DNA of 64,000 nucleotides from Betaproteobacteria bacterium (GTDB lineage Bacteria > Acidobacteriota > Terriglobia > Acidiferrales > UBA7541): positions 1 to 64,000 of the forward strand of contig CAJCHZ010000052.1 in the NCBI GenBank assembly GCA_903970165.1, in the 5' to 3' direction. Under the pieces are notes generated by a model that saw only the letters and a list, made by a program, of their open reading frames with translations, ran no database searches and had not been told where the DNA came from. This document shows, piece by piece, positions 1-64,000 of this stretch; the stretch's first letter is position 1, and each line of letters begins with the position of its first letter. The position numbers were made by a program, and so were the translations under genes.

Positions 1-480
1 ACCGCCGCCATGGAACCCACCGCCACCGTGGAATCCTCCGCCACCGCCGTGGAATCCGGCGCCACCGTGGAACCCGCCGCCTACCGATCCGCGTGCAACA
101 GCTCCGCCGTGAGCATACCCGCCTCGCGCGCCTTCAAATCCGCGCCCAGCAAATCCTCGTCCGCCGTAGGAGCCGCGGCCGCCATAATAACCTCGGCCGC
201 CCCAACCGCCACCTCGACCCCAATACCCGCCGCCCCAGCCATGGAACCAGGGTCCAGCGCCGATGAATAGGCCACCCGAGAACCAATCCGGCCCATAGTA
301 GCCGTATGGAGCGCAAGCATAGGGAGCATATCCGTAATAGCCGTAAGCGCAAACCGGCGCCGCGCCAACATAGGCTGGCCCGACTCCCACTCCGACTCCT
401 ACTCTCACTTGGGCTTGAGACGGCATCGCCGCCGCAAATCCCAATAATGCCAAAACTACAACGTATTTTAGGTAACGCAT
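1..480 (-). CDS. Secreted glycine-rich repeat protein (C-terminus off the window)
   Basis: An ATG at 480 on the minus strand opens 160 codons that run off the left edge without a stop. The first ~24 residues are a Sec signal peptide (MRYLKYVVVLALLGF, then small residues ending SQAQ). A V/G stretch follows, then a Tyr/Cys/Pro segment (CAYGYYGYAPYACAPYGYYG), then a glycine-rich tail. The last visible ~30 residues are FHGGG-type units encoded by imperfect 15-18 bp tandem repeats at about positions 1-90. Such proteins are usually exported and low in complexity; no enzymatic domain is visible and I assign no function. The signal peptide is clear, while the full length and role are unknown. Confidence 0.75.
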   Translation of the reverse strand, partial: MRYLKYVVVLALLGFAAAMPSQAQVRVGVGVGVGPAYVGAAPVCAYGYYGYAPYACAPYGYYGPDWFSGGLFIGAGPWFHGWGGGYWGRGGGWGGRGYYGGRGSYGGRGFAGRGFEGARGGYAHGGAVARGSVGGGFHGGAGFHGGGGGFHGGGGFHGGG

Positions 481-762
481 GGTCTTGTCCTCGCTGGATC
501 CCAACGACTACTTCCGAACCGCCTGGGTTCCAAGTGCCTTCGGGTCCATCTCCCATCCCTAAGCACCCACTCTGTATAACTCCAAAGTGGAATGAAAGTT
601 GCGGGCAACCCGTAAGATGCTCCAAATGCAGTCCTTATTCCCACAGTCGCGGTCAAGCTCATCAATCCGCGTCTTCCCGATTATCGTCCCGCCACTTTTT
701 GCATTGAGACGACGCGACCCGCAGTGGTATATTAGCTTTAGGGTACAATTGTTTTTAAGTAG

Positions 763-787
763 CGCCAGCATCTGTGCTGGCGTTTTT
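763..787 (+). terminator. Intrinsic terminator-like hairpin
   Basis: CGCCAGCA at 763-770 and TGCTGGCG at 775-782 form a perfect 8-bp stem with a TCTG loop, followed by TTTTT and another T-run. No plus-strand gene ends just upstream, so it may be part of a dispersed repeat. A very similar hairpin stands at 35250. Confidence 0.65.
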
Positions 788-830
788 GCTTTTTTGGGCA
801 AATCTTCAAGTCGAGCGCGTAATACGCAAA

Positions 831-904
831 CCTTTTAGAATCAACACTTGTGAAAGTGTATCAAAATAAAGGACTTTATCTGCCTTTAGAAGGAACACTT
901 ACAG
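831..904. repeat. Three-copy short repeat module, copy A
   Basis: CCTTTTAGAATCAACACTTG (from 831) and CCTTTAGAAGGAACACTTAC (from 883) are direct copies. Between them, at about 855-872, lies a degenerate copy in the opposite orientation (GTGTATCAAAATAAAGG). The same plus-minus-plus arrangement occurs at 35435-35524. No protein is encoded. Confidence 0.55.
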
Positions 905-973
905 AAAACCAGGGCGGATGGCCTCAGCCTGGTTAGCGAGCCCCCACCAAAGCCCTCCGAAAGGAAGCCATTC

Positions 974-1354
974 ATGGGAATTCTGGAATCCGCCAAGACG
1001 GCAATGGTAATCTGCTCCCGCGACCGCTCCCGCTCAAGAGCCTTCTATCGCGACATGCTTGGCTTACCTTTGGTGCAAGAAGACGACCTGGCCGCCATCT
1101 TCGAAACAGGTGGAGTCGCCCTCCGCGTCTCCGTCGTCGCAGACTTTACCCCGCACGAGCATACGATCCCCGGCTTTACGGTCCCGGATGTCCCGGCCAC
1201 CGTGAAAGCCCTGCAAGACAAAGGCTTAGCGTTCAATCGATATCCGCAAATGCCCCACAACGAGCTTGGTATCGCGACCATACCCGGCAAATCCATCCAG
1301 GTCGCCTGGTGCAAAGACCCCAGTAGCAACGTGCTCAGCATAACGAACGCGTGA
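974..1354 (+). CDS. VOC (glyoxalase/dioxygenase fold) family protein
   Basis: 126 residues with the length and pattern of a single vicinal-oxygen-chelate domain. An N-terminal half (AMVICSRDRSRSRAFYRDMLGLPL, quoted only in part: SRAFYRDMLGLPL) resembles the first beta-alpha-beta-beta-beta unit. A second half contains PGFTVPDVPATVKAL and ends with SSNVLSI, the usual C-terminal strand. Members bind a metal and act as lyases, dioxygenases or resistance proteins; the substrate cannot be told from sequence. The start follows GAAAGGAAG at a good Shine-Dalgarno distance. It stands alone, not obviously in an operon. Confidence 0.8.
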   Translation: MGILESAKTAMVICSRDRSRSRAFYRDMLGLPLVQEDDLAAIFETGGVALRVSVVADFTPHEHTIPGFTVPDVPATVKALQDKGLAFNRYPQMPHNELGIATIPGKSIQVAWCKDPSSNVLSITNA

Positions 1355-1490
1355 CTGCGGTGGTCGGCGGGAATTCAGCGTACCCCTCGAAATCCATCGC
1401 TCCGATCCGCGGCATCTCTCCAGCCCACTATTCCGTATTCATTCGGGGAGAGGGTCGATTCTGTTATCGTGGCGCTACCGAGGTGTCCGT

Positions 1491-2906
1491 TTGCAGGGGC
1501 AAGTTGCGTCGATACTCCGCAGCGAAGTTGTTGGGATCATGTCCGGAACGATTTTTGTGTTCATCGGGCTGGTGGCGTGTTCTTTTGCTGCCGTCCGGCG
1601 TCGGAGCGGCGTGCGAGTGCGCATCTTTGTGTGGTTGGGGGCATGGAGTGCGATGTACGGAACTCTGGTCCTGGGTGACTCGACAAGTGTGGTGGCGGCC
1701 CTGCCATCCACAGGCAGGAGCAGCCTATCTTTCCTGACGATGGCGATCGATTATCTGCTTTTCCCTGTAGCTTCGCTTGCCTTCCTCGAGCTGAGCGCTG
1801 GGAAAATGAGGTTGTTTCTGAAGACCGTGATCAGTTTGAGTTTGGCCTTGGGTATCGCCGGGATCGGATTTTTCGCCGTTACAGGTTCCCGCGAAAAATT
1901 GCTCCTATACATCCATTTGATCGCCGCCGCAGCAATCATCATTTTTGTAATCGTCCTTGCGGTACCGGGTCTCTCGCGCAGGTACTTTATTCTGCCAAAC
2001 CGCGCCGTCATGGTGGTGGGCACAATTGTTTTTGCGATGGAAGCGCTGTATTTCAACGTGGCGCGTCTCTTTGATTTCCAGCCGCCCCGCATCACTGGCT
2101 CGCTGGGGTTGGCGGTTCTGCTCTCCTCGTTTGGGTATGTAGCGGTGCAGATCGCCCTGGCGGGAGAACGGCGCTTGCATTCGATTGAAAGCGAATTGGT
2201 GATTGCGCAGGAGATTCAGGCCTCGATTCTTCCTGGGAAAAATCCGGAAATGAAAAACCTTCTGGTTGCCGCGGCTTATCGGCCGATGACAGCCGTCGCG
2301 GGCGATTTTTATGATTTCATTGCGGTTGATGAGAAGCGGGCAGGATTTCTGGTGGCAGACGTCACCGGGCACGGCGTGCCTGCGGCACTGATCGCATCCA
2401 TGATCAAGGTGGCGATTCAATCGGTGGTACCTTGCGCGCACGACCCTCGCGAAGTGTTGCGTGGGTTAAACGGCATGCTGTTCGCGCAACTGAAAGCGCA
2501 ACTCGTATCGGCAGCGTACCTGTGGATCGACATGGAGAAGCGCAGGGCGTTTTATTCGGCCGCGGGACATCCGCCTATGCTGCATGCGCACAGCGGCACG
2601 CTGGCGCGCGTGGAAAGCAACGGGCTATTGCTTGGGGTGCTGCCAGAGGCCGAGTATCCGCTTTGGGAGACGGCCATCGAGCCGGGAGACCGGTTCCTGC
2701 TTTACACCGATGGCGTAAGTGAGCCGGAGAATGGCAGCGGAGAGGCCTTCGGGGAGAAGAGGCTTGAACAAGTCGTTCGCGAAAACCATCTGAGCGCGCC
2801 TTCGGAGATGTTGGATAAACTGCTCGCGGAGATTCGCCAGTGGCAACCCGTATCGGCGCAGCAAAAGGACGACATAACGCTTGTCGCGATCAGTGTTTTG
2901 TCGTAG
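1491..2906 (+). CDS. Membrane SpoIIE/RsbU-type PP2C serine phosphatase
   Basis: 471 residues. About six or seven hydrophobic segments fill the first ~210 residues, followed by a short linker that includes a coiled stretch (ESELVIAQEIQASILPG), typical just before RsbU-type phosphatase domains. The domain shows the metal-binding motifs AGDFYDF and DVTGHGVPAAL, and ends with DDITLVAISV. Enzymes of this family dephosphorylate anti-anti-sigma proteins in partner-switching stress pathways; no RsbV/RsbW partner lies nearby. The TTG at 1491 has GAGGTG upstream; an ATG at 1539 (MSGTIFVF) is an alternative that removes 16 residues but keeps the first membrane segment. Confidence 0.88.
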   Translation: MQGQVASILRSEVVGIMSGTIFVFIGLVACSFAAVRRRSGVRVRIFVWLGAWSAMYGTLVLGDSTSVVAALPSTGRSSLSFLTMAIDYLLFPVASLAFLELSAGKMRLFLKTVISLSLALGIAGIGFFAVTGSREKLLLYIHLIAAAAIIIFVIVLAVPGLSRRYFILPNRAVMVVGTIVFAMEALYFNVARLFDFQPPRITGSLGLAVLLSSFGYVAVQIALAGERRLHSIESELVIAQEIQASILPGKNPEMKNLLVAAAYRPMTAVAGDFYDFIAVDEKRAGFLVADVTGHGVPAALIASMIKVAIQSVVPCAHDPREVLRGLNGMLFAQLKAQLVSAAYLWIDMEKRRAFYSAAGHPPMLHAHSGTLARVESNGLLLGVLPEAEYPLWETAIEPGDRFLLYTDGVSEPENGSGEAFGEKRLEQVVRENHLSAPSEMLDKLLAEIRQWQPVSAQQKDDITLVAISVLS

Positions 2907-2916
2907 CGGAAGTGCG

Positions 2917-2946
2917 TTGACCGGGCGGGGGGCGGATGCGTATAAT
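2917..2946 (+). promoter_or_regulatory. Sigma-70 type promoter of rplU-rpmA
   Basis: TTGACC (2917-2922) and a perfect TATAAT (2941-2946) are separated by 18 bp, about 30 bp upstream of the rplU start codon, so the leader is short. Confidence 0.8.
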
Positions 2947-2976
2947 TGACGTTTGTCTCGACAGCTTGGAGGGCAG

Positions 2977-3288
2977 ATGTACGCCGTTATTCAAACCGGG
3001 GGAAAGCAGTATCGCGTCGCACCGGGCGACACCATTCGCATCGAGCGCGTTTCGGGCGAAGTGGGCGAAAAAGTGACATTTGGCAAGGTTTTAGCGGTGC
3101 ACACCGAGGAGAAGAAAATCGTCCTCGGCGACGACGCTTCCAAAGCCAGCGTGACCGGCAAGATCGTTTCGCAGGGCCGCGCCAAGAAGATCACCGTTCT
3201 CAAGTTCAAGAAGGGCAATCAGTACAAAATCTCTCGCGGCCACCGTCAAAATTTCACTGCCGTCCAGGTCGGCGAAATCAAGCTGTAA
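2977..3288 (+). CDS. rplU: 50S ribosomal protein L21
   Basis: 103 residues starting MYAVIQTGGKQYRV, the canonical L21 N-terminus, and ending in the conserved HRQNFTAVQVGEIKL-like tail. L21 binds 23S rRNA beside L20 in the large subunit. The ATG at 2977 is chosen over an in-frame start at 2953 because it matches the family start and has GGAGGG just upstream. A consensus promoter precedes it and rpmA follows 101 bases later, the usual rplU-rpmA-obgE order. Confidence 0.97.
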   Translation: MYAVIQTGGKQYRVAPGDTIRIERVSGEVGEKVTFGKVLAVHTEEKKIVLGDDASKASVTGKIVSQGRAKKITVLKFKKGNQYKISRGHRQNFTAVQVGEIKL

Positions 3289-3389
3289 AAACGTCTTTTA
3301 AACCTAAAGCCACGCGGCTTCGGTTTTCAAAGAAACAGCTTTCCATTGGAATTTCGGGCAGAACGCTCTGAAGAAAAAGGAAACTCGTC

Positions 3390-3674
3390 ATGGCACATAA
3401 GAAAGGCGGCGGCTCCTCGACAAACGGCCGCGATTCACACGGACAAAGGCTCGGCGTAAAGCGCTTCGGCGGCCAGCTCGTCAATGCAGGCACGATCCTC
3501 GTGCGCCAGCGCGGCACACGCCATCAGGCCGGCGAAAACGTTGGTCAGGGCAAGGACGACACGCTATTCGCTCTCGTCACCGGCTACGTCCGCTTTGAGG
3601 ACAAAGGGCGGCATGGTCGCTTTATCAACGTCGAGCCCGACAAAAAGGCCGAGCCCGCCGCAGCGGTCAACTAA
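3390..3674 (+). CDS. rpmA: 50S ribosomal protein L27
   Basis: 94 residues beginning [20 protein letters not shown], the conserved L27 N-terminus that reaches toward the peptidyl-transferase centre. There is no cleavable N-terminal extension of the Firmicutes kind. [21 protein letters not shown] and [10 protein letters not shown] motifs are intact. It follows rplU in the same transcript and is followed by a strong terminator at 3718. Confidence 0.97.
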
Positions 3675-3717
3675 TCGCTCGGGGTTCGAGCAGGCTTTCA
3701 TCCGGCCGTATTGATTT

Positions 3718-3745
3718 GCCGTCCGGTTCTGCCGGACGGCATTTT
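3718..3745 (+). terminator. Intrinsic terminator after rpmA
   Basis: GCCGTCCGG (3718-3726) pairs perfectly with CCGGACGGC (3732-3740) over a 5-nt loop and is followed by ATTTTT. It separates rplU-rpmA from obgE. Confidence 0.88.
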
Positions 3746-3840
3746 TCTTGGCAGCGTGGTTGCGCCAGCGCTCGAAAACCTGGCATCTAACCTCAGCGTA
3801 TCGGTCCATGAACAGAGTTTCGCTTGTGCTATCGTTTTAG

Positions 3841-5046
<1,206 letters not shown>

Positions 5047-5080
5047 GAACATCAGGTAGAATAGTTTCTTGGGAGGCGCA

Positions 5081-5800
5081 TTGACGATAGCGCAGGCGCA
5101 CCGCACAGCCGCCAAGCATCCTCCGCGCCGTGTCGCGCTTTTTGGCGGCTCCTTCGACCCGATTCACAGCGGCCACCTTGCCGTGGCCCGTGCCGCCGAC
5201 CGCCGCTTCAATTTCGACGAGATCCATTTCATTCCGGCAAGCCGTCCGCCGCACAAGCTCAAGCAGCACTTGGCGCCTTTTCCGCATCGATTTGCCATGG
5301 CCTCTCTAGCCTGCGCCGAGCATCCACACTTCGTTCCATCGCTTGCAGAAGCCGGCGAAGATTTTGCCGGCACGCAGCTCCACTATTCCGTGGACACTGT
5401 GCGTTACTTCCGGCACGCCTATAATCACCACGGCGACCGCATCTATTTCATCATTGGCGCTGACGCGTTTCTCGATATTCCCGTCTGGAAGGAATACGAC
5501 ACGCTTCTCGGTCTTTGCGATTTCATCGTGGCAAACCGACCCGGAATTCGTGCGGAAGCCTTGCGGCTGGTTATTCCGCCGGATCTAATCGCGCGTCCTG
5601 ACGCCAAGAAAGAAGCCGAGCAATCGCCGTCGCAAGTCATCGCGCACCTGCGCGGTACCAGCATCTACCTGCTCGAAAACATTTCGAGCGAAGTTTCCGC
5701 AACAGACATCCGCAGGCGCGCCAACCGCGGCCAATCCATTCACGGGCTTGTCTCGGTGCGCGTCGAGGAATACATTCTTAAACAAGGCCTATACCGTTGA
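5081..5800 (+). CDS. nadD: Nicotinate-nucleotide adenylyltransferase
   Basis: About 239 residues. The nucleotidyltransferase signature GGSFDPIHSGHL lies near residue 23, and SATDIRRR near the C-terminus is the ISSTxIR-type motif. NadD transfers AMP from ATP to nicotinate mononucleotide in NAD synthesis. The TTG at 5081 is chosen because GGGAGG stands 4 nt upstream; a TTG at 5069 would put the ribosome-binding site inside the gene. The stop overlaps the rsfS start. Confidence 0.94.
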   Translation: MTIAQAHRTAAKHPPRRVALFGGSFDPIHSGHLAVARAADRRFNFDEIHFIPASRPPHKLKQHLAPFPHRFAMASLACAEHPHFVPSLAEAGEDFAGTQLHYSVDTVRYFRHAYNHHGDRIYFIIGADAFLDIPVWKEYDTLLGLCDFIVANRPGIRAEALRLVIPPDLIARPDAKKEAEQSPSQVIAHLRGTSIYLLENISSEVSATDIRRRANRGQSIHGLVSVRVEEYILKQGLYR

Positions 5801-6222
5801 AACTCGAAACTCTTCCTCAAGGCGTTCGTCTCGCAGTCGAAGCCGCACAAAACAAGAAAGCTTCCGCAATCACCGTTCTGGACCTCAGCGGCGTCGGCGC
5901 GTTCACCGACTATTTTGTGATTTGTACGGGATTCAGCACGCCGCAGGTGCAAGCCATCTGCGCGGAAGTCGAAGAGCAACTCGACAGGCACATGCAGCGC
6001 ACGCCGAAGCACCGCGAGGGGCATCACTCCGCAGAGTGGGCATTGCTCGATTTTGGCGGATTCATTCTGCACGTCTTCAGCGAACAGGCGCGCCGCTATT
6101 ACGATCTCGAACGCCTCTGGCGTTCTTGCCCCAAGCTTGAAATTCCAGATGAACCGGAAGTAGCCGCGCGGAGCCATTCGTACGGAGATTCGGAAGCCGC
6201 GGGCGAAGCCTATTCCAAATGA
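5797..6222 (+). CDS. rsfS: Ribosomal silencing factor RsfS (Iojap family)
   Basis: 141 residues of the DUF143/Iojap family: LDLSGVGAFTDYFVICTGFS, the internal HREG and WALLDFGGFILHVF motifs, and RRYYDLERLW. RsfS binds L14 and blocks subunit joining when nutrients are short. The TTG start overlaps the nadD stop in a TTGA, which implies translational coupling. A polar tail of about 30 residues goes beyond the family core. The gene after it is unusual (sigma-54 activator). Confidence 0.94.
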   Translation: MKLETLPQGVRLAVEAAQNKKASAITVLDLSGVGAFTDYFVICTGFSTPQVQAICAEVEEQLDRHMQRTPKHREGHHSAEWALLDFGGFILHVFSEQARRYYDLERLWRSCPKLEIPDEPEVAARSHSYGDSEAAGEAYSK

Positions 6223-7160
6223 GCGCGGAGCGATTGCCGTGGATCGCCGAAGATCCCGCATCGCTGCGCCTTCTCGAACTCGCCCAGAAAGTCGCAGCGG
6301 CTCCTACGACGCTGCTCATCAGCGGCGAAAGCGGCACCGGCAAGGATCATCTCGCGCGGCTGGTGCATGAACTTGGCCCGCGCCGCGATGCGCCTTTCCT
6401 GAAAATTGACTGCGCCAGCCTCCCGCCGAATCTGGTGGAAAGCGAGCTTTTCGGCCACGAACTTGGTGCGTTTACCGGTGCTGTCGAACGAAAGCTCGGC
6501 CGCCTGGAGCTTGGCGGAACGGGCACGATCGTGCTCGACGAAGTCGCCGCGCTGACTCCCGGGGCGCAAGGCAAGCTACTGCGTGTTTTGCAAGAACGCT
6601 CTTTCGAGCGGCTGGGCGGGACCGAAACCTTGCACATCGAAGCGCGCATCGTAGCGTTGACCAATGTCGATCTGAGCGCTGCCGTCGCCAGCGGCAACTT
6701 TCGCGAAGACCTTTATTTTCGGTTGAACGTTCTGGCACTGCGAGTACCGCCGCTTCGCGACCGCCGCGCTGATATTCTTCCGCTCGCCGATCACCTTCTC
6801 GTGACAGTTCGGTCCATCCACAGCCATCCAGGTTCGCACCTGAGCGAGGCCGCGCGCCGCATGCTCGGAACGTACACATGGCCCGGAAACGTGCGCGAAT
6901 TGCGCAACGCGCTGGAGCGCGCCGTGGTTTTTTCCGGCAGCGACACTCTCGAGCCCGCCGATTTTCCCGACAATATTCGCGCAGCGGCTGCCGGCGCAGC
7001 CGGTTCCACCGCTGGCTTGCGTTCGCTCGAAGAGATCGAGCGCGAGGTGATTGCCGCAACCCTCGAAGCGACGCGCTACCGCATCGGCCGCGCCGCGCAA
7101 GCCCTCGGCATCAGCCGCAAGACCTTGCTCGAAAAACGCAAAAAATACGGGTTGAAGTGA
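6219..7160 (+). CDS. Receiver-less sigma-54 dependent activator (AAA+ / Fis HTH)
   Basis: 313 residues. The AAA+ domain starts almost at the N-terminus: Walker A GESGTGKD at 36-43, an intact GAFTGA sigma-54 contact loop at 83-88, Walker B VLDE at 105-108, and WPGNVREL. It is followed by a Fis-type helix-turn-helix (AAQALGISRKTLLEKRKKYG). No receiver, GAF or PAS sensory domain is present, as in PspF-like activators. Such proteins hydrolyse ATP to open sigma-54 promoters. It overlaps rsfS by ATGA and rlmH by GTGA, so it is translated as part of the obg-nadD-rsfS-rlmH operon. Its targets are not visible here. Confidence 0.93.
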   Translation: MSAERLPWIAEDPASLRLLELAQKVAAAPTTLLISGESGTGKDHLARLVHELGPRRDAPFLKIDCASLPPNLVESELFGHELGAFTGAVERKLGRLELGGTGTIVLDEVAALTPGAQGKLLRVLQERSFERLGGTETLHIEARIVALTNVDLSAAVASGNFREDLYFRLNVLALRVPPLRDRRADILPLADHLLVTVRSIHSHPGSHLSEAARRMLGTYTWPGNVRELRNALERAVVFSGSDTLEPADFPDNIRAAAAGAAGSTAGLRSLEEIEREVIAATLEATRYRIGRAAQALGISRKTLLEKRKKYGLK

Positions 7161-7585
7161 AAATCCGCCTGCTTATGCTGGGAAAAACGCGCCGCGCGGA
7201 AATGCGCGTGGTGATTGACGATTACGTGAAACGCATCGGCCGGCACTCGCCTATCGAAATTGCCGAAGTGCGCGACAGCGAAGCCGCCATCAAGAAGCTC
7301 GACGCAGACCGTGCAGCCACGGCCGTATTGCTCGATGCCGCGGGCAAGAGTCTCACCTCCGAAGCCTTCGCAAAATGGCTCGGCGAACAGCGAGACAGAG
7401 GTACGCGTGAAATTATTTTCGTCTGCGGCGACGCTGACGGTTTCCAGCCTGCTGTGCGCGAACGTGTTCCGCAGAAATTTTCTCTCAGCACGATGACATA
7501 CTCCCACGAGCTTGCGCGAGCCATGCTCGCCGAACAGATTTACCGCGCTTTTGCGATACTTTCAGGCAGCCCCTATCCGAAATAG
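7157..7585 (+). CDS. rlmH: 23S rRNA (pseudouridine1915-N3)-methyltransferase RlmH
   Basis: 142 residues of the SPOUT-fold YbeA/RlmH family. The N-terminus is KIRLLMLGKTRR; LLDAAGKSLTSEAFAKWL is the family core; FVCGDADGF is the SAM-binding knot (usual form IGGPDG); and the end is LARAMLAEQIYRAFAILSGSPYPK-like (key residues EQ, YR, H upstream). The enzyme methylates pseudouridine 1915 of helix 69. The GTG at 7157 overlaps the previous stop as GTGA. The family glycine-proline of the knot is GD here, a mild departure. Confidence 0.92.
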   Translation: MKIRLLMLGKTRRAEMRVVIDDYVKRIGRHSPIEIAEVRDSEAAIKKLDADRAATAVLLDAAGKSLTSEAFAKWLGEQRDRGTREIIFVCGDADGFQPAVRERVPQKFSLSTMTYSHELARAMLAEQIYRAFAILSGSPYPK

Positions 7586-7612
7586 CCGCGCTGGTGTAAA
7601 ACCGTATGCACC

Positions 7613-7993
7613 ATGCCCATCCGTGTGATCTCCGATCAAGCCCAGCCGTCCGCCGCCATCGAAATCGCTCTCGAAAAACCTCTGCCCGATTACGATTTGC
7701 TGCAGCTTGAACATCCCACGCCGCGCGATGTTGACGCCGTGCTCGTTTCGCAGGGTTTTCGCGACCTTGTGGATGACGCGCGCGGCGTCCTGATCGAATT
7801 GCTGAGTCACACAGGACTGGAAATCACTCAACTGACCGGAGCGATCTGCCCCGGCGAAGACGAAGTGTACCGGCCGGGACTGTGGATCGTCCTCCACGAC
7901 GGGCATGGCACGCCAAAGACATCGCTGCCTGCCGCAACACAAGAACGCGTGAGAGCCATCGCGGCGGAATTCGCGAAGCGCTTGTCACTTTGA
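7613..7993 (+). CDS. Hypothetical protein
   Basis: 126 residues, soluble, mixed alpha/beta composition, with no signal peptide or membrane segment. I do not recognise a family. It has an acidic centre (FRDLVDDARGVLIELLSHTG) and a WIVLHDGHG strand-turn. It starts 27 bases after rlmH and may belong to the same transcript. Codon use looks like its neighbours. Confidence 0.6.
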   Translation: MPIRVISDQAQPSAAIEIALEKPLPDYDLLQLEHPTPRDVDAVLVSQGFRDLVDDARGVLIELLSHTGLEITQLTGAICPGEDEVYRPGLWIVLHDGHGTPKTSLPAATQERVRAIAAEFAKRLSL

Positions 7994-8063
7994 TAGTCTT
8001 TCTTGTGCTGTGTGTGATTGGATTCTGCTGGAAAATCGTATCCATCCGCAGACGCGAAGGAAT

Positions 8064-8600
8064 ATGCCGGAAGAGAAGGGACTGCTGATCGTTTACACCG
8101 GGCCGGGCAAGGGCAAGACGACTTGCGCGCTGGGCACGGCGTTTCGTGCTGTGGGGCAAGGGCTGCGCGTGTTGATGGTGCAATTCATCAAAGGCTCGTG
8201 GCATTACGGCGAGCTTGATGCAGCGAAAATGCTTGGTGACGACAAGTTTGAAATTCGTCCGATGGGTCGCGGGTTCGTAAAAATCGGGGGCGCCGAAACG
8301 GATCCTGAGGACATCAAATTGGCGCGGGAATGCTGGGAAGCAGGGCGCGATGCGATTTATGCAGGGAAGTACGATCTTGTAGTGCTGGACGAGATCAATT
8401 ACACCATCAGCTACAAAATGCTGGATGCAGGAGAGGTTGCCGAGGCGTTGAAGAACCGGCCGGAACGCGTGCACGTGATTTGTACGGGGCGGAATGCGCA
8501 TCCGTTGCTTGTGGAGCTGGCTGACCTGGTAACGGAGATGCGCGAGGTGAAACACCCTTACACCAAGGGTATACTGGCTCAGCGGGGGATTGACTACTAG
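8064..8600 (+). CDS. cobO: Cob(I)yrinic acid a,c-diamide adenosyltransferase
   Basis: 178 residues of the CobA/CobO/BtuR family: P-loop GPGKGKTT near residue 14, MVQFIKG, Walker-B-like VVLDEINY and the terminal signature TGRNAHP...LADLVTEM..VKHPY..GI.AQRGIDY. The enzyme transfers the 5'-deoxyadenosyl group of ATP to cobalt, making adenosylcobalamin or its precursor. The ATG at 8064 follows GCGAAGGA; an in-frame upstream start at 8010 adds 18 unlikely residues. No other cobalamin genes are near, so it may serve salvage. Confidence 0.94.
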   Translation: MPEEKGLLIVYTGPGKGKTTCALGTAFRAVGQGLRVLMVQFIKGSWHYGELDAAKMLGDDKFEIRPMGRGFVKIGGAETDPEDIKLARECWEAGRDAIYAGKYDLVVLDEINYTISYKMLDAGEVAEALKNRPERVHVICTGRNAHPLLVELADLVTEMREVKHPYTKGILAQRGIDY

Positions 8601-8679
8601 CAAAGAAGGGCGCGCGGTATCGTGCTCCCACACTGTGGGCTGCTTTTGACTTTGAACTTTCGACTGTCAACTATCTTCT

Positions 8680-9528
8680 ATGGCCTGGTTCAAGAGAGAC
8701 AAAAAATCGATTGATGCGGCGACGCCTCCGGAAGAGCGGCGCGTTCGCACCGAGGGGCTGTGGGCGAAGTGTGAATCCTGCGGCACGATTGTTTTTCGAA
8801 AGGACCTGGAGGCGAATCTCTACGTTTGTCCGAAGTGCCAGTTTCACTTCAAGATGAACGCGAAGCAGCGGCTGGAAATGTTGATGGATTCGCGCTGGAC
8901 GGAACACGATGCGGGGATGACATCGACCGACCCGTTGAAGTTTGTGGACACGAAGCCGTACGCCGCGCGGATCAAGGATGCCCGGAAAAAGCTGGCGATG
9001 AACGACGCCGTCATCACGGCGGAAGGAAAGATTAATGGGCGCGGCGTTGTTTGCTGCGCGATGGAGTTTGGATTTATCGGCGGGTCGATGGGCGCGGTGG
9101 TCGGCGAAAAAGTAACGCGCGGGATCGAGATGGCCGTCGAGACGCGGCAGCCGCTGGTGGTCGTGTCGTGTTCCGGCGGAGCACGGATGATGGAGGGCAC
9201 CATCAGCCTAATGCAGCTTGCGAAAGTATCCGCGGCGCTGGCGCGGCTGGATGATGCGAAGGTGCCTTACATTTCCTTGCTCACGGATCCGACGACGGGC
9301 GGCGTCACGGCAAGTTTCGCGATGCTGGGCGACATAAATATTGCGGAGCCTGGAGCGCTGATTGGATTTGCAGGTCCGCGCGTTATCGAGCAGACCATCC
9401 GGCAAAAACTGCCCGAGGGATTTCAGCGCTCTGAATTTCTTCTGGAACATGGATTCCTGGATGCCGTGGTGCATCGCAAGGATCTGAAATCCTTCGTTTC
9501 CACTTCGTTCGATCTTCTTTTGAACTGA
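8680..9528 (+). CDS. accD: Acetyl-CoA carboxylase carboxyltransferase subunit beta
   Basis: 282 residues. A zinc ribbon CESC...CPKC at about residues 29-52 precedes the crotonase-fold carboxyltransferase core, with SGGARMMEGTISLMQL and TDPTTGGVTASFAMLGD. It carries out the carboxyl transfer from biotin to acetyl-CoA in fatty-acid synthesis together with AccA, which is not in the window. folC starts 2 bases after its stop, the well-known accD-folC arrangement. Confidence 0.96.
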   Translation: MAWFKRDKKSIDAATPPEERRVRTEGLWAKCESCGTIVFRKDLEANLYVCPKCQFHFKMNAKQRLEMLMDSRWTEHDAGMTSTDPLKFVDTKPYAARIKDARKKLAMNDAVITAEGKINGRGVVCCAMEFGFIGGSMGAVVGEKVTRGIEMAVETRQPLVVVSCSGGARMMEGTISLMQLAKVSAALARLDDAKVPYISLLTDPTTGGVTASFAMLGDINIAEPGALIGFAGPRVIEQTIRQKLPEGFQRSEFLLEHGFLDAVVHRKDLKSFVSTSFDLLLN

Positions 9529-9529
9529 A

Positions 9530-10873
9530 ATGAACTACGAAGCTGCCGTCCGCTATTTGCTTTCGCTGGGCCGGGAATTGGCCGCGCCGACGCAGGCTGC
9601 AGCGGCAAAATTCGATCTCGAAAATATCTCTGTTCTTTTGGAGCGCCTTGGACGGCCGGACCGGGCCATTCCCTCCGCGCATATCGCCGGAACCAACGGA
9701 AAGGGTTCGACGGCAGCGTTCCTCGAATCGATTGTGCGTTGCGCCGGGTTTCGGACAGGGCTGAACACTTCGCCGCATCTGGAGAAAATCAACGAGCGCA
9801 TACGAATCAACGGCAAAGAGATCAGCGACGACGCGTTTGCCCGGACGTTTACGCGCATTCAGGCTTTGAATGAGGAGTTGCTTGCGGCGGGCAAGTTGCG
9901 CGCTCATCCGACTTACTTTGAATGTGTGACGGCCATGGCGTTCGAGTATTTTGCGCGGGAGCGGGTGGAGTTTGCCGTGTTTGAAGTGGGACTTGGCGGG
10001 CGACTGGATGCGACGAATGTTTTGAAGCCCACGGTTTCTGTTATCACGCGCGTAGACTTCGATCACGAGAATTTCCTGGGTCATTCGCTGGAGGAAATCG
10101 CGGCTGAAAAAGCGGGAATTGTGAAGAAGGCTGTTCCACTGGTGCTAGCGGAGCAGCGGCCGGAAGCGCGGGAAGTGATTCTTGCGCGTGCCGCCGAGGT
10201 TGGCAGCCGCGTGATTGATACGGCGACCGCGTTTCGGATCGAAAAAGAGTGGGTCGAGAACGGATGCAACCGAGCGCGAGTGCGCGAGAATGTTTCAGGC
10301 TGGTCTATCGAGATTGCGCCGCAGTTGCCGGGACGGTTTCAGATCCAGAATGCTCTGAACGCCGTTGCGGCGGCACGCTATTTGCAGGAGCGCGGTTATC
10401 GAATTGCGGATGAGGCGATTGCGCGAGGGATTGCTGAAGCGGTTTGGCCGGGGCGCCTTGAGAAATTGAAAGCGGAGCCGGATGTGTATCTCGATGGCGC
10501 ACACAATCCTTCGGCTGCCCGGGAACTCGCTGCGTTCTGGGAGCAGCATCTCGCTGGGCGGAAAATTTGGCTGGTCTTCGGGGCCCTGCGAGACAAAGCG
10601 GTGGATGAAATTGCCGGGGTTTTGTTTCCGCTCGCGGCGGAAGTCATTTTCACGCAGCCGAGCACGACGCGCGCTATTTCCGTTGCACAACTTGCGGAAA
10701 TCACGTCTCACCACGCATCGAACTTTACCATCATCCCGGAACCGGAGCGTGCGCTGGAATATGCGTTAGAAAAGGCTGCGGCAAACGACGTGATTTTTGT
10801 GGCGGGGTCGCTTTATCTCGTCGGGCAACTGCGCCACTACTGGAAAAACCCGTCACCCGTCGCCGCGCGCTGA
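9530..10873 (+). CDS. folC: Bifunctional folylpolyglutamate / dihydrofolate synthase
   Basis: 447 residues of the Mur-ligase-like FolC family. The ATP loop is GTNGKGSTAAFLES, followed by NTSPHLEKINERIRINGKEI, GLGGRLDATN and the C-terminal DGAHNP. It adds glutamate to dihydropteroate and to tetrahydrofolate. It starts directly after accD (1-base gap), so it is co-transcribed. Confidence 0.95.
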   Translation: MNYEAAVRYLLSLGRELAAPTQAAAAKFDLENISVLLERLGRPDRAIPSAHIAGTNGKGSTAAFLESIVRCAGFRTGLNTSPHLEKINERIRINGKEISDDAFARTFTRIQALNEELLAAGKLRAHPTYFECVTAMAFEYFARERVEFAVFEVGLGGRLDATNVLKPTVSVITRVDFDHENFLGHSLEEIAAEKAGIVKKAVPLVLAEQRPEAREVILARAAEVGSRVIDTATAFRIEKEWVENGCNRARVRENVSGWSIEIAPQLPGRFQIQNALNAVAAARYLQERGYRIADEAIARGIAEAVWPGRLEKLKAEPDVYLDGAHNPSAARELAAFWEQHLAGRKIWLVFGALRDKAVDEIAGVLFPLAAEVIFTQPSTTRAISVAQLAEITSHHASNFTIIPEPERALEYALEKAAANDVIFVAGSLYLVGQLRHYWKNPSPVAAR

Positions 10874-10965
10874 AAAACACCGTAGAATATCCAGCTTGGT
10901 TTCCGATAGAGTGCAAGGGCGCCGGCATTCCGGCGGGCAGTCGTTCCTCGATTTGACGGATAGCG

Positions 10966-11562
10966 ATGGCGGAGAAAATTTCAAAGGCACAAAAGCGCGT
11001 CAGGAAGAGCAGCCGCGGCGAGATACATTTCATCGCTCATCCGCTCGTCGGCGTCATCATGGGATCGTCTTCGGACTGGGAGACGATGGAGCACGCAGGG
11101 AACACACTGAGAGATCTCGGCGTGCCCCATGAAACGCGCGTGGTTTCCGCGCACCGGACGCCCGACCTGCTATTTGAATATGCGGCTGGAGCCGAGAAGC
11201 GCGGCATCGAGTTGATTATTGCAGGCGCCGGCGGTGCGGCTCATTTGCCGGGGATGACTGCTTCGAAGACCGTTTTGCCTGTGCTTGGAGTTCCCGTGGA
11301 GTCGAAAGCGCTCAAGGGGCTTGATTCGCTGCTTTCGATTGCGCAGATGCCCGGCGGAATACCTGTAGGGACACTGGCTATTGGCAAAGCCGGGGCGATT
11401 AACGCTGCTCTACTTGCGGCCGCGATATTGGGCGGGAAATATCCGCACATCCGAGAGTCGCTGCGAGAATTTCGCGCTTCGCAAACGAGGCGAGTTATGG
11501 CAAATCCCGATCCAGCAAAAGCGGCCGCGTTGGCCAAGAAGAAAAAGAGGAAGAGCGCGTGA
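10966..11562 (+). CDS. purE: N5-carboxyaminoimidazole ribonucleotide mutase
   Basis: 198 residues with the class I PurE core: [35 protein letters not shown] and PVLGVPV. It isomerises N5-CAIR to CAIR in purine synthesis. A basic N-terminal extension of about 27 residues and a Lys/Arg-rich tail go beyond the ~160-residue family core; the start may be further in. It overlaps purK by GTGA. Confidence 0.94.
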
Positions 11563-12680
11563 GCATCGGCATACTTGGCGGTGGGCAGCTTGGTTACATG
11601 CTTGCGCTTGCGGGCTATCCGCTAGGGATGCGGTTCCGGTTTCTTGACCCGTCGCCGGAAGCGCCCGTGGGGCGAATTGCGCCGCGCGTGACGGGCGACT
11701 TTGCGGACCGCGGAGCGCTGGATAAATTCGCGAACGGGCTCCAAGTCGTGACATACGAGTTTGAAAATGTTCCCTTCGACTCGGCGCAGTGGCTTGCCAA
11801 GAGAGTCTCTGTTTATCCGCCTCCTGCGGCACTGGAGACGGCGCAAGACCGATTGCGCGAGAAGCAGCTGTTCGAGAAGCTGAAGATTCCGACGACGCCC
11901 TATGCTTCGCTAAGTTCAGCATACGATCTGGACACGGCCATCAAAAAGATTGGCTTGCCGGCCGTGGTGAAGACGCGACGTATGGGTTATGACGGCAAAG
12001 GACAGTGGGTTCTGAAGACGCCGGAAGATGTGAAGGCGGCGAAAGAAATCTTGCCGAAGCAGGCGTTCGTTCTGGAAAAGTTTGTAGCGTTTGAGAGGGA
12101 GCTCTCGATTATCGCGGTGCGGGGCAAATCAGGCGAGACCGCGTTTTATCCGTTGGTGGAGAATTACCACCGCGAGGGAATTTTGCGGCTGTCGCTGGCG
12201 CCGGCTCGCAGTGTCGCTCCCGAGATCCAGCGAGCAGCAGAATATGCCGCGGTGCAGGTGCTGGACTCGCTGAATTACGTGGGCGTACTGGCGATCGAAT
12301 TTTTTGAGTTGGACGGGGAATTACTGGCCAACGAGATGGCTCCTCGCGTTCATAATTCGGGGCACTGGACAATCGAAGGGGCGGTGACGAGCCAGTTTGA
12401 AAATCACCTACGCGCTATCAGCGGTCTGCCGCTCGGCCAGACGACGCCAATTGGCGCTTCCGCGATGATCAATCTCATCGGGGAGCTGCCGGATATGGCG
12501 GAGGTGCTGGCTGTTCCGTCAACGCATCTTCATTTGTACGGCAAAGAGCCACGGCCTGGCCGCAAGCTGGGGCATGTGACGCTTCGAGCGCCATCGGTCG
12601 ACCGGCTGTTCAGCCGATTTGCCAGTTTGCCTCCCTTTTTCCACCGGCCGGACTTTTGCTTGGACGGTGTAAAGAGTTGA
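11559..12680 (+). CDS. purK: 5-(carboxyamino)imidazole ribonucleotide synthase
   Basis: 373 residues of the PurK ATP-grasp family. It begins [21 protein letters not shown] and has the [13 protein letters not shown] loop, [14 protein letters not shown] and the substrate region [16 protein letters not shown]. It carboxylates AIR with bicarbonate and ATP, feeding PurE. The GTG start lies within the purE stop (GTGA). Confidence 0.95.
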
Positions 12681-13579
12681 ATATTCGTAATCAATGGATA
12701 GTGGTTTGCCTGCTTACTGAGCTGGTGAGTTCGCAGGCAATAGCTCGCCAGACCGCGACGGTCAGGATCACACCAGTGACGAAGGAGGTTGTCGAAGAGC
12801 TGCTGAAGAGATATGGCGGTGATGACAGCCGACGCGAAGCGGCGATTAAACAAATGTTCGGAGAAGCGGGATGCGATGACCAGCATCTTTCCGAACAGCC
12901 CGTGAATGGATGGCCATTGCCGAACATCATCTGCGCGTTGCCTGGGAGTACGGAGCGGACCATCATCGTTGGCGCGCACTTCGATCACGCGCCGAAGGGA
13001 GACGGAGTCGTGGACAATGGGAGCGGCGCGTCCCTGCTGCCGTCCATCTATCAGTCTTTGCAAGGTGAGGAGCGAAAACATACGTATGTTTTTGTGGCGT
13101 TCAGCGAAGAGGAGCGCGGAGAAATCGGGTCCAAATTTTACGTGCGACAAATGACCGACGCGCAAGTGGCGCTCACGGACGCGATGGTTAATCTGGACAC
13201 CCTAGGTCTGGCACCGGCCGCGTATTGGCCTAGCTATGCGGACCGGCAGTTGATCGCCGAGTTGGTCTACTTCGCGGGAGAGGTGAAGCTGCCGATTTCT
13301 GCGGTAGATATTGAAGAGGTTAGAAGCACGGATTCGATGCAATTTGGAGTGCGCGGAATTCCGAGTATCACAATCCGCTCGCTGACACAAAAAACGTGGG
13401 ACGCAGGGATTTTGCACACTCGGAAAGATGTGCTCTCGGCGATCCGCTTGGACGACGACTACGAGACGTACCACCTTGTGGGCGGGTATTTGGCTTATCT
13501 GGCCAACTTCACTTCGTCGCGAGATCGCCGGCCGAAGCCGCCGCCGCACCTCGGCCGGAAGAACGGGGAGGGCAGGTAG
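12677..13579 (+). CDS. M28-family zinc aminopeptidase, probably exported
   Basis: About 300 residues. Expected M28 metal ligands are visible in order: HFDH, DNGSGAS, SEEERGE (base and ligand), NLDTLG and ILHTRKD. The first ~25 residues are weakly hydrophobic (WIVVCLLTELVSSQAIA), consistent with a signal peptide. M28 enzymes remove N-terminal amino acids or cyclise glutamine; the specificity is unknown. The TTG at 12677 sits in a TTGA with the purK stop; a TTG at 12656 is an alternative. The tail is Pro/Arg rich. Confidence 0.82.
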   Translation: MNIRNQWIVVCLLTELVSSQAIARQTATVRITPVTKEVVEELLKRYGGDDSRREAAIKQMFGEAGCDDQHLSEQPVNGWPLPNIICALPGSTERTIIVGAHFDHAPKGDGVVDNGSGASLLPSIYQSLQGEERKHTYVFVAFSEEERGEIGSKFYVRQMTDAQVALTDAMVNLDTLGLAPAAYWPSYADRQLIAELVYFAGEVKLPISAVDIEEVRSTDSMQFGVRGIPSITIRSLTQKTWDAGILHTRKDVLSAIRLDDDYETYHLVGGYLAYLANFTSSRDRRPKPPPHLGRKNGEGR

Positions 13580-13644
13580 AAGGGGGCGACCAGGCGGGGC
13601 GCTGGTTGCCGCATACTCCTGCGAATGCTACGATTTGGGTTTCC

Positions 13645-14403
13645 ATGAGCCCCGAAACACTCATTCGTCCCCGTGTGGGGATCCCCTGGCGAACGTCTGA
13701 AGAGGAAGCCCAGGGCAATCGGCCCAAGATTGCCAGTTATGAGAATGCTGTCCGCGATGCTGGAGGAGAACCAGTACTCATACCTCTGGGCGACCGGGAA
13801 GCGCAGCTACGTTTGATACCCGACATGGATGCGTTTGTGTTGCCAGGCAGCCCTGCGGACGTTGAGCCTGCCGAGTATGGGGATGTGAACCACGGGAAGT
13901 CGGCGCCCGCTGATTTGGCGCGCGAAGAAGCCGACCGGGCCATCCTTGCCCATGCGTTTGCCGAGAAAAAACCCGTGCTGGGTATCTGCTACGGATGCCA
14001 GTTGCTGAATGTGTACCTGGGCGGGACTCTGATTCAAGATGTGCGGTCGGAGCTGGGCACGACGACGGCTCACCGGAAGATGGACCTGTCACCTGAGCCG
14101 CCGGACGACCCGATTCATGGGGCTCGTTTCGAGACAGGGAGCCGGTTGGCCGAAGTAGCGAAGGCTGCAAATGCGGAGATTAATAGCTCGCACCATCAGG
14201 CCATCGCCAAGCCAGGGAAAAATTTGCGGGTTACGGCGCACTCGCCTGATGGAATTATCGAGGGCGTGGAGTGGACCGGCGACTCGAATTGGGTGATTGG
14301 AGTCCAGTGGCATCCGGAGCGCATGTTTGGGGATGCTTTTGCCGCCCGGTTGTTTGGCGATTTTGTGGCGGCGGCGCGCGGAGCCGCGCTCCAAAAGTCT
14401 TAG
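13645..14403 (+). CDS. Gamma-glutamyl-gamma-aminobutyrate hydrolase-like (peptidase C26)
   Basis: 252 residues of the class-I glutamine-amidotransferase fold. The nucleophile elbow GICYGCQLLNV, a SSHHQAI segment and VQWHPE provide the Cys-His-Glu triad. PuuD-type enzymes cleave gamma-glutamyl amides such as gamma-Glu-GABA. The ATG at 13645 is chosen by family length; in-frame codons upstream lack homology-like sequence. Neighbours do not form a putrescine pathway, so the exact substrate is open. Confidence 0.87.
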   Translation: MSPETLIRPRVGIPWRTSEEEAQGNRPKIASYENAVRDAGGEPVLIPLGDREAQLRLIPDMDAFVLPGSPADVEPAEYGDVNHGKSAPADLAREEADRAILAHAFAEKKPVLGICYGCQLLNVYLGGTLIQDVRSELGTTTAHRKMDLSPEPPDDPIHGARFETGSRLAEVAKAANAEINSSHHQAIAKPGKNLRVTAHSPDGIIEGVEWTGDSNWVIGVQWHPERMFGDAFAARLFGDFVAAARGAALQKS

Positions 14404-14447
14404 CTTCTGCTTAACGAGTTTGTTCGTCAAACGGTTGGGGGGAATGG

Positions 14448-15212
14448 ATGATTTCACTTGCTGGCAAGGCGGCACTTATTACCGGTGGTTCGCGCGGGAT
14501 TGGCGCAGCGGCCGTCAAATTATTGGCGCACGCTGGGGCGGACGTGGTCTTCAGCTACAACAAGGCTGCGGACGCGGCGAAGCAGATCGAGCAGGAGGCT
14601 GGTAAGCACGGAACGCGGGTCGAGGCGTTCAAAGCCGATGCGGGAAAACATGCCGACAACAAGAAACTTGTCGAGCATTGCATCGCGCGGCTGGGGCGGC
14701 TGGACATTGTGGTGGCGAACGCGGGGGTTTGGAACATCGAGGATCTACCGATTGAGAAAATGACCGAGAAGCAGTGGGACGAAATGATCCGGGTCAATTT
14801 GAAGAGCGTGTATTCGATTATTCACTTCTGCGTGCCGCAAATGATCAAGCAGAAGGGTGGTAAGATTATTCCGATTACTTCGACGGCGGCGCAGCGCGGA
14901 GAGTCCTTCCACACGCATTATGGGGCGAGCAAGGGCGGTGTCGTCAGCCTGGTGAAAGGGCTTTCGACAGAACTTGCGCGGCACAATATTCTGGTGAACT
15001 CCGTGGCACCCGGCTGGGTAGCTACCGATATGTCCAATCCTGTGATTCAGACCAAGGCTGGAGCGAAAGCTGTGGCTACGGTGATTCCGCTGGGGCGGCC
15101 TGCAACGGCAGAGGAGATTGCGGGACCGATTCTGTTTTTGGCTTCGGACCTGGCCAACTTCCTTACCGGGGAGATCATCAATGTAAACGGAGGATCTGTC
15201 TTGTGCGGTTGA
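14448..15212 (+). CDS. Short-chain dehydrogenase/reductase (FabG-like)
   Basis: 254 residues with the classical SDR plan: cofactor loop TGGSRGIG near residue 13, NAG at about 90, catalytic Ser in ITSTAAQRG, YGASK (Tyr-x3-Lys), and PGWVATDM. It reduces a carbonyl with NAD(P)H. FabG-type sequences dominate this class, but the position away from fab genes argues for a specialised oxidoreductase. The next gene starts within its last 10 bases. Confidence 0.88.
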   Translation: MISLAGKAALITGGSRGIGAAAVKLLAHAGADVVFSYNKAADAAKQIEQEAGKHGTRVEAFKADAGKHADNKKLVEHCIARLGRLDIVVANAGVWNIEDLPIEKMTEKQWDEMIRVNLKSVYSIIHFCVPQMIKQKGGKIIPITSTAAQRGESFHTHYGASKGGVVSLVKGLSTELARHNILVNSVAPGWVATDMSNPVIQTKAGAKAVATVIPLGRPATAEEIAGPILFLASDLANFLTGEIINVNGGSVLCG

Positions 15213-16108
15213 GGTTGGCTCAAATTGTTGTTGCGGGTTTGGTCGTAAGTGCGGCGTTTGCGCTGCGCGCGGCGGCGCAGAATCCGGACACCCTGATGCC
15301 GGAAGCAAGCGCTGCCAAGGCCAAGCAGATTTTGAGCGATTTGATCAATGCGCGCGGCGGCGCGGGGTATCTTGAAGCACAGGAAGGCGAGTGCACGGGC
15401 ACACGCGCGCAGTTCGGGCACAACGAGGCAATCCTTGGGTATGTCGGTTTTACGGATTCACGCCATTATCCGGACAAAGAGCGGCTGGAATATGCGGCGA
15501 AGTCTCACAACCTGAAGGGCATCCTAAACACGGTGATTGGGGTCGAAGGGCCGGATTGGTCGCACGGCGGAGTCGTTATCGCGTTGTATAACGGCGACCA
15601 CGGGTGGACGTTAGACCGCAGCGGCATCACCGAATTGCCGGTGACTTCGGTATCCGAGTTTATGGAACAAACGAAGCGCAACATTGACAACGTGCTGCGG
15701 GTGCGGTTGAAGACCGAGCAAGGCTGGCTGTACCGGTTTGGCGGCAGCGATACCGTGGATTTGAAGGAAGTGGAATGGGTGGAGTTGACCGATCCCGACG
15801 GCCGGATGTTTCGCTTGGCTGTGGACCACTCCACGAGGCTGCTGGTGCGAAGCGTGGTGACGACCGAGAATGAGGAGACGCGCGAGCACGACGAGGATGT
15901 CAGCATGTACACGAACTACCAGTTGAAGGATACGGTTTGGACGCCGATGCAGGTCAGCCGATATCACAACGGGCGGCGCGCGGCACAGTTCTTTTATACG
16001 GAGTGCCGGTATAATCCGGGATTCCCCGGCGATTTTTTCGAGAAGACCGGCCTCCAAAAGAAAACCTCTGAGGCGCACGTCAAGAAGAGCAAGAACGATC
16101 AGAACTAA
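15203..16108 (+). CDS. Exported protein of unknown function, possibly LolA-like fold
   Basis: 301 residues. A signal peptide covers about residues 1-25 (VVAGLVVSAAFALRAAAQ). The rest alternates strands and polar turns (GWLYRFGGSDTVDLKEVEWVELTDPDG), reminiscent of the outer-membrane lipoprotein-sorting-like proteins common in Acidobacteriota. No catalytic motif is visible. The GTG at 15203 has GGAGG 9 nt upstream and overlaps the SDR gene by 10 bp, so the two are coupled. Confidence 0.7.
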   Translation: MRLRLAQIVVAGLVVSAAFALRAAAQNPDTLMPEASAAKAKQILSDLINARGGAGYLEAQEGECTGTRAQFGHNEAILGYVGFTDSRHYPDKERLEYAAKSHNLKGILNTVIGVEGPDWSHGGVVIALYNGDHGWTLDRSGITELPVTSVSEFMEQTKRNIDNVLRVRLKTEQGWLYRFGGSDTVDLKEVEWVELTDPDGRMFRLAVDHSTRLLVRSVVTTENEETREHDEDVSMYTNYQLKDTVWTPMQVSRYHNGRRAAQFFYTECRYNPGFPGDFFEKTGLQKKTSEAHVKKSKNDQN

Positions 16109-16202
16109 AGCCCTTTCCATTGCCTAGCGCGTTTGGTCTTTTCAGTTCCGAACGGTCGATAACGTGCCTACGCGACCGCGCATTTGCTAGACTCAGCTAT
16201 CG

Positions 16203-18155
16203 ATGGACCTTACTCCCAGGCAGCAGCGCGCGCTGCAATCCATCTGCGATACATTTGCGCCTCCTACCGGAGACTGGCCTTCCGCTTCCGAGTTGGGCAT
16301 CCCAGGAGCGATGGCCCAGGCGCTTGATCTCAACCCTCGCCCTGGTGAGCGAGCGCAATTTCTTCAATTGCTCGATATTTGGGATTCGCATCTGCATAGC
16401 TTGCTGAGCGTGGGGCGTTGGACTTCATTTTCTGCACTGCCCATGGAAACGCGTGTGCGCGTTTTGCTTTCCTGGGCAGACAGCGGATTGGGGCGGCGCC
16501 GAGGTGTGTTTCAGGCTTTGCGCAAGGCGGTTGGATTTCTTTACGTGATGCTGCCGGGCGCGGGCGGCGGGGCGAGTCCCGTTTGGAGCCAGATTGGTTA
16601 TCCAGGGCCACTCGGTCCCCAAAAGCCCAAACCGCGTCCGCTGAATCCGATCGTTTCGCAGGGCGATATGGAATTGTCGTGCGATGTTTGCATCGTAGGC
16701 TCCGGAGCCGGCGGAGGCGTGGCCGCGGCGGTGCTTGCGGATGCGGGCAGAGAGGTCGTCGTGCTCGAAGCAGGCGGTTATTACGATGACGCGGATTTCG
16801 ATGGTGCCGAGCTTGGCGGGTTTCAGAGGCTTTATCTGGAAGGTGGATTTGCGGCAACAGCGGATCAAAGCGTGGGGTTGCTCGCCGGAGAATGTTTGGG
16901 TGGAGGAACGGTCATCAACTATTGCACGTCGTTTCGAACGCCGGATGATGTGCGCGCGGAATGGGCTGCGGCGGGTGTGCCGTGGTTTACGAGCGAAGCG
17001 TACACGCGGAGTCTCGACGCCATTTGCGCGCGGCTTTCCGTGAACAGTGAGCACAACCGCGTTTCGGCGCGCGAACAGGCCTTACAGCGTGGCCTGGGCG
17101 CTTTGGGATGGCATGCCGCGAAGATGCCGCGCAACGTCGTAGGTTGCGAGCAAGGAAAAATTTGCGGTTATTGCGGATATGGTTGCTCGCTCGGAGCAAA
17201 ACAATCGAGTGCGAAGACCTGGTTGGTGGATGCGCAGGCGAAAGGGGCTCGATTGGTTACAGAGACGCGAGCGCAACGAGTACGGATCGAAGCCGGGGCA
17301 GCGACGGGGGTCGAAGCACGCTCGCCGAAAGGATTCCGTATCACGATTCGCTGCAAAACGGTGGTCGTCGCTTGCGGAGCCATTCATACTCCGGCGCTTC
17401 TGCTGCGTTCCGGTTTGCGCAACGAACATATTGGCCGGCACTTGCATTTGCATCCGGTGTCGAATGTTTGTGGAGTCTTTGAAGAGGAGATTCGTCCGTG
17501 GGAAGGGACGATGCAGGCAATCTATTCAGACGAGCACCGCTTTCTTACGGGAAATTACGGCGTGAAATACGAGACTACGGCGTTGCAGCCCGTGATCGCG
17601 GTTGCTGTTTTGCCCTGGCGCGAACCGGAGCAATATCGGTCCTTGCTCGGAAAATTAGCAAACACGACCGCCATCGGCGTTCTAGTGCGCGACCGCGATG
17701 GCGGTCGCGTCTCGCTGGATCGCGAAGGCAATCCTGTAACGCAGTACGCGCTGTCGGAATTCGATCGCGCCCATCTGCGCAGTGGATTTATCGGCGCTGC
17801 GCGCATTTTAGAAGCGGCTGGCGCGCGGCAGATTTTTTCTCCGCACGCAAAATGGTGCGCTTATGAGCCGGGAAGAAGCGGCTCGTTGCAGTCTTTTACG
17901 CAGGCGATGGACGCCGCAGGTTGGAATTCTGGCCAACTCGCTCTCTTTTCATTTCACATTATGGGAAGCGCGCGGATGGGGAGTTCGCGGAAGAATTCCG
18001 CGACGAAGCCCGACGGCGAAACCTGGGAGGTGCGAAATCTGTTTGTGATGGATGGCTCGTCTTTTCCAAGTGCTTCAGGGGTCAATCCAATGATTTCGAT
18101 CGAAGCCATCGCGCACCACAACGCTTTCGCTTTGGGGGCAACCAAGGAGCAGTAA
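16203..18155 (+). CDS. GMC oxidoreductase, long-chain-alcohol-oxidase-like
   Basis: 650 residues. An N-terminal ~100-residue helical segment (LTPRQQRALQSICDTF) resembles the N-terminus of long-chain fatty alcohol oxidases and of gluconate dehydrogenase subunit 3. The FAD site is GSGAGGGVAAAVLADAG with LEAGGYY. A cysteine cluster CEQGKICGYCGYGC precedes TWLVDA. The C-terminal end has FHIMGSARMG (catalytic-His region), NLFVMDGSSFPSASGVNPM. Such enzymes oxidise alcohols with FAD. The substrate and electron acceptor are unknown. There is no signal peptide, so it is probably cytosolic or membrane-associated. Confidence 0.88.
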   Translation: MDLTPRQQRALQSICDTFAPPTGDWPSASELGIPGAMAQALDLNPRPGERAQFLQLLDIWDSHLHSLLSVGRWTSFSALPMETRVRVLLSWADSGLGRRRGVFQALRKAVGFLYVMLPGAGGGASPVWSQIGYPGPLGPQKPKPRPLNPIVSQGDMELSCDVCIVGSGAGGGVAAAVLADAGREVVVLEAGGYYDDADFDGAELGGFQRLYLEGGFAATADQSVGLLAGECLGGGTVINYCTSFRTPDDVRAEWAAAGVPWFTSEAYTRSLDAICARLSVNSEHNRVSAREQALQRGLGALGWHAAKMPRNVVGCEQGKICGYCGYGCSLGAKQSSAKTWLVDAQAKGARLVTETRAQRVRIEAGAATGVEARSPKGFRITIRCKTVVVACGAIHTPALLLRSGLRNEHIGRHLHLHPVSNVCGVFEEEIRPWEGTMQAIYSDEHRFLTGNYGVKYETTALQPVIAVAVLPWREPEQYRSLLGKLANTTAIGVLVRDRDGGRVSLDREGNPVTQYALSEFDRAHLRSGFIGAARILEAAGARQIFSPHAKWCAYEPGRSGSLQSFTQAMDAAGWNSGQLALFSFHIMGSARMGSSRKNSATKPDGETWEVRNLFVMDGSSFPSASGVNPMISIEAIAHHNAFALGATKEQ

Positions 18156-18382
18156 GTGGTTTATTTATAACAAGATAGAGCTACATGAAGGAAAATTTAG
18201 AGCCGCGGAGCCAAGTTGCGAACCGGCCGAAGGTGTTTTGGCTTGGCCCCAGTGAATCTTTGAATTCCCTCAGAATCGGTCTGGCGTCCCCGTTGACTAG
18301 TGGTATAGTTGCAGCGCCGCAGTACCCCCGGCCTATGGGTTTTTGCTGATAAAATACACTAATCTAGAAGGATGAGCCGGGG

Positions 18383-19054
18383 TTGAAAGAGTTTCGCCAG
18401 AGTCAAACCGGCGGGTGTTGTTCCGCTATGAAACTGAGCGCCCACTTCGCGTCTACGCGCCGAAGCCGACAAATCGGCTTCAGCTTGGTGGAACTTATCC
18501 TGTCGCTGGTGGTGCTCCTGGTTATCACGACTTTGGCCGTCCCTGTCGTTGTACGCTCTTTGCAAACGTATCAGCTGAATTCCACCGCCTCTCAATTAGC
18601 AGGAATGTTGAAATTCACAAAGTTTGGCGCGATTCGCCAAAACACGCAGGTAAGTTGCCAGATCATGCAACAAGGTCCGAATTGGCTCGTTTGGGTGGAC
18701 TTGAATGGAAACGGCAGCCCGGACCCGACCGAACCGCAAACGATTGTTACCGGAAGCTTCACGCTTCTGCCCGCGGGTTCGGTGCCCAGCACATCCTCGA
18801 TTTCCTCCACTCTGGGCTCGGCAAGCAGCTACGGCTGGACGGTACTCTCTGGATCGAACGGCAGCGTCATGTATGACCAACGGGGAGTTGTGGTGCTCTA
18901 TGCTGGCGGGCCGACGAGCACAACCATTTATGCACTTTATCTTGGCAATCCTAGCGATCCGAGTGCCGGCTACCGCGCCATTCTAACGCTGCCCTCGGGC
19001 GCAGTGCAGGTGTGGACTGCGTCGGCGGCGGGGAATTGGCAGCGAGTCAGCTGA
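18383..19054 (+). CDS. Type IV minor pseudopilin, GspH/FimT family
   Basis: 223 residues. A basic leader ends at G, then FSLVELILSLVVLLVITTLA, the type III prepilin signal and N-terminal helix cut by PilD. The globular domain has a GspH/FimT-like pattern with VWVDLNGNGSPDPTE. It is predicted to sit in the pilus-priming complex. The TTG start at 18383 gives a 31-residue leader; an ATG at 18428 gives a 16-residue leader, nearer to the usual length, and may be the real start. It is the first gene of a pilin run. Confidence 0.85.
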   Translation: MKEFRQSQTGGCCSAMKLSAHFASTRRSRQIGFSLVELILSLVVLLVITTLAVPVVVRSLQTYQLNSTASQLAGMLKFTKFGAIRQNTQVSCQIMQQGPNWLVWVDLNGNGSPDPTEPQTIVTGSFTLLPAGSVPSTSSISSTLGSASSYGWTVLSGSNGSVMYDQRGVVVLYAGGPTSTTIYALYLGNPSDPSAGYRAILTLPSGAVQVWTASAAGNWQRVS

Positions 19055-19075
19055 GTTGTTTAGTAAGGAAAAACG

Positions 19076-19654
19076 ATGAAGATTTGCGGATGTTCCAAGA
19101 CGGAAGCGATGAAGAAAAACCGCGAAACTGGTTTTACGCTCATCGAAGTGATCTTGGCCATTGTCGTCCTGCTGGTCGGCATTGTTGCGGTGGCGCAAAT
19201 GGTGCCCGCTTCTGTCAGCTCGAATTCGACCAATCGGAGTGATTCTTCCGCGTTGGTTTTTGCGCAGCGACAGATGGACCAATTCCTGAATCAGCCCCTG
19301 AACATGTCCAGCGTCCCTCCAACTTTCATTGAAACGATCGACGGTCAGACGTTCACCTGCTACCTCGGGAATCCGACCCAGCCAAACACCGTGGTGGGAG
19401 CCAACACACTTATTTTTTACAACCAGCTCGTGGTCGATTTTACGCAGGCCCAAGGCTCGGTACCGACGGGCTATCACTTCAGCTACCAGGATCCCAATGA
19501 TCCGTCCGGCGTTACGTACGATGTACGCTGGGCGGTGGTCACGACCACGAACAACGGGCTGGTTAGCGGCAAGCGATACATTCTGGGGGTCAGAAAGACC
19601 GGCGGAAATGGGATCTATCAACCAGTCACGCTGGATAGCATAGTTGAAAAATGA
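19076..19654 (+). CDS. Type IV minor pilin, PilV/GspI-like
   Basis: 192 residues. The leader KKNRETG precedes FTLIEVILAIVVLLVGIVAV, the prepilin cleavage and helix signature. A second methionine (MKKNRETG, residue 12) may be the true start and would give a 7-residue leader. TAAGGAAAAACG precedes the first ATG. The rest is a small pilin head domain. It overlaps the next gene by ATGA. Confidence 0.85.
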   Translation: MKICGCSKTEAMKKNRETGFTLIEVILAIVVLLVGIVAVAQMVPASVSSNSTNRSDSSALVFAQRQMDQFLNQPLNMSSVPPTFIETIDGQTFTCYLGNPTQPNTVVGANTLIFYNQLVVDFTQAQGSVPTGYHFSYQDPNDPSGVTYDVRWAVVTTTNNGLVSGKRYILGVRKTGGNGIYQPVTLDSIVEK

Positions 19655-20463
19655 GACACGCTCAGCACAAACGGTCCCAGCAAGGCTTCTCGCTCATCGA
19701 AATGCTGATTGCGGCGGTGATCTTCATTTTGCTTTGCACGACCGCGTTTGGGCTTCTTTCTGTTGCGCAGCAGAGATACCAGACGGAATCTCAGGTATTG
19801 AATTCATTTCAAGAAGCGCGGTTTGGGCTGGAAGAGATCGTTCGAGACGTCAATGGATCCGGTTTCCCGCCCCAAAGCATGTTTTCTTTCACACCGACTG
19901 TGCCGCCCGCGAATCTGTATGCCGTCACGCCCGTGGCGTGGTCCCCGAACTATCCCAACAACCCGTGCCAGATTGGGACGGCAGGAGGAGGGACTTGTAC
20001 GAACAGTCCCGGGGACTTCGACCTGATCATCGAAAGAGATGTCGACCCGTGGCGCCACGACGGCGTGGAGTGGACGCGCTATCAATTGGCGAATAACATT
20101 TTGTCTCGGGCCCAATCGTATAAAGTCGTGGGAGGAGATCCCGCTACGACGACCGGGGCATTTTTCGTCCCGTACGTGCAAAATGTAATGAACAACACTA
20201 CGCCCGCGCAAATCGCTCAATTCCATGCGATCTATCCAAACATGTTTCCTGGCGGGAATCCGGTGCCCATTTTCAGTTATACGTGCTACACGCCTTATGG
20301 GCCTCAGCCGTGCATCAGCGCCGGTTCTTACAATTCTCCGCAATATGTAACCGATGTGGATATTACGCTGATCGTGATGGCGCCAACCGTGGATGCTCAG
20401 TCGCATCAGGTGAGGCTCGTCGAATTGCATGGACGAGGACACAGCCTCAATCAGATTCAGTAA
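19651..20463 (+). CDS. Type IV minor pilin, PilW-like
   Basis: 270 residues. The prepilin signal is QQG-FSLIEMLIAAVIFILL with glutamate at position 5, followed by a long helix (QRYQTESQVLNSFQEARFGL) typical of PilW/PilJ. The head domain holds several Cys (NPCQIGTAGGGTC and CYTPYGPQPC) that could form disulphides. The start overlaps the previous stop (ATGA). Confidence 0.86.
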   Translation: MRHAQHKRSQQGFSLIEMLIAAVIFILLCTTAFGLLSVAQQRYQTESQVLNSFQEARFGLEEIVRDVNGSGFPPQSMFSFTPTVPPANLYAVTPVAWSPNYPNNPCQIGTAGGGTCTNSPGDFDLIIERDVDPWRHDGVEWTRYQLANNILSRAQSYKVVGGDPATTTGAFFVPYVQNVMNNTTPAQIAQFHAIYPNMFPGGNPVPIFSYTCYTPYGPQPCISAGSYNSPQYVTDVDITLIVMAPTVDAQSHQVRLVELHGRGHSLNQIQ

Positions 20464-20475
20464 CAAACAGAGCGG

Positions 20476-22005
20476 ATGAAAAAAAACCTCCAATCCGGTT
20501 CTCGCCGCGCCCAGCAGGGAATCGCACTTCTGATTGCGATCTTCGTGTTGCTGCTGATCAGTGTCGTGGCGATTGCGCTTTTGGTTTCCTCCGGAACGGA
20601 GACAGCGCTTGGCGCAAACTACCGATCTTCTTCGACAGTGTACTATGCGGCGCTCGCCGGCCTTGAGGAGGCGCGCGGACGCATGCTGTCTAAGAATCCA
20701 AATTATTTTGGCCCGGCTATCGTTCCACCGGGAACTTCCCTGGCAACAGCTTTGCCGTTAGGCCAGGCTGTTTATGTAGTCAACGCGAACGCGCTCATAA
20801 CTGAAACAGTCGCGCCGTGGGATTCGGGTAACCTCTACTTCGACACGGAATACCAGAGCGAATTTGGGATTCCTGCTTCGAGCGCTTCGTGGCAGTCGGT
20901 CAATTCCGTCTGGAACAACCACTCAACGCCAGGCCCCATGTACAAGTGGGTGCGCATCAACGCCGTCACGGAGCAGTCGCTTTACATCGACGTGAACCAG
21001 GACGGGGTTTATGATTCCTCGACGCTCCTCTTTTACGACCCTGCTCACCTCAATTCTTCGGGCAATCCGATGCCAAGCCTGATCGTGTCTTCGAGTCCGC
21101 CGTCCACCGCTGTGCAGGCCCTTGAAATAACGGCTTTGGCCTATCTACCAAACGGCAGCAAGAAAATTTTGCAATATCTCGTGGCCCCCGCGACAATCAA
21201 TCTCGTTCTTCCGGCCGCGCTGACCTTGGACGGCCACTCGGACGCTTTCAGCAGCCCTGACCATAGTTACTTCAGGATTAGCGGCAACAGCGACGGGGGC
21301 GACTCCGCTTGCAGTTCCATGAGCTACCCGGTCCCGGCCATTGGCGTCCCGGATCAGACACCTGATGTCAACTATGTGATAAGCGGAAATCCGGGACCTG
21401 GCAGCACGGGGATTCCCGTGAGCCCCAACGAAACCGGAAACTTCACGGGGAATGGCCCTACTCCCAACGTCGTGCAAGTCACGCTCCCCTCGAACTTGCA
21501 AACTGTGCAAAGCCTCAACCAAATTGTTCAAACCATTCTCCAAAACGCAGATGCGGTCATCGCCGGGCCCGCTACAGAGGCCAACTTGCCGAGCGCAATG
21601 TCTTACTCGAATCCCATGACCGTTGCCATTCAAGGAGATCCTACTCAGGTCCACCAGGGTGACTTTCATTTGGGGACGACTCTCTCGGGCTTCGGACTCT
21701 TGCTTGTAACCGGCAATTTCACCTACGACACCGGCTCCAATTGGAACGGAATCGTCCTCGTCGTGGGGCAGGGCATCGTAAACGCGAACGAGAATGGCGG
21801 CGGAGGAACTTTTAGTGGAGGGATGCTCATTGCGCAAACGCGCGATACATCCGGGAATCTGCTCACCAATCTGGGACCCGCGAGCTTTACCAACGTGGCG
21901 ACTCCTAACGTTGGCAGCGGTATTTATTACAACTGTTCATGGATCCAGGCCGCCCAAGCGCCGTTGACCTATAAAATTCTGTCTTTCCACGAAATTCCAC
22001 AGTAA
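20476..22005 (+). CDS. PilX-type pilus assembly protein
   Basis: 509 residues. The N-terminus is QQG-IALLIAIFVLLLISVVAIALL, the PilX-like variant of the prepilin signal, followed by TETALGANYRSSSTVYYAALAGLEEARGR-type helix (key residues Y, R, GLE). The remaining ~400 residues are beta-rich and extracellular in prediction, much longer than the usual PilX of about 200 residues. It begins 12 bases after pilW-like and is probably co-transcribed. No PilY1 adhesin follows, which may make this long protein the tip component. Confidence 0.82.
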   Translation: MKKNLQSGSRRAQQGIALLIAIFVLLLISVVAIALLVSSGTETALGANYRSSSTVYYAALAGLEEARGRMLSKNPNYFGPAIVPPGTSLATALPLGQAVYVVNANALITETVAPWDSGNLYFDTEYQSEFGIPASSASWQSVNSVWNNHSTPGPMYKWVRINAVTEQSLYIDVNQDGVYDSSTLLFYDPAHLNSSGNPMPSLIVSSSPPSTAVQALEITALAYLPNGSKKILQYLVAPATINLVLPAALTLDGHSDAFSSPDHSYFRISGNSDGGDSACSSMSYPVPAIGVPDQTPDVNYVISGNPGPGSTGIPVSPNETGNFTGNGPTPNVVQVTLPSNLQTVQSLNQIVQTILQNADAVIAGPATEANLPSAMSYSNPMTVAIQGDPTQVHQGDFHLGTTLSGFGLLLVTGNFTYDTGSNWNGIVLVVGQGIVNANENGGGGTFSGGMLIAQTRDTSGNLLTNLGPASFTNVATPNVGSGIYYNCSWIQAAQAPLTYKILSFHEIPQ

Positions 22006-22019
22006 TCACAGGATACAGA

Positions 22020-22685
22020 ATGAACCTTCGCAAGCCCTCTCGCATACTTGGCATAGCGGCATTTGCCGTTTGTTGGGCCGTTCTTGTATTTTGCGGGAGA
22101 TGCGAGGCGTTCGGGGTGCAGCAGACCGATCAGTCGCAATCGCAATCCCAGCCACCGCCGCCACCTCCGGCAGCAGCTCCGGCCCCACCGCAAGATTCGC
22201 AACCTTCTGCGACGCCGGCACCAACGACCGAGCAGCCGACTGTAAAGAAGAAGAAAGTCTGGACGAACGATGAAGTAATTACTTTGCGTACGCCTGCCGA
22301 TCAGTACCAGGTGGATAAAGAAGCGAAGGAAGCGGCAGAGGCGGCCGCCGCTGCAAAAGAAGCGGCCATTCGAGCGGCGGCAAAGTCCGAACAGCAGCCG
22401 CCACTCGATTTCAAATTGCCCGACACGGCGGAAGAGACGGAAAAGATGCTGAAGGATACGCAGGACGACATGCTAGAGGTAACCGTTGTCCGCGACAAAA
22501 TGGTCAAGGAACTTCCGGATTTCCCCGAGGAGCAACAACCGGCAAAGCAGAAAGAGATTGATCGCTTGACGGAAACCTTAGTGACTTTGCGCAGGAACTC
22601 TAGAGCGCTTCAGGATCATCTCCAGACCTTCAAACCAAAACCGGAGACAGTGAACCCGCCTGCAGCGCAGCCGCCCGCTCAATAG
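22020..22685 (+). CDS. Exported proline/glutamine-rich coiled-coil protein
   Basis: 221 residues. A signal peptide or anchor (ILGIAAFAVCWAVLVFC) is followed by a low-complexity Q/S/P/A region with six successive prolines. After a basic KKKK patch come two Ala/Glu/Lys helices (KEAKEAAEAAAAAKEA and EETEKMLKDTQDDMLEV) of coiled-coil type. No family is recognised. It starts 14 bases after the pilX-like gene, so a periplasmic role with the pilus is possible but unproven. Confidence 0.65.
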   Translation: MNLRKPSRILGIAAFAVCWAVLVFCGRCEAFGVQQTDQSQSQSQPPPPPPAAAPAPPQDSQPSATPAPTTEQPTVKKKKVWTNDEVITLRTPADQYQVDKEAKEAAEAAAAAKEAAIRAAAKSEQQPPLDFKLPDTAEETEKMLKDTQDDMLEVTVVRDKMVKELPDFPEEQQPAKQKEIDRLTETLVTLRRNSRALQDHLQTFKPKPETVNPPAAQPPAQ

Positions 22686-22744
22686 CAACAGTCAGAGCGC
22701 GCTGCGGATCGCGGTGAAAATGGCTTGGCCCAGGCTTGCCGCTG

Positions 22745-22750
22745 TATAAT
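22745..22750 (+). promoter_or_regulatory. -10 box of hslV-hslU
   Basis: A perfect TATAAT lies at 22745-22750. No good -35 is at the ideal spacing (TTGGCC at 22725 is 14 bp away). Transcription would begin near 22757, so the in-frame ATG at 22757 would be at the transcript end and the start at 22784 is favoured. Confidence 0.55.
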
Positions 22751-22783
22751 GCTGGGATGCATAGAAGCCAGGAAAGCGCGCAG

Positions 22784-23311
22784 ATGCACGGTACAACCGT
22801 TTTGTGCGTGCGCAAGGATAATAAAGCCGTGCTGATTGCCGATGGACAGGTGACCATGGGCGACCATGTCATGAAGCATACCGCGCGAAAAACGCGCCGG
22901 CTTTACAACGACAAAGTGATCGCGGGTTTCGCGGGCTCCACGGCCGACGCGATTTCGCTGTTCGAGCGATTTGAAGGCAAACTACAGGAGCACTCCGGCA
23001 ATCTGCAGAAAGGCGCGGTGGAGCTGGCCAAGGAGTGGCGCAAGGACCGCGCGTTGCGGCACCTGGAGGCGCTGCTCATTGTTGCGGATACAAAATCCAC
23101 CTTCCTGCTCTCCGGCAATGGCGACGTGATTGAGCCGGATGACGGCTTGTGCGCCATCGGGTCCGGCGGAACGTATGCGCTCGCGGCGGCGCGGGCTTTG
23201 ATGAAACACTCGAAGCTGGGGTTGAAAGACCTGGCGATGGAAGCGATGCGAATCGCCAGCGAGATTTGTATCTACACCAACGCAAACTTTACAGTTGAAG
23301 AGATTTTGTGA
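22784..23311 (+). CDS. hslV: ATP-dependent protease proteolytic subunit HslV
   Basis: 175 residues. After a short propeptide MHG comes TTVLCVRKD; the first Thr is the expected N-terminal nucleophile after processing. GDGQVT-like [37 protein letters not shown] and [15 protein letters not shown] are the family core. HslV is a proteasome-like dodecamer opened by HslU. AGGAAA precedes the ATG at 22784; upstream in-frame ATGs at 22736 and 22757 would add unusual residues. hslU follows. Confidence 0.95.
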
Positions 23312-23404
23312 CGCGATAGCACGCTTGAGCGTCTTCGCGCATCCAAAGGCTAGATTCAGGGAACCGCTCTGCGTGGATTTGGATCTGGAGAGATCGGACA
23401 TTTC

Positions 23405-24844
23405 ATGACCAGCAAGATCGATAAAGAGATTGTTTACGTGCCGGGTGAAAACGGCGCCGCACCGGTCGAAGAACAGGAACTGCTTCCTGCTCTGGACGAC
23501 ATGACGCCGCGCGAAATTGTCGCGGAGCTCGATAAATACATTGTGGGTCAGAATGCAGCCAAGCGGGCGGTGGCGGTGGCGTTGCGGAATCGCGTGCGCC
23601 GGCAAAAGCTTCCGCCGGAGATTGCGGAAGACGTGCTGCCAAAAAACATTTTGATGATTGGCCCGACAGGTGTCGGAAAGACCGAAATCGCTCGGCGCCT
23701 GGCACGGCTGGCCGGTTGCCCGTTCGTCAAGGTCGAAGCCTCGAAATACACGGAAGTTGGGTACGTCGGACGCGATGTCGAATCCATGGTGCGCGATCTC
23801 GTCGAGACTTCGATTGATATGGTGCGCGAAGAGAAGCTTGATGAAGTGGCCGATCGCGCCGAACAAGCCGCCGAGGAACGCGTCCTCGATCTTCTGTTGC
23901 CACCTTCCCCTCCGCCTGTTCCCGGAACTACGGAAGCGGATGCCGCTTCGCAGCGCGAGCAAACGCAGCGCACACGCGAAAAGCTGCGCGTCCAGCTTCG
24001 CGAAGGAAAACTGGATCAACGCATGGTGGACATTGAAGTGCGCGAACGCGCCATGCCGTCGTTTGAAATCATCTCCAACCAGGGCGTCGAGGAGATGGAC
24101 GTCAATATCAAGGACATGCTTTCAGGAATGTTTGGGCAACAGAAGAAAAAGCGCAAGATGTCTGTCGCCGACGCCTTTGAATATCTGATTCAAGAGGAAG
24201 AAAACAAGCTGCTCGACATGGACCAGGTGACGCGTACGGCCGTCGACCGCGCCGAGCAAATGGGAATCATATTCATCGATGAGATTGATAAAGTTGCGGG
24301 GCGCGAATCGGGCCACGGCCCGGATGTTTCGCGGGAAGGCGTGCAGCGGGACATCTTGCCGATTATCGAGGGCACTACCGTCAACACGCGCTACGGGATG
24401 ATTCGCACCGACCACATTTTGTTTATCGCCGCCGGGGCTTTCCACGTTTCAAAGCCTTCGGACTTGATTCCTGAGCTGCAAGGCCGTTTGCCCATTCGCG
24501 TGGAGCTGCAATCGCTAAAGGAAGAAGATTTCATCCGCATTCTTACGGAGCCGAAAAACGCGCTCATTAAGCAATACGTTGCGCTTCTCGATACCGAAGG
24601 CGTGAAGCTCAACATTACCGAGGATGCCGTGGCAGCCATCGCGCGCTTTGCCACCAGCGTGAACGAATCAACCGAAAATATCGGAGCGCGGCGCCTGCAC
24701 ACTATTCTCGAGAAAGTTCTCGATGAACTTTCCTTCGAGGCGCCGGACCTGAAGAAAAAGAACGTCAAGGTCGATGGTGCGTACGTCACGAAACAGCTCG
24801 CGGATATCGTCAAGAACCAGGACTTGAGCCGCTATATCCTGTAA
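23405..24844 (+). CDS. hslU: ATP-dependent protease ATPase subunit HslU
   Basis: 479 residues of the Clp/Hsp100 AAA+ family. Walker A GPTGVGKT at 86-93, [11 protein letters not shown] (pore and sensor region), Walker [10 protein letters not shown], and a C-terminal LSRYIL that inserts into HslV. The I-domain lies at about 145-270 and carries a Pro-rich insert ([10 protein letters not shown]). About 32 extra residues precede the family start MTPREIV. It unfolds substrates for HslV; the pair is adjacent. Confidence 0.96.
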
Positions 24845-24860
24845 ACTCCGAAAATCGAAA

Positions 24861-26045
24861 ATGGGGATGCGAAACTTGCGGAAGCCTGCACCGCGCCGGA
24901 CGATATCTGCCTGCTTGGCAAGCCTTACCCTTTGCACTTCATCGCTCGTTCTTCTTTTTGCTGCGGGATGCGGCGCGCCGGGCGAGCCGGTTCCTCCGTC
25001 TCCTCCCGTTCCTGTTGCGGTTGCCGATCTCACGGGGCATCAGGCCGGCGACGGCGTGCAACTTGTTTTCACATTGCCCAAAAAGACCATCACCGGCGAT
25101 AAGCTTGCAGCACCGCCGGCTGTTGAGATCGTGCGAGGCTCGCCGAAGCCCGACGGCTCGCCGGACACAAAAACATTTCGCGTCGTCTATACAATACCTG
25201 GATCGCTTGTTGAGAATTACGTCTCGGAAGGCCAGGTGAAATTTGTTGATCCCGTCGCGCCGGACGAAACGCGGGCGCATCCTGGGGGTACGCTTACGTA
25301 TGTGGTGCGGACGCGCTCTTCCAAGAAAAAAGCTTCGGCGGATTCCAACGCAATGTTTGTGCGTATGTTCCCTGTGCCGGACCGCCTGATTCACCTGGAG
25401 GCTCGCGTAACAGAACCTGCGATCGAACTAAGCTGGACTGCTCCCACGCGCACTTCCGGCGGCGATCCGCTCACTGCCTTTTCAGGCTACCGCGTTTATC
25501 GCGGCGAGCTTGATCCATCTTCCGCACAGGCTGCGGTCAAAGACTTCGCGCAAGCTAAATGGAAGTCACCAATCGCTTTGCTTGGACCTGCAGAAGAAAC
25601 CCGCTACCACGATACATTTTTCGACTTCGGAAAAACGTATGTCTACATTGTAAGGAGCGTGGTGCTCGCGGAAGGCAAGGAACTGGAGTCCGACGATTCC
25701 GATCCTGCGATCGTTTCTCCCAAAGATATTTTCCCGCCAGCCGCTCCCCAAAACCTGGTTGCTGCAGTTCTTCCCGGACCCACGCCCGACTCCATTCTTG
25801 TAGACCTGTCCTGGTCCATCAATCTTGAAACGGACCTGGCCGGCTACCGCGTCTATAGAAGTGAGCAGCAGGACACGCGAGGCGTACTTATCACTCCCGA
25901 CGTGTTGCTTGCACCAGCGTATCGTGATAACTCTGTAGCATCCGGCCACCACTACTGGTACTTCGTGACCGCCGTTGATCGTGCTGGCAATGAAAGTGCC
26001 CCCAGCACGGTTATCGTCGTTGAGGTCGCGAAACCTTTGTCGTAG
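24861..26045 (+). CDS. Lipoprotein with fibronectin type III domains
   Basis: 394 residues. The signal peptide ends in a lipobox, LLFAAGC, giving a lipid-anchored N-terminus at about residue 37. Three beta-sandwich units follow, with FnIII markers such as IELSWTAPTR, GYRVYRGELD, and VDLSWSINLETDLAGYRVYR. FnIII units bind proteins or carbohydrates or act as spacers; no enzyme domain is present. It follows hslU by 16 bases but is probably unrelated in role. Confidence 0.85.
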   Translation: MGMRNLRKPAPRRTISACLASLTLCTSSLVLLFAAGCGAPGEPVPPSPPVPVAVADLTGHQAGDGVQLVFTLPKKTITGDKLAAPPAVEIVRGSPKPDGSPDTKTFRVVYTIPGSLVENYVSEGQVKFVDPVAPDETRAHPGGTLTYVVRTRSSKKKASADSNAMFVRMFPVPDRLIHLEARVTEPAIELSWTAPTRTSGGDPLTAFSGYRVYRGELDPSSAQAAVKDFAQAKWKSPIALLGPAEETRYHDTFFDFGKTYVYIVRSVVLAEGKELESDDSDPAIVSPKDIFPPAAPQNLVAAVLPGPTPDSILVDLSWSINLETDLAGYRVYRSEQQDTRGVLITPDVLLAPAYRDNSVASGHHYWYFVTAVDRAGNESAPSTVIVVEVAKPLS

Positions 26046-26087
26046 TTCCGGGTTCAATGAATACATAGAGCCACAGGAGCAGATCAG

Positions 26088-26549
26088 TTGACGTCCGTTC
26101 GAGCAGACTTGCCTGCGTACGACTGGTTCCACAGTTTCCGGAACGTATCCGTTCGCACGGGTGTCTACGTCGGAGTGTTTCTATCCACGGCGTTCAGCAG
26201 CTGGGTGATCATAGCCAATCGCGTTCCGGTTCTCGATCGCTTTGCGCTGCTTCGCAATCTCGTGGCCGTTGCGCTGCTCGGTTTGATTGCGTTGATTCCC
26301 GTAGTAAGGTTCTGGCGCGTGCCGGGAAACATGCTGTCTTCGAGCCTGGTCGGCTGGCTGATTCTCTCGCTGACTTACCGCATTCTATCCATGGATTTCA
26401 GCGGGCTGGAAGGGCGCTTCAGCGCCGTGCAAATTTTCGTATTGGGCACGGTGATCTATCTGCTCGTCGTCACGCTTTCCTGGCTGGGTACAATTATACG
26501 GCGTGCGCGTGCGGCGAACGAATCTCGTCCCCATCACCATCCGAGCTGA
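26088..26549 (+). CDS. Small membrane protein, four predicted helices
   Basis: 153 residues with four hydrophobic segments (around residues 25-42, 60-76, 88-102 and 120-140) and a basic C-terminus. I do not recognise the family. The TTG at 26088 has AGGAG 8 nt upstream. It sits between the FnIII lipoprotein and the FAH enzyme in one direction; the gap to the next gene is 6 bases. Confidence 0.7.
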   Translation: MTSVRADLPAYDWFHSFRNVSVRTGVYVGVFLSTAFSSWVIIANRVPVLDRFALLRNLVAVALLGLIALIPVVRFWRVPGNMLSSSLVGWLILSLTYRILSMDFSGLEGRFSAVQIFVLGTVIYLLVVTLSWLGTIIRRARAANESRPHHHPS

Positions 26550-26555
26550 CTCTGA

Positions 26556-27344
26556 ATGAAATTCTGCCGATTTGTTTCAAGTGATTCTGCTGATGCCTCC
26601 TCGGATTCTGCGCTGCATGGCTTGATGGAGGGCGACCAGATTCGCGAAATCTCGGGGCTGCCGTGGAGTTCGTGGTCACCGGGTTCGCGAAGTTGGGCGT
26701 TAGCTGATGTGCGACTGCTGGCTCCCGCGCAACCTGGAAAGATTGTTTGCGTCGGACGCAATTATGCGGCGCATGCCGCCGAGCTCGGCAATGAAGTGCC
26801 CAAAGAGCCGCTCATTTTTCTGAAGCCTCCCTCGGCCATCGTTGGTCCCGGCGAACCAATTGTCGTTCCGCCGCAATCTCAGAAGGTGGAATATGAAGGC
26901 GAACTCGGGGTGGTCATCGGAAAGCGCTGTTCACGTCTACAGGACACGGAAGACGCGCTTGCCCATGTCCTTGGCTATACCTGCCTGAACGACGTCACCG
27001 CGCGCGACCTCCAGAAGAGCGATGTGCAGTTCACGCGCGCCAAGGGTTTCGATACGTTTTGTCCCGTTGGCCCGCATATTGAGACCGAGCTCAATCCATC
27101 CGACGTATTGGTCGAAACGCGGGTCAATGGAGTACTTCGACAGAGCGGACGTACTTCGCTCATGGTCTTCCCGGTCACGTTTATTGTCCGGTGGATCTCC
27201 AATATGATGACTCTATTCCCCGGCGACCTGATTGCAACGGGAACGCCCGCTGGCGTCGGGCCCCTTGTCGCAGGAGACACCGTCGAGGTCAGCGTCGCCG
27301 GTGTTGGCGTGTTGCGCAATCCGGTGCAAGCCCCGCAAACGTAA
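26556..27344 (+). CDS. Fumarylacetoacetate hydrolase family protein
   Basis: 262 residues. FLKPPSAIVGPGEPI, VEYEGELGVVIGKR (metal-binding Glu residues), GYTCLNDVTARDLQ and the final TGTPAGVG define the FAH C-terminal domain. Members hydrolyse or decarboxylate 2,4-diketo acids, such as acylpyruvates or homoprotocatechuate products. No catabolic neighbours indicate the substrate. An upstream Ser-rich stretch (SSDSADASSDS) is unusual near the N-terminus. Confidence 0.88.
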   Translation: MKFCRFVSSDSADASSDSALHGLMEGDQIREISGLPWSSWSPGSRSWALADVRLLAPAQPGKIVCVGRNYAAHAAELGNEVPKEPLIFLKPPSAIVGPGEPIVVPPQSQKVEYEGELGVVIGKRCSRLQDTEDALAHVLGYTCLNDVTARDLQKSDVQFTRAKGFDTFCPVGPHIETELNPSDVLVETRVNGVLRQSGRTSLMVFPVTFIVRWISNMMTLFPGDLIATGTPAGVGPLVAGDTVEVSVAGVGVLRNPVQAPQT

Positions 27345-27484
27345 TTTCACTCAACCGCGCCTGTTTCGGTAAAATACGCACCTATGCGGGATTTTCGCCG
27401 GAAGGCTCCGTTTATCGTGTTTTGAACGCGTCTTCTTGCAGATAATTGCCAGTCCACATTGGACCCGCGGTTGGAGATCGCTCG

Positions 27485-27937
27485 TTGAAATCTTTGTTCG
27501 CAGACTGGAAACTTCTTCTCGCCATGGTCGGCGCGGCCGTCGTCGCGATTGCCATGATTGCCTACGCGTTTTTTCGCCCGGCGGAAGATCCAGAGGATGT
27601 GGAACGCAGGCGGCGCCTTCACTTAAACCAAATCGGCCGCATCGCGGAAGGGCAGGTTGTGGATTTGGCTGAGCATCCTCCGGAGCCGCGAGAGGTTCCA
27701 AGGAAGCTTTTTGGTTCGCGCGCTCGCCCGCTGACTGATAACAGCCCGAGGCACCTGGTTACCTATAGCTACGCAATTTCAGGTGTCACCTACCAGACGG
27801 CGCAGGACATCACCGGCCTTGGCGGACAGATTCGATTCGAGCGGCTCGTTGCTGGCCAACCTGCCAGCGTGAAGTACGATCCGTCGAATCCCAGCGATTC
27901 GATCCTCGTTGCCGACGACTGGTCGGGTCTGCGCTGA
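27485..27937 (+). CDS. Membrane-anchored protein, DUF3592-like
   Basis: 150 residues. One N-terminal hydrophobic helix (LLLAMVGAAVVAIAMIAYAFF) precedes a small beta-rich domain with VTYSYAISGVTYQ and PASVKYDPSNPSDS, the pattern of DUF3592-type proteins. The role is unknown. The TTG at 27485 has GGAG 8 nt upstream; a TTG at 27446 would add 13 residues without a ribosome site. Confidence 0.65.
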   Translation: MKSLFADWKLLLAMVGAAVVAIAMIAYAFFRPAEDPEDVERRRRLHLNQIGRIAEGQVVDLAEHPPEPREVPRKLFGSRARPLTDNSPRHLVTYSYAISGVTYQTAQDITGLGGQIRFERLVAGQPASVKYDPSNPSDSILVADDWSGLR

Positions 27938-28035
27938 GCTTTGTTTGCCCAGGAATGCTGCCCTTCTCTCATTCTGATTTTCAGATTAGTTGCGTTATCC
28001 TTACTCCTAGCGGCTTGGATGCGCCACACAAATCT

Positions 28036-28290
28036 ATGAAAATGGTTCTTGCTTCCCTGCTGACCACGATGCTCATCGTCGCAATGACACTTGGCGCGAT
28101 GTTTGTTCTTGTGCAAGCCACCGAGTATGTTACTTCGCTCGACTCGCCCCTTCAACGCGCGGCAGCTATCGGTGCGGAGCTTCTGCTCGGTGTTGTTTTG
28201 TTGCTCGGCACCGTTTGGCTGGCCACGCATCTGGCCGTTCGTATCTTCGCCAAGAAAGAGACTTCTGTTCCTGGAGAAAAGTTTGCCTGA
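28036..28290 (+). CDS. Small two-helix membrane protein
   Basis: 84 residues with two hydrophobic helices ([21 protein letters not shown], key run only, and [20 protein letters not shown]) and a short basic tail. It overlaps the carboxyltransferase start by 8 bp, which suggests coupling. No family is recognised. ATG 28036 is chosen over an upstream in-frame start at 27955. Confidence 0.55.
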
Positions 28291-29872
28291 GAAAAACGCC
28301 GCCGCAAGCGCAAGGGAAAAGCATCACGGCCGGATGGAAGAGCTCCGCCGACAGTCCGCGGAAGCCGAGGCAGGCGGCGGCCCCGAGCGGCGCGAGCGCG
28401 AGCACAAAGCCGGCAAACTCAATGCTCGCGAGCGCATCCACTTGCTCCTGGATGAAGGATCCTTCGAGGAAACCGACAAATTTGTCCGTCACAATTGCGT
28501 GGATTTCGGAATGCAGGACCAGCGCCCCGCGGGGGACGGCTTTGTTACTGGCTTTGGACGCATCGATGGCCGCCTCGTTTACGTTTTTGCCCAGGATTTC
28601 ACCGTCTTCGGCGGTTCTCTATCGGAAGCCAACGCGCGAAAAATTTGCAAAATCATGGACCTTGCCATGCGCGCGGGAGCTCCTGTCATCGGCCTCAACG
28701 ATTCCGGCGGCGCCCGTATTCAGGAAGGCGTGGCCTCCTTGGCCGGCTATGCCGACATTTTTCTGCGCAACACCCTCGCCAGCGGCGTGATTCCGCAAAT
28801 CAGCGCCATCATGGGGCCCTGCGCGGGCGGCGCTGTCTATTCCCCCGCCATCACCGATTTCATTTTTATGACGCGCGAAACCTCCTACATGTTTGTGACC
28901 GGCCCGGACGTCATCAAAACTGTCACGCACGAGGAAGTCACCAAGCAGGAACTCGGCGGCGCCATGACCCACAACGAAAAAAGTGGCGTGGCGCATTTTG
29001 TAGCCGCGGACGATGCCGATTGCCTGGCCATGATCCGCGAGCTGTTCGGCTTTCTGCCTTCCAACAATGTGGATGATCTACCGCGCCGCCAGTCTTCGGA
29101 TTCGGTGGAACGCCGCGAAGAATCCCTGAACTCTCTGGTTCCAGCCGAACCACAGAAGCCCTACGACATCAAGGACGCCATCCACGCCATCGTTGACGAC
29201 GGCTATTTCTTCGAAGTCCACGAGCACTTCGCCAGGAATATCGTCGTGGGTTTTGCACGCCTCGATGGCCGTCCGGTCGGCATCATTGCTAACCAGCCCG
29301 CATTCCTCGCCGGTGTTCTCGATATCAATGCATCGCTAAAAGGCGCACGTTTCGTCCGTTTCTGCGACGCCTTCAACATTCCGCTCATCACGTTTGAAGA
29401 CGTCCCCGGCTTTCTGCCAGGAACACAACAGGAATTTGGCGGGATCATCAAGCACGGCGCGAAACTTCTATTCGCCTTCGCCGAAGCCACTGTCCCGAAA
29501 ATCACGGTGATCACCCGTAAGGCATATGGCGGCGCCTATTGCGTGATGGCTAGCAAGCACATCCGCACCGACGCCAATTTCGCTTGGCCCTCCGCGGAAA
29601 TTGCTGTGATGGGTCCGGAAGGCGCGGTAAACATTGTTTACAAGCGCGAGCTGGAGAAAGCCCCCGAGTCCGACCGCGAGCGGTTGCGCCAGGAAAAAAT
29701 CGAAGAATTTCGAGACCGCTTTGCCAACCCCTTCGTCGCCGCCGAAAAAGGCTACATCGACGCCATTATCGAGCCATCCGAAACCCGCCGCCACATCATC
29801 ACCGCTCTCCGCGCTCTGGAAAACAAGCGCGACACCAACCCCAGGAAAAAACACGGCAACATCCCGCTCTAA
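28283..29872 (+). CDS. Acyl-CoA carboxylase carboxyltransferase subunit (PccB/AccD5-like)
   Basis: 529 residues of the full-length carboxyltransferase family with both crotonase halves. It starts [10 protein letters not shown], contains [16 protein letters not shown] and the oxyanion region [17 protein letters not shown], and later [21 protein letters not shown] and [10 protein letters not shown]. It moves CO2 from biotin to propionyl-CoA, acetyl-CoA or another acyl-CoA. The TTG at 28283 has GGAG 7 nt upstream and fits the family length; starts further up make an implausible Cys/Phe-rich leader. Biotin carboxylase and carrier genes lie 1.1-2.6 kb downstream. Confidence 0.93.
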
Positions 29873-29970
29873 TCACGAACCAAGAAAGAGAACGGAAGGA
29901 TGTGTTGCGTCTGCCCCGGAAAGAGCTCTCTGCGTGCGCGCCGCGGCGGAATATGAAAAGAATTCCGCCC

Positions 29971-30275
29971 CTAAGCCGGGATCAGCTCAAACGGCTTGTT
30001 GCGAGCGTTCCTGTAACCCGAAAAATCCCGATGGTCCAGCGTAAAAATGATTTCGATGCTCTCACGATGCGCGAGGTATACCAGCACCGCATCGGCGAAT
30101 TGAGGCCGCAAATTCGCATATTGCTCTATAATCGCTTCTATTCGCCCCGCCTCTTCTGCCGTGACCGCCGGTATTTCCAGAACGCCCGTACTTATCCCGT
30201 TCAGAAGCTTCTTGATGGACCGGGGAATCTGCGCAGTAGTCACATCGCCTCCGTCACCAACGGCCCGGTATCCAT
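29971..30275 (-). pseudogene. Decayed PIN-domain (VapC-like) toxin gene
   Basis: On the minus strand the last ~70 codons read EIPAVTAEEAGRIEAII...FADAVLVYLAHRE...IFTLDHRDF..YR, the C-terminal half of a VapC-type PIN nuclease with its Asp residues. Upstream, MDTGPLV (start at 30275) is the usual PIN first strand, but it is in a different frame. It runs directly into LVTEAM, a mid-domain motif, then hits TGA before LLRRFP. So the middle part seems deleted, one stop is present and the frame shifts before RSIKKLLNG. An uninterrupted 133-codon reading from 30372 exists, but its N-terminus does not look like a PIN domain. No antitoxin is recognised. Confidence 0.6.
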
Positions 30276-30482
30276 CAATTCCCGGCCCCGCATCCCGCGT
30301 AACCTTCCTCCAAGCCGCCCCAGTCCTCTCCGCAGCTCTCTGGGCAAATCTTGCCGATTTTCCGATTCGCACCCAGTAGACAATCTAAAGTTGTTCCCCG
30401 GTTCTGCCGATTCTACTCTCGAACAGAAGCTTCCTTCCGGCCCAGCCGGAGACCTGCTACCTACGCTTCGGGGGGATATCGC

Positions 30483-30815
30483 ATGGCCACAACGAGCACC
30501 GTCCGTGAATTCTCATTGGACTATTGTTTGCTGGACCGCCTGAGGTTTAGCGGCATCGAACAGGAAAATCTTTCAGACCTCGTTAGCATCGTCGCAAGCC
30601 TCAAGAATAAGTACGGAATCGCACCGTTTACCGCCTCTGCAAATGGCCAGCCGGTGCCCAACGGGATCATCGCCCGCTACGTCATCGATTCCATCGCTCT
30701 CCATAAAATCATGAACGTGCTGCTGGATACTCCGCGCCTCCTCTCCGTCACCATTTTTCCTCGCGGCATTCCCAAAACAGGACAATTCGAGCTCCACATC
30801 GCCCTCGGTGGCTAG
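30483..30815 (+). CDS. Hypothetical protein in the carboxylase locus
   Basis: 110 residues, soluble, mostly helical in the middle (RYVIDSIALHKIMNVLLD), with a beta end (FELHIALGG). I do not recognise it. The ATG at 30483 follows GGGGGAT. It lies between the carboxyltransferase and biotin carboxylase genes, on the same strand. Confidence 0.55.
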   Translation: MATTSTVREFSLDYCLLDRLRFSGIEQENLSDLVSIVASLKNKYGIAPFTASANGQPVPNGIIARYVIDSIALHKIMNVLLDTPRLLSVTIFPRGIPKTGQFELHIALGG

Positions 30816-30892
30816 TCTCTTCGCCATTCCCCACCACGCTTCTCCCCGTTCCTGGACCGCAAACGATTAGACACGCAGGCCGCAGCGGCCGT

Positions 30893-30920
30893 TTGGCCAC
30901 TTTCTCCCTCGTGCTAAAAT
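30893..30920 (+). promoter_or_regulatory. Possible promoter of the biotin carboxylase operon
   Basis: TTGGCC (30893-30898) and TAAAAT (30915-30920) are spaced by 16 bp, with a TG one base before the -10 (TGCTAAAAT, extended -10). The start codon is 22 bases downstream. Confidence 0.5.
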
Positions 30921-30942
30921 CGCCCAGCATCGCAAAAGGTCC

Positions 30943-32481
30943 ATGTTCCGCAAAATTCTAATTGCCAATCGCGGTGAGATTGCCGTGCGCATTCTGCGTG
31001 CGTGCCGCGAACTGGGCATTCGTTCCGCCTCGGTTTTCAGCGAAGTCGACCGCAAATCTCTCCATGTTCGTCTCGCGGATGAAGCGTATCCCATCGGTCC
31101 CGCGCCCTCGCGCGATAGCTATCTGCGAATTGACAAAATCCTGGATGTGGCTCGCCGCGCAGCATGCGACGCCATCCATCCCGGCTACGGTTTTCTCGCC
31201 GAAAATCCTGCGCTCCCACGCGCTTGCGCCGAAGCAGGAATCACTTTCATCGGCCCGAGCGCCGAGGCTATGGAAGCTCTCGGCTCAAAAACTGCCGGGC
31301 GGCAACTCGCGCGCCGTTCCGATGTCCCCACTGTGCCGGGCGCAAACGATGCCATCGAAAGTCCTGATAATGCTCAGGCTCTCGCCCAGAACATGGGCTA
31401 TCCCGTTCTGCTGAAAGCCGTCGCCGGCGGCGGCGGGAAAGGCATGCGCGTAGTCTCGCGCGACGCCGAATTTACAGGCGCGTGGCGCGACGCTTCATCC
31501 GAAGCCTTAAATGCTTTTGGGGACGAGCGCCTCTACGTTGAAAAATATCTCGAAAGGCCGCGCCACATCGAAATTCAAATCCTGGCCGATGCGCATGGCC
31601 GAGTCGTCTCGCTCGGCGAGCGCGAATGCTCCGTCCAGCGCCGCCATCAGAAAGTCATCGAAGAAGCGCCCTCGCTGATCGTCACGCCGGATCTTCGCAA
31701 AAAAATGGGCGATGCCGCCGTGCGCCTCGCGCGCGCCGCGGGCTATGTCAACGCCGGCACGGTCGAGTTCCTCGTCGACGCCCATCTCCATTTTTATTTC
31801 CTCGAGGTCAACACGCGTCTCCAGGTCGAACATCCCGTCACCGAGCAGGTCACCGGCCTCGACCTCGTCAAATTGCAAATCGCCATCGCCGCTGGACATC
31901 GCCTTCCCTTCGCATGGGAAACCATCACGCCTCGCGGCCACGCCATGGAAGTTCGTCTCTACGCTGAAGATCCCGACAACAATTTTTTTCCCTCGCCTGG
32001 AAAAATTCTTTCCCGCCAGGCGCCCAGCGGCCCCGGAATCCGCCTCGACGACGGCGTCTACGAAGGTTGGACCGTTCCGATGGACTACGATCCTCTTCTC
32101 AGTAAGCTCATCGCCTGGGGCAACAGCCGCGAGGAAACCATCGCTCGTCTTCGCCGCGCTCTCGAGGAGTACACCATCTCCGGCATCAAGACCAACACCG
32201 GCCTCTTCCGCCGCCTTCTCACGGAACCGGATTTTCTTCGCGCGGAAATCCACACAAAATGGCTCGATGAGCTGCTGCACCAAGCGCCCGCCGCCGCTTC
32301 CTCCTCGCATGCGGATGCACAATCCGGTGGCGCCGCCGATGCCGCTGCGATAGCCGCCGCGCTTTGGCAGGCCAATGCCGCATCGGCGCATTCTTCCGCG
32401 CCACCGCACAGTCAGGATTCTTCGCAACTCTCTCGTTGGAAACAGGAAGGCCGCCGCCAACAACTGGACCGCCAGCCATGA
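30943..32481 (+). CDS. accC: Biotin carboxylase subunit
   Basis: 512 residues. It starts MFRKILIANRGEIAVRILRAC, has DAIHPGYGFLAEN, the ATP-grasp loop KAVAGGGGKGMR, ECSVQRRHQKVIEEAPS, and EVNTRLQVEHPVTE (catalytic and Mg sites). It carboxylates biotin with bicarbonate and ATP. The last ~65 residues, rich in Ala/Ser/His, extend beyond the ~450-residue AccC core and may be a linker to the separate carrier. It overlaps the carrier gene by ATGA. Confidence 0.95.
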   Translation: MFRKILIANRGEIAVRILRACRELGIRSASVFSEVDRKSLHVRLADEAYPIGPAPSRDSYLRIDKILDVARRAACDAIHPGYGFLAENPALPRACAEAGITFIGPSAEAMEALGSKTAGRQLARRSDVPTVPGANDAIESPDNAQALAQNMGYPVLLKAVAGGGGKGMRVVSRDAEFTGAWRDASSEALNAFGDERLYVEKYLERPRHIEIQILADAHGRVVSLGERECSVQRRHQKVIEEAPSLIVTPDLRKKMGDAAVRLARAAGYVNAGTVEFLVDAHLHFYFLEVNTRLQVEHPVTEQVTGLDLVKLQIAIAAGHRLPFAWETITPRGHAMEVRLYAEDPDNNFFPSPGKILSRQAPSGPGIRLDDGVYEGWTVPMDYDPLLSKLIAWGNSREETIARLRRALEEYTISGIKTNTGLFRRLLTEPDFLRAEIHTKWLDELLHQAPAAASSSHADAQSGGAADAAAIAAALWQANAASAHSSAPPHSQDSSQLSRWKQEGRRQQLDRQP

Positions 32482-32990
32482 AGTTCGAAGTTCAGCTGAC
32501 TGGCCCGGCGGGCAAGAAACTTCGCACGGTTGAACTTGAACGCGATGCGGACCGTTGGAAAATCACGCTCGACGGTCAGTCCGTTGACGCCGACATCGTC
32601 GAAATTAATTCCAACCTTTTCTCTCTGCTGCTTGCAGGTCGATCCTACGAAATCCATTTGGTGCAATCGCCCGATGGCCTGCTCAAACTCCAGACCGGTC
32701 TTGCGGAGTTCACCGCCGAAGTCGCCGATCCCCGCTCCTGGCGTGGCCGAAAGCACGGCGCTCTCGAAGCCGAGGGCCGCCAGCAGGTGACCGCTCCGAT
32801 GCCGGGTAAGGTGGTTCGCGTCCTCGTGCAAGCCGGAGACAAAGTGGAAACCGGCCAGGGCCTGCTGGTCGTCGAAGCCATGAAAATGCAGAACGAAATT
32901 CGTTCCCCCAAAAACGGCACCGTTGAGCGCCTGCTCATTAAGGAAGGCCAGCCCGTCAACGCCGGCGAAGTCCTCTGCATCGTTTCCTGA
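32478..32990 (+). CDS. Biotin carboxyl carrier protein of acyl-CoA carboxylase
   Basis: 170 residues. A beta-rich N-terminal ~95 residues are followed by a biotinyl domain with EAMKM at 133-137; Lys136 should carry biotin, flanked by PMPGKVVRV and the second hairpin. It shuttles carboxybiotin between the AccC-like subunit and the carboxyltransferase. It is co-translated with accC (ATGA overlap). Confidence 0.93.
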   Translation: MKFEVQLTGPAGKKLRTVELERDADRWKITLDGQSVDADIVEINSNLFSLLLAGRSYEIHLVQSPDGLLKLQTGLAEFTAEVADPRSWRGRKHGALEAEGRQQVTAPMPGKVVRVLVQAGDKVETGQGLLVVEAMKMQNEIRSPKNGTVERLLIKEGQPVNAGEVLCIVS

Positions 32991-32996
32991 GCTGCC

Positions 32997-33602
32997 ATGG
33001 GAAATTGGTATACGAATATTTCGGTGAAGGGTGCCCCGCAATCCGACGTGGTGGCTCTGCTGGAAGAACTCGGCCGCCGCGCTTACGTCACTCCGGAAAC
33101 TTCCGGCTGGGTGGTCGTCTACGATCAGCAAACCGATGAATTTGACCTCGGTACTCTCGAATCCCTTGCCCTAACCCTTTCCACGCGCCTTTCCTGCACC
33201 GCGCTGGCAAGTTGCAACGCCGACGATGATGTTCTCTGGCTGGCGCTCTACGAAAACGGCATCCTCTCCACGCGTTACGCTTCCTCGCCGGAATCATTCG
33301 AGGACGGCGACGAATTTCCGGATCAGAAAGAAGCGGCCGAGGTTCTCTCTCGCGTTTTTCAAAAACCGGAACATGCGCGCGATGTCTTGCGCTTGTTGCG
33401 CAAATCGCGCGGCTTTCTGGCCTTGCTCAGCATTTATTTCAAAATTCGCATCGCCTACGCCGTCGAAGTGGACCGACATCTTGATCTGGCAAATCTGCTT
33501 GGAATGCCGCGAGCCGCGGTGGGCTTGGGCTACAGGTACGTTAGTAAGGGCGAAACCCCGGAAGGCATAGATCGCGAAGCGCTTCGCCGCACCATGGTGT
33601 GA
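32997..33602 (+). CDS. Hypothetical protein following the biotin carrier gene
   Basis: 201 residues, soluble. It has a beta-rich N-terminal half (MGNWYTNISVKGAPQSDVVA, VVVYDQQTDEFDLGTL) and a helical C-terminal half (KPEHARDVLRLLRKSRGF). I do not recognise a family. It starts 6 bases after the biotin carrier stop, so it is likely expressed with the carboxylase. Confidence 0.6.
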   Translation: MGNWYTNISVKGAPQSDVVALLEELGRRAYVTPETSGWVVVYDQQTDEFDLGTLESLALTLSTRLSCTALASCNADDDVLWLALYENGILSTRYASSPESFEDGDEFPDQKEAAEVLSRVFQKPEHARDVLRLLRKSRGFLALLSIYFKIRIAYAVEVDRHLDLANLLGMPRAAVGLGYRYVSKGETPEGIDREALRRTMV

Positions 33603-33647
33603 TTAAAAAACGAAGGACTGCGGTGGATCGCAAAGTTCTTTTAACGA

Positions 33648-34772
33648 TTAGTGGCCGGATGACTTTGCGGGAAAATCCGTCTTTGCCGCATCCGGTAATT
33701 TGCCGGCGCATTCGATAACCTGCTGCGCCAGATAATTCGTCACGTGCGCTTCGTCCCGCGCAATCGTCAAATAGGCCGCCCGCAGCAATTGTTCCTTGTG
33801 ATTGCGCAAACCGTCGCGAATGGTCTGCTGTACTTGCGGGTCAGAAATATTGCGCTGCCCCGGTGATTCGCGTGAAATGAGTTTCAAAATCACGATACGC
33901 GGTCCATCCTTCGACTGAATCGGCAGCGGCGGGCTCACTTGTCCCGCTTTCATCCCCAAAACGACCCGCTTGAGAACCGGATCAGACTGGTTCAGTGCCG
34001 ATTCCGGCACATAACCCAGGTCGCCGCCCATGGCCGAAGAGTTCATGTCCTCTGAGTAATCCATCGCCAACTGCGCGAAATCGGCGCCGCTGCTCAACTT
34101 GTCTTCGAGCATCTTCACTTTGCGCTCGGCTTCCACTTCGTTTGTTGCGTCGTCGTTCTTCAGGTTGCGGATTTGCTGCTCTTTGCGCGGCGTCACCACA
34201 ATTTCGGAAATCCGGTACCGCGGCTCCGCCACATTGAACTGCGCCTTGTTCGCGTTGTACGCGTCCGTGACGTCCTGGTCCGTGATGCTGATTTTCGCCA
34301 CCACTTCCCGGTTCAGCAGCTTCTGAATGGAAAGCTGCCGCCGCAGATCCTTCTTCAAATCATCCACGGTCACGCCACGGTCCTTCAATTGTCTTTGGAA
34401 TTCGTCTTCGGTGTAGGGACTCTTCAACTCGGTGAACTTGTCTTCCACTTCGCCGTCGCTCGCCTCCAGGTTCAGCTTCTTCGCCCGCTCCAGCATGATC
34501 TCGTTGCTGATGAGTTCATCCAGGACGTTCAGCTTCAGCGACAGGGCCTCTTCCTGCGAAGGCTCCTGCCCTTCGGGATTCACGCGCGTCCGATAGTACT
34601 TGTCAACATCCTCGCGCTTGATTTCCTGCCCGTTCACCATCGCCCACACGTCCGGTGCGGGCTGCGACTTTTGCTTGCATCCCGATGCCAAGGCAAGGGC
34701 CATCGCCGCCACGGGCAAGAACATCCCCGCGCGTGCCATCCCCTTGCTGAGGCCATTTGGTCGCCAGGCCAT
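33648..34772 (-). CDS. Parvulin-type peptidyl-prolyl isomerase lipoprotein (SurA/PrsA-like)
   Basis: About 374 residues. A signal peptide ends in the lipobox ALASGC. A SurA-N-like helical region (NVLDELISNEIMLERAKKL) and a PpiC domain follow; the latter shows RYRISEIVV, SSGADFAQLAMDYSED and GGDLGYVP. It should help fold outer-membrane or secreted proteins in the periplasm. The start is uncertain: ATG 34772 is used; TTG 34799 and ATGs at 34739 and 34724 are in frame. It follows rpmB on the same strand. Confidence 0.88.
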   Translation of the reverse strand: MAWRPNGLSKGMARAGMFLPVAAMALALASGCKQKSQPAPDVWAMVNGQEIKREDVDKYYRTRVNPEGQEPSQEEALSLKLNVLDELISNEIMLERAKKLNLEASDGEVEDKFTELKSPYTEDEFQRQLKDRGVTVDDLKKDLRRQLSIQKLLNREVVAKISITDQDVTDAYNANKAQFNVAEPRYRISEIVVTPRKEQQIRNLKNDDATNEVEAERKVKMLEDKLSSGADFAQLAMDYSEDMNSSAMGGDLGYVPESALNQSDPVLKRVVLGMKAGQVSPPLPIQSKDGPRIVILKLISRESPGQRNISDPQVQQTIRDGLRNHKEQLLRAAYLTIARDEAHVTNYLAQQVIECAGKLPDAAKTDFPAKSSGH

Positions 34773-34809
34773 TGTGGTTTTCACAAGCGGGGGAATCAAG
34801 GTGTGGTGC

Positions 34810-35001
34810 TCAGGCCGCTTTCTTCACGCGGCCCAAACGAATGCAGGCCGTGCAAACCCGTACATGCTTTCGGGTGCCGTCTACCACCGCGCGGACGCGC
34901 TTCAAATTCGGATTCCAGCGCCTGCGTCGTGTATTGTTCGCGTGACTAATCACGTTGCCGTAATGCGGCGCTTTGCCGCAGAATTCACACTTCAATGCCA
35001 T
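34810..35001 (-). CDS. rpmB: 50S ribosomal protein L28
   Basis: 63 residues of bL28. CEFC near the N-terminus and CTAC near the C-terminus give four cysteines, the zinc-binding (C+) form. HANNTRRRRWNPNLKRVR is the conserved RNA-binding core. A promoter is visible at 35076-35103. The parvulin gene begins within about 40 bases downstream. Confidence 0.95.
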   Translation of the reverse strand: MALKCEFCGKAPHYGNVISHANNTRRRRWNPNLKRVRAVVDGTRKHVRVCTACIRLGRVKKAA

Positions 35002-35075
35002 AGTTCTTCCTGCTTAAGGCTGTCGTAATGTGCAGCCGGGATTTTGCTTCAGAGAAGTACAGTTCCGAGCCTCTT

Positions 35076-35103
35076 ATTCTAACAGACCCCCTATCCCCAG
35101 CAA
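35076..35103 (-). promoter_or_regulatory. Promoter of rpmB
   Basis: On the minus strand TTGCTG (35103-35098) and TAGAAT (35081-35076) are spaced by 16 bp, about 75 bp upstream of the rpmB ATG. Confidence 0.6.
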
Positions 35104-35249
35104 AGCACGCCTTTTCCCGCGCGAAGTGATCGCCGGCAACAGATCCGGATAGGGCACAGCAATTCAAAACATACCAGTCGCCCTCTTAACAAAAAGATGT
35201 CGTTATCGTAATTATGACGGTTAGGGAATGTTGGGTTTTCTCCGTGTAG

Positions 35250-35280
35250 CGCCAGCACCCGGCTGGCGTTTTAGTTTTTT
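35250..35280 (+). terminator. Intrinsic terminator-like hairpin, similar to 763-787
   Basis: CGCCAGC (35250-35256) and GCTGGCG (35262-35268) form a 7-bp stem with a 5-nt loop, followed by TTTTAGTTTTTT. The upstream TAG and the stem match the hairpin at 763. No plus-strand gene ends just upstream. Confidence 0.6.
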
Positions 35281-35434
35281 AAAGCAGCTTTTGTTTTTTA
35301 TCCCCAATGCGCGGCACGCCCATCCCATCTTTCCTCTGGGCGACTGGCCAAACTCGAAGGGACCCCTAGCTGAAGCGACGCGACTGTGCGGATCAAAGCG
35401 AACGCAGATTAGCGCATTCCCCAGAGCCACAACC

Positions 35435-35524
35435 CCTTTAAAATCAACACTTACATCCGCCTCATACGTGTTCATTCTAAAAGGGTTATAGAAGTGCTAA
35501 CTCTTTTAGATGCAACACTTACAA
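35435..35524. repeat. Three-copy short repeat module, copy B
   Basis: CCTTTAAAATCAACACTTAC (from 35435) and CTTTTAGATGCAACACTTAC (from 35503) are direct copies. Between them GTGTTCATTCTAAAAGGG (35468-35485) is an inverted copy, so copies one and two can form a long hairpin. The arrangement matches 831-904. Confidence 0.6.
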
Positions 35525-35871
35525 AAAACGGGGTCGGGGGGCCAAGGCGCGAACCTTCGCAACCTTCATCTCCCGGCAGTGTTTTACCCGTGGGGCTTGT
35601 TTCACTTTTGCGATGCGCGCGGGACTGCTTAGGGATTCCCCCTGCGGCCTTCGGGGGGTAACGGCCTGACCCAACCCTTCGCCGGGTTCGGGCATCCAAT
35701 TTAACGATAGGTCATTCCTTTTCAATGGTTTACGGAATTCGAACCTGTCCCTAAGTGCTGGTTATTATTTGCCTAAAGGACTAATACTCCAGCCCCTACA
35801 CGGTCCCCTGTATTCGTTCCAGACCGTTAAACTTGTACTTTGAACCTTCGGCCTTAAGGAGACCGATTGCG

Positions 35872-37404
35872 ATGCTAGAACTGACCCCAACCCGGCCAGA
35901 CATCGCATTTGCTGAACAGCAGGACCGCCCCCAAGCGCTCTCGCCCCTGGGTATGGTTCTCTTACTCCTTTTTACCGCCCTGCTTTCCTCTCCGGCCCGT
36001 GCGGACGTTGGGGTGCTCCTCAACGAATCCCTTGATACCAGTTTCGCCAGAATCTCCGGTTCCGGCCATAGCGCCGTCTATTTCTCCCGCATTTGTCCGG
36101 AGACCCCCGTCAAGCTCCGCCTCTGCCGTCCCGGCGAGCAAGGCTCGGTCATGAGCAACTACACCACGCTTGGCGAAGACAAACCCTTTGAATGGAATGC
36201 CGTTCCTCTTTCCGTTTATCTCTACGGTGTCGAGGATCCGCAAAACCAGCCGTTCTTTGCCACGTGGAAAATCAAGCACGTCCTGGAAGAAAGATACCGC
36301 GAGAGATTTCTATCCGGCTACTGCGAGAGTTCCACCTGCCGCACGGGCAACGGTTCAGAATGGCGTGAAATGGTTGGCGCCACTCTCGAGCGCAGCATCT
36401 ACATGTTCGTCGTGGACACTACCATCGAGCAGGACCAGGCGCTCATCGACGAATTCAACTCGCTTCCCAACGAAAATCATTTCAACGGCGTCACCCGCAA
36501 TTGCGCTACCTTTGTCCGCCACATCATCAATACTTATTACCCGCACTCGGCTAGAGCCGATTATGTCAATGATTTTGGCTTGATCACTCCCAAAGCCATC
36601 ACGCGTTCCTTTGCCCATTTTGCCGAGAACCATCCAGAAGCCCACCTCCGCGTTGTGCATTTCGCGCAATTGCCCGGAACCATCAAGCGCAGCACCGTGT
36701 GCCGCAATGCCGATGAGCAGCTGTACCGCTCCAAGAAACTTCTCGTTCCCATGCTCCTTTTTGCGGATCATGCGCTGCCTTTTATGGCCGCTTCCTACAC
36801 GCTGACCGCCCGCTTCAATCCCGAGACGGAGCTGGAGCACAATCCGACCGGAGAAGCCTCCAGCATCAGGCAGCAAATCCGCGACGCAAAATCGCAAAAC
36901 GACACGCTTCGCGAGCAGGAACTCGAAGCGCTCATCCATCAGGAAAGCTCCGAACTCGTAGGCACTTCAAAGGAATGGAAGGAATATCGCATTGCGTTCG
37001 GCTCTCTTGCCGATGAGGCCATCTCACGCGAAGTCATTCCCAATCGCGATTTTCTCGATCGCCTGTTCAAGTACCTCGATCAGGCCGGCATGCCTACGGT
37101 GGACGCCAATGGTGTTCTCTGGCTCGATCTCTCCCCCGGAGGCAAGACTTCCAGGGTGGGCCTCAGCGCCAGCAGCCTGTTTGCGCCCGGCACGGATTCC
37201 CAGTGGGCCTATGCGGTCATTTTGGCCCGCGCCAATCACTACCTGAAAAGCCCGAAGCACAGCCGCGAAATTATGCCCGATTTCAAGAATGACTGGTCCT
37301 TGCTGCAATCTGCCCGACTCAACACATCGACGTCGTTGGCTCTGGGCAACTTGCCGACAGCAAACTCCGGGGCCGCAGTGGCATCATTCAATCCGGCACC
37401 ATAA
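35872..37404 (+). CDS. Exported protein with a possible permuted NlpC/P60-LRAT-like domain
   Basis: 510 residues. A hydrophobic segment at about 30-48 (VLLLLFTALLSSPARAD) is a signal peptide or anchor behind a 27-residue leader. SGSGHSAVYFS at about 65 and NCATFVRHIINTYYP at about 215 resemble the His and Cys motifs of circularly permuted papain-like enzymes (LRAT-like NCxxFV). Cys-rich motifs lie between (CPETPVKLRLC, GYCESSTCRTG). The C-terminal ~220 residues are of unknown fold. TAAGGAG precedes the ATG at 35872. A thiol hydrolase or acyltransferase role is inferred, not shown. Confidence 0.65.
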   Translation: MLELTPTRPDIAFAEQQDRPQALSPLGMVLLLLFTALLSSPARADVGVLLNESLDTSFARISGSGHSAVYFSRICPETPVKLRLCRPGEQGSVMSNYTTLGEDKPFEWNAVPLSVYLYGVEDPQNQPFFATWKIKHVLEERYRERFLSGYCESSTCRTGNGSEWREMVGATLERSIYMFVVDTTIEQDQALIDEFNSLPNENHFNGVTRNCATFVRHIINTYYPHSARADYVNDFGLITPKAITRSFAHFAENHPEAHLRVVHFAQLPGTIKRSTVCRNADEQLYRSKKLLVPMLLFADHALPFMAASYTLTARFNPETELEHNPTGEASSIRQQIRDAKSQNDTLREQELEALIHQESSELVGTSKEWKEYRIAFGSLADEAISREVIPNRDFLDRLFKYLDQAGMPTVDANGVLWLDLSPGGKTSRVGLSASSLFAPGTDSQWAYAVILARANHYLKSPKHSREIMPDFKNDWSLLQSARLNTSTSLALGNLPTANSGAAVASFNPAP

Positions 37405-37556
37405 TTCCGCATTCCAAGCTAGTCCTGTGAGTACTGTCGCGCACGGCCTAATCTCGCCGTGCGTCCCGTACTATTTTCTCGCCTCAATTTTTGGGGAACT
37501 TTAGTATTGTCTGTTTCATCTGTACTGGTGTAGTTTCCCAGCACAAGGTGCAGCGA

Positions 37557-38351
37557 ATGCATTTTTTGCTCCGAGTCTCGTTGCTGGTTTGTTCGCTGCT
37601 GCTCGTATCGGACGCCTCCAGTTCAAAACTACCCCTCGCGCCTGAGCCCGCAGGGTCATCGTCTACCCCACCCGTCATTGTCATTGGATTTGTTGGCGGG
37701 TACGTTCGTCACGACGATCGCGTCCACACGGAAGTCCAGCTCGCCGACCGCCTCCGCGAAGAATACGCTTCCGCTTTATCTGTCCAAACATTTGAGAATC
37801 ATCGCGGCGAGGACGCACATCACGCCGTCCTCCGCCTTCTCGACGCCAACGGCGACGGCACCTTGTCTCCTGAAGAAAAACAAAACGCGCGTGTCATTAT
37901 TTTTGGCCACAGCTGGGGCGCTTCAGAAACCGTCGAGCTCGCCCGCAAGCTCGAAAAAGATGGCGTCCCCGTAGTCCTCACGATTCAAGTGGATAGCGTC
38001 CAGAAAAAGGGAGAAAACGACGCGCTCATCCCCGCCAACGTATCCCAGGCCGTTAATTTTTATCAGCTCGATGGTTTTCTTCACGGCCAACCGGAAATTC
38101 GAGCCGCCAATCCCGCCCGCACACGCATCCTCGGCAATTTCCGTTCGGATTACAAAGACAAGCCCATGACTTGCGGCCAATATCCCTGGTGGAACCGGCT
38201 GTTCATGAAACCGCATATCCAGATCGAATGCGATCCCACGGTATGGAAGCAGGTTGAATCGCTCATTCGCTCGAATCTGTCTTTGGAAGCGCGCATCCCG
38301 CAACCCAACGAGAGCAATTCTCCAGCTTCAACCTTTAAAGAAAACCGCTGA
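37557..38351 (+). CDS. Exported alpha/beta-hydrolase-like protein with EF-hand-like loop
   Basis: About 264 residues. A signal peptide (FLLRVSLLVCSLLLVSDA) is followed by VIVIGFVGGY (first strand with glycines) and the nucleophile elbow GHSWGAS. Between them sits DANGDGTLSPEE, a near-perfect EF-hand calcium loop (D-x-N-x-D-G-x-L-x-x-E-E). The His and Asp of a triad cannot be placed with certainty. It may be a lipase or esterase-like enzyme outside the cytoplasm. ATG 37557 is preferred because the signal peptide follows directly and AAGGTG is upstream. Confidence 0.72.
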   Translation: MHFLLRVSLLVCSLLLVSDASSSKLPLAPEPAGSSSTPPVIVIGFVGGYVRHDDRVHTEVQLADRLREEYASALSVQTFENHRGEDAHHAVLRLLDANGDGTLSPEEKQNARVIIFGHSWGASETVELARKLEKDGVPVVLTIQVDSVQKKGENDALIPANVSQAVNFYQLDGFLHGQPEIRAANPARTRILGNFRSDYKDKPMTCGQYPWWNRLFMKPHIQIECDPTVWKQVESLIRSNLSLEARIPQPNESNSPASTFKENR

Positions 38352-38411
38352 CCTAAGTTCACACGGAAGCAGGTGTCATCCCGAGCGAAGCGAGGGATCT
38401 GCTTTTGCTTT

Positions 38412-40202
38412 TCACGTTTCCAGCCCAATCAAACGCATTAGCTCCAGCGCATTACTCTTCTCCACCACTCCCGGACGCAACTGGTAATCAAACTTCATCA
38501 GCCCGTCGGCCACTTGATCCTCAAAATGCATATTTCGAAGAACATTTCCGACCGCGGCGGCAATTTCCGTCAGCGCCAGATCATGCGTGGTAACAATTCC
38601 AATCGCACGCCGTTTCAACAGCGCCTGAATCAATCCTTCCGCCCCAATGCGCCGATCTTTGGAATTCGTTCCCTCCAGCAATTCGTCAAACAAAAACACC
38701 ATCGGCACCGTTCCGCTCGCTGCTTCAAACACCTTCCGGATATGCAGAATCTCGGTGTAGAAACTCGACCGGCCCTCCTGCAACGAATCCGTGCTTCGCA
38801 ACCGCGTGCCAATTCGCAGCGGCGTCAAACGCAATCGCGCACCGCGGATTGGCGCTCCGGCCATCGCCAAAACCGTGTTGATTCCCACCACGCGCAGCAG
38901 CGTGCTCTTTCCTGACATGTTCGACCCACTCACCAAAAGCACGCGAGTCTGTGCATCCAACCGCACGCTGTTGCGGACGGACTTCTCGGCTGCGATCAGG
39001 GGATGTCCGAGATCTTGTCCATCAAAAAATCCTAACCCTGACTCTGGGGCAACAAATTCCGGAAACGGATCCGCTGGATGCTCGTACGAATAGCAAGCAA
39101 GAGAGAGCAGCGCCTCCATCTCACCCGTCAATTCCAGCCACCGGCGCATCTTTCTGCCGCATCGCCTGCGCCAGGCCTCGGCAGCCATCCCAACCTGCAC
39201 GCTATAAAGAAATGGCAGTTCGGACATGCGTCCCAGCAAGCTGTCCGCTCCGTCAATCCAATTCACAATTCGCGCAAATTTTCGGATGGCCGCCGAAGCG
39301 GACTCATCGCCATTTTTCAATTCCGCAGCGAATTCCTGCAGTCGCTGCGAAGTAAACGCTTCGTGTTCGAGCCGGTCCAGAACTTGCGAAAAAAGCAGCA
39401 CGCCTTCCGCGTTGCAATCCACGGCTTCGATCAACTCATGCGCCCTGCGCCACAGCCACGCCAGCAGGAGGGACTCAACTGCCAGAACTCCGAGGAACGC
39501 CCAGATCACGCCTGTCTCAACCCAGTAGAACCCGCCGGCGGCCGCGCCAATCGCTAAAACCGCCGCCAGCGCGCGCCACACGCCGCCGGGCAAAACCGGT
39601 CGCCCCTCCGCCCAGCCCAACAGGGATTCCGGATTCAGGCGCGCACGCAATTCTTCTCCGGCCATTGCCAAATCCTCACGCAAATCCAATTTTTCACGCA
39701 GCTCCTCGATTAATTTCTGGCGCGCCAGAATCTCGTCCAATGCCGACCCGTCGCGCAGCCACTGCGCCAGGCGGTTTTCCCCCATCGGCAATCGTGCTGT
39801 GGAAAGCAGTTCAAACAAACACCCGCGCCCGAATAGATCCAAGTCCTCCGCATAAACATGATTTGCGTCGCGAAACCTCTCGCCGATTTGCCCCGTGCCG
39901 GCCCAGCGATCCTCAATCCGAGCTATCCCTTTGCGATAAAATCCCGCCGCAGTCTCTGCTCGTCCTTTGGCCCGCAAAACACGTCCATGCCAAAAACTCA
40001 TCCCCAGATAAAGCAGCACGGGCGCGGCTAGCCAATAAGCCGTAAAGACATGTTTAGCGAAAACTCCCCAGATCACCGCCAGCCCGGCCGCAACGACCAC
40101 CAATTTCAGATTTCCCGCGAGCACATGCCTCCGCTCCTGCGCGGCAATCACGCCCAAATACTTTTCCATCCGTTTCGCGTACTCGACCTTCGGTTCGGGC
40201 AC
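38412..40202 (-). CDS. Membrane-anchored MutS-like ATPase
   Basis: 596 residues. The C-terminal ~200 residues are a MutS domain V ATPase: Walker A SGSNMSGKSTLLR, Walker B VFLFDELLEGTNS and the signature THDLALTE. The middle is MutS-core-like helices. Two hydrophobic hairpins are present: residues ~28-70 (LVVVAAGLAVIWGVF, YWLAAPVLLYLG) and ~225-265 (ALAAVLAIGAAAGGFYW, FLGVLAVESLLLAWLW). The mismatch-recognition domain I is missing, so it is not a classical mismatch-repair MutS. The start is GTG. The cellular role of this branch is unknown to me. Confidence 0.82.
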   Translation of the reverse strand: MPEPKVEYAKRMEKYLGVIAAQERRHVLAGNLKLVVVAAGLAVIWGVFAKHVFTAYWLAAPVLLYLGMSFWHGRVLRAKGRAETAAGFYRKGIARIEDRWAGTGQIGERFRDANHVYAEDLDLFGRGCLFELLSTARLPMGENRLAQWLRDGSALDEILARQKLIEELREKLDLREDLAMAGEELRARLNPESLLGWAEGRPVLPGGVWRALAAVLAIGAAAGGFYWVETGVIWAFLGVLAVESLLLAWLWRRAHELIEAVDCNAEGVLLFSQVLDRLEHEAFTSQRLQEFAAELKNGDESASAAIRKFARIVNWIDGADSLLGRMSELPFLYSVQVGMAAEAWRRRCGRKMRRWLELTGEMEALLSLACYSYEHPADPFPEFVAPESGLGFFDGQDLGHPLIAAEKSVRNSVRLDAQTRVLLVSGSNMSGKSTLLRVVGINTVLAMAGAPIRGARLRLTPLRIGTRLRSTDSLQEGRSSFYTEILHIRKVFEAASGTVPMVFLFDELLEGTNSKDRRIGAEGLIQALLKRRAIGIVTTHDLALTEIAAAVGNVLRNMHFEDQVADGLMKFDYQLRPGVVEKSNALELMRLIGLET

Positions 40203-40517
40203 ATTCCCTCGCGCGATGCCGGGTCTTTAAGCCCGTCACCCATTTTCAGCCAGTCGAGTCTATCCGAAGAAGAAGTCACTAAACCTAAGAAGAAGGAAAA
40301 AGAGTCATACAGCTGTTACGCGGAAACGAGGTTGCAGGGGCACGGTGTATCGTGCCCCTGCAAATGCTTGAGAATTAAGTCCTTTGACGTGCCGTCACAC
40401 CACACACGTCTATCTTCCCTAGAAGCGAGACATGGTAGCGACGACTGAGGAGGTCAGCGGGAAGGGTTAGCCGCCCCGCAAGATGTTTCAAACTTCTTCC
40501 AAAGACTCATAAACGGC
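40203..40517. other. Intergenic region with a long perfect palindrome
   Basis: About 315 bases between the MutS-like gene and the next minus-strand gene. The only notable element is the palindrome at 40332-40363. No gene, tRNA or clear promoter is seen. Confidence 0.6.
40332..40363. repeat. Perfect 13-bp-stem palindrome (REP-like)
   Basis: TTGCAGGGGCACG (40332-40344) pairs perfectly with CGTGCCCCTGCAA (40351-40363) over the loop GTGTAT. There is no following T-run, so it looks more like a dispersed palindromic repeat than a terminator. Confidence 0.6.
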
Positions 40518-41528
40518 TTAGTTCAAAGCCGCAGTGGAAGTCGTGGAGCCTGCTGCAGGAGCCGGTTCCGCGTTCAACTGGGAAGTCCTGCGCCAATCCA
40601 CGTCTGTGACGCTGACCGAGCCTTTCTCGCCCGTCGTTAGCACGTAATTCAAGGTGCCGCTATCGACGCGGTATTGCGTGACTTCATAGACCTGGTCGGA
40701 CTTGAGGGCGATTAGCTTTGTACGAACCGCAGGGGAAGTCGTAGCTGTTGAGGCGCCCGCCTGGTTCTCCGTCGCCGGCGTGGTCTGCGAGACATTTTCA
40801 ACCGCTGGAGCGTTAGCGCCGTTCGCTGGCGAGTTAGAAGTTAGCGAATTGGAAGTTGTTTGTTGCGGGCTGGCGGCTGGCGGTTTGTTCAGCTGCTGCT
40901 GGTGTTGAAACGACTGCTGCCGATAAGAAGCCGGCGGCCGATCATAAGACGACACTGGCCTATTGCCAAAGCTTACCGAGCTCGCGCGTGGCACCAGAAT
41001 ATCGTCCATCAAGCGCAATGTAATCTGCTCTTCGCCTTTCAGAGTCGGACGCGGCCCACGCGCAGGCAGCGTAATGATCTTCCAAGGCCATAGGGGCGGA
41101 ATCATCCACTCCACGACGTCGCGGGTCGCATGGCCTTTGCCGACGATGTCGCCGTGGCGATCCACTTTGTAGCCCTTTGCCGCAATCACCTTGCTGGGAA
41201 CAGGAATATCGCTGCTGGGAAACCCAATGCGGTCGAACTCAATCTTAAGGTAACCCTTCCCGACGAAATGGCCCGGCTCTTTGTCCGCTTCGAGATGTCC
41301 CCCCAGATAGCTTCCGCGCGGAAAGACCTCAACACCGAATTCGCGGAGGCTGTTCAAGTGGCAGAGCACGGGGTCTCCCACATCGGCAGTAGCGGATGAA
41401 AAATTCGGTTCGTCGAGCGTACAGTGCAGGAGTGTGCCCGCGGGGACAAGAATATCCTGTGCCCGCGTACTCGTCTGCACTCCTAGAAATAATAGTGAGA
41501 AAATAAGGTAAGTGGAAAAGCGCCGCAT
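40518..41528 (-). CDS. Exported protein of unknown function
   Basis: 336 residues. A signal peptide (FSLLFLGVQTSTRAQ) precedes ILVPAGTLLHCTLDEP, a beta-rich domain with repeated turns, then a Gln/Pro/Ser/Asn-rich low-complexity linker of about 90 residues (residues ~190-275), and a C-terminal segment with TGEKGSVSVTDVDW. The PAGTLL..TLDEP motif recalls surface proteins that start with a beta-sandwich; no firm family. Confidence 0.65.
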   Translation of the reverse strand: MRRFSTYLIFSLLFLGVQTSTRAQDILVPAGTLLHCTLDEPNFSSATADVGDPVLCHLNSLREFGVEVFPRGSYLGGHLEADKEPGHFVGKGYLKIEFDRIGFPSSDIPVPSKVIAAKGYKVDRHGDIVGKGHATRDVVEWMIPPLWPWKIITLPARGPRPTLKGEEQITLRLMDDILVPRASSVSFGNRPVSSYDRPPASYRQQSFQHQQQLNKPPAASPQQTTSNSLTSNSPANGANAPAVENVSQTTPATENQAGASTATTSPAVRTKLIALKSDQVYEVTQYRVDSGTLNYVLTTGEKGSVSVTDVDWRRTSQLNAEPAPAAGSTTSTAALN

Positions 41529-41838
41529 GAATGGCCTCCTGACATGTGGCCCGGCAGCCGCAAACCGGAATCTTCAAAGGACGAGAACACAACCAGTCAC
41601 GCAACCGGTACCAGCAAAACGATGCAGAAACGCTACGCCTTCGTTTTGCGGAGGGCAAGAGTGAAAGTCAGGTATTGCTGCAAAATGTGGCATTACAATT
41701 TACTTACAAATGCGCTTGCGCGTGCACACCAAAGCTTGAACCCAGAAACACGGTGTCTCGGTAAAAGTTGCTGTTGCATGGAAAGAAGGACAACCACCCA
41801 CCTCTGGTCTCGTCCCGACCGTTTTGAAAATACAACCA
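41529..41838. other. Intergenic region, nothing recognised
   Basis: About 310 bases between the exported protein gene and the end of the large PF10091 gene. I see no gene, hairpin or promoter that I would defend. Confidence 0.5.
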
Positions 41839-44106
41839 CTACGGGTGCGCAGCGTTCGCGGCTGCAATGCGATCGAGCATCGGCTGCATTTCCGGGTTGG
41901 CCATGAACAGCTTCCAGAGCAGCCCGGTGCGGTAGTTCTCGATCATGACAGTGATGGGCGCCTGATTCAGTCCCATATAGATGGGTGAATACCAATCGTG
42001 GTCGGGATTGAAGGCATCGCGCGGCCCGTAAACGCCCCAAACGCGGTCGCCAAGGTCGCGATAATAGTGTTTTAGCGCCGCCATGGAGGCTTCGGGAGTG
42101 TAAGGAAAGGAGGCGAGCGCCCCTGTGGGGGTGATGTTGCCAACGTCATCTCTAAGGTCGGGCGCCTGGGGGGCGTAGCCCCTGGGTCCGTCGCTTGCCG
42201 TCAAACCCCAGGCATCCGGGCCATATCCCTTATGGTGACCGGGGTTTTCCGCGGCGTAGGCAAGATTAATGCGCGCGATGTTGCGGTTGTTCTCGAAATA
42301 ATTCGTGTAGCGATCGGTCAGCGCGTGCGGGTCGAATCCCATGAAGGAGTAATGGGTAAAGAAGAGCGGGCCACCGCTGCCGACACCGACATCCAGCTTG
42401 ATGCCGTAATAGGTGTGGCCATTCGCGTAGTGATCGCCATCGGTGGTTCCTCCCCAGCCGCTGCGGTATTTTATGGCGGCTTCCGACTGGCCGGCCCAAC
42501 CGGAATAATAAAGGTCCGCGGGAACGGCGTGCGTTGGCGACGCGATGGCGAGCAGGTAGACGATCATCACTTCATTCCAGCCTGTCAGGCGATGATTGAT
42601 GTGCGCGGCCCAGTTTGCGGACCAGTGCCAAAAGAGAGCATCCATGTCTGGCTCACGACGATACCAATCCCATTCCACGGCTTCCCAAAGATGGGTGATG
42701 CGCGTGTAAAGTTTTTGCTCCGCATCGGTGGAGCCTCGGAAATATTGCCGCGCGGCAAGCAGTCCTTCGATGAGAAATGCCGTTTCGACCAGGTCGCCGC
42801 CGTCGTCGTACATACCGAAAAGGGGAATGGTCTGGGCGGTGGAGCCGTTCATGAAGTGCGACCACACGCCGTGATAGCGCGGGGCTTTTTCGAGAAAGGC
42901 TACAATTTTCGCGAGACGCTGCAATCCCTGTTCGCGCGTGATGAAGTGGCGGTCAACGCCGGTGACGAGGGCCATGATGCCGAAGCCACTTGCGCCCGTG
43001 GCGACGATGCGGTCATCTCCGGGAATGTTTTCCAGAGACATTCCGGCGTCGGGATGCCCGCCTTCCCAGTAGTAGCGGAAGCAGGCTTCCTGCACCATGG
43101 TGAGCAACTCGTCGTCGGTGAGTTCGCGCGTGGACGCGCTTGCGGCCACGGACAGCGGGGATTCGCGGTAGGAATGGCTCGACGCAGCCACTTTGTAGAA
43201 TGCTTTTTGGCCGGGCTTGCCGAGGTAGTCCGCGTAGCGCGCGATTCCCGGCTCCTGAACTCCGATTGGCTTGAAATTCTTGCCGTCGAAGGAACGGTAG
43301 ACGATGTAGCGTTCGAGATTCTTGCTCGAAACGCGGTCCCACGAAATATCAATGTGGCGCTCAAATCCCTTGGCGATTACGTTTTGCGGTGCGGCAGGCG
43401 CGGCCGTTTTTGCCGTCTGATTAGTGTCGGCGGCGAAATCAATCTTGATTTCGTCGAGGATGAGAACGTGCGGCGCCGCGTCGGAAGAACCCTGGCTCAA
43501 AGTGACGCTCTTCAGACGGTGCGCATCGAGCGGGTGAATGGAAGCGGTGACAAACTGGCTCAGCGGAATTTTCACTTGTGTCCATTTTTTGGCGGGAACG
43601 CCGGCGGCGAATTTTCCGAGCGGCAGTGGAGCGGAAAAATCCTCGAGGTCATCGGAAAGCCGAAGGAGAGGCAGATGGGCGGCGGAAATCGCTTGCGGCG
43701 AATAGAGCCACAAAACGAGGGTGTCGCCAAGAAACGCTGGAAGGCGATTCCTGAAATCCATGACGCGGATCGTCGCCTCCCAGCCGCCATTCGGGCCGGA
43801 GAGCCATTCGAGGCGCAGCGCGTTGGGAGGCGTGAAAAAGATGCCGGCTTCCACGGGCAGGCGGCCGTTTTCCAGTTTGAGCGAGCTTGGGGGCGAGACA
43901 TGCCCCGAACTATAGAAATAAGAATCCGTATTGATGCTGTTGTCAAAAAAGATGTGCCGGTAGTAATTCGTGTCGGCGTGAAGCGGGATTGCGAGGAGAA
44001 GGGCGAGGCTCGCAACAGCAAGAGGGGCCGAGGAAGCGAAGAACAGTTTAGGCCACAATTCCAATCGAGCACCGGATTTTGTTCTGCGAGGACTTTCCGT
44101 TTTCAT
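41839..44106 (-). CDS. GH144-like endo-beta-1,2-glucanase with N-terminal beta domains
   Basis: 755 residues. A signal peptide ([19 protein letters not shown]) is followed by a carbohydrate-binding-like beta domain (residues ~45-230), an FnIII-like unit ([19 protein letters not shown]), and a C-terminal ~430-residue PF10091 (glycoamylase-like) (alpha/alpha)6 domain. The segment [19 protein letters not shown] at about residue 430 holds the acidic cluster (D-x3-D-x2-E) seen in GH144 enzymes, and the FWHWSANW and [12 protein letters not shown] motifs are conserved. GH144 members cut beta-1,2-glucan to sophoro-oligosaccharides. It is divergent to the TonB receptor gene. Confidence 0.85.
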
Positions 44107-44263
44107 GGGCCGCTCCCGGTTAGCTTTGAATCAGCGTTTCTTTCGGCTCTTTCCGTCCCGCCCAACAAGGAAGTCCCGAGCTACCAAAAAGGAGGCGATC
44201 GGCGATAGGACGGGGGGCTGTTGAAACATACGTTCCGAAGTCAAGCATTAGGATTAAGAATCG

Positions 44264-44292
44264 TTGACATTCAAAAAGAGCATGATTATACT
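44264..44292 (+). promoter_or_regulatory. Near-consensus promoter of the TonB receptor gene
   Basis: TTGACA (44264-44269) and TATACT (44287-44292) are spaced by 17 bp. Transcription should begin near 44299, about 65 bp upstream of the start codon and just before an operator-like site. Confidence 0.8.
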
Positions 44293-44304
44293 CTCGAAAA
44301 CTGT

Positions 44305-44322
44305 TAGTTAACCGATTTAGCT
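44305..44322. promoter_or_regulatory. Operator-like site related to 56431-56448
   Basis: TAGTTAACCGATTTAGCT matches 14 of 18 bases of the dyad at 56431-56448 and shares the core AACCGATTTA with a central CG. It lies a few bases after the predicted transcription start, where a LacI-type repressor would block the polymerase. Confidence 0.55.
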
Positions 44323-44365
44323 TGGGGTGCACCGCTTTCGGCAAGGTTGAGGGGGAGGAATTACC

Positions 44366-47300
44366 ATGAATCTGCTTAAGTTATCCCTGCGTGCAGTGGG
44401 GATGTTGGCTTGCGTGAGCGTGCTCGTTTGCTCGGCGCATGGGCAGTACCGGGCTTCGATCCAGGGAGTCGTGACCGATCCGCAAGGAAGCGCAGTGGTG
44501 GGAGCAACGGTTACCCTGACGAATCATGAGACGGGCCAGGTCCAGACGGCGACCACGAACGAAACCGGAATTTATAACTTCAACAGTCTTTCCCCGAGCC
44601 CGTATTCAATCTCGGTCGAAAAAGCGGGCTTCAAGAAAAAGGTTCTCGACAACGTCGGAGTCATCGCGGAGCAGGCAAACGCGGTTAACATTCAACTCGA
44701 GATCGGGCAAATTTCAGAAACGGTAACCGTCAATGGCAATTCAACACCGTTAATTGACACGGAGACTTCAAACCTCCAAGGAACCGTAACGGCTGAGCAA
44801 ATCCAGAAGCTGCCCTCGTTTGGCCGAGATCCCTTCCAGCTTCTCCAGCTTGCGCCCGGTGCATTCGGTGATGGCGCACAAAATGCCGGGGGCGGAACGA
44901 CCGGCCTGCCGAACCAATCGCAGGGCGGCTCTGGCGCGACGGACGGTATCTTCAAGATTGAGAACGGCGGCGCGATTAGCGCGGGGGGCGATCGGCCGGG
45001 CGACAACAATTATCAGATCGACGGAGTGGGGGTTACAAGCGTGACCTGGGGTGGCGCGTCCGTCATCACGCCGAACGAGGACTCGATTAAGGAAGTCAAA
45101 ATCCTCACCGACAACTACGACGCCGAAAACGGGCGTTACCGAGGCGCGCAGGTTCAGATCATCTCCCAAAACGGCACGAACGATTACCACGGGAGCTTTT
45201 TCTTCAAAGCTCATCGGCCTGGGTTGGACGCGTATACGAAATACAATGGCTATAACAACGGCAACGTGCGCGATGGGAACCGCTTTAACGACCTGGGCGG
45301 TTCAGCAGGCGGACCAATTCTGCGCAACAAGCTGTTCGTCTTCTTCGCTTACGAGAGACTGGACGACAACGCAGCCAGCAATACGACCAGCGGCTGGTAT
45401 GACACCGCCGCGTTCCGTGCGCTGGCGCCTTCAGGATCGAACGCCGCAAAGTTTCTAAGCTATCCTGGGGTGGCACCCGATGGGGGCACACAGACGGATG
45501 AGAATTGCGCCTTTGTCGGCCTGACACAAGGAGTGAACTGCAACTTCATACCTGGCCAGGGATTAAATCTGGGCACGCCTTTGACGGCTCCGCTCGGCAC
45601 GCGCGATGCGGGTTACGTTAACAATCTTAATCCGGGCACGGGCGGTGACGGATCTGGAGGCCCGGAAAACCTCGGGAACACGGCGGACATTGCCTACTAT
45701 ACGGGCGTTCTGAACCCCAGCAGCAGCAGCCACGTGCAATACAACGGGCGTGTGGACTTCAATGCGACGAGCAAGGACCTGGTTGCCTTCAGCATTTACT
45801 ATGTGCCGAACGCGAGTTCGAGCATTAACGGCAATGGCGACCGAGAGATGAACGCTTTCAACACGACCTACATCAACCGAGCAGCTACGGTTATCTGGGA
45901 CCATACATTCGGCTCGACGCTGGTCAACGAGGCGCGCGTCAACGCCGCCGGGTGGCTGGAAAAGGATCTTGACAGCAACCCGAACGCGCCTTGGGGATTG
46001 CCGCAAATCAGCTTTAACGGCACCGGCAGCATCAACGTCGAAGGGTACGGAATCGGATCGTTCAACGGATTCGACCAGTGGACCTACGCCGGGAAGGATG
46101 TACTCACCAAGGTGCATGGCGCACACACTATGAAGATGGGGGGCGAGTTTACCCGCTTGCTTTCCGTTGACGCTCCTTTCTGGGCGGACCGCCCCAGCTA
46201 CAGTTTCAACAACATCTGGGACTTTCTGAACGATGCTCCCGTACAGGAGAACGCGCAGCTAAATCCCCAGACCGGCGTGCCCTCTGCTTTGCGTAAAGAC
46301 CTCCGGGACAACATCATAGGTCTTTTCTTCCAAGACAACTATAAAGTGCGATCCAATCTGACTGTAACCGCGGGCCTGCGCTGGGAGTATTTCGGGCCGA
46401 TTTCGGAGAAGAATGGACACCTGGCGAGCGTGGATTTCGGCTCGGGGGCGGACGTTTTCTCGGACATAAGTGTCCGCACTGGCGGCAATCTTTTCAACGC
46501 CCAGAAAGGAAATTTCGGCCCGCAGCTGGGGTTTGCGTGGAGCCCAAAGAAGCTTCTGGCGCACGACTTCGGAGGCCGGTTGGTATTTCGCGGCGGCTTC
46601 GGCATGGCCTATGACGGTCTGGCCCAGTCAAACTCACTGGACGGGCGGTTCAATCCGCCGTTTGTGGACAACACGCCGACTCTTTCCGGGAGCCAGATTC
46701 TCTATATCGATAGCTTCCCGACGAATGTGCATGATCCTAACGGGTATGCGTCAAATCCGGCCGGCATTGTCACCTTCGGAGCCAACAATCTTCCAACGAC
46801 AGGCCGAGTAGACCTGACGGCATACCCTGCCAACTGGCCGACAACCTACACATACCACTACACATTTGGCGGCGAATATGATCTCGGCCATCAGTGGGTG
46901 GCTTCGGTTGGATATCAGGGAAGCACAACGCGCCACCTTACTGAGCATTACAACGACTACAACGTGGGGTCCGCGCTGGACAGGCCGCTCAACCCGGCTG
47001 TCTCTGGCGTCATCCTCTATGCGGATGATGGCGATGCGCGCTTCAACGCCTTACTTGTGGAATTGAAGCACGAATTCAACAAGTCCTTCCAGATAGATAC
47101 GCAGTATCGCTTTAGCCACAGCGTGGACTCTGGATCGAGCGCCTACGCGGGTGGCTTCTATCAGTGGGACCTGGCGACGGGCTTTGCGACCTCAGACTAC
47201 GATGTGCGAAATGCCTTTAAAGTATATGGTGTGTATGCACCTACAATCTTCAAAGGCAGCAACAACTGGGTGGAAAAAGTGGCAGGAGGGTGGAGCATCT

Positions 47301-47881
47301 CAGGGATTTTGAATGCTCACAGCGGCTTCCCCTGGACGCCCGAGTACAACAACAACGAGATCACCAACGGTTATGATCCGGTCTTTAACTTCGGGCAATT
47401 CGCAGGCGGTTCATCCAATGACGCGGGATCCGGCAACCTTCTTCCGGCGAAGTATAACGGAGGATATAGTTCTAACTTCCGGAGTTCGGCAACCGTGAAC
47501 GCAGCCTCCTTGTTCACGCCGCCGACAGTAGCTCCGGGAACGCTGTTCACTTGCCTGTTTCCGAATCCGCCGGTTGCGCAATGTCCAGCGGGTCAGCAAG
47601 GCTTTGGACCACTGCCAACCTTTCCGGGAATCTCACGCAATTCTTTCACGGGTCCCGGCTACTTCGATATCGACGCGTCGCTTAGCAAGTCCTTTGGATT
47701 GCCGCGGATGAGGATTCTGGGAGAAGGCGCCAAGATCGAGTTTCGGGCCAACTTCTATAACCTGTTCAACAAACTCAACCTATACAACCCTCAGGTTGAC
47801 ATCCTGAACGCGCATTTTGGCGAGGCGCAAAACGCGCTGGGTGCCCGCACCATCGAGATGCAGGCCAGATTCAGCTTCTAA
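44366..47881 (+). CDS. Oar-type TonB-dependent receptor
   Basis: 1171 residues. The signal peptide covers about 1-27. A carboxypeptidase-regulatory-like domain follows at ~30-115 (GVVTDPQGSAVVGATVTLTN). A plug domain (~125-260) precedes a long beta-barrel; the chain ends ARFSF with a C-terminal aromatic residue. It should bind and import a large ligand across the outer membrane by TonB energy. There is no SusD partner. The strong promoter with operator-like site and the flanking glycosidases suggest a glycan ligand. Confidence 0.92.
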   Translation: MNLLKLSLRAVGMLACVSVLVCSAHGQYRASIQGVVTDPQGSAVVGATVTLTNHETGQVQTATTNETGIYNFNSLSPSPYSISVEKAGFKKKVLDNVGVIAEQANAVNIQLEIGQISETVTVNGNSTPLIDTETSNLQGTVTAEQIQKLPSFGRDPFQLLQLAPGAFGDGAQNAGGGTTGLPNQSQGGSGATDGIFKIENGGAISAGGDRPGDNNYQIDGVGVTSVTWGGASVITPNEDSIKEVKILTDNYDAENGRYRGAQVQIISQNGTNDYHGSFFFKAHRPGLDAYTKYNGYNNGNVRDGNRFNDLGGSAGGPILRNKLFVFFAYERLDDNAASNTTSGWYDTAAFRALAPSGSNAAKFLSYPGVAPDGGTQTDENCAFVGLTQGVNCNFIPGQGLNLGTPLTAPLGTRDAGYVNNLNPGTGGDGSGGPENLGNTADIAYYTGVLNPSSSSHVQYNGRVDFNATSKDLVAFSIYYVPNASSSINGNGDREMNAFNTTYINRAATVIWDHTFGSTLVNEARVNAAGWLEKDLDSNPNAPWGLPQISFNGTGSINVEGYGIGSFNGFDQWTYAGKDVLTKVHGAHTMKMGGEFTRLLSVDAPFWADRPSYSFNNIWDFLNDAPVQENAQLNPQTGVPSALRKDLRDNIIGLFFQDNYKVRSNLTVTAGLRWEYFGPISEKNGHLASVDFGSGADVFSDISVRTGGNLFNAQKGNFGPQLGFAWSPKKLLAHDFGGRLVFRGGFGMAYDGLAQSNSLDGRFNPPFVDNTPTLSGSQILYIDSFPTNVHDPNGYASNPAGIVTFGANNLPTTGRVDLTAYPANWPTTYTYHYTFGGEYDLGHQWVASVGYQGSTTRHLTEHYNDYNVGSALDRPLNPAVSGVILYADDGDARFNALLVELKHEFNKSFQIDTQYRFSHSVDSGSSAYAGGFYQWDLATGFATSDYDVRNAFKVYGVYAPTIFKGSNNWVEKVAGGWSISGILNAHSGFPWTPEYNNNEITNGYDPVFNFGQFAGGSSNDAGSGNLLPAKYNGGYSSNFRSSATVNAASLFTPPTVAPGTLFTCLFPNPPVAQCPAGQQGFGPLPTFPGISRNSFTGPGYFDIDASLSKSFGLPRMRILGEGAKIEFRANFYNLFNKLNLYNPQVDILNAHFGEAQNALGARTIEMQARFSF

Positions 47882-47936
47882 CCGGCGGACGGCCCAGCGG
47901 GCCGTCGAGCTGACATGAAGTTTTACACCCCACGAA

Positions 47937-47984
47937 GCCGTCAACTTCCGGTAGTAGAGCCGGAGTTGACGGCTCCGTCGTTTT
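47937..47984 (+). terminator. Hairpin after the receptor gene, terminator-like
   Basis: GCCGTCAACTTCCGG (47937-47951) pairs with CCGGAGTTGACGGC (47960-47973) with one bulged base, followed after seven bases by TTTT. A second, shorter GC-rich dyad (GACGGCCC/GGGCCGTC, 47888-47906) precedes it. Together they probably end the receptor transcript. Confidence 0.6.
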
Positions 47985-48077
47985 CTCGCCATAATTCGAA
48001 GAGGTTTTATCATTTTTCCTGCACGCAATCGCCACGCTGTTCTCCGCGGTCATGTCTTTGAACCTCGGCACCTCTTT

Positions 48078-49268
48078 TTGCTGGTGGCAGTGGCGCTCCG
48101 GCTTGCCATTGCATCGGCTGCGGTCGGAGCCCAGGTCCGCCCGTCCGCGGCGGGTGATTTCAAGGTTCTGGCGGAGCAGGCGGAGCAAGCAAGCAAGCAG
48201 AACCGTCTGGATGACGCTGCTTCGCTCTATCGGAAGGCGCTCGCGCTTCGGCCCGCATGGACAGAGGGATGGTGGTCGTTGGGCACGATAGAGTATGACC
48301 GGGACAATTATGCGAAAGCTGCCGGAGATTTTGAAAAGGTCATTGCTTTGGATGCAAAGGATGGGACCGCGCATTCCATGCTGGGATTGTGTCAGTTCGA
48401 ATTAGGCAGGGACGAAAGCGCGCTCAAGAACCTTTTGGAAGCGGAACGACTCGGTGTCTTGAAAAACGAGCAGTTGCGCCGGGTGTCGGTGTACCACCTG
48501 GGAGTGCTCCAATTGAGAACCGGAGAATTCACCTCGGCGAAGGAATCGTTCTGGCAATTGGCTAAGGACGGGGTCCGGACCACCGAACTGGTCAATGCGC
48601 TGGGCCAGACGGCACTTCTCATACGGCCACAGGACTCACCAAAAGAAGGCACAGCAGGCGCTCAGGTCGTGTCACAGGCTGGAGAAGCGGAGAGGCTGCT
48701 GGCTACAAAGGATTTCGATCACGCCAAACAAATTTACAGGAATCTCTCGGAACAGTTCCCAGACTACCCCAATCTGCATTTTGCTTTCGGCAGAGTTCTC
48801 CTGGAGACGCACGAGAGCGACGAAGCGGTCGAGGAATTCCTGCTCGAATTGAAGCGTGACCCTCAAAATGTGAATTCGCTTCTTGAAATTGCGGCCGTAC
48901 GATATCGGACGAATTCGGCGGACGGCGTACAGTACGCCCAAGAGGCGGTGAAACTCGACCCGCGAAGACCATTTGGTCATTATCTGCTCGGCTTGCTGTA
49001 TCTGGACACAGAGAACTATGTGGGCGCGATTTCAGAATTGCAGATTGCCCGGCTGGCGCATCCCAACTTGGCGGAAATCTATTTCGCGCTGGGAAATGCT
49101 TACGCGCGCGCCGGACGAAAGCAGGAGGCTTCACGGGCGCGCGAGACTTTCAAGCGGCTTAGCGCGCTGAATCCGCAACAGTCCTCGAGCGACGTATACG
49201 GGGAACCGCCTTCCGGCTTGGTGCGCGGGAAAATCGGAACCGATCCGGAAAGCAAGGCTCCGAACTAA
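48078..49268 (+). CDS. Exported tetratricopeptide repeat protein
   Basis: 396 residues. A signal peptide ([18 protein letters not shown]) is followed by about eight TPR units, e.g. [26 protein letters not shown] and [26 protein letters not shown] (quoted motifs short: [17 protein letters not shown]). TPRs hold protein complexes together. TTG at 48078 is the best start; in-frame sequence upstream also looks leader-like, but no normal start codon was found. It lies between the receptor and the ASPIC protein gene. Confidence 0.8.
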
Positions 49269-49354
49269 AGCCTAGAGAAGCGTCGAAACAAAGCCAATTC
49301 GTCTGCCTGAAACACGGCAATCCCGTGACGAAGACTGATTACGAGAATAGTTCC

Positions 49355-51082
49355 ATGACTAGATCCAAGAGAAGAGAATTTCTGAAGGCGATTGGAGTTA
49401 GTTTAGCCGGAAGTTTGGAATTTCACGCATTCCCATGGAGCCCCCTGCCGCAAGCGGGACAAGTTGGAAATGTGCGCGCATCGGGTAAAGCTCTGTTTGA
49501 GAGAGTACCGGAGTCCGCGAGCGGAATTACGTGGAAACATTCCAACGGGCGTTCGCCGGAATATTACTTGCCGGAGACGACTGGAGCTGGTTGCGCTTTT
49601 CTGGATTACGACAACGACGGGTGGATGGACATTTATCTGGTGAACAGCGGGAAGTGCGATTTTTTTGATCCGCAGCCAGCGCTTCGAAACGCGCTTTACC
49701 ACAACAATCGGGACGGCACGTTTACCGACGTAACGGAGAAGGCCGGCGTTGGAGGCGGCGGCTATGGGATGGGCGTGGCTGTCGGCGACTACGACGGAGA
49801 TGGCTGGCCGGACTTGTATGTGACGCAGTACGGGCGGAGCATTCTTTATCACAACAACGGCAACGGAACCTTCAGTGACGTAACCGAACGCGCGCGCGTT
49901 GCTGCGCCGGGGTGGGCCTCCAGCGCGGTGTGGTTTGACTACGATAATGACGGGCGGCTGGATTTGTTTGTATGCCGGTTCGTGGAGTTCGATAAATCCA
50001 AGAATAAATTTTGCGGGAATGAAAAGACCGGGGAGCGGTATTACTGCATTCCACGCGTGTATCCACCTGCGCGGAGCTGGCTGTTTCATAACAACGGGGA
50101 CGGGACATTTACTGACGTGAGTATGGAATCGGGGATTGGCAAGGCGCTTGGAAAAGCGTGGGGAGTGGTGGCCACGGATATTAATAATGACGGATGGATG
50201 GATTTGCTGGTGGCGAACGACACGGTTGCCAATTTTCTGTTTGCGAATCGCGGACATGGAAAATTTCAAGAGATTGGGCTGGAGGCGGGAGTTGCCTACA
50301 GCCAGGATGGGCGGGCGCGTTCAGGGATGGGCGTGGATTCGGCGGACTACGACCAGGACGGATCGCAGGATTTGTTCGTGACCAACGTGGATCAGGAAAT
50401 GTATTCGCTTTACCGCAATCATCGCGATGAGACGTTTGACGATGTTGCCGGAACGATGGGGATTGGCGGGATGACGCGCTTGATGAGCGGGTGGGGAGTA
50501 AAGTTTTTTGATTACGACAACGATGGGGACGTGGATCTGTTCATTGCCAACGGGCATCCCGACGACCGCGTCGAGGAGCACACGAACAATGTGGCTTACC
50601 GCGAGCCGTTGCTGCTGTTTCACAATAGCGGAAAGGCGTTTCAGAACGTGAGCGCGTCTGCCGGGCCTGTTTTCGCGGAGAATTTTGCGGCTCGCGGCTT
50701 GGCAATCGGAGATTTCAACAATGATGGGGCGGTTGACGCGCTGGTGAGCGTGAACAATGGGGCGCCGGTGCTGCTCAAAAATAATGCGGCGCAGGGAAAT
50801 CATTGGCTTGGCGTGCGGCTGATGGGGAAGCGGGCAAATCCCGATGCGATTGGCGCGCGCATTGCCTGGCAGGCGGACGACCTGAAGCGCAGCAGGCTGA
50901 AAACGGGCGGAGGGAGTTATCTCTCGGCGCATGATCCTCGAGAGGTGCTCGGGATTGGAGATCGAATCAAGATAGATCGATTGGAGATTCGATGGCCGCA
51001 GCCTAGCGGGCGCACCGAGGTTTTCACGGAACTGCCGGTGGATCGTTACATAACGATTGTGGAGGGCGCCGGGATTAAGTGA
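49355..51082 (+). CDS. CRTAC1/ASPIC-UnbV protein with FG-GAP repeats, Tat signal
   Basis: About 575 residues. A Tat signal ([15 protein letters not shown]) is followed by repeated FG-GAP/VCBS calcium motifs: [84 protein letters not shown]. The C-terminal ~100 residues are an ASPIC/UnbV domain ([15 protein letters not shown]). The repeats form a beta-propeller binding Ca2+; a surface carbohydrate- or adhesion-related role is likely. A GTG at 49325 would add 10 residues; the ATG at 49355 puts the Tat motif at the N-terminus. Confidence 0.85.
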
Positions 51083-51131
51083 ATTCTCGTAGCGACAAAA
51101 TATTGCTGCGCCGATGCTCGCTGCCTTCGCT

Positions 51132-52511
51132 CTACGTCGCTTGAAATCCTGCCAATTGCATGGCTGCTATCGCTTGGGAATTGGTCATGAAGGTATTCCA
51201 GACAAAACCAGTACGGTAGTTTTCGGCCATGAGCATCGAGATGCCAAGATCTATTCCGAGAACATCCACGTCATACCAGCCCGTGAGCGGATTGAAGGCG
51301 TCCACGTAGCCGTAGCGCTGCCAGGCTTTGGGGTAATAGCCGCGAATCCATCGAAGGACCTGGATCGTGTCGGTGTAGTCGAAGGGAAGCGAGCCTGCCG
51401 TAGCGCAGGGGACGACACTGCCGTCAACCGGGCCAATAATCTCCCCTTGCGCGGACGGACCTCCCCAAGCTACATAGCCGTTCACGGAATCGGATGAAGT
51501 GATCCCCCAGAGGTTTGCGCTATAGTCGGAGAATTGCCCGGTGAGGGAAATACAGAAGAGACGATGCGCTTCTGTTGCGGTGATGGAATTCTGAAAATAG
51601 TTTGCGTAGGCGTCTTTCTTGTTGCGGAAATCAAACCAGGCATGGGAATACTGATGGACGAAGAGCGGGTCCGAGCCGGAGATGTAGGAAAGGCCTTGAT
51701 AATTAATCACTGGGCGCGACCAGGCCGACCAGCTTGAGGGGGGAATTGCAAAGGCTGGGTTGGGAGCGGCCATTGCGAGAAGATAGAGCATCATCAGCTC
51801 GCAGTAGTGATCCCAGGTTCCAGCGAGGAAACCACTTTCCGGAGTCCAGCCCATCGAAAGAAGCGTGCCGCCGTTCAGCATCCAGTTGAAATTTACGTTG
51901 CTGTAGATTTGAGAGGCGAGATTTTGAATTGTGGGGTCGGAGAAATATTGTCCGCAGGTGAGAACGCCGCAGAGAAGAATGGCGGTATCGATGGAAGAGA
52001 CTTCAGAACCCGGGGCCCTGGCGCCGGTGGTCATGTCCACGAAGTGATAGAAGAAACCGTTCATGCCCACCGGTTGCATGGTGTTGGCCAGAAAACTCAG
52101 GGTGTTCTGGACCTTTGTGACAATCGCGGTGTGCGGCTGATAGGCGCGCTGGTCACCGATGCAGAGCGCGGTCAGGCCGAATCCTGTCGCCGCGATGCTT
52201 GACAGCGTGCTGGTGTCATTGCCCGCGGCGAGGGCGCGATCTTTCACTTGGCCGGAATTTGGATCGGATTGTTCCCAGTAATAGAGAAACGCGGCTTGTT
52301 CTAGATCATCGAGGAGCTGATCGTCCGTGCCGGTATAACCATTGCCGGGCGGGGGCAGCGTGACGGTGGAGGAACCGCCGCCGCAGGCGTTCTGAAATAG
52401 CACGGAAGCGATGGCCGGGGCGAAGATGGCGGACTTGCCGAGATCGGTGAGAAAGCGACGCCGCGCGATTCTGTTTGGCATGGAAAGGGCCGTTTTCGTG
52501 ACGGAAGCCAT
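51132..52511 (-). CDS. PF10091 (glycoamylase-like) glycosidase, Tat lipoprotein
   Basis: 459 residues. The N-terminus has a twin-arginine motif (ARRRFLTDLGKSA) and a lipobox-like LFQNAC at about residue 43, so a Tat-exported lipoprotein is likely. The catalytic domain shares the PF10091 signatures FLYYWEQSDPNSGQVKDRAL, AATGFGLTALCIGD, GVLTCGQYF and ENYRTGFVWNTFM with its neighbour. It has SSIDT where the 755-residue enzyme has GGDLVET, so the acid residues differ. It begins 3 bases after the stop of the paralogue upstream, in the GH3 operon. Confidence 0.82.
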   Translation of the reverse strand: MASVTKTALSMPNRIARRRFLTDLGKSAIFAPAIASVLFQNACGGGSSTVTLPPPGNGYTGTDDQLLDDLEQAAFLYYWEQSDPNSGQVKDRALAAGNDTSTLSSIAATGFGLTALCIGDQRAYQPHTAIVTKVQNTLSFLANTMQPVGMNGFFYHFVDMTTGARAPGSEVSSIDTAILLCGVLTCGQYFSDPTIQNLASQIYSNVNFNWMLNGGTLLSMGWTPESGFLAGTWDHYCELMMLYLLAMAAPNPAFAIPPSSWSAWSRPVINYQGLSYISGSDPLFVHQYSHAWFDFRNKKDAYANYFQNSITATEAHRLFCISLTGQFSDYSANLWGITSSDSVNGYVAWGGPSAQGEIIGPVDGSVVPCATAGSLPFDYTDTIQVLRWIRGYYPKAWQRYGYVDAFNPLTGWYDVDVLGIDLGISMLMAENYRTGFVWNTFMTNSQAIAAMQLAGFQAT

Positions 52512-52514
52512 GCA

Positions 52515-53837
52515 CTAGGCCGCGTGGAAGCCGGCCTTTTGCATGGCGGTTTGGGCTTCGGGATTCTTCATGAAGACTTCCCAGACCATGCCGGTGCGGT
52601 GATTTTCTGCCATCACCATGGTTATGCCGAGGTCGATGCCGAGGGCGTCCTGGTCGTACCAGCCAGTTAGAGGATTGAATGCATCGAGAAAGCCGTATCT
52701 GGCCCAGACCTTTTCCCGGTAACGGCCACGGATATTGCGAAGGACGCGAATGCAATCCTCGTAAAGAAATGGCAGTGAGCCGCCCGTCGCGCAAGGAACG
52801 ATGCTGCCGTCAATGGGGCCTTGCGGCGGCGGGCCGCCCCAGGCGGTGTAGCCTTGCGCATAGTCGGAGGCGCTGATGCCCCACAGGTTTTCGGAGTAAT
52901 CCGGGAACCGCTCGTGTAGCGAGAGGCAAAAGAGTTTGTGGGCTTTGGTGGCTTTGATGGAATTTTCATAATAGTTGGTATACGCGTCGCGTTTTTTGCG
53001 GAAATCAAACCAGGCTTGCGAATACTGATGAGTGAAAATGGGATCATTGCCGGAAATATATTCGAGGCCCTGATACTTGATGACCGGGCGAGTCCAGGCT
53101 TTCCAGGTTTCGGGCGAAAGCGGATGCGTGGGAGAGCCGATTCCCAGCAGATAAATCATCATCAGCTCGCAGTAGTGTTCCCAGCGCGCATCGAGGAACC
53201 CTGATTCGGGATGCCAGCCCATGGAGAGCGTAGTACCGCCGTTGAGCATCCAAGGCCAGTCCACGCGTTCGTAAATTTTCGTGGCGAGGTCCTTGATTTC
53301 CTGGTCGGCAAAATATTGGCGAGCCGTGAGCACGCCGCAGAGAAGAAGCGACGTATCGATGGAGGAGAGCTCGGTGGTTTCCCAGCGCGCGCCGGTTTCC
53401 ATGTGGATGAAGTGGTAGAAGAAACCGTGTTCGTGGTGCAGTTCGTTCGCGAGGAAGCGAAGCGTGTTTCGCACACGCTCGAGAATTTCCGCGGACTTGC
53501 CGAAGCCGCGGCGGTCGCCGATGCAAAGAGCCGTCAGCCCAAAGCCCGTGGCGGCAATACTGGACATCGCGCGGGTGTCGTTGCCATTCGCGAGAGCGCG
53601 GTCTTTCACTTGACCGGTTTCAGGACTTGCTTCAAACCAGAAAAAATCAAAGCTGGTGCGCTGAATTTCATCCAGCAGCTTTTCGTCTGTTCCTTGATAA
53701 GGGGCGCCTGTCGGCTCAACGAATGATTTCTGTGGATTGGCCGCGCGAGCCAGAAGTGGTGTTAAAGAAGAAGAGAGAAGACCGAGGCCACCCAGGCGGA
53801 TGATTTCTCTTCGGTCCAACGAGTGTTTCCTGACCAT
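52515..53837 (-). CDS. PF10091 (glycoamylase-like) glycosidase, Tat-exported
   Basis: 440 residues, close paralogue of the next gene. The Tat motif is DRREIIRLGGLGLL. The domain shows FFWFEASPETGQVKDRAL, AATGFGLTALCIGDRRG, TELSSIDTSLLLCGVL, GWHPESGFLDARWEHYCELMMIYLLG (short motif: EHYCELMM) and ENHRTGMVWEVFM. As in its paralogue, SSIDT replaces the GH144 acid cluster. A ribosome site AGGTGG precedes the ATG. It is the second gene of a GH3-led operon and probably acts in the periplasm. Confidence 0.83.
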   Translation of the reverse strand: MVRKHSLDRREIIRLGGLGLLSSSLTPLLARAANPQKSFVEPTGAPYQGTDEKLLDEIQRTSFDFFWFEASPETGQVKDRALANGNDTRAMSSIAATGFGLTALCIGDRRGFGKSAEILERVRNTLRFLANELHHEHGFFYHFIHMETGARWETTELSSIDTSLLLCGVLTARQYFADQEIKDLATKIYERVDWPWMLNGGTTLSMGWHPESGFLDARWEHYCELMMIYLLGIGSPTHPLSPETWKAWTRPVIKYQGLEYISGNDPIFTHQYSQAWFDFRKKRDAYTNYYENSIKATKAHKLFCLSLHERFPDYSENLWGISASDYAQGYTAWGGPPPQGPIDGSIVPCATGGSLPFLYEDCIRVLRNIRGRYREKVWARYGFLDAFNPLTGWYDQDALGIDLGITMVMAENHRTGMVWEVFMKNPEAQTAMQKAGFHAA

Positions 53838-53851
53838 TTTGCCACCTGCCG

Positions 53852-56242
53852 CTATTTTTTAATCTCGAGGATTGTTTCAGAACCGTGCGCGGAATCCGGA
53901 CTGATCCATATCGTCAAGCGCGCAGGCTCGACGACATATTTGTTTTGATCGTCCCAGATCGCGAACGCATCGGCTCCCAAATGAAATGTAACGCGCTGCG
54001 TTTCACCGGCGGCCAGCTTCACGTGCTGAAAGCCCTTAAGGGCGCGAACGGGCTGGGCGGTGCTGGTGCCTTCGAGGCGAACATAGAGTTGCGCCGTTTC
54101 CTCGCCGGCGCGCGTGCCTGTGTTGGTGATGTCCGCGCTGACCGTTAATGAGTTGTTCGCCGAGTCCTTCGGGGCCGAAAGGCTGCGATTCAGGGTTGCA
54201 GCACTCAATTGGGTTGCGCTGGCTTGCGTGGCTCCAAAGCGGAAACTCGTGTAAGTGAGTCCGTAGCCAAAGGGAAACTGCGGACTATTCTGCTCATCAA
54301 TATAGCGCGAGACAAACTTCGTAGGAACATCGTGCGGCGGCTGCGTGAGATCTACGCCGGTCGCGGGACGTCCGGTGTTGAGTGCGTTGTAGTAGAGAGG
54401 TTCCTGGCCGACGGATCGTGGCCAGGTCAGCGGCAACCGGCCGATAGGGTTGGATTCGCCAAAGAGCGTGCGGACGAGAGCGGGGCCGGCTTGCAATCCC
54501 GGGAACCAAGCGGCGAGAACACTGGAGACATGTTCAAACGCCCAAGGAAGAGTCAGCGGCCGTCCGCTGAAGAGCACGAGGACGACCGGTTTTCCGGTGG
54601 CCACAATCGCTTCGAGAAGCTCTTGCTGACGACCCGGCAAGCCAAGGCTTGCGCGGGAGGCAGCTTCACCGGTCATTTCGGAGGCATTTTCGCCCAGGGC
54701 GAGAATGGCGACGTCGGAGTTTTTCGCGGCATCAACAACGGCGGCGAGTTGATCATGCGACCCTCCCACAATCTCACTGCCTTTCGCATAGCGCACATGA
54801 TCCGCTCCCAATTTTTGGAGAAGCGCGGCACGCAAGGTGATCACATCTTCCGGACGGCCTTGCGCCCCCCAAGAACCGAGCATCACGGAGGCGTCATCGG
54901 CGAGTGGCCCGATGAGGGCAATGTTTTTTGCATCGGCAGAAAGCGGGAGAATCGCTGATCCGCCATCCGGCGAGGAATTCTTGAGCAGCACAAGAGAGCG
55001 CTCGGCAACCGTTCGCGCCAATTCCACGCTCTGCGGGCGGAGCATCGCGGCGGTTTCCTTACTCTCGTCCACATAGGGATGTTCAAATAAACCAAGGGCG
55101 AATTTCAGCCTCAGTACATCGCGCACAGCATCATCCACAATCGATGCAGGCACCTGGCCTGCGCGGACGAGATTGGCAAGATTGTCGTGATAAAAGCTGC
55201 TGACCATGTCCATTTCGACGCCAGCGAGAATGGCCCTGCGGGCGGCGGTTGCCGAGTCGTTCGCGATGCCGTGAGGAATCAATTCACCTACAGAAGTCCA
55301 ATCGCTGTCGACAACTCCTCGAAAACCCCATTCCTTGCGGAGGATCTGCCGGATGGTGAAAGGATTCGCGCTGGAGGGGATGCCATTCAGGGAATTGAAG
55401 GCCGTCATGATCGTGGCAGCTCCGGCGTCAACTGCGGCGTGAAAAGGTGGCAGGTAAAATTCGCGGAGGGTGTGCTCGGAAATTTCAGTGGAATTATAAT
55501 CGCGTCCGCCTTCGGCTGCGCCATAACCAACGTAGTGCTTGGGGCAGGCAGCGACACTGTCCGGGGCGTTGAGATGATCGCCCTGATAACCAAGGACAAA
55601 GGCGCGAGCCATCGCTGAATCCAGATAAGTGTCTTCGCCAAATCCTTCGGCCATCCTTCCCCAACGAGCGTCACGGGCGATATCAATCATGGGAGAAAAT
55701 GCCCATCGAACACCGGTTGCGGAGGATTCCTGAGCGGCCACGCGGGCGGTCTGCTGGACCAGGCCGGGATCCCATGTGGATGCCAATCCCAGAGGCAGGG
55801 GAAACTCCGTGCGGAAGCCGTGAATTACGTCGAGCCCAAAGACAATAGGTATGTGAAGGCGGGATTTTTCTACCGCGACATGCTGGAAGGCGTTTGTTTC
55901 CCTGGCAGTGGAGATGTTGAAGAGCGCGCCGATTTCGCCCTTCTGGAGCATGTCATTGTACTCGGTGCGGCCCGTGCCGGGGCCAGTGGGTTGCCCGGCG
56001 GAATACTGGACCAACTGGCCAACCTTTTCTTCCAGAGTCATTTTGTGAAGGAGGGCTTCTATCTTTTGTTCGGTGGCGGGGTCGCTGAGAGTGGGACGAG
56101 GACTCGATCTGCGGGCTGCAGCGGCGGGGTCGGTTTCTTGCGCAGAAGCAAACTGGCAGGAGATCAGCAGGCAGATGAGAACGGCAAGGCGAAGGAGCGG
56201 GGTGAGCACGTTTTCAACGACTCCGATGGTGCCAGCGGACAT
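53852..56242 (-). CDS. GH3 beta-glucosidase (BglX-like), exported
   Basis: 796 residues. A signal peptide (LAVLICLLISCQFASAQ) is followed by the GH3 N-terminal barrel with FGLDVIHGFRTEFPLPL and the nucleophile region GVVDSDWTSVGEL. The GH3 C-terminal domain follows (VVLVLFSGRPLTLPW), then an FnIII-like tail (ITNTGTRAGEETAQLYVR). It removes terminal beta-linked glucose from oligosaccharides in the periplasm. It is the first gene of the minus-strand operon and is divergent from lacI, with dyad sites between them. Confidence 0.93.
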   Translation of the reverse strand: MSAGTIGVVENVLTPLLRLAVLICLLISCQFASAQETDPAAAARRSSPRPTLSDPATEQKIEALLHKMTLEEKVGQLVQYSAGQPTGPGTGRTEYNDMLQKGEIGALFNISTARETNAFQHVAVEKSRLHIPIVFGLDVIHGFRTEFPLPLGLASTWDPGLVQQTARVAAQESSATGVRWAFSPMIDIARDARWGRMAEGFGEDTYLDSAMARAFVLGYQGDHLNAPDSVAACPKHYVGYGAAEGGRDYNSTEISEHTLREFYLPPFHAAVDAGAATIMTAFNSLNGIPSSANPFTIRQILRKEWGFRGVVDSDWTSVGELIPHGIANDSATAARRAILAGVEMDMVSSFYHDNLANLVRAGQVPASIVDDAVRDVLRLKFALGLFEHPYVDESKETAAMLRPQSVELARTVAERSLVLLKNSSPDGGSAILPLSADAKNIALIGPLADDASVMLGSWGAQGRPEDVITLRAALLQKLGADHVRYAKGSEIVGGSHDQLAAVVDAAKNSDVAILALGENASEMTGEAASRASLGLPGRQQELLEAIVATGKPVVLVLFSGRPLTLPWAFEHVSSVLAAWFPGLQAGPALVRTLFGESNPIGRLPLTWPRSVGQEPLYYNALNTGRPATGVDLTQPPHDVPTKFVSRYIDEQNSPQFPFGYGLTYTSFRFGATQASATQLSAATLNRSLSAPKDSANNSLTVSADITNTGTRAGEETAQLYVRLEGTSTAQPVRALKGFQHVKLAAGETQRVTFHLGADAFAIWDDQNKYVVEPARLTIWISPDSAHGSETILEIKK

Positions 56243-56291
56243 CGAAGTAGGACGCCCGACCAGGCACAGAAAATGTCAAGACATTACTCGA

Positions 56292-56315
56292 TTCTTGCCT
56301 GGATACGGGCAAGAA
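56292..56315. promoter_or_regulatory. Inverted repeat between GH3 operon and lacI (site 1)
   Basis: TTCTTGCC (56292-56299) and GGCAAGAA (56308-56315) are a perfect 8-bp inverted repeat over 8 bases. It has no CG core of the LacI kind and may bind another factor or form a hairpin. Confidence 0.4.
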
Positions 56316-56343
56316 CGGCGCTGGGTTACGCAGGATTGCGCCC

Positions 56344-56362
56344 AAGAAAAATCGTTTTTCTT
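56344..56362. promoter_or_regulatory. Inverted repeat between GH3 operon and lacI (site 2)
   Basis: AAGAAAAA (56344-56351) and TTTTTCTT (56355-56362) are perfect arms around TCG. The central CG flanked by A- and T-runs resembles LacI-family operators. Confidence 0.45.
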
Positions 56363-56430
56363 AAGCAATTACGGAACTGCGGTTTCCGGCTGCGGAGGCG
56401 TACCCCACGTCTCAAAAGCCAGAAGCAGCA

Positions 56431-56448
56431 TAGTAAACCGATTTACTA
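56431..56448. promoter_or_regulatory. Probable LacI-family operator (site 3)
   Basis: TAGTAAA (56431-56437) and TTTACTA (56442-56448) are perfect 7-bp arms around CCGA. The form is A/T-rich arms with a central CG, typical of LacI-family operators. It lies 108 bp before lacI and about 190 bp before the GH3 gene, and shares its core with the site before the receptor gene. Confidence 0.65.
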
Positions 56449-56555
56449 GGATTCTCAAGCAAAGGAAATCGGCGTGTGCAACGGCGTCAGCGCGGTGGCC
56501 AGCCGGACCTTGTTCTTCTTAAGGCGGTTATGGGAGACTACCACCCCGAACACCT

Positions 56556-57632
56556 ATGACCCGTTCAAAGCCAAATGACGGCGGCGCTCCTCGGAGACCC
56601 TCCGGTACCGGGGTTAGTCTGAAGCATCTGGCCGAACACCTCGGCCTTTCTCAGGCTGCGGTCTCGTTCGTAATCAACCGGTCTCCCGCGGCAAAATCGA
56701 TTCCGCAGCGAACCCAAGAATTGATCCGCGCCGCGGCGCGGGAGCTGAATTACCGGCCCAATCACCTTGCGCGGTCATTGCGGCAGCAACGGAGTTTTAC
56801 CATCGGCGTGGTTGTGCCGGAAATCAGCGAAGGTTATGCAGCCCTGGTCATGTCGGGGATCGAAGACCACCTTCTCCAGGAGGGCTACTTTTACTTTGTC
56901 GTCAGCCACCGGCACCGAAACGAGCTTATCGAAGAGTATCCTCTTCTGCTGCAGCAACGGGCGGTGGAAGGATTGATTGCGGTGGATACGGCGCTCGCAG
57001 AAGAGCTGGATGTGCCCAGCGTGGCGGTTTCGGGCCATCGGGACATGCCGGGAGTCACGAATATCGTGCTCAATCATGCGCGCGCGGCATGCATGGCGGT
57101 GGAGCATCTTGCAAGCCTGGGGCACCGAAAAATAGCGTTCATCAAGGGGCAGGCCTTCAGCTCCGACACGGAAATTCGCTGGGAAGCGGTACGCGAGGCC
57201 GCCAGCAAATTCGACATCGAGGTAAACGAAAAGCTCGTAGGTCAATTAGAGGGAGAGTCGTCTTCCCCGCTGTTGGGTTATGAGGTCACGCAAAAGCTCC
57301 TGGCCTGTGGAGAGTCGTTCACGGCGCTTTTTTCGTTCAACGACATTTCGGCGATTGGCGCGATCCAGGGATTGCGCGAAGCGGGCCGCCGCGTGCCGGA
57401 GGATGTTTCCGTCGTTGGCTTTGACGATATTCAAAGTGCGGCGTTCCAGAATCCTGCGCTGACAACGGTTCGGCAGCCGCTACGCCAGATGGGGATGATT
57501 GCTGCGGAAACGCTTTTGCAGCGCATCACCGCGCCCGCGAAGGCGCCCTATACGAAGGAAATCGTGGTTGAGCCGGAGTTGATCGTGCGTGGCAGCACCG
57601 CTCCCGTTCCGAAAACATCTGCTTCCCATTAA
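56556..57632 (+). CDS. LacI-family transcriptional regulator
   Basis: 358 residues. The N-terminal helix-turn-helix is VSLKHLAEHLGLSQAAVSFVINRSP with the hinge NYRPNHLARSLRQ. The periplasmic-binding-protein-like sensor domain includes LGHRKIAFIKG and VPEDVSVVGFDDIQSA and ends VVEPELIVRGST. It should repress the adjacent glycosidase operon and be released by a sugar product. The leader of about 20 residues before the helix-turn-helix is longer than usual. Confidence 0.92.
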   Translation: MTRSKPNDGGAPRRPSGTGVSLKHLAEHLGLSQAAVSFVINRSPAAKSIPQRTQELIRAAARELNYRPNHLARSLRQQRSFTIGVVVPEISEGYAALVMSGIEDHLLQEGYFYFVVSHRHRNELIEEYPLLLQQRAVEGLIAVDTALAEELDVPSVAVSGHRDMPGVTNIVLNHARAACMAVEHLASLGHRKIAFIKGQAFSSDTEIRWEAVREAASKFDIEVNEKLVGQLEGESSSPLLGYEVTQKLLACGESFTALFSFNDISAIGAIQGLREAGRRVPEDVSVVGFDDIQSAAFQNPALTTVRQPLRQMGMIAAETLLQRITAPAKAPYTKEIVVEPELIVRGSTAPVPKTSASH

Positions 57633-57657
57633 GCGCCTCGAAGTTTCTTTTTATTGG

Positions 57658-58752
57658 TTACGGCTGAGGCGAGAGTCTGACTGGGCGATCGTAACCGGTC
57701 ATTTCCAGATAGCCGACGCCGCCGAGTGATGCTTTTCCGCGCTTGCCCTCCAGATAGATGGCACCCTCCCAATACGATGGAGCAATCTTTGTTTTCCCAA
57801 CGAGTTCTTGCGCAGCAAGCGCTGTGTGAACCTCCAATTCGATTTCCAGCTTGGGGATAGCGATTTTCCAGGCGATCGGATAGGTCGCGCGCGTATCGAT
57901 ACTTGTCCAGCTTTCGGTGAGCGGCTGCAACATAAAATCGGCTGCCCGAAGGTGAGTGGATTTTCCTTGCAAATCAATATAGGTTCCCGCGGAATAGGGA
58001 TCGACCGAACCATTTTTGCGGCGGATACGAAAGAGCATCAGCTCGGTGTTGTCATCGAGTTGGAGACTGAGCCAATCCCAACCGATCTGGTCCGGATCCA
58101 ACTGGTGAGTAAAAAATTCGTGGTCCATCCAGGCGAGTCCCGATACTTCGAGCTTTTCGCCGTTTAGTTCGAGTTCTCCGCTTGCCGCCAGCCGAGTCAG
58201 CGAAATGTAATAGGACGCCTGGCCGGCTCCGCCGGATTTTTGGCTAACGCCGTTTTCACCGTGAACGACCGGCGGCTTTTGCGGGTGAAGGTTCAGATTC
58301 AGCTGAAACTCGCGTTCCACTGCATCGAGCTTTTGGTCTGTTCCTTGCCATTGTATCTGCCAGTTGCCGTTCCAAACGCGGCCCTTCGACGCACTCACGC
58401 CTGCGATTCCTGGGCCGGCTCGGTTGACTCTCTCTTTGTAATAGAAATGCCGGCCATCCAGGTCGCTAAGGGCGAGGTGGGTGAGGTACAAATCCTTTAC
58501 GTCCCAGGTTTCGGATGGAACCGCATCGCGGCTAACGGCTGCCCGAAAGAACGTCAGCTCGAACCCGTAACGGTGCCCAGTAGAGGATTTCAGATTCCCC
58601 GTGTAGTACCACCACTCTGTTTGAAAATCCGGGTGATCGAAATAGTCCCTGGGAAACTCAAATCGATAGCCGGGCAAGGCGGTGCGGTATTGTGCGGTTA
58701 GCGGCTGAAGAAAGAGCAGCGCGGCTCCCAGAACGGCTAGCCTACTCTTCAT
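57658..58752 (-). CDS. Exported CrtC/AttH lipocalin-like protein
   Basis: About 364 residues. A signal peptide (LAVLGAALLFLQPLTA) is followed by a CrtC-type beta-barrel: FQTEWWYYTGNLKSSTGHRYGFELTFFR is the family hallmark (core EWWYYTGNL), and GLAWMDHEFFTHQL lies at the second half. Family members include carotenoid hydratases and AttH, the secreted partner of an ABC exporter. The start overlaps the permease end by 11 bases. Confidence 0.86.
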   Translation of the reverse strand: MKSRLAVLGAALLFLQPLTAQYRTALPGYRFEFPRDYFDHPDFQTEWWYYTGNLKSSTGHRYGFELTFFRAAVSRDAVPSETWDVKDLYLTHLALSDLDGRHFYYKERVNRAGPGIAGVSASKGRVWNGNWQIQWQGTDQKLDAVEREFQLNLNLHPQKPPVVHGENGVSQKSGGAGQASYYISLTRLAASGELELNGEKLEVSGLAWMDHEFFTHQLDPDQIGWDWLSLQLDDNTELMLFRIRRKNGSVDPYSAGTYIDLQGKSTHLRAADFMLQPLTESWTSIDTRATYPIAWKIAIPKLEIELEVHTALAAQELVGKTKIAPSYWEGAIYLEGKRGKASLGGVGYLEMTGYDRPVRLSPQP

Positions 58753-61297
58753 GGACAGCCTCAAGAGGATTGAGCCCTACCGCGACTTGTGCAGGGTAGA
58801 GGCCGGACAGCACCGTGGCTGCATAGACGACGCTGATTGCTCCTAGCAAAACCGCAACTGGCCAATGGAATCGAATCGTCCAACCAAACGACTGTTTGTT
58901 GATTACGAAGATAAGGACGAGCGATAGCGCGAATCCCAGGGCAAGTCCCGCGAAATTCGCAAGCAAGCCCAGTAACCCGGCTTCCACAAGAATCTGTTTG
59001 TGCACCTGCCCGGCCGACGCGCCGAGAAACCGCAGCAGGCCAATTTCGCGGCGGCGGTCGATAACCAGCGCGAGTAAGGCTCCCGCGACGCCCATCACGG
59101 CAACAATCACTGCGACCGCTTCGAGCGCGTACGTGATGGCAAAAGTACGATCGAAGATGCGAATGGCTTCCGCACGTAAGTCGCGATTCGAAGCCAGCAG
59201 CACACGATATCCGCTCGACGCTTGCAAGATTTCATTGCGGGCGGCCTCAAGAGAAGTGCCCGGCATGAGGTAGATGGCCAGATTGGAAGGAGTGGGATCG
59301 GGCAGATAGCGCAGCATGGTCTGGCGGTCCATCAGAATCGTGCCGCGCTCGCTGCCGTAGTCGTAATAGATATCGGCGATGCGAAAAGAAGGCCGGGCGG
59401 CTCCGAGCGAGAAGGTGATGGAATCGCCCGCACGGACGTGATGTTTGTAAGTGAAAGGCTCGCTGACCAGTACGGCTTTGCTGTCGCGAATTTCCGCAAG
59501 GACTTGCGCGGTGGGTCTACCGGAAAGAAAGCTGGACTGATTATCCCGGCGGAAGGCGCTGAGATCCACGGAAGCGAGTGTTGCGGGCATGCCATCGAGG
59601 CTTATTTCGTATGCGCGCAGCCGGTCGATTCCTGCAACCCCCGGCAGCTTGCTGATTTTGTCCGCCAATTCCAACGACACGGTGGGGTGGCGATCCGGCG
59701 CAGGCGCGCCGGCCGGACGCAGATAGAGATCGGCGGGCAGACGGTCGTTCATCCAGATCAGAACCGTCTCGCGGAAACTGCCTACCATGATGCCAACGGA
59801 AACCATCATGGCAATGGCCGTGGAGAGCGCTCCCACAAGAACGGAGGTGCGGCGCAGCGATGCCGAGAGGCTCTGCGATCCGAGCAACGCTTCGACGCCC
59901 AGAACTTTCCCGAGCCAACGCGAAGACTGCGAAAGGATGGCGTCAGTGAACGCAGGAACGGCCAGCGCAGATGCTGCGACCAACAAGATGGCGGCCAGAT
60001 ATCCGAAAACAGGCTTGCCTTGCATCGCGGGAGCCCGCGATGCGCCGGCCGCTGCGATTGCCAAGACAAGCGCGAGCAATAAGTCGCGCGACTTATGTAC
60101 CCGCGTCTTGTATTCGCGCCGGCCGCGCGCCATGGCTTCCACCGGCGAGACCAGCGACGCCTCCCGGGCCGGCGAATAGGCCGAAACAACGGCAACTCCC
60201 ACACCTATGACAAACGCAAGCGCAACAGACCACGCGCTTAATGCAATCGCGCCAGGGCGGCTGCTCACATAAAGTGACTCGACCGTGGCGGCCATGAGTT
60301 TCACTGCCCCCGACGCCATCAGGCGCCCCATGGGCAAGCCAAACAAAGCGCCCGTGACCCCAAAAAAGGCCGCTTCTCCCAGGAACGCAACGAGCACTGC
60401 GTTGCGGCTGGCTCCCAGTGCGCGCACGATTCCAGTCTCCGGACGGCGGCGCACTACCGAAACGGAAATCGTGTTGTAGATTAGGAAAGCGCCGACAATC
60501 AGCGCGATGTAACTGAGCAATTGAAGGTTCCAGCGGAACGCGGCCAGCATTCGGCGATTTTCGATTGTACCTGTGCCCTGCGCTCGAACTTCGACCCCGG
60601 TGGGCAGAATCGCACGCACGCGTTGCTCCCATTCATCGAGAGCTGGCGGTTCCGGAACGTTTAAAAGGATGCGGTCGACGCTCCCGAAGCGGTTCAACGC
60701 ACGCTGCGCGGTCGCTAGATCCATAACGACAGCCGACTCACTGCCGTTCGAATCGGGATAAACGCCGCGGACCGTGAATTCGCGGACTTGGTCGTTGATG
60801 AGAAGTCGGACGCGATCGCCCAGTTTCTTTCCCAGGCTCGCGCCGACCCAAATGCTGTCTGCTTTCTGTAATTGCCGTATCGTGTCTTCGTTAGTCTCAA
60901 AGGTTTTATCTGAGCTTGTTACGAGAGCTCTCCCTCCGCCATCCGCATTCGCTTCCGCAACAAGATCCAGGCCGATCAACGGAAGAGTTTGGTTGGAATC
61001 GGCGAGGACCGCCGAATCTTCCATCCGAGGAGAAATTCGAATGTAATAAGGCAGCGTTGCAAGGGATCCCACAATAGCTTCCGGCACTCCTCCGGAGGCG
61101 ACGATCTCCAGGTCGTTGTCGCCGGCCAGCGTCTCCATCGACGCGCGGAACGATCCGGTCGCCGCGTTCCCCGCAAGATCCATCGCCAGGACCACCGCGA
61201 CGCCGAGCGTCACTGCAAAAATCGTCAAGGCCGCCCGCACCGGCTCCTTCAGCAGCGGACGAATCATCAAGCGGTAAAAAAGGAAAAGGCGTCCCAT
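58742..61297 (-). CDS. ABC transporter permease, fused AttF-AttG-like
   Basis: About 851 residues with two FtsX-like halves. The first hydrophobic segment (residues ~15-40) leads to a long periplasmic domain (MacB-like), then helices at ~260-400; after more helices a second periplasmic domain (~520-690) and a final set of three helices follow. This is the MacB/LolC arrangement in duplicate. It should, with the ATPase, move or release a lipid or hydrophobic substrate. It starts 1 base after the ATPase stop (TGACATG). Confidence 0.88.
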   Translation of the reverse strand: MGRLFLFYRLMIRPLLKEPVRAALTIFAVTLGVAVVLAMDLAGNAATGSFRASMETLAGDNDLEIVASGGVPEAIVGSLATLPYYIRISPRMEDSAVLADSNQTLPLIGLDLVAEANADGGGRALVTSSDKTFETNEDTIRQLQKADSIWVGASLGKKLGDRVRLLINDQVREFTVRGVYPDSNGSESAVVMDLATAQRALNRFGSVDRILLNVPEPPALDEWEQRVRAILPTGVEVRAQGTGTIENRRMLAAFRWNLQLLSYIALIVGAFLIYNTISVSVVRRRPETGIVRALGASRNAVLVAFLGEAAFFGVTGALFGLPMGRLMASGAVKLMAATVESLYVSSRPGAIALSAWSVALAFVIGVGVAVVSAYSPAREASLVSPVEAMARGRREYKTRVHKSRDLLLALVLAIAAAGASRAPAMQGKPVFGYLAAILLVAASALAVPAFTDAILSQSSRWLGKVLGVEALLGSQSLSASLRRTSVLVGALSTAIAMMVSVGIMVGSFRETVLIWMNDRLPADLYLRPAGAPAPDRHPTVSLELADKISKLPGVAGIDRLRAYEISLDGMPATLASVDLSAFRRDNQSSFLSGRPTAQVLAEIRDSKAVLVSEPFTYKHHVRAGDSITFSLGAARPSFRIADIYYDYGSERGTILMDRQTMLRYLPDPTPSNLAIYLMPGTSLEAARNEILQASSGYRVLLASNRDLRAEAIRIFDRTFAITYALEAVAVIVAVMGVAGALLALVIDRRREIGLLRFLGASAGQVHKQILVEAGLLGLLANFAGLALGFALSLVLIFVINKQSFGWTIRFHWPVAVLLGAISVVYAATVLSGLYPAQVAVGLNPLEAVHEE

Positions 61298-61298
61298 G

Positions 61299-61976
61299 TC
61301 AGCGCCGGCCAATCTCCTCTATTTTTCCGTCGCGCAAACGCACGACCGCATCGGCGAGCGCACCGGCCTCGGCGCTGTGAGTGGCCATGATGGTTGCGGT
61401 GTTCAGTTCTCGCGTCAGGCGTTTCAGAAGTCCGAGGATGACGTTGCCGGTGATCGTGTCGAGATTTCCCGTTGGTTCATCAGCCAGAAGAATCGCGGGA
61501 GATTGCACCAGTGCCCGCGCGATGCCGACGCGCTGCATCTGCCCTCCTGAGAGTTGGTGGGGATAGCGATCGCCCAGGCCATCCAATTCAACCCAGTCAA
61601 GCCGCTCCCGGGCGGCGTCGCGAGCTTTCGGCTTGCCTGCGAGCAGAAGCGGCAGCTCGACGTTCTCAAAAACGGTCAGCGTATGGAGCAGCTGAAACGA
61701 TTGGAAAATGAATCCGACTTTTTCTCGGCGCAGGCAGGTCAAACCTGCATCTTTTAAAGCAGACGTCGTAACCCCATCGAGCACCACATTCCCCGAGGTG
61801 GGAAAATCCATCGCCCCGGCGAGGTTGAGTAGCGTCGATTTTCCGCATCCGCTCCGCCCCATCAGCGCCACAAATTCTCCACGTTCTATCTCCAGCGTAA
61901 TATCGTCCAGGGCGTGAACTCGCTGGCCGTCGGTGAGGTAGTCTTTACTGACCTTTTCAAACGAAACGATCGCCAT
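61299..61976 (-). CDS. ABC transporter ATP-binding protein (LolD/MacB/AttE type)
   Basis: 225 residues. Walker [11 protein letters not shown]-loop [13 protein letters not shown], signature LSGGQMQR, Walker [13 protein letters not shown] and the H-loop THS are all intact. LolD/MacB features include [12 protein letters not shown]. It powers the next gene's permease. It is the first gene of the minus-strand three-gene operon. Confidence 0.95.
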
Positions 61977-62089
61977 ACCTTATGATTGGGCTTTGCAGCA
62001 GTAAATGCCAGTGGCGGATGCATACCGGGAAAAGGCACACGAACGGAATGATGCGCTCAACGCACCGCTCCGTTCATCATGAAACGCCT

Positions 62090-62644
62090 CTACTTCTTGA
62101 TTTGCGAGAGCACGTTTTCAATCGCAGCAATGACTTCGGGCGAGTCCGGCGTAACTTTCGATTCAAAGCGTGCAACTATGCGTCCATCCGGACCGATTAG
62201 AAATTTTGTAAAATTCCACTGAATCTCGCCGCCTGTCTGCGGATTGGCCGCTTTGTCGGTTAGGAATTGATACAGCGGCGTCTTGTCGTCGCCTTTCACC
62301 GAAACCTTGGCCATCATCGGAAACGTGACATTGTATTTAGTTTGGCAAAACGTCTTGATCTCCTGATTCGTCCCCGGCTCTTGTGATCCGAAATTATTCG
62401 CTGGAATTCCGACGATTACGAATCCGCGATCCTTGTATTTCTCATATACCGCTTCCAGCGCGGTGTATTGCGGAGTGAACCCGCAGCGGCTGGCCACATT
62501 CACCAACATGACCACTTTGCCCTTGTAGGCTGCCAGAGGTGCCGGCTGGCCCTCGATCGAATTCAAAGTAAAATCGTAAATCGTTTTTTCCGCAGCCATC
62601 ATCGCTCCCGCAAAGAACAGCAGACAGAACAGCAACTTGGTCAT
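62090..62644 (-). CDS. Exported glutathione peroxidase-like protein
   Basis: 184 residues. A signal peptide (LLFCLLFFAGAMMAAEK) precedes VNVASRCGFTPQYTALEAVYEKY with the peroxidatic Cys, PANNFGSQEPGTNQEI and WNFTKFLIGPDGRIV (Trp and Asn of the catalytic tetrad). It reduces peroxides, probably with thioredoxin-like donors. The export signal is unusual for the family, which is mostly cytosolic. Confidence 0.92.
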   Translation of the reverse strand: MTKLLFCLLFFAGAMMAAEKTIYDFTLNSIEGQPAPLAAYKGKVVMLVNVASRCGFTPQYTALEAVYEKYKDRGFVIVGIPANNFGSQEPGTNQEIKTFCQTKYNVTFPMMAKVSVKGDDKTPLYQFLTDKAANPQTGGEIQWNFTKFLIGPDGRIVARFESKVTPDSPEVIAAIENVLSQIKK

Positions 62645-62952
62645 AAATCCTCCAGACTCTCTTTTACCCTGATCGTGGCATCACGGCAACACTCCCGGAT
62701 GCTTGGCCTCGCCTTGCGCAGCCCCAGCACCAACCTGTTGGCCTCTTTCTCAGGCAAACTTCCATTGAGCCTTCCCTCCGCCTGTTGTAGACTTCGCACG
62801 CAGAATTTTCGATACATCCAAACTGCCATTTTCATTGTGGCAGGCGCACCTCAGCTGACAGGGGCCGGTGCGCGATGCGTTCTCGCGAAAGCTAGTTCAA
62901 CGAAGTAGCAGATCTTGTCCGGCAGCCACGAGCGGACCCAGGGAGGAACGAA
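62645..62952. other. Intergenic region, divergent promoters expected
   Basis: About 308 bases between the divergent peroxidase and symporter genes. I see no gene or hairpin I would defend; GGGAGG at 62942 is the ribosome site of the next gene. Confidence 0.5.
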
Positions 62953-64000
62953 TGCTGTTCGCAGCGGACGTGGAGATTCCCCACAAAAGCATTGCCACAC
63001 TGGATCTCGTTATCATCGGGATCTATTTCGCCATCGTGTTTTGCATCGGACTTTACTTCGCACGCAAAGAACGAACCTCTGAAAACTACTTCCTCGCCGG
63101 ACGCGACATCGGCTGGTTTTTTATCGGCGCGTCGTTGTTCGTTTCGAACATTTCGACCGAGCACTTCATCGGTCTCTCAGGCACCGGCGCCTCGTCTGGA
63201 ATGGCCGTGGGACACTTCGAATGGCTGGCGTGCCTCATTCTGCTGATCCTGGGTTGGGTCTTCGTGCCCTTTTATTTGCGCTCCAATGTTTTCACCATGC
63301 CAGAATTTCTCGAGCGCCGCTTCAATCGTAACTGCGCCGTTTACCTTGCCGGCATTTCGATTATCGCGTATATCTTCACCAAAATTTCCGTGCAGCTCTA
63401 CGCAGCCAGCGTTGTTCTCGAGCGCGTCGCTGGATGGTCATTGTGGAAAACTGCGGTAGTTCTTGTAGTGGTCACCGGCATTTACACCGTGGCCGGCGGC
63501 CTCGCCGCGGTCATCTATACAGACACCGTTCAGACGTTGATCTTGATCTGCGGCGCTGTCGCTCTCACGCTCATTGGCCTTCATCAGGTGGGCGGTTTCG
63601 CGCACCTGCGCACCATGGTCCCCGAAAGTTACTTCCACATGATGAGGCCATCCACCGACAAGGATTTTCCGTGGACAGGCATATTTTTTGGCGCACCGAT
63701 CCTTGGCATTTGGTATTGGTGTACCGACCAGGTGATTGTCCAGCGCGTCCTTTCCGCACGCGACGAAGGCCACGCGAAGTTAGGCACGATCTTCGCCGGC
63801 TTCTTGAAAATATTGCCGGTGTTCATGCTGGTGCTCCCAGGTATCATCGCGTTTGCCCTTTTCCCGGAACAAGTGAAAAAGCCTGATTTCGCCTACCCCA
63901 CGCTCATCCTGAATCTTCTGCCTACTGGCCTCGTTGGCCTGGTGATGGCTGCCCTGCTCGCGGCCGTCATGGGCGCTATGAGCTCGGTGTTCAATTCCGC
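62953..64000 (+). CDS. Sodium:solute symporter, SGLT-like (C-terminus off the window)
   Basis: 349 codons from ATG 62953 to the window edge without a stop. The first helix LDLVIIGIYFAIVFCIGLYFA and the family core NYFLAGRDIGWFFIGASLF, NISTEHFIGLSGTGAS mark the SSS/SGLT family; about nine helices are visible. TVAGGLAAVIYTDTVQTLIL is the fifth/sixth helix signature. It moves a sugar or other solute with Na+. GGGAGG stands 6 nt upstream. The substrate is unknown. Confidence 0.9.

Follow-up and report, generated by a model that had tools for sequence, protein, structure and literature searches.

Two tandem GH144-type proteins that lack the DxGGDLVE acid cluster are probable exported beta-1,2-glucanases

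The window analysed here (the whole stretch of DNA, 64,000 nucleotides in length) encodes three proteins that match PF10091, and these were the only matches in the 5.6-Mb host genome, all of them far above the cut-off. The largest (755 aa) carries an acid cluster of the DxGGDLVE type while the two smaller ones, SGLa and SGLb, carry ELSSIDT and EVSSIDT, respectively; all these motifs were present as quoted in an earlier note on this DNA. The question raised by this locus is whether the pair acts on another linkage or by another mechanism, as that note proposed, or by the standard GH144 chemistry. The features of the gene cluster are the following:

41839-44106, minus strand: 755-aa GH144 enzyme with the BDI_3064 architecture (exo, sophorose-releasing type) and the DxGGDLVE cluster
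44366-47881, plus strand: TonB-dependent-receptor-like outer-membrane protein (CarboxypepD_reg and beta-barrel)
48078-49268, plus strand: TPR protein
49325-51082, plus strand: FG-GAP / ASPIC-UnbV protein, convergent with SGLb
51132-52511, minus strand: SGLb, tandem paralogue of 459 aa, with a Tat-like signal followed by NACGGG; EVSSIDT (E170, S172, D175), E238, F284 and Y346
52515-53837, minus strand: SGLa, GH144-type protein of 440 aa, with a Tat-like signal; ELSSIDT (E156, S158, D161), E224, F268, Y330 and W333
53852-56242, minus strand: GH3 beta-glucosidase, in the same direction as SGLa and 14 nt upstream of it
56556-57632, plus strand: LacI-type regulator, divergent from the GH3 gene with a gap of 313 bp

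SGLa and SGLb were 58% identical to each other and about 26-29% identical to the domain of the 755-aa enzyme. Given gaps of 14 nt (GH3/SGLa) and 3 nt (SGLa/SGLb) on the minus strand, the GH3, SGLa and SGLb genes look like one operon. A single operon for the three PF10091 genes, as previously claimed, was rejected, since 7,025 bp and three plus-strand ORFs (TonB-receptor-like, TPR and ASPIC/UnbV) lie between the 755-aa gene and SGLb; that gene shares the gene cluster of the pair but not their operon. Promoter and terminator scans revealed nothing exceeding shuffled sequences. The 755-aa protein matched BDI_3064 over residues 49-752, N-terminal domains included (E 1.6e-221), that is, it matches an exo-enzyme of the BDI_3064 type.

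With respect to family, the best solved relative in phmmer searches against the PDB was XcSGL (XCC2207, 8XUL), with E values of 1e-69 for SGLa and 9.7e-57 for SGLb. The seven best matches were GH144-type chains, and the GH194 enzyme 8XUK was found at 3e-13 versus 1e-69. AlphaFold2 models of SGLa and SGLb had pLDDT values of 91.1 and 88.6, respectively; the fold search covered the SGLa model, and side chains were compared by sequence alignment. The SGLa model is a single (alpha/alpha)6-barrel, and its superposition on GH144 crystal structures, a check put forward in the earlier note, gave fits at 1.6-2.0 Å with VIA Z scores of 51.1-54.6: 4GL3 (Z 54.6, 1.7 Å, 385 residues), 5GZK, which is CpSGL (Z 53.0, 2.0 Å, 390 residues), and 8XUL (Z 51.8, 1.6 Å, 384 residues, 39% identical). 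Farther matches were GH189 8WY1 (Z 45.8), GH194 8XUK (40.0) and GH162 (about 31), and Foldseek agreed. Membership of GH194 was rejected, since 8XUK was farther than every GH144 chain in both sequence and fold, and so was that of GH189, whose rows formed a separate branch (support 100, length 2.73), GH144 being nearer. By sequence and predicted fold, SGLa and SGLb belong to GH144, and the newer related families GH192-194, to which attention had been drawn, are not the home of the pair.

The active site was compared in an alignment of 118 domains (111 from loci, the three proteins of the window and four references taken from the PDB), from which 12 short fragments had been dropped, as they were for the first tree. 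In this sample, which is enriched for relatives of SGLa (the query of one locus search), E-x-S-x-x-D was present in 107 of the 118 rows and DxGGDLVE in 11. The claim that one or two acidic residues are replaced by Ser held only in part. In the alignment of 118 rows, as in those that phmmer made with 4gl3 and 5z06, CpSGL D139 lies opposite Ser158 of SGLa and D135 has no acidic partner; in a 7-row alignment D139 faces Glu156 instead. The E142 site is acidic in both paralogues (D161 in SGLa and D175 in SGLb); E142 corresponded to D161 in every alignment, whichever residue faced D139, and its column contained D in 107 rows and E in 11. The acid Glu, Phe and Tyr that define the clan (E239, F286 and Y367 of XcSGL) are E224, F268 and Y330 in SGLa and E238, F284 and Y346 in SGLb. 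The column of the general acid, CpSGL E211, was E in 117/118 rows, the lone Q being the engineered E239Q of 8XUL, while those of F268 and Y330 were invariant in 118/118. Similarly, on the side of the family to which SGLa belongs, an alignment of 40 rows showed no variation at E156, S158, D161, E224, F268 and Y330 of SGLa.

XcSGL, from Xanthomonas campestris, carries ELSSVDT aligned with the ELSSIDT motif, and it has been shown to be an active GH144 enzyme, endolytic and specific for beta-1,2-glucan (PMC12102758). The same source, through which the CpSGL results are taken here, states that D135 and D139 of CpSGL are not conserved in the clan and treats the general base of GH144 as a candidate only, favouring E142; when the Asp corresponding to E142 was mutated in EeSGL1 and PgSGL3, less than 0.1% of the activity remained. 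According to the literature on relatives, the role of general acid falls to the residue equivalent to CpSGL E211. Because the same pattern occurs in XcSGL, a proven GH144 enzyme, the substitution in the acid cluster is explained and, by this comparison, the puzzle is already accounted for. The D135 + D139 cluster, which the alignments did not reveal in SGLa, is not a GH144 requirement, as XcSGL also lacks it. Loss of catalysis was rejected, all catalytic positions being filled. Glu224 and Asp161 occupy the acid and base positions in the alignment, which is, at the level of sequence, the first half of what the earlier note had named as refuting a changed mechanism, the second half being identical activity; together with the shared E-L-S-S-[IV]-D-T of XcSGL and the fit of the SGLa model to GH144, it speaks against that proposal.

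In a tree built without the motif columns, the two motif types separated across one branch (support 100), and on the E-x-S-x-x-D side XcSGL fell in a 27-row branch (99) and SGLa and SGLb in an 80-row branch (97). With a GH189 outgroup, for which two partial rows were dropped before this second tree, the supports were 84 and 96, respectively; the PgSGL3 (GH194) sequence was in neither tree. The proposal of a different PF10091 subfamily is thus right in that the pair lies in another branch than both the 755-aa enzyme and XcSGL, and wrong in that this branch is still GH144. Because the 107 and 11 rows split by clade, the motif difference is, on this alignment, a fixed clade difference rather than chance. 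The GH189 domains of cyclic-glucan-synthase-like proteins, a distant outgroup, carried VS-x-VD in 8 of 10 rows, the other two being gapped at the site, and a review equates TiCGSTg D1127 with CpSGL E142 (PMC11842490). Since the outgroup also carries S-x-x-D, this is probably the older state and the cluster of the 755-aa enzyme the derived one, a polarity based on the shared state and not on a rooted tree, since with GH189 as outgroup the three GH144 branches joined in open forks. In the wider family, as sampled here, a Ser opposite D139 is the rule rather than a loss.

The SGLa/SGLb branch is widespread (Acidobacteriota, Planctomycetota, Verrucomicrobiota, Omnitrophota and Clostridium). Among the PDB matches there was no solved structure from it, the best one being only 40% identical, and in a literature search that was not exhaustive we found no assayed member. 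GH144 domains of this branch also occur within longer proteins of Omnitrophota and Verrucomicrobiota (L094:5987-11161, 1,724 aa, and L092:9986-13087, 1,033 aa).

Regarding export, the Tat signals noted for the small pair were recovered as twin-Arg motifs (DRREII; RRRFL) by a simple pattern, and the signal of the 755-aa protein looked Sec-like, this by eye only. A loose pattern (RRx followed by a hydrophobic residue in the first 75 residues), some of whose hits are perhaps not signals, was found in 63 of the 66 rows that come from loci in the inner branch (68 rows in all), in 1 of the 12 outer rows of the SGLa/SGLb branch and in 5 of the 26 locus rows of the XcSGL branch. Tat export therefore looks like a trait of the lineage, uninformative on the chemistry. 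In SGLb the twin-Arg signal is followed by NACGGG (residues about 36-46), so that it is a possible Tat lipoprotein, unlike SGLa; several relatives also resemble Tat lipoproteins (e.g., LAGCG, LSACG and FSGCGGG).

The gene neighbourhood bears on the substrate. Over 80 loci, with counts that are lower bounds given that contig ends cut many loci and with close relatives that are not independent, a GH3 like that of the window was present in at least 30, LacI in 48, a TonB-type receptor in 39, TPR in 11, ASPIC in 11 and an exo-type GH144 in 6; the GH3 gene was directly adjacent and on the same strand in 19, Clostridium (L108-L111) included. As the 5.6-Mb host genome contains only six GH3 genes, the closeness of GH3 and SGL is unlikely to be due to chance. 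In one locus (L117) the SGL, exo-enzyme and GH3 genes abut on one strand, and in six loci, picked because the genes were listed close together and thus not a random sample, a cyclic-glucan-synthase-like gene adjoins an SGL of the same branch or lies about 2 kb from it (about 2 kb in L115 and L116). The GH3 of the window keeps the three residues that the Lin1840/JMB19063 clade has at subsite +1, namely the W after the nucleophile Asp, the R of NTGRP and the F of TKF (JMB19063 numbering matched by chain position). Lin1840, of the same clade, is reported to cleave both sophorose and laminaribiose (PMC4757417); since laminaribiose is also taken, the GH3 does not prove a beta-1,2 linkage. In the host assembly, which is 94% complete, no match to a cyclic-glucan synthase, GH94 or OpgG was found, so that an outside source of the substrate would be needed. 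As a whole, the neighbourhood (LacI, GH3, exo-enzyme and TonB-type receptor, and the synthase-like gene of the relatives) points to beta-1,2-glucan. As regards GH94, a supersandwich match was absent from 6 of the 7 genomes searched, whereas two were found in G257, which has a 2,945-aa frame.

In attention to these data, SGLa and SGLb are likely to be exported GH144 enzymes that hydrolyse beta-1,2-glucan by the standard GH144 chemistry, most likely in endo mode. Our analysis itself shows the residues, the fold as predicted, the branch and the neighbouring genes, and the catalytic roles, specificity and inversion come from the literature on relatives; activity, endo mode, beta-1,2 specificity, compartment and order of the pathway are what we infer from them. 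After export of the Tat type, hydrolysis would proceed with inversion of the anomer, as inferred for GH144, with E224/E238 protonating the scissile bond via the 3-OH of the subsite +2 glucose, D161/D175 (the counterparts of CpSGL E142) acting as the candidate general base and Y330/Y346 stacking at subsite -3. Most likely the pair would make internal cuts in the chain, the 755-aa BDI_3064-type enzyme would then clip sophorose from the ends and the GH3 enzyme would make glucose, the pathway being under putative LacI control.

Near the substrate cleft, the branch has differences of its own. Position 333 was aromatic in 80 of the 80 rows of the SGLa/SGLb branch (Trp in the inner 68), Arg in 27 of the 27 rows of the XcSGL branch, and His, Gln or Tyr in the DxGGDLVE rows; position 405 was mostly Ile in the former branch versus Pro in the latter. 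Because position 333 lies three residues from Y330, whose equivalent in XcSGL is described as stacking at subsite -3 (PMC12102758), a role of the aromatic residue in glucan binding is plausible, although we only infer it, and the changes at 333 and 405 could alter product size or the endo/exo mode. With regard to duplication, a second small GH144 copy adjoins the first in L060, L063, L068 and L076, in a branch of its own separate from SGLb. A single ancient duplicate comprising SGLb and the second copies of L060, L063 and L068 was rejected (AU p 3.6e-11; constraint set winB, L028, L063_1414, L060_8233 and L068_2, chosen after the first tree and leaving out the partial L076_3), which implies at least two independent origins of a second copy.

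Such repeated origin would be expected if copies divide labour, and a different job for one or both paralogues on beta-1,2-glucan (exo-acting, size-selective or transglycosylating), arising from the changed cleft (aromatic 333 and Ile405), is conceivable but doubtful. It agrees with the clade-fixed differences near Y330, with the presence of an exo enzyme in GH144 and with the product patterns that vary among clan members (PMC12102758); against it, the catalytic and clan-defining residues are unchanged and the cluster has another gene for its exo enzyme. More speculative, and in our opinion improbable, is a third GH144 branch with a new product profile due to aromatic 333 whose members, in Acidobacteriaceae having a cyclic-glucan-synthase-like protein without GH94, would trim the glucan in trans from a neighbouring gene instead of GH94.

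That loss of the acid cluster brought a different linkage (beta-1,3 or beta-1,6) or a different mechanism could be argued from the Ser at the D139 position, the cleft substitutions and the laminaribiose accepted by the GH3 clade. We regard it as very unlikely: XcSGL, with the same motif, is listed as inactive on laminarin, CM-curdlan, pustulan, lichenan and CM-cellulose (PMC12102758, Table 1), D161 and E224 are retained, and relatives adjoin a beta-1,2-glucan-synthase-like gene and an exo-type enzyme. That the two are non-catalytic binding or scaffold proteins, for which the lack of a known assay in their branch is all that speaks, is scarcely credible, given that the catalytic positions are all invariant in the 80-row branch, that purifying selection acts on SGLa (dN 0.092 and dS 1.31 versus L033) and that the pair is kept next to GH3.

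The DxGGDLVE cluster is no test of GH144 function; as an annotation criterion, it would give the wrong label to most PF10091 proteins of this sample (107/118 in a set enriched for SGLa relatives). Their branch, often found in a LacI-GH3-GH144 unit, is a ready target for biochemistry.

Among the known systems, XcSGL resembles the pair in the motif, the acid Glu (changed to Q in the protein that was crystallised), the Phe, the Tyr and the fold (1.6 Å over 384 residues for the SGLa model), with identities of about 40% to SGLa and 37% to SGLb. It differs from SGLa in belonging to a sister branch and in having Arg at the W333 site and Pro at the I405 site, and it has a C-terminal disordered region, unlike SGLa and SGLb. 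CpSGL (5GZH/5GZK), the founding member of GH144, shares with SGLa the fold, the acid E211, the counterparts of F268 and Y330 and the acidic E142 site, but it carries the DxGGDLVE cluster and is only 27% identical. BDI_3064 (5Z06), of exo type, belongs to the same family and probably acts on the same polymer, while its extra N-terminal domains, exo action and distant branch set it apart from the pair. Finally, PgSGL3 (8XUK) of GH194 is an inverting beta-1,2-glucanase with an Asp as candidate base, features also proposed for SGLa and SGLb, and is clearly more remote from SGLa (E 3e-13, 19% identity and Z 40.0 versus 51-55 for the GH144 chains).
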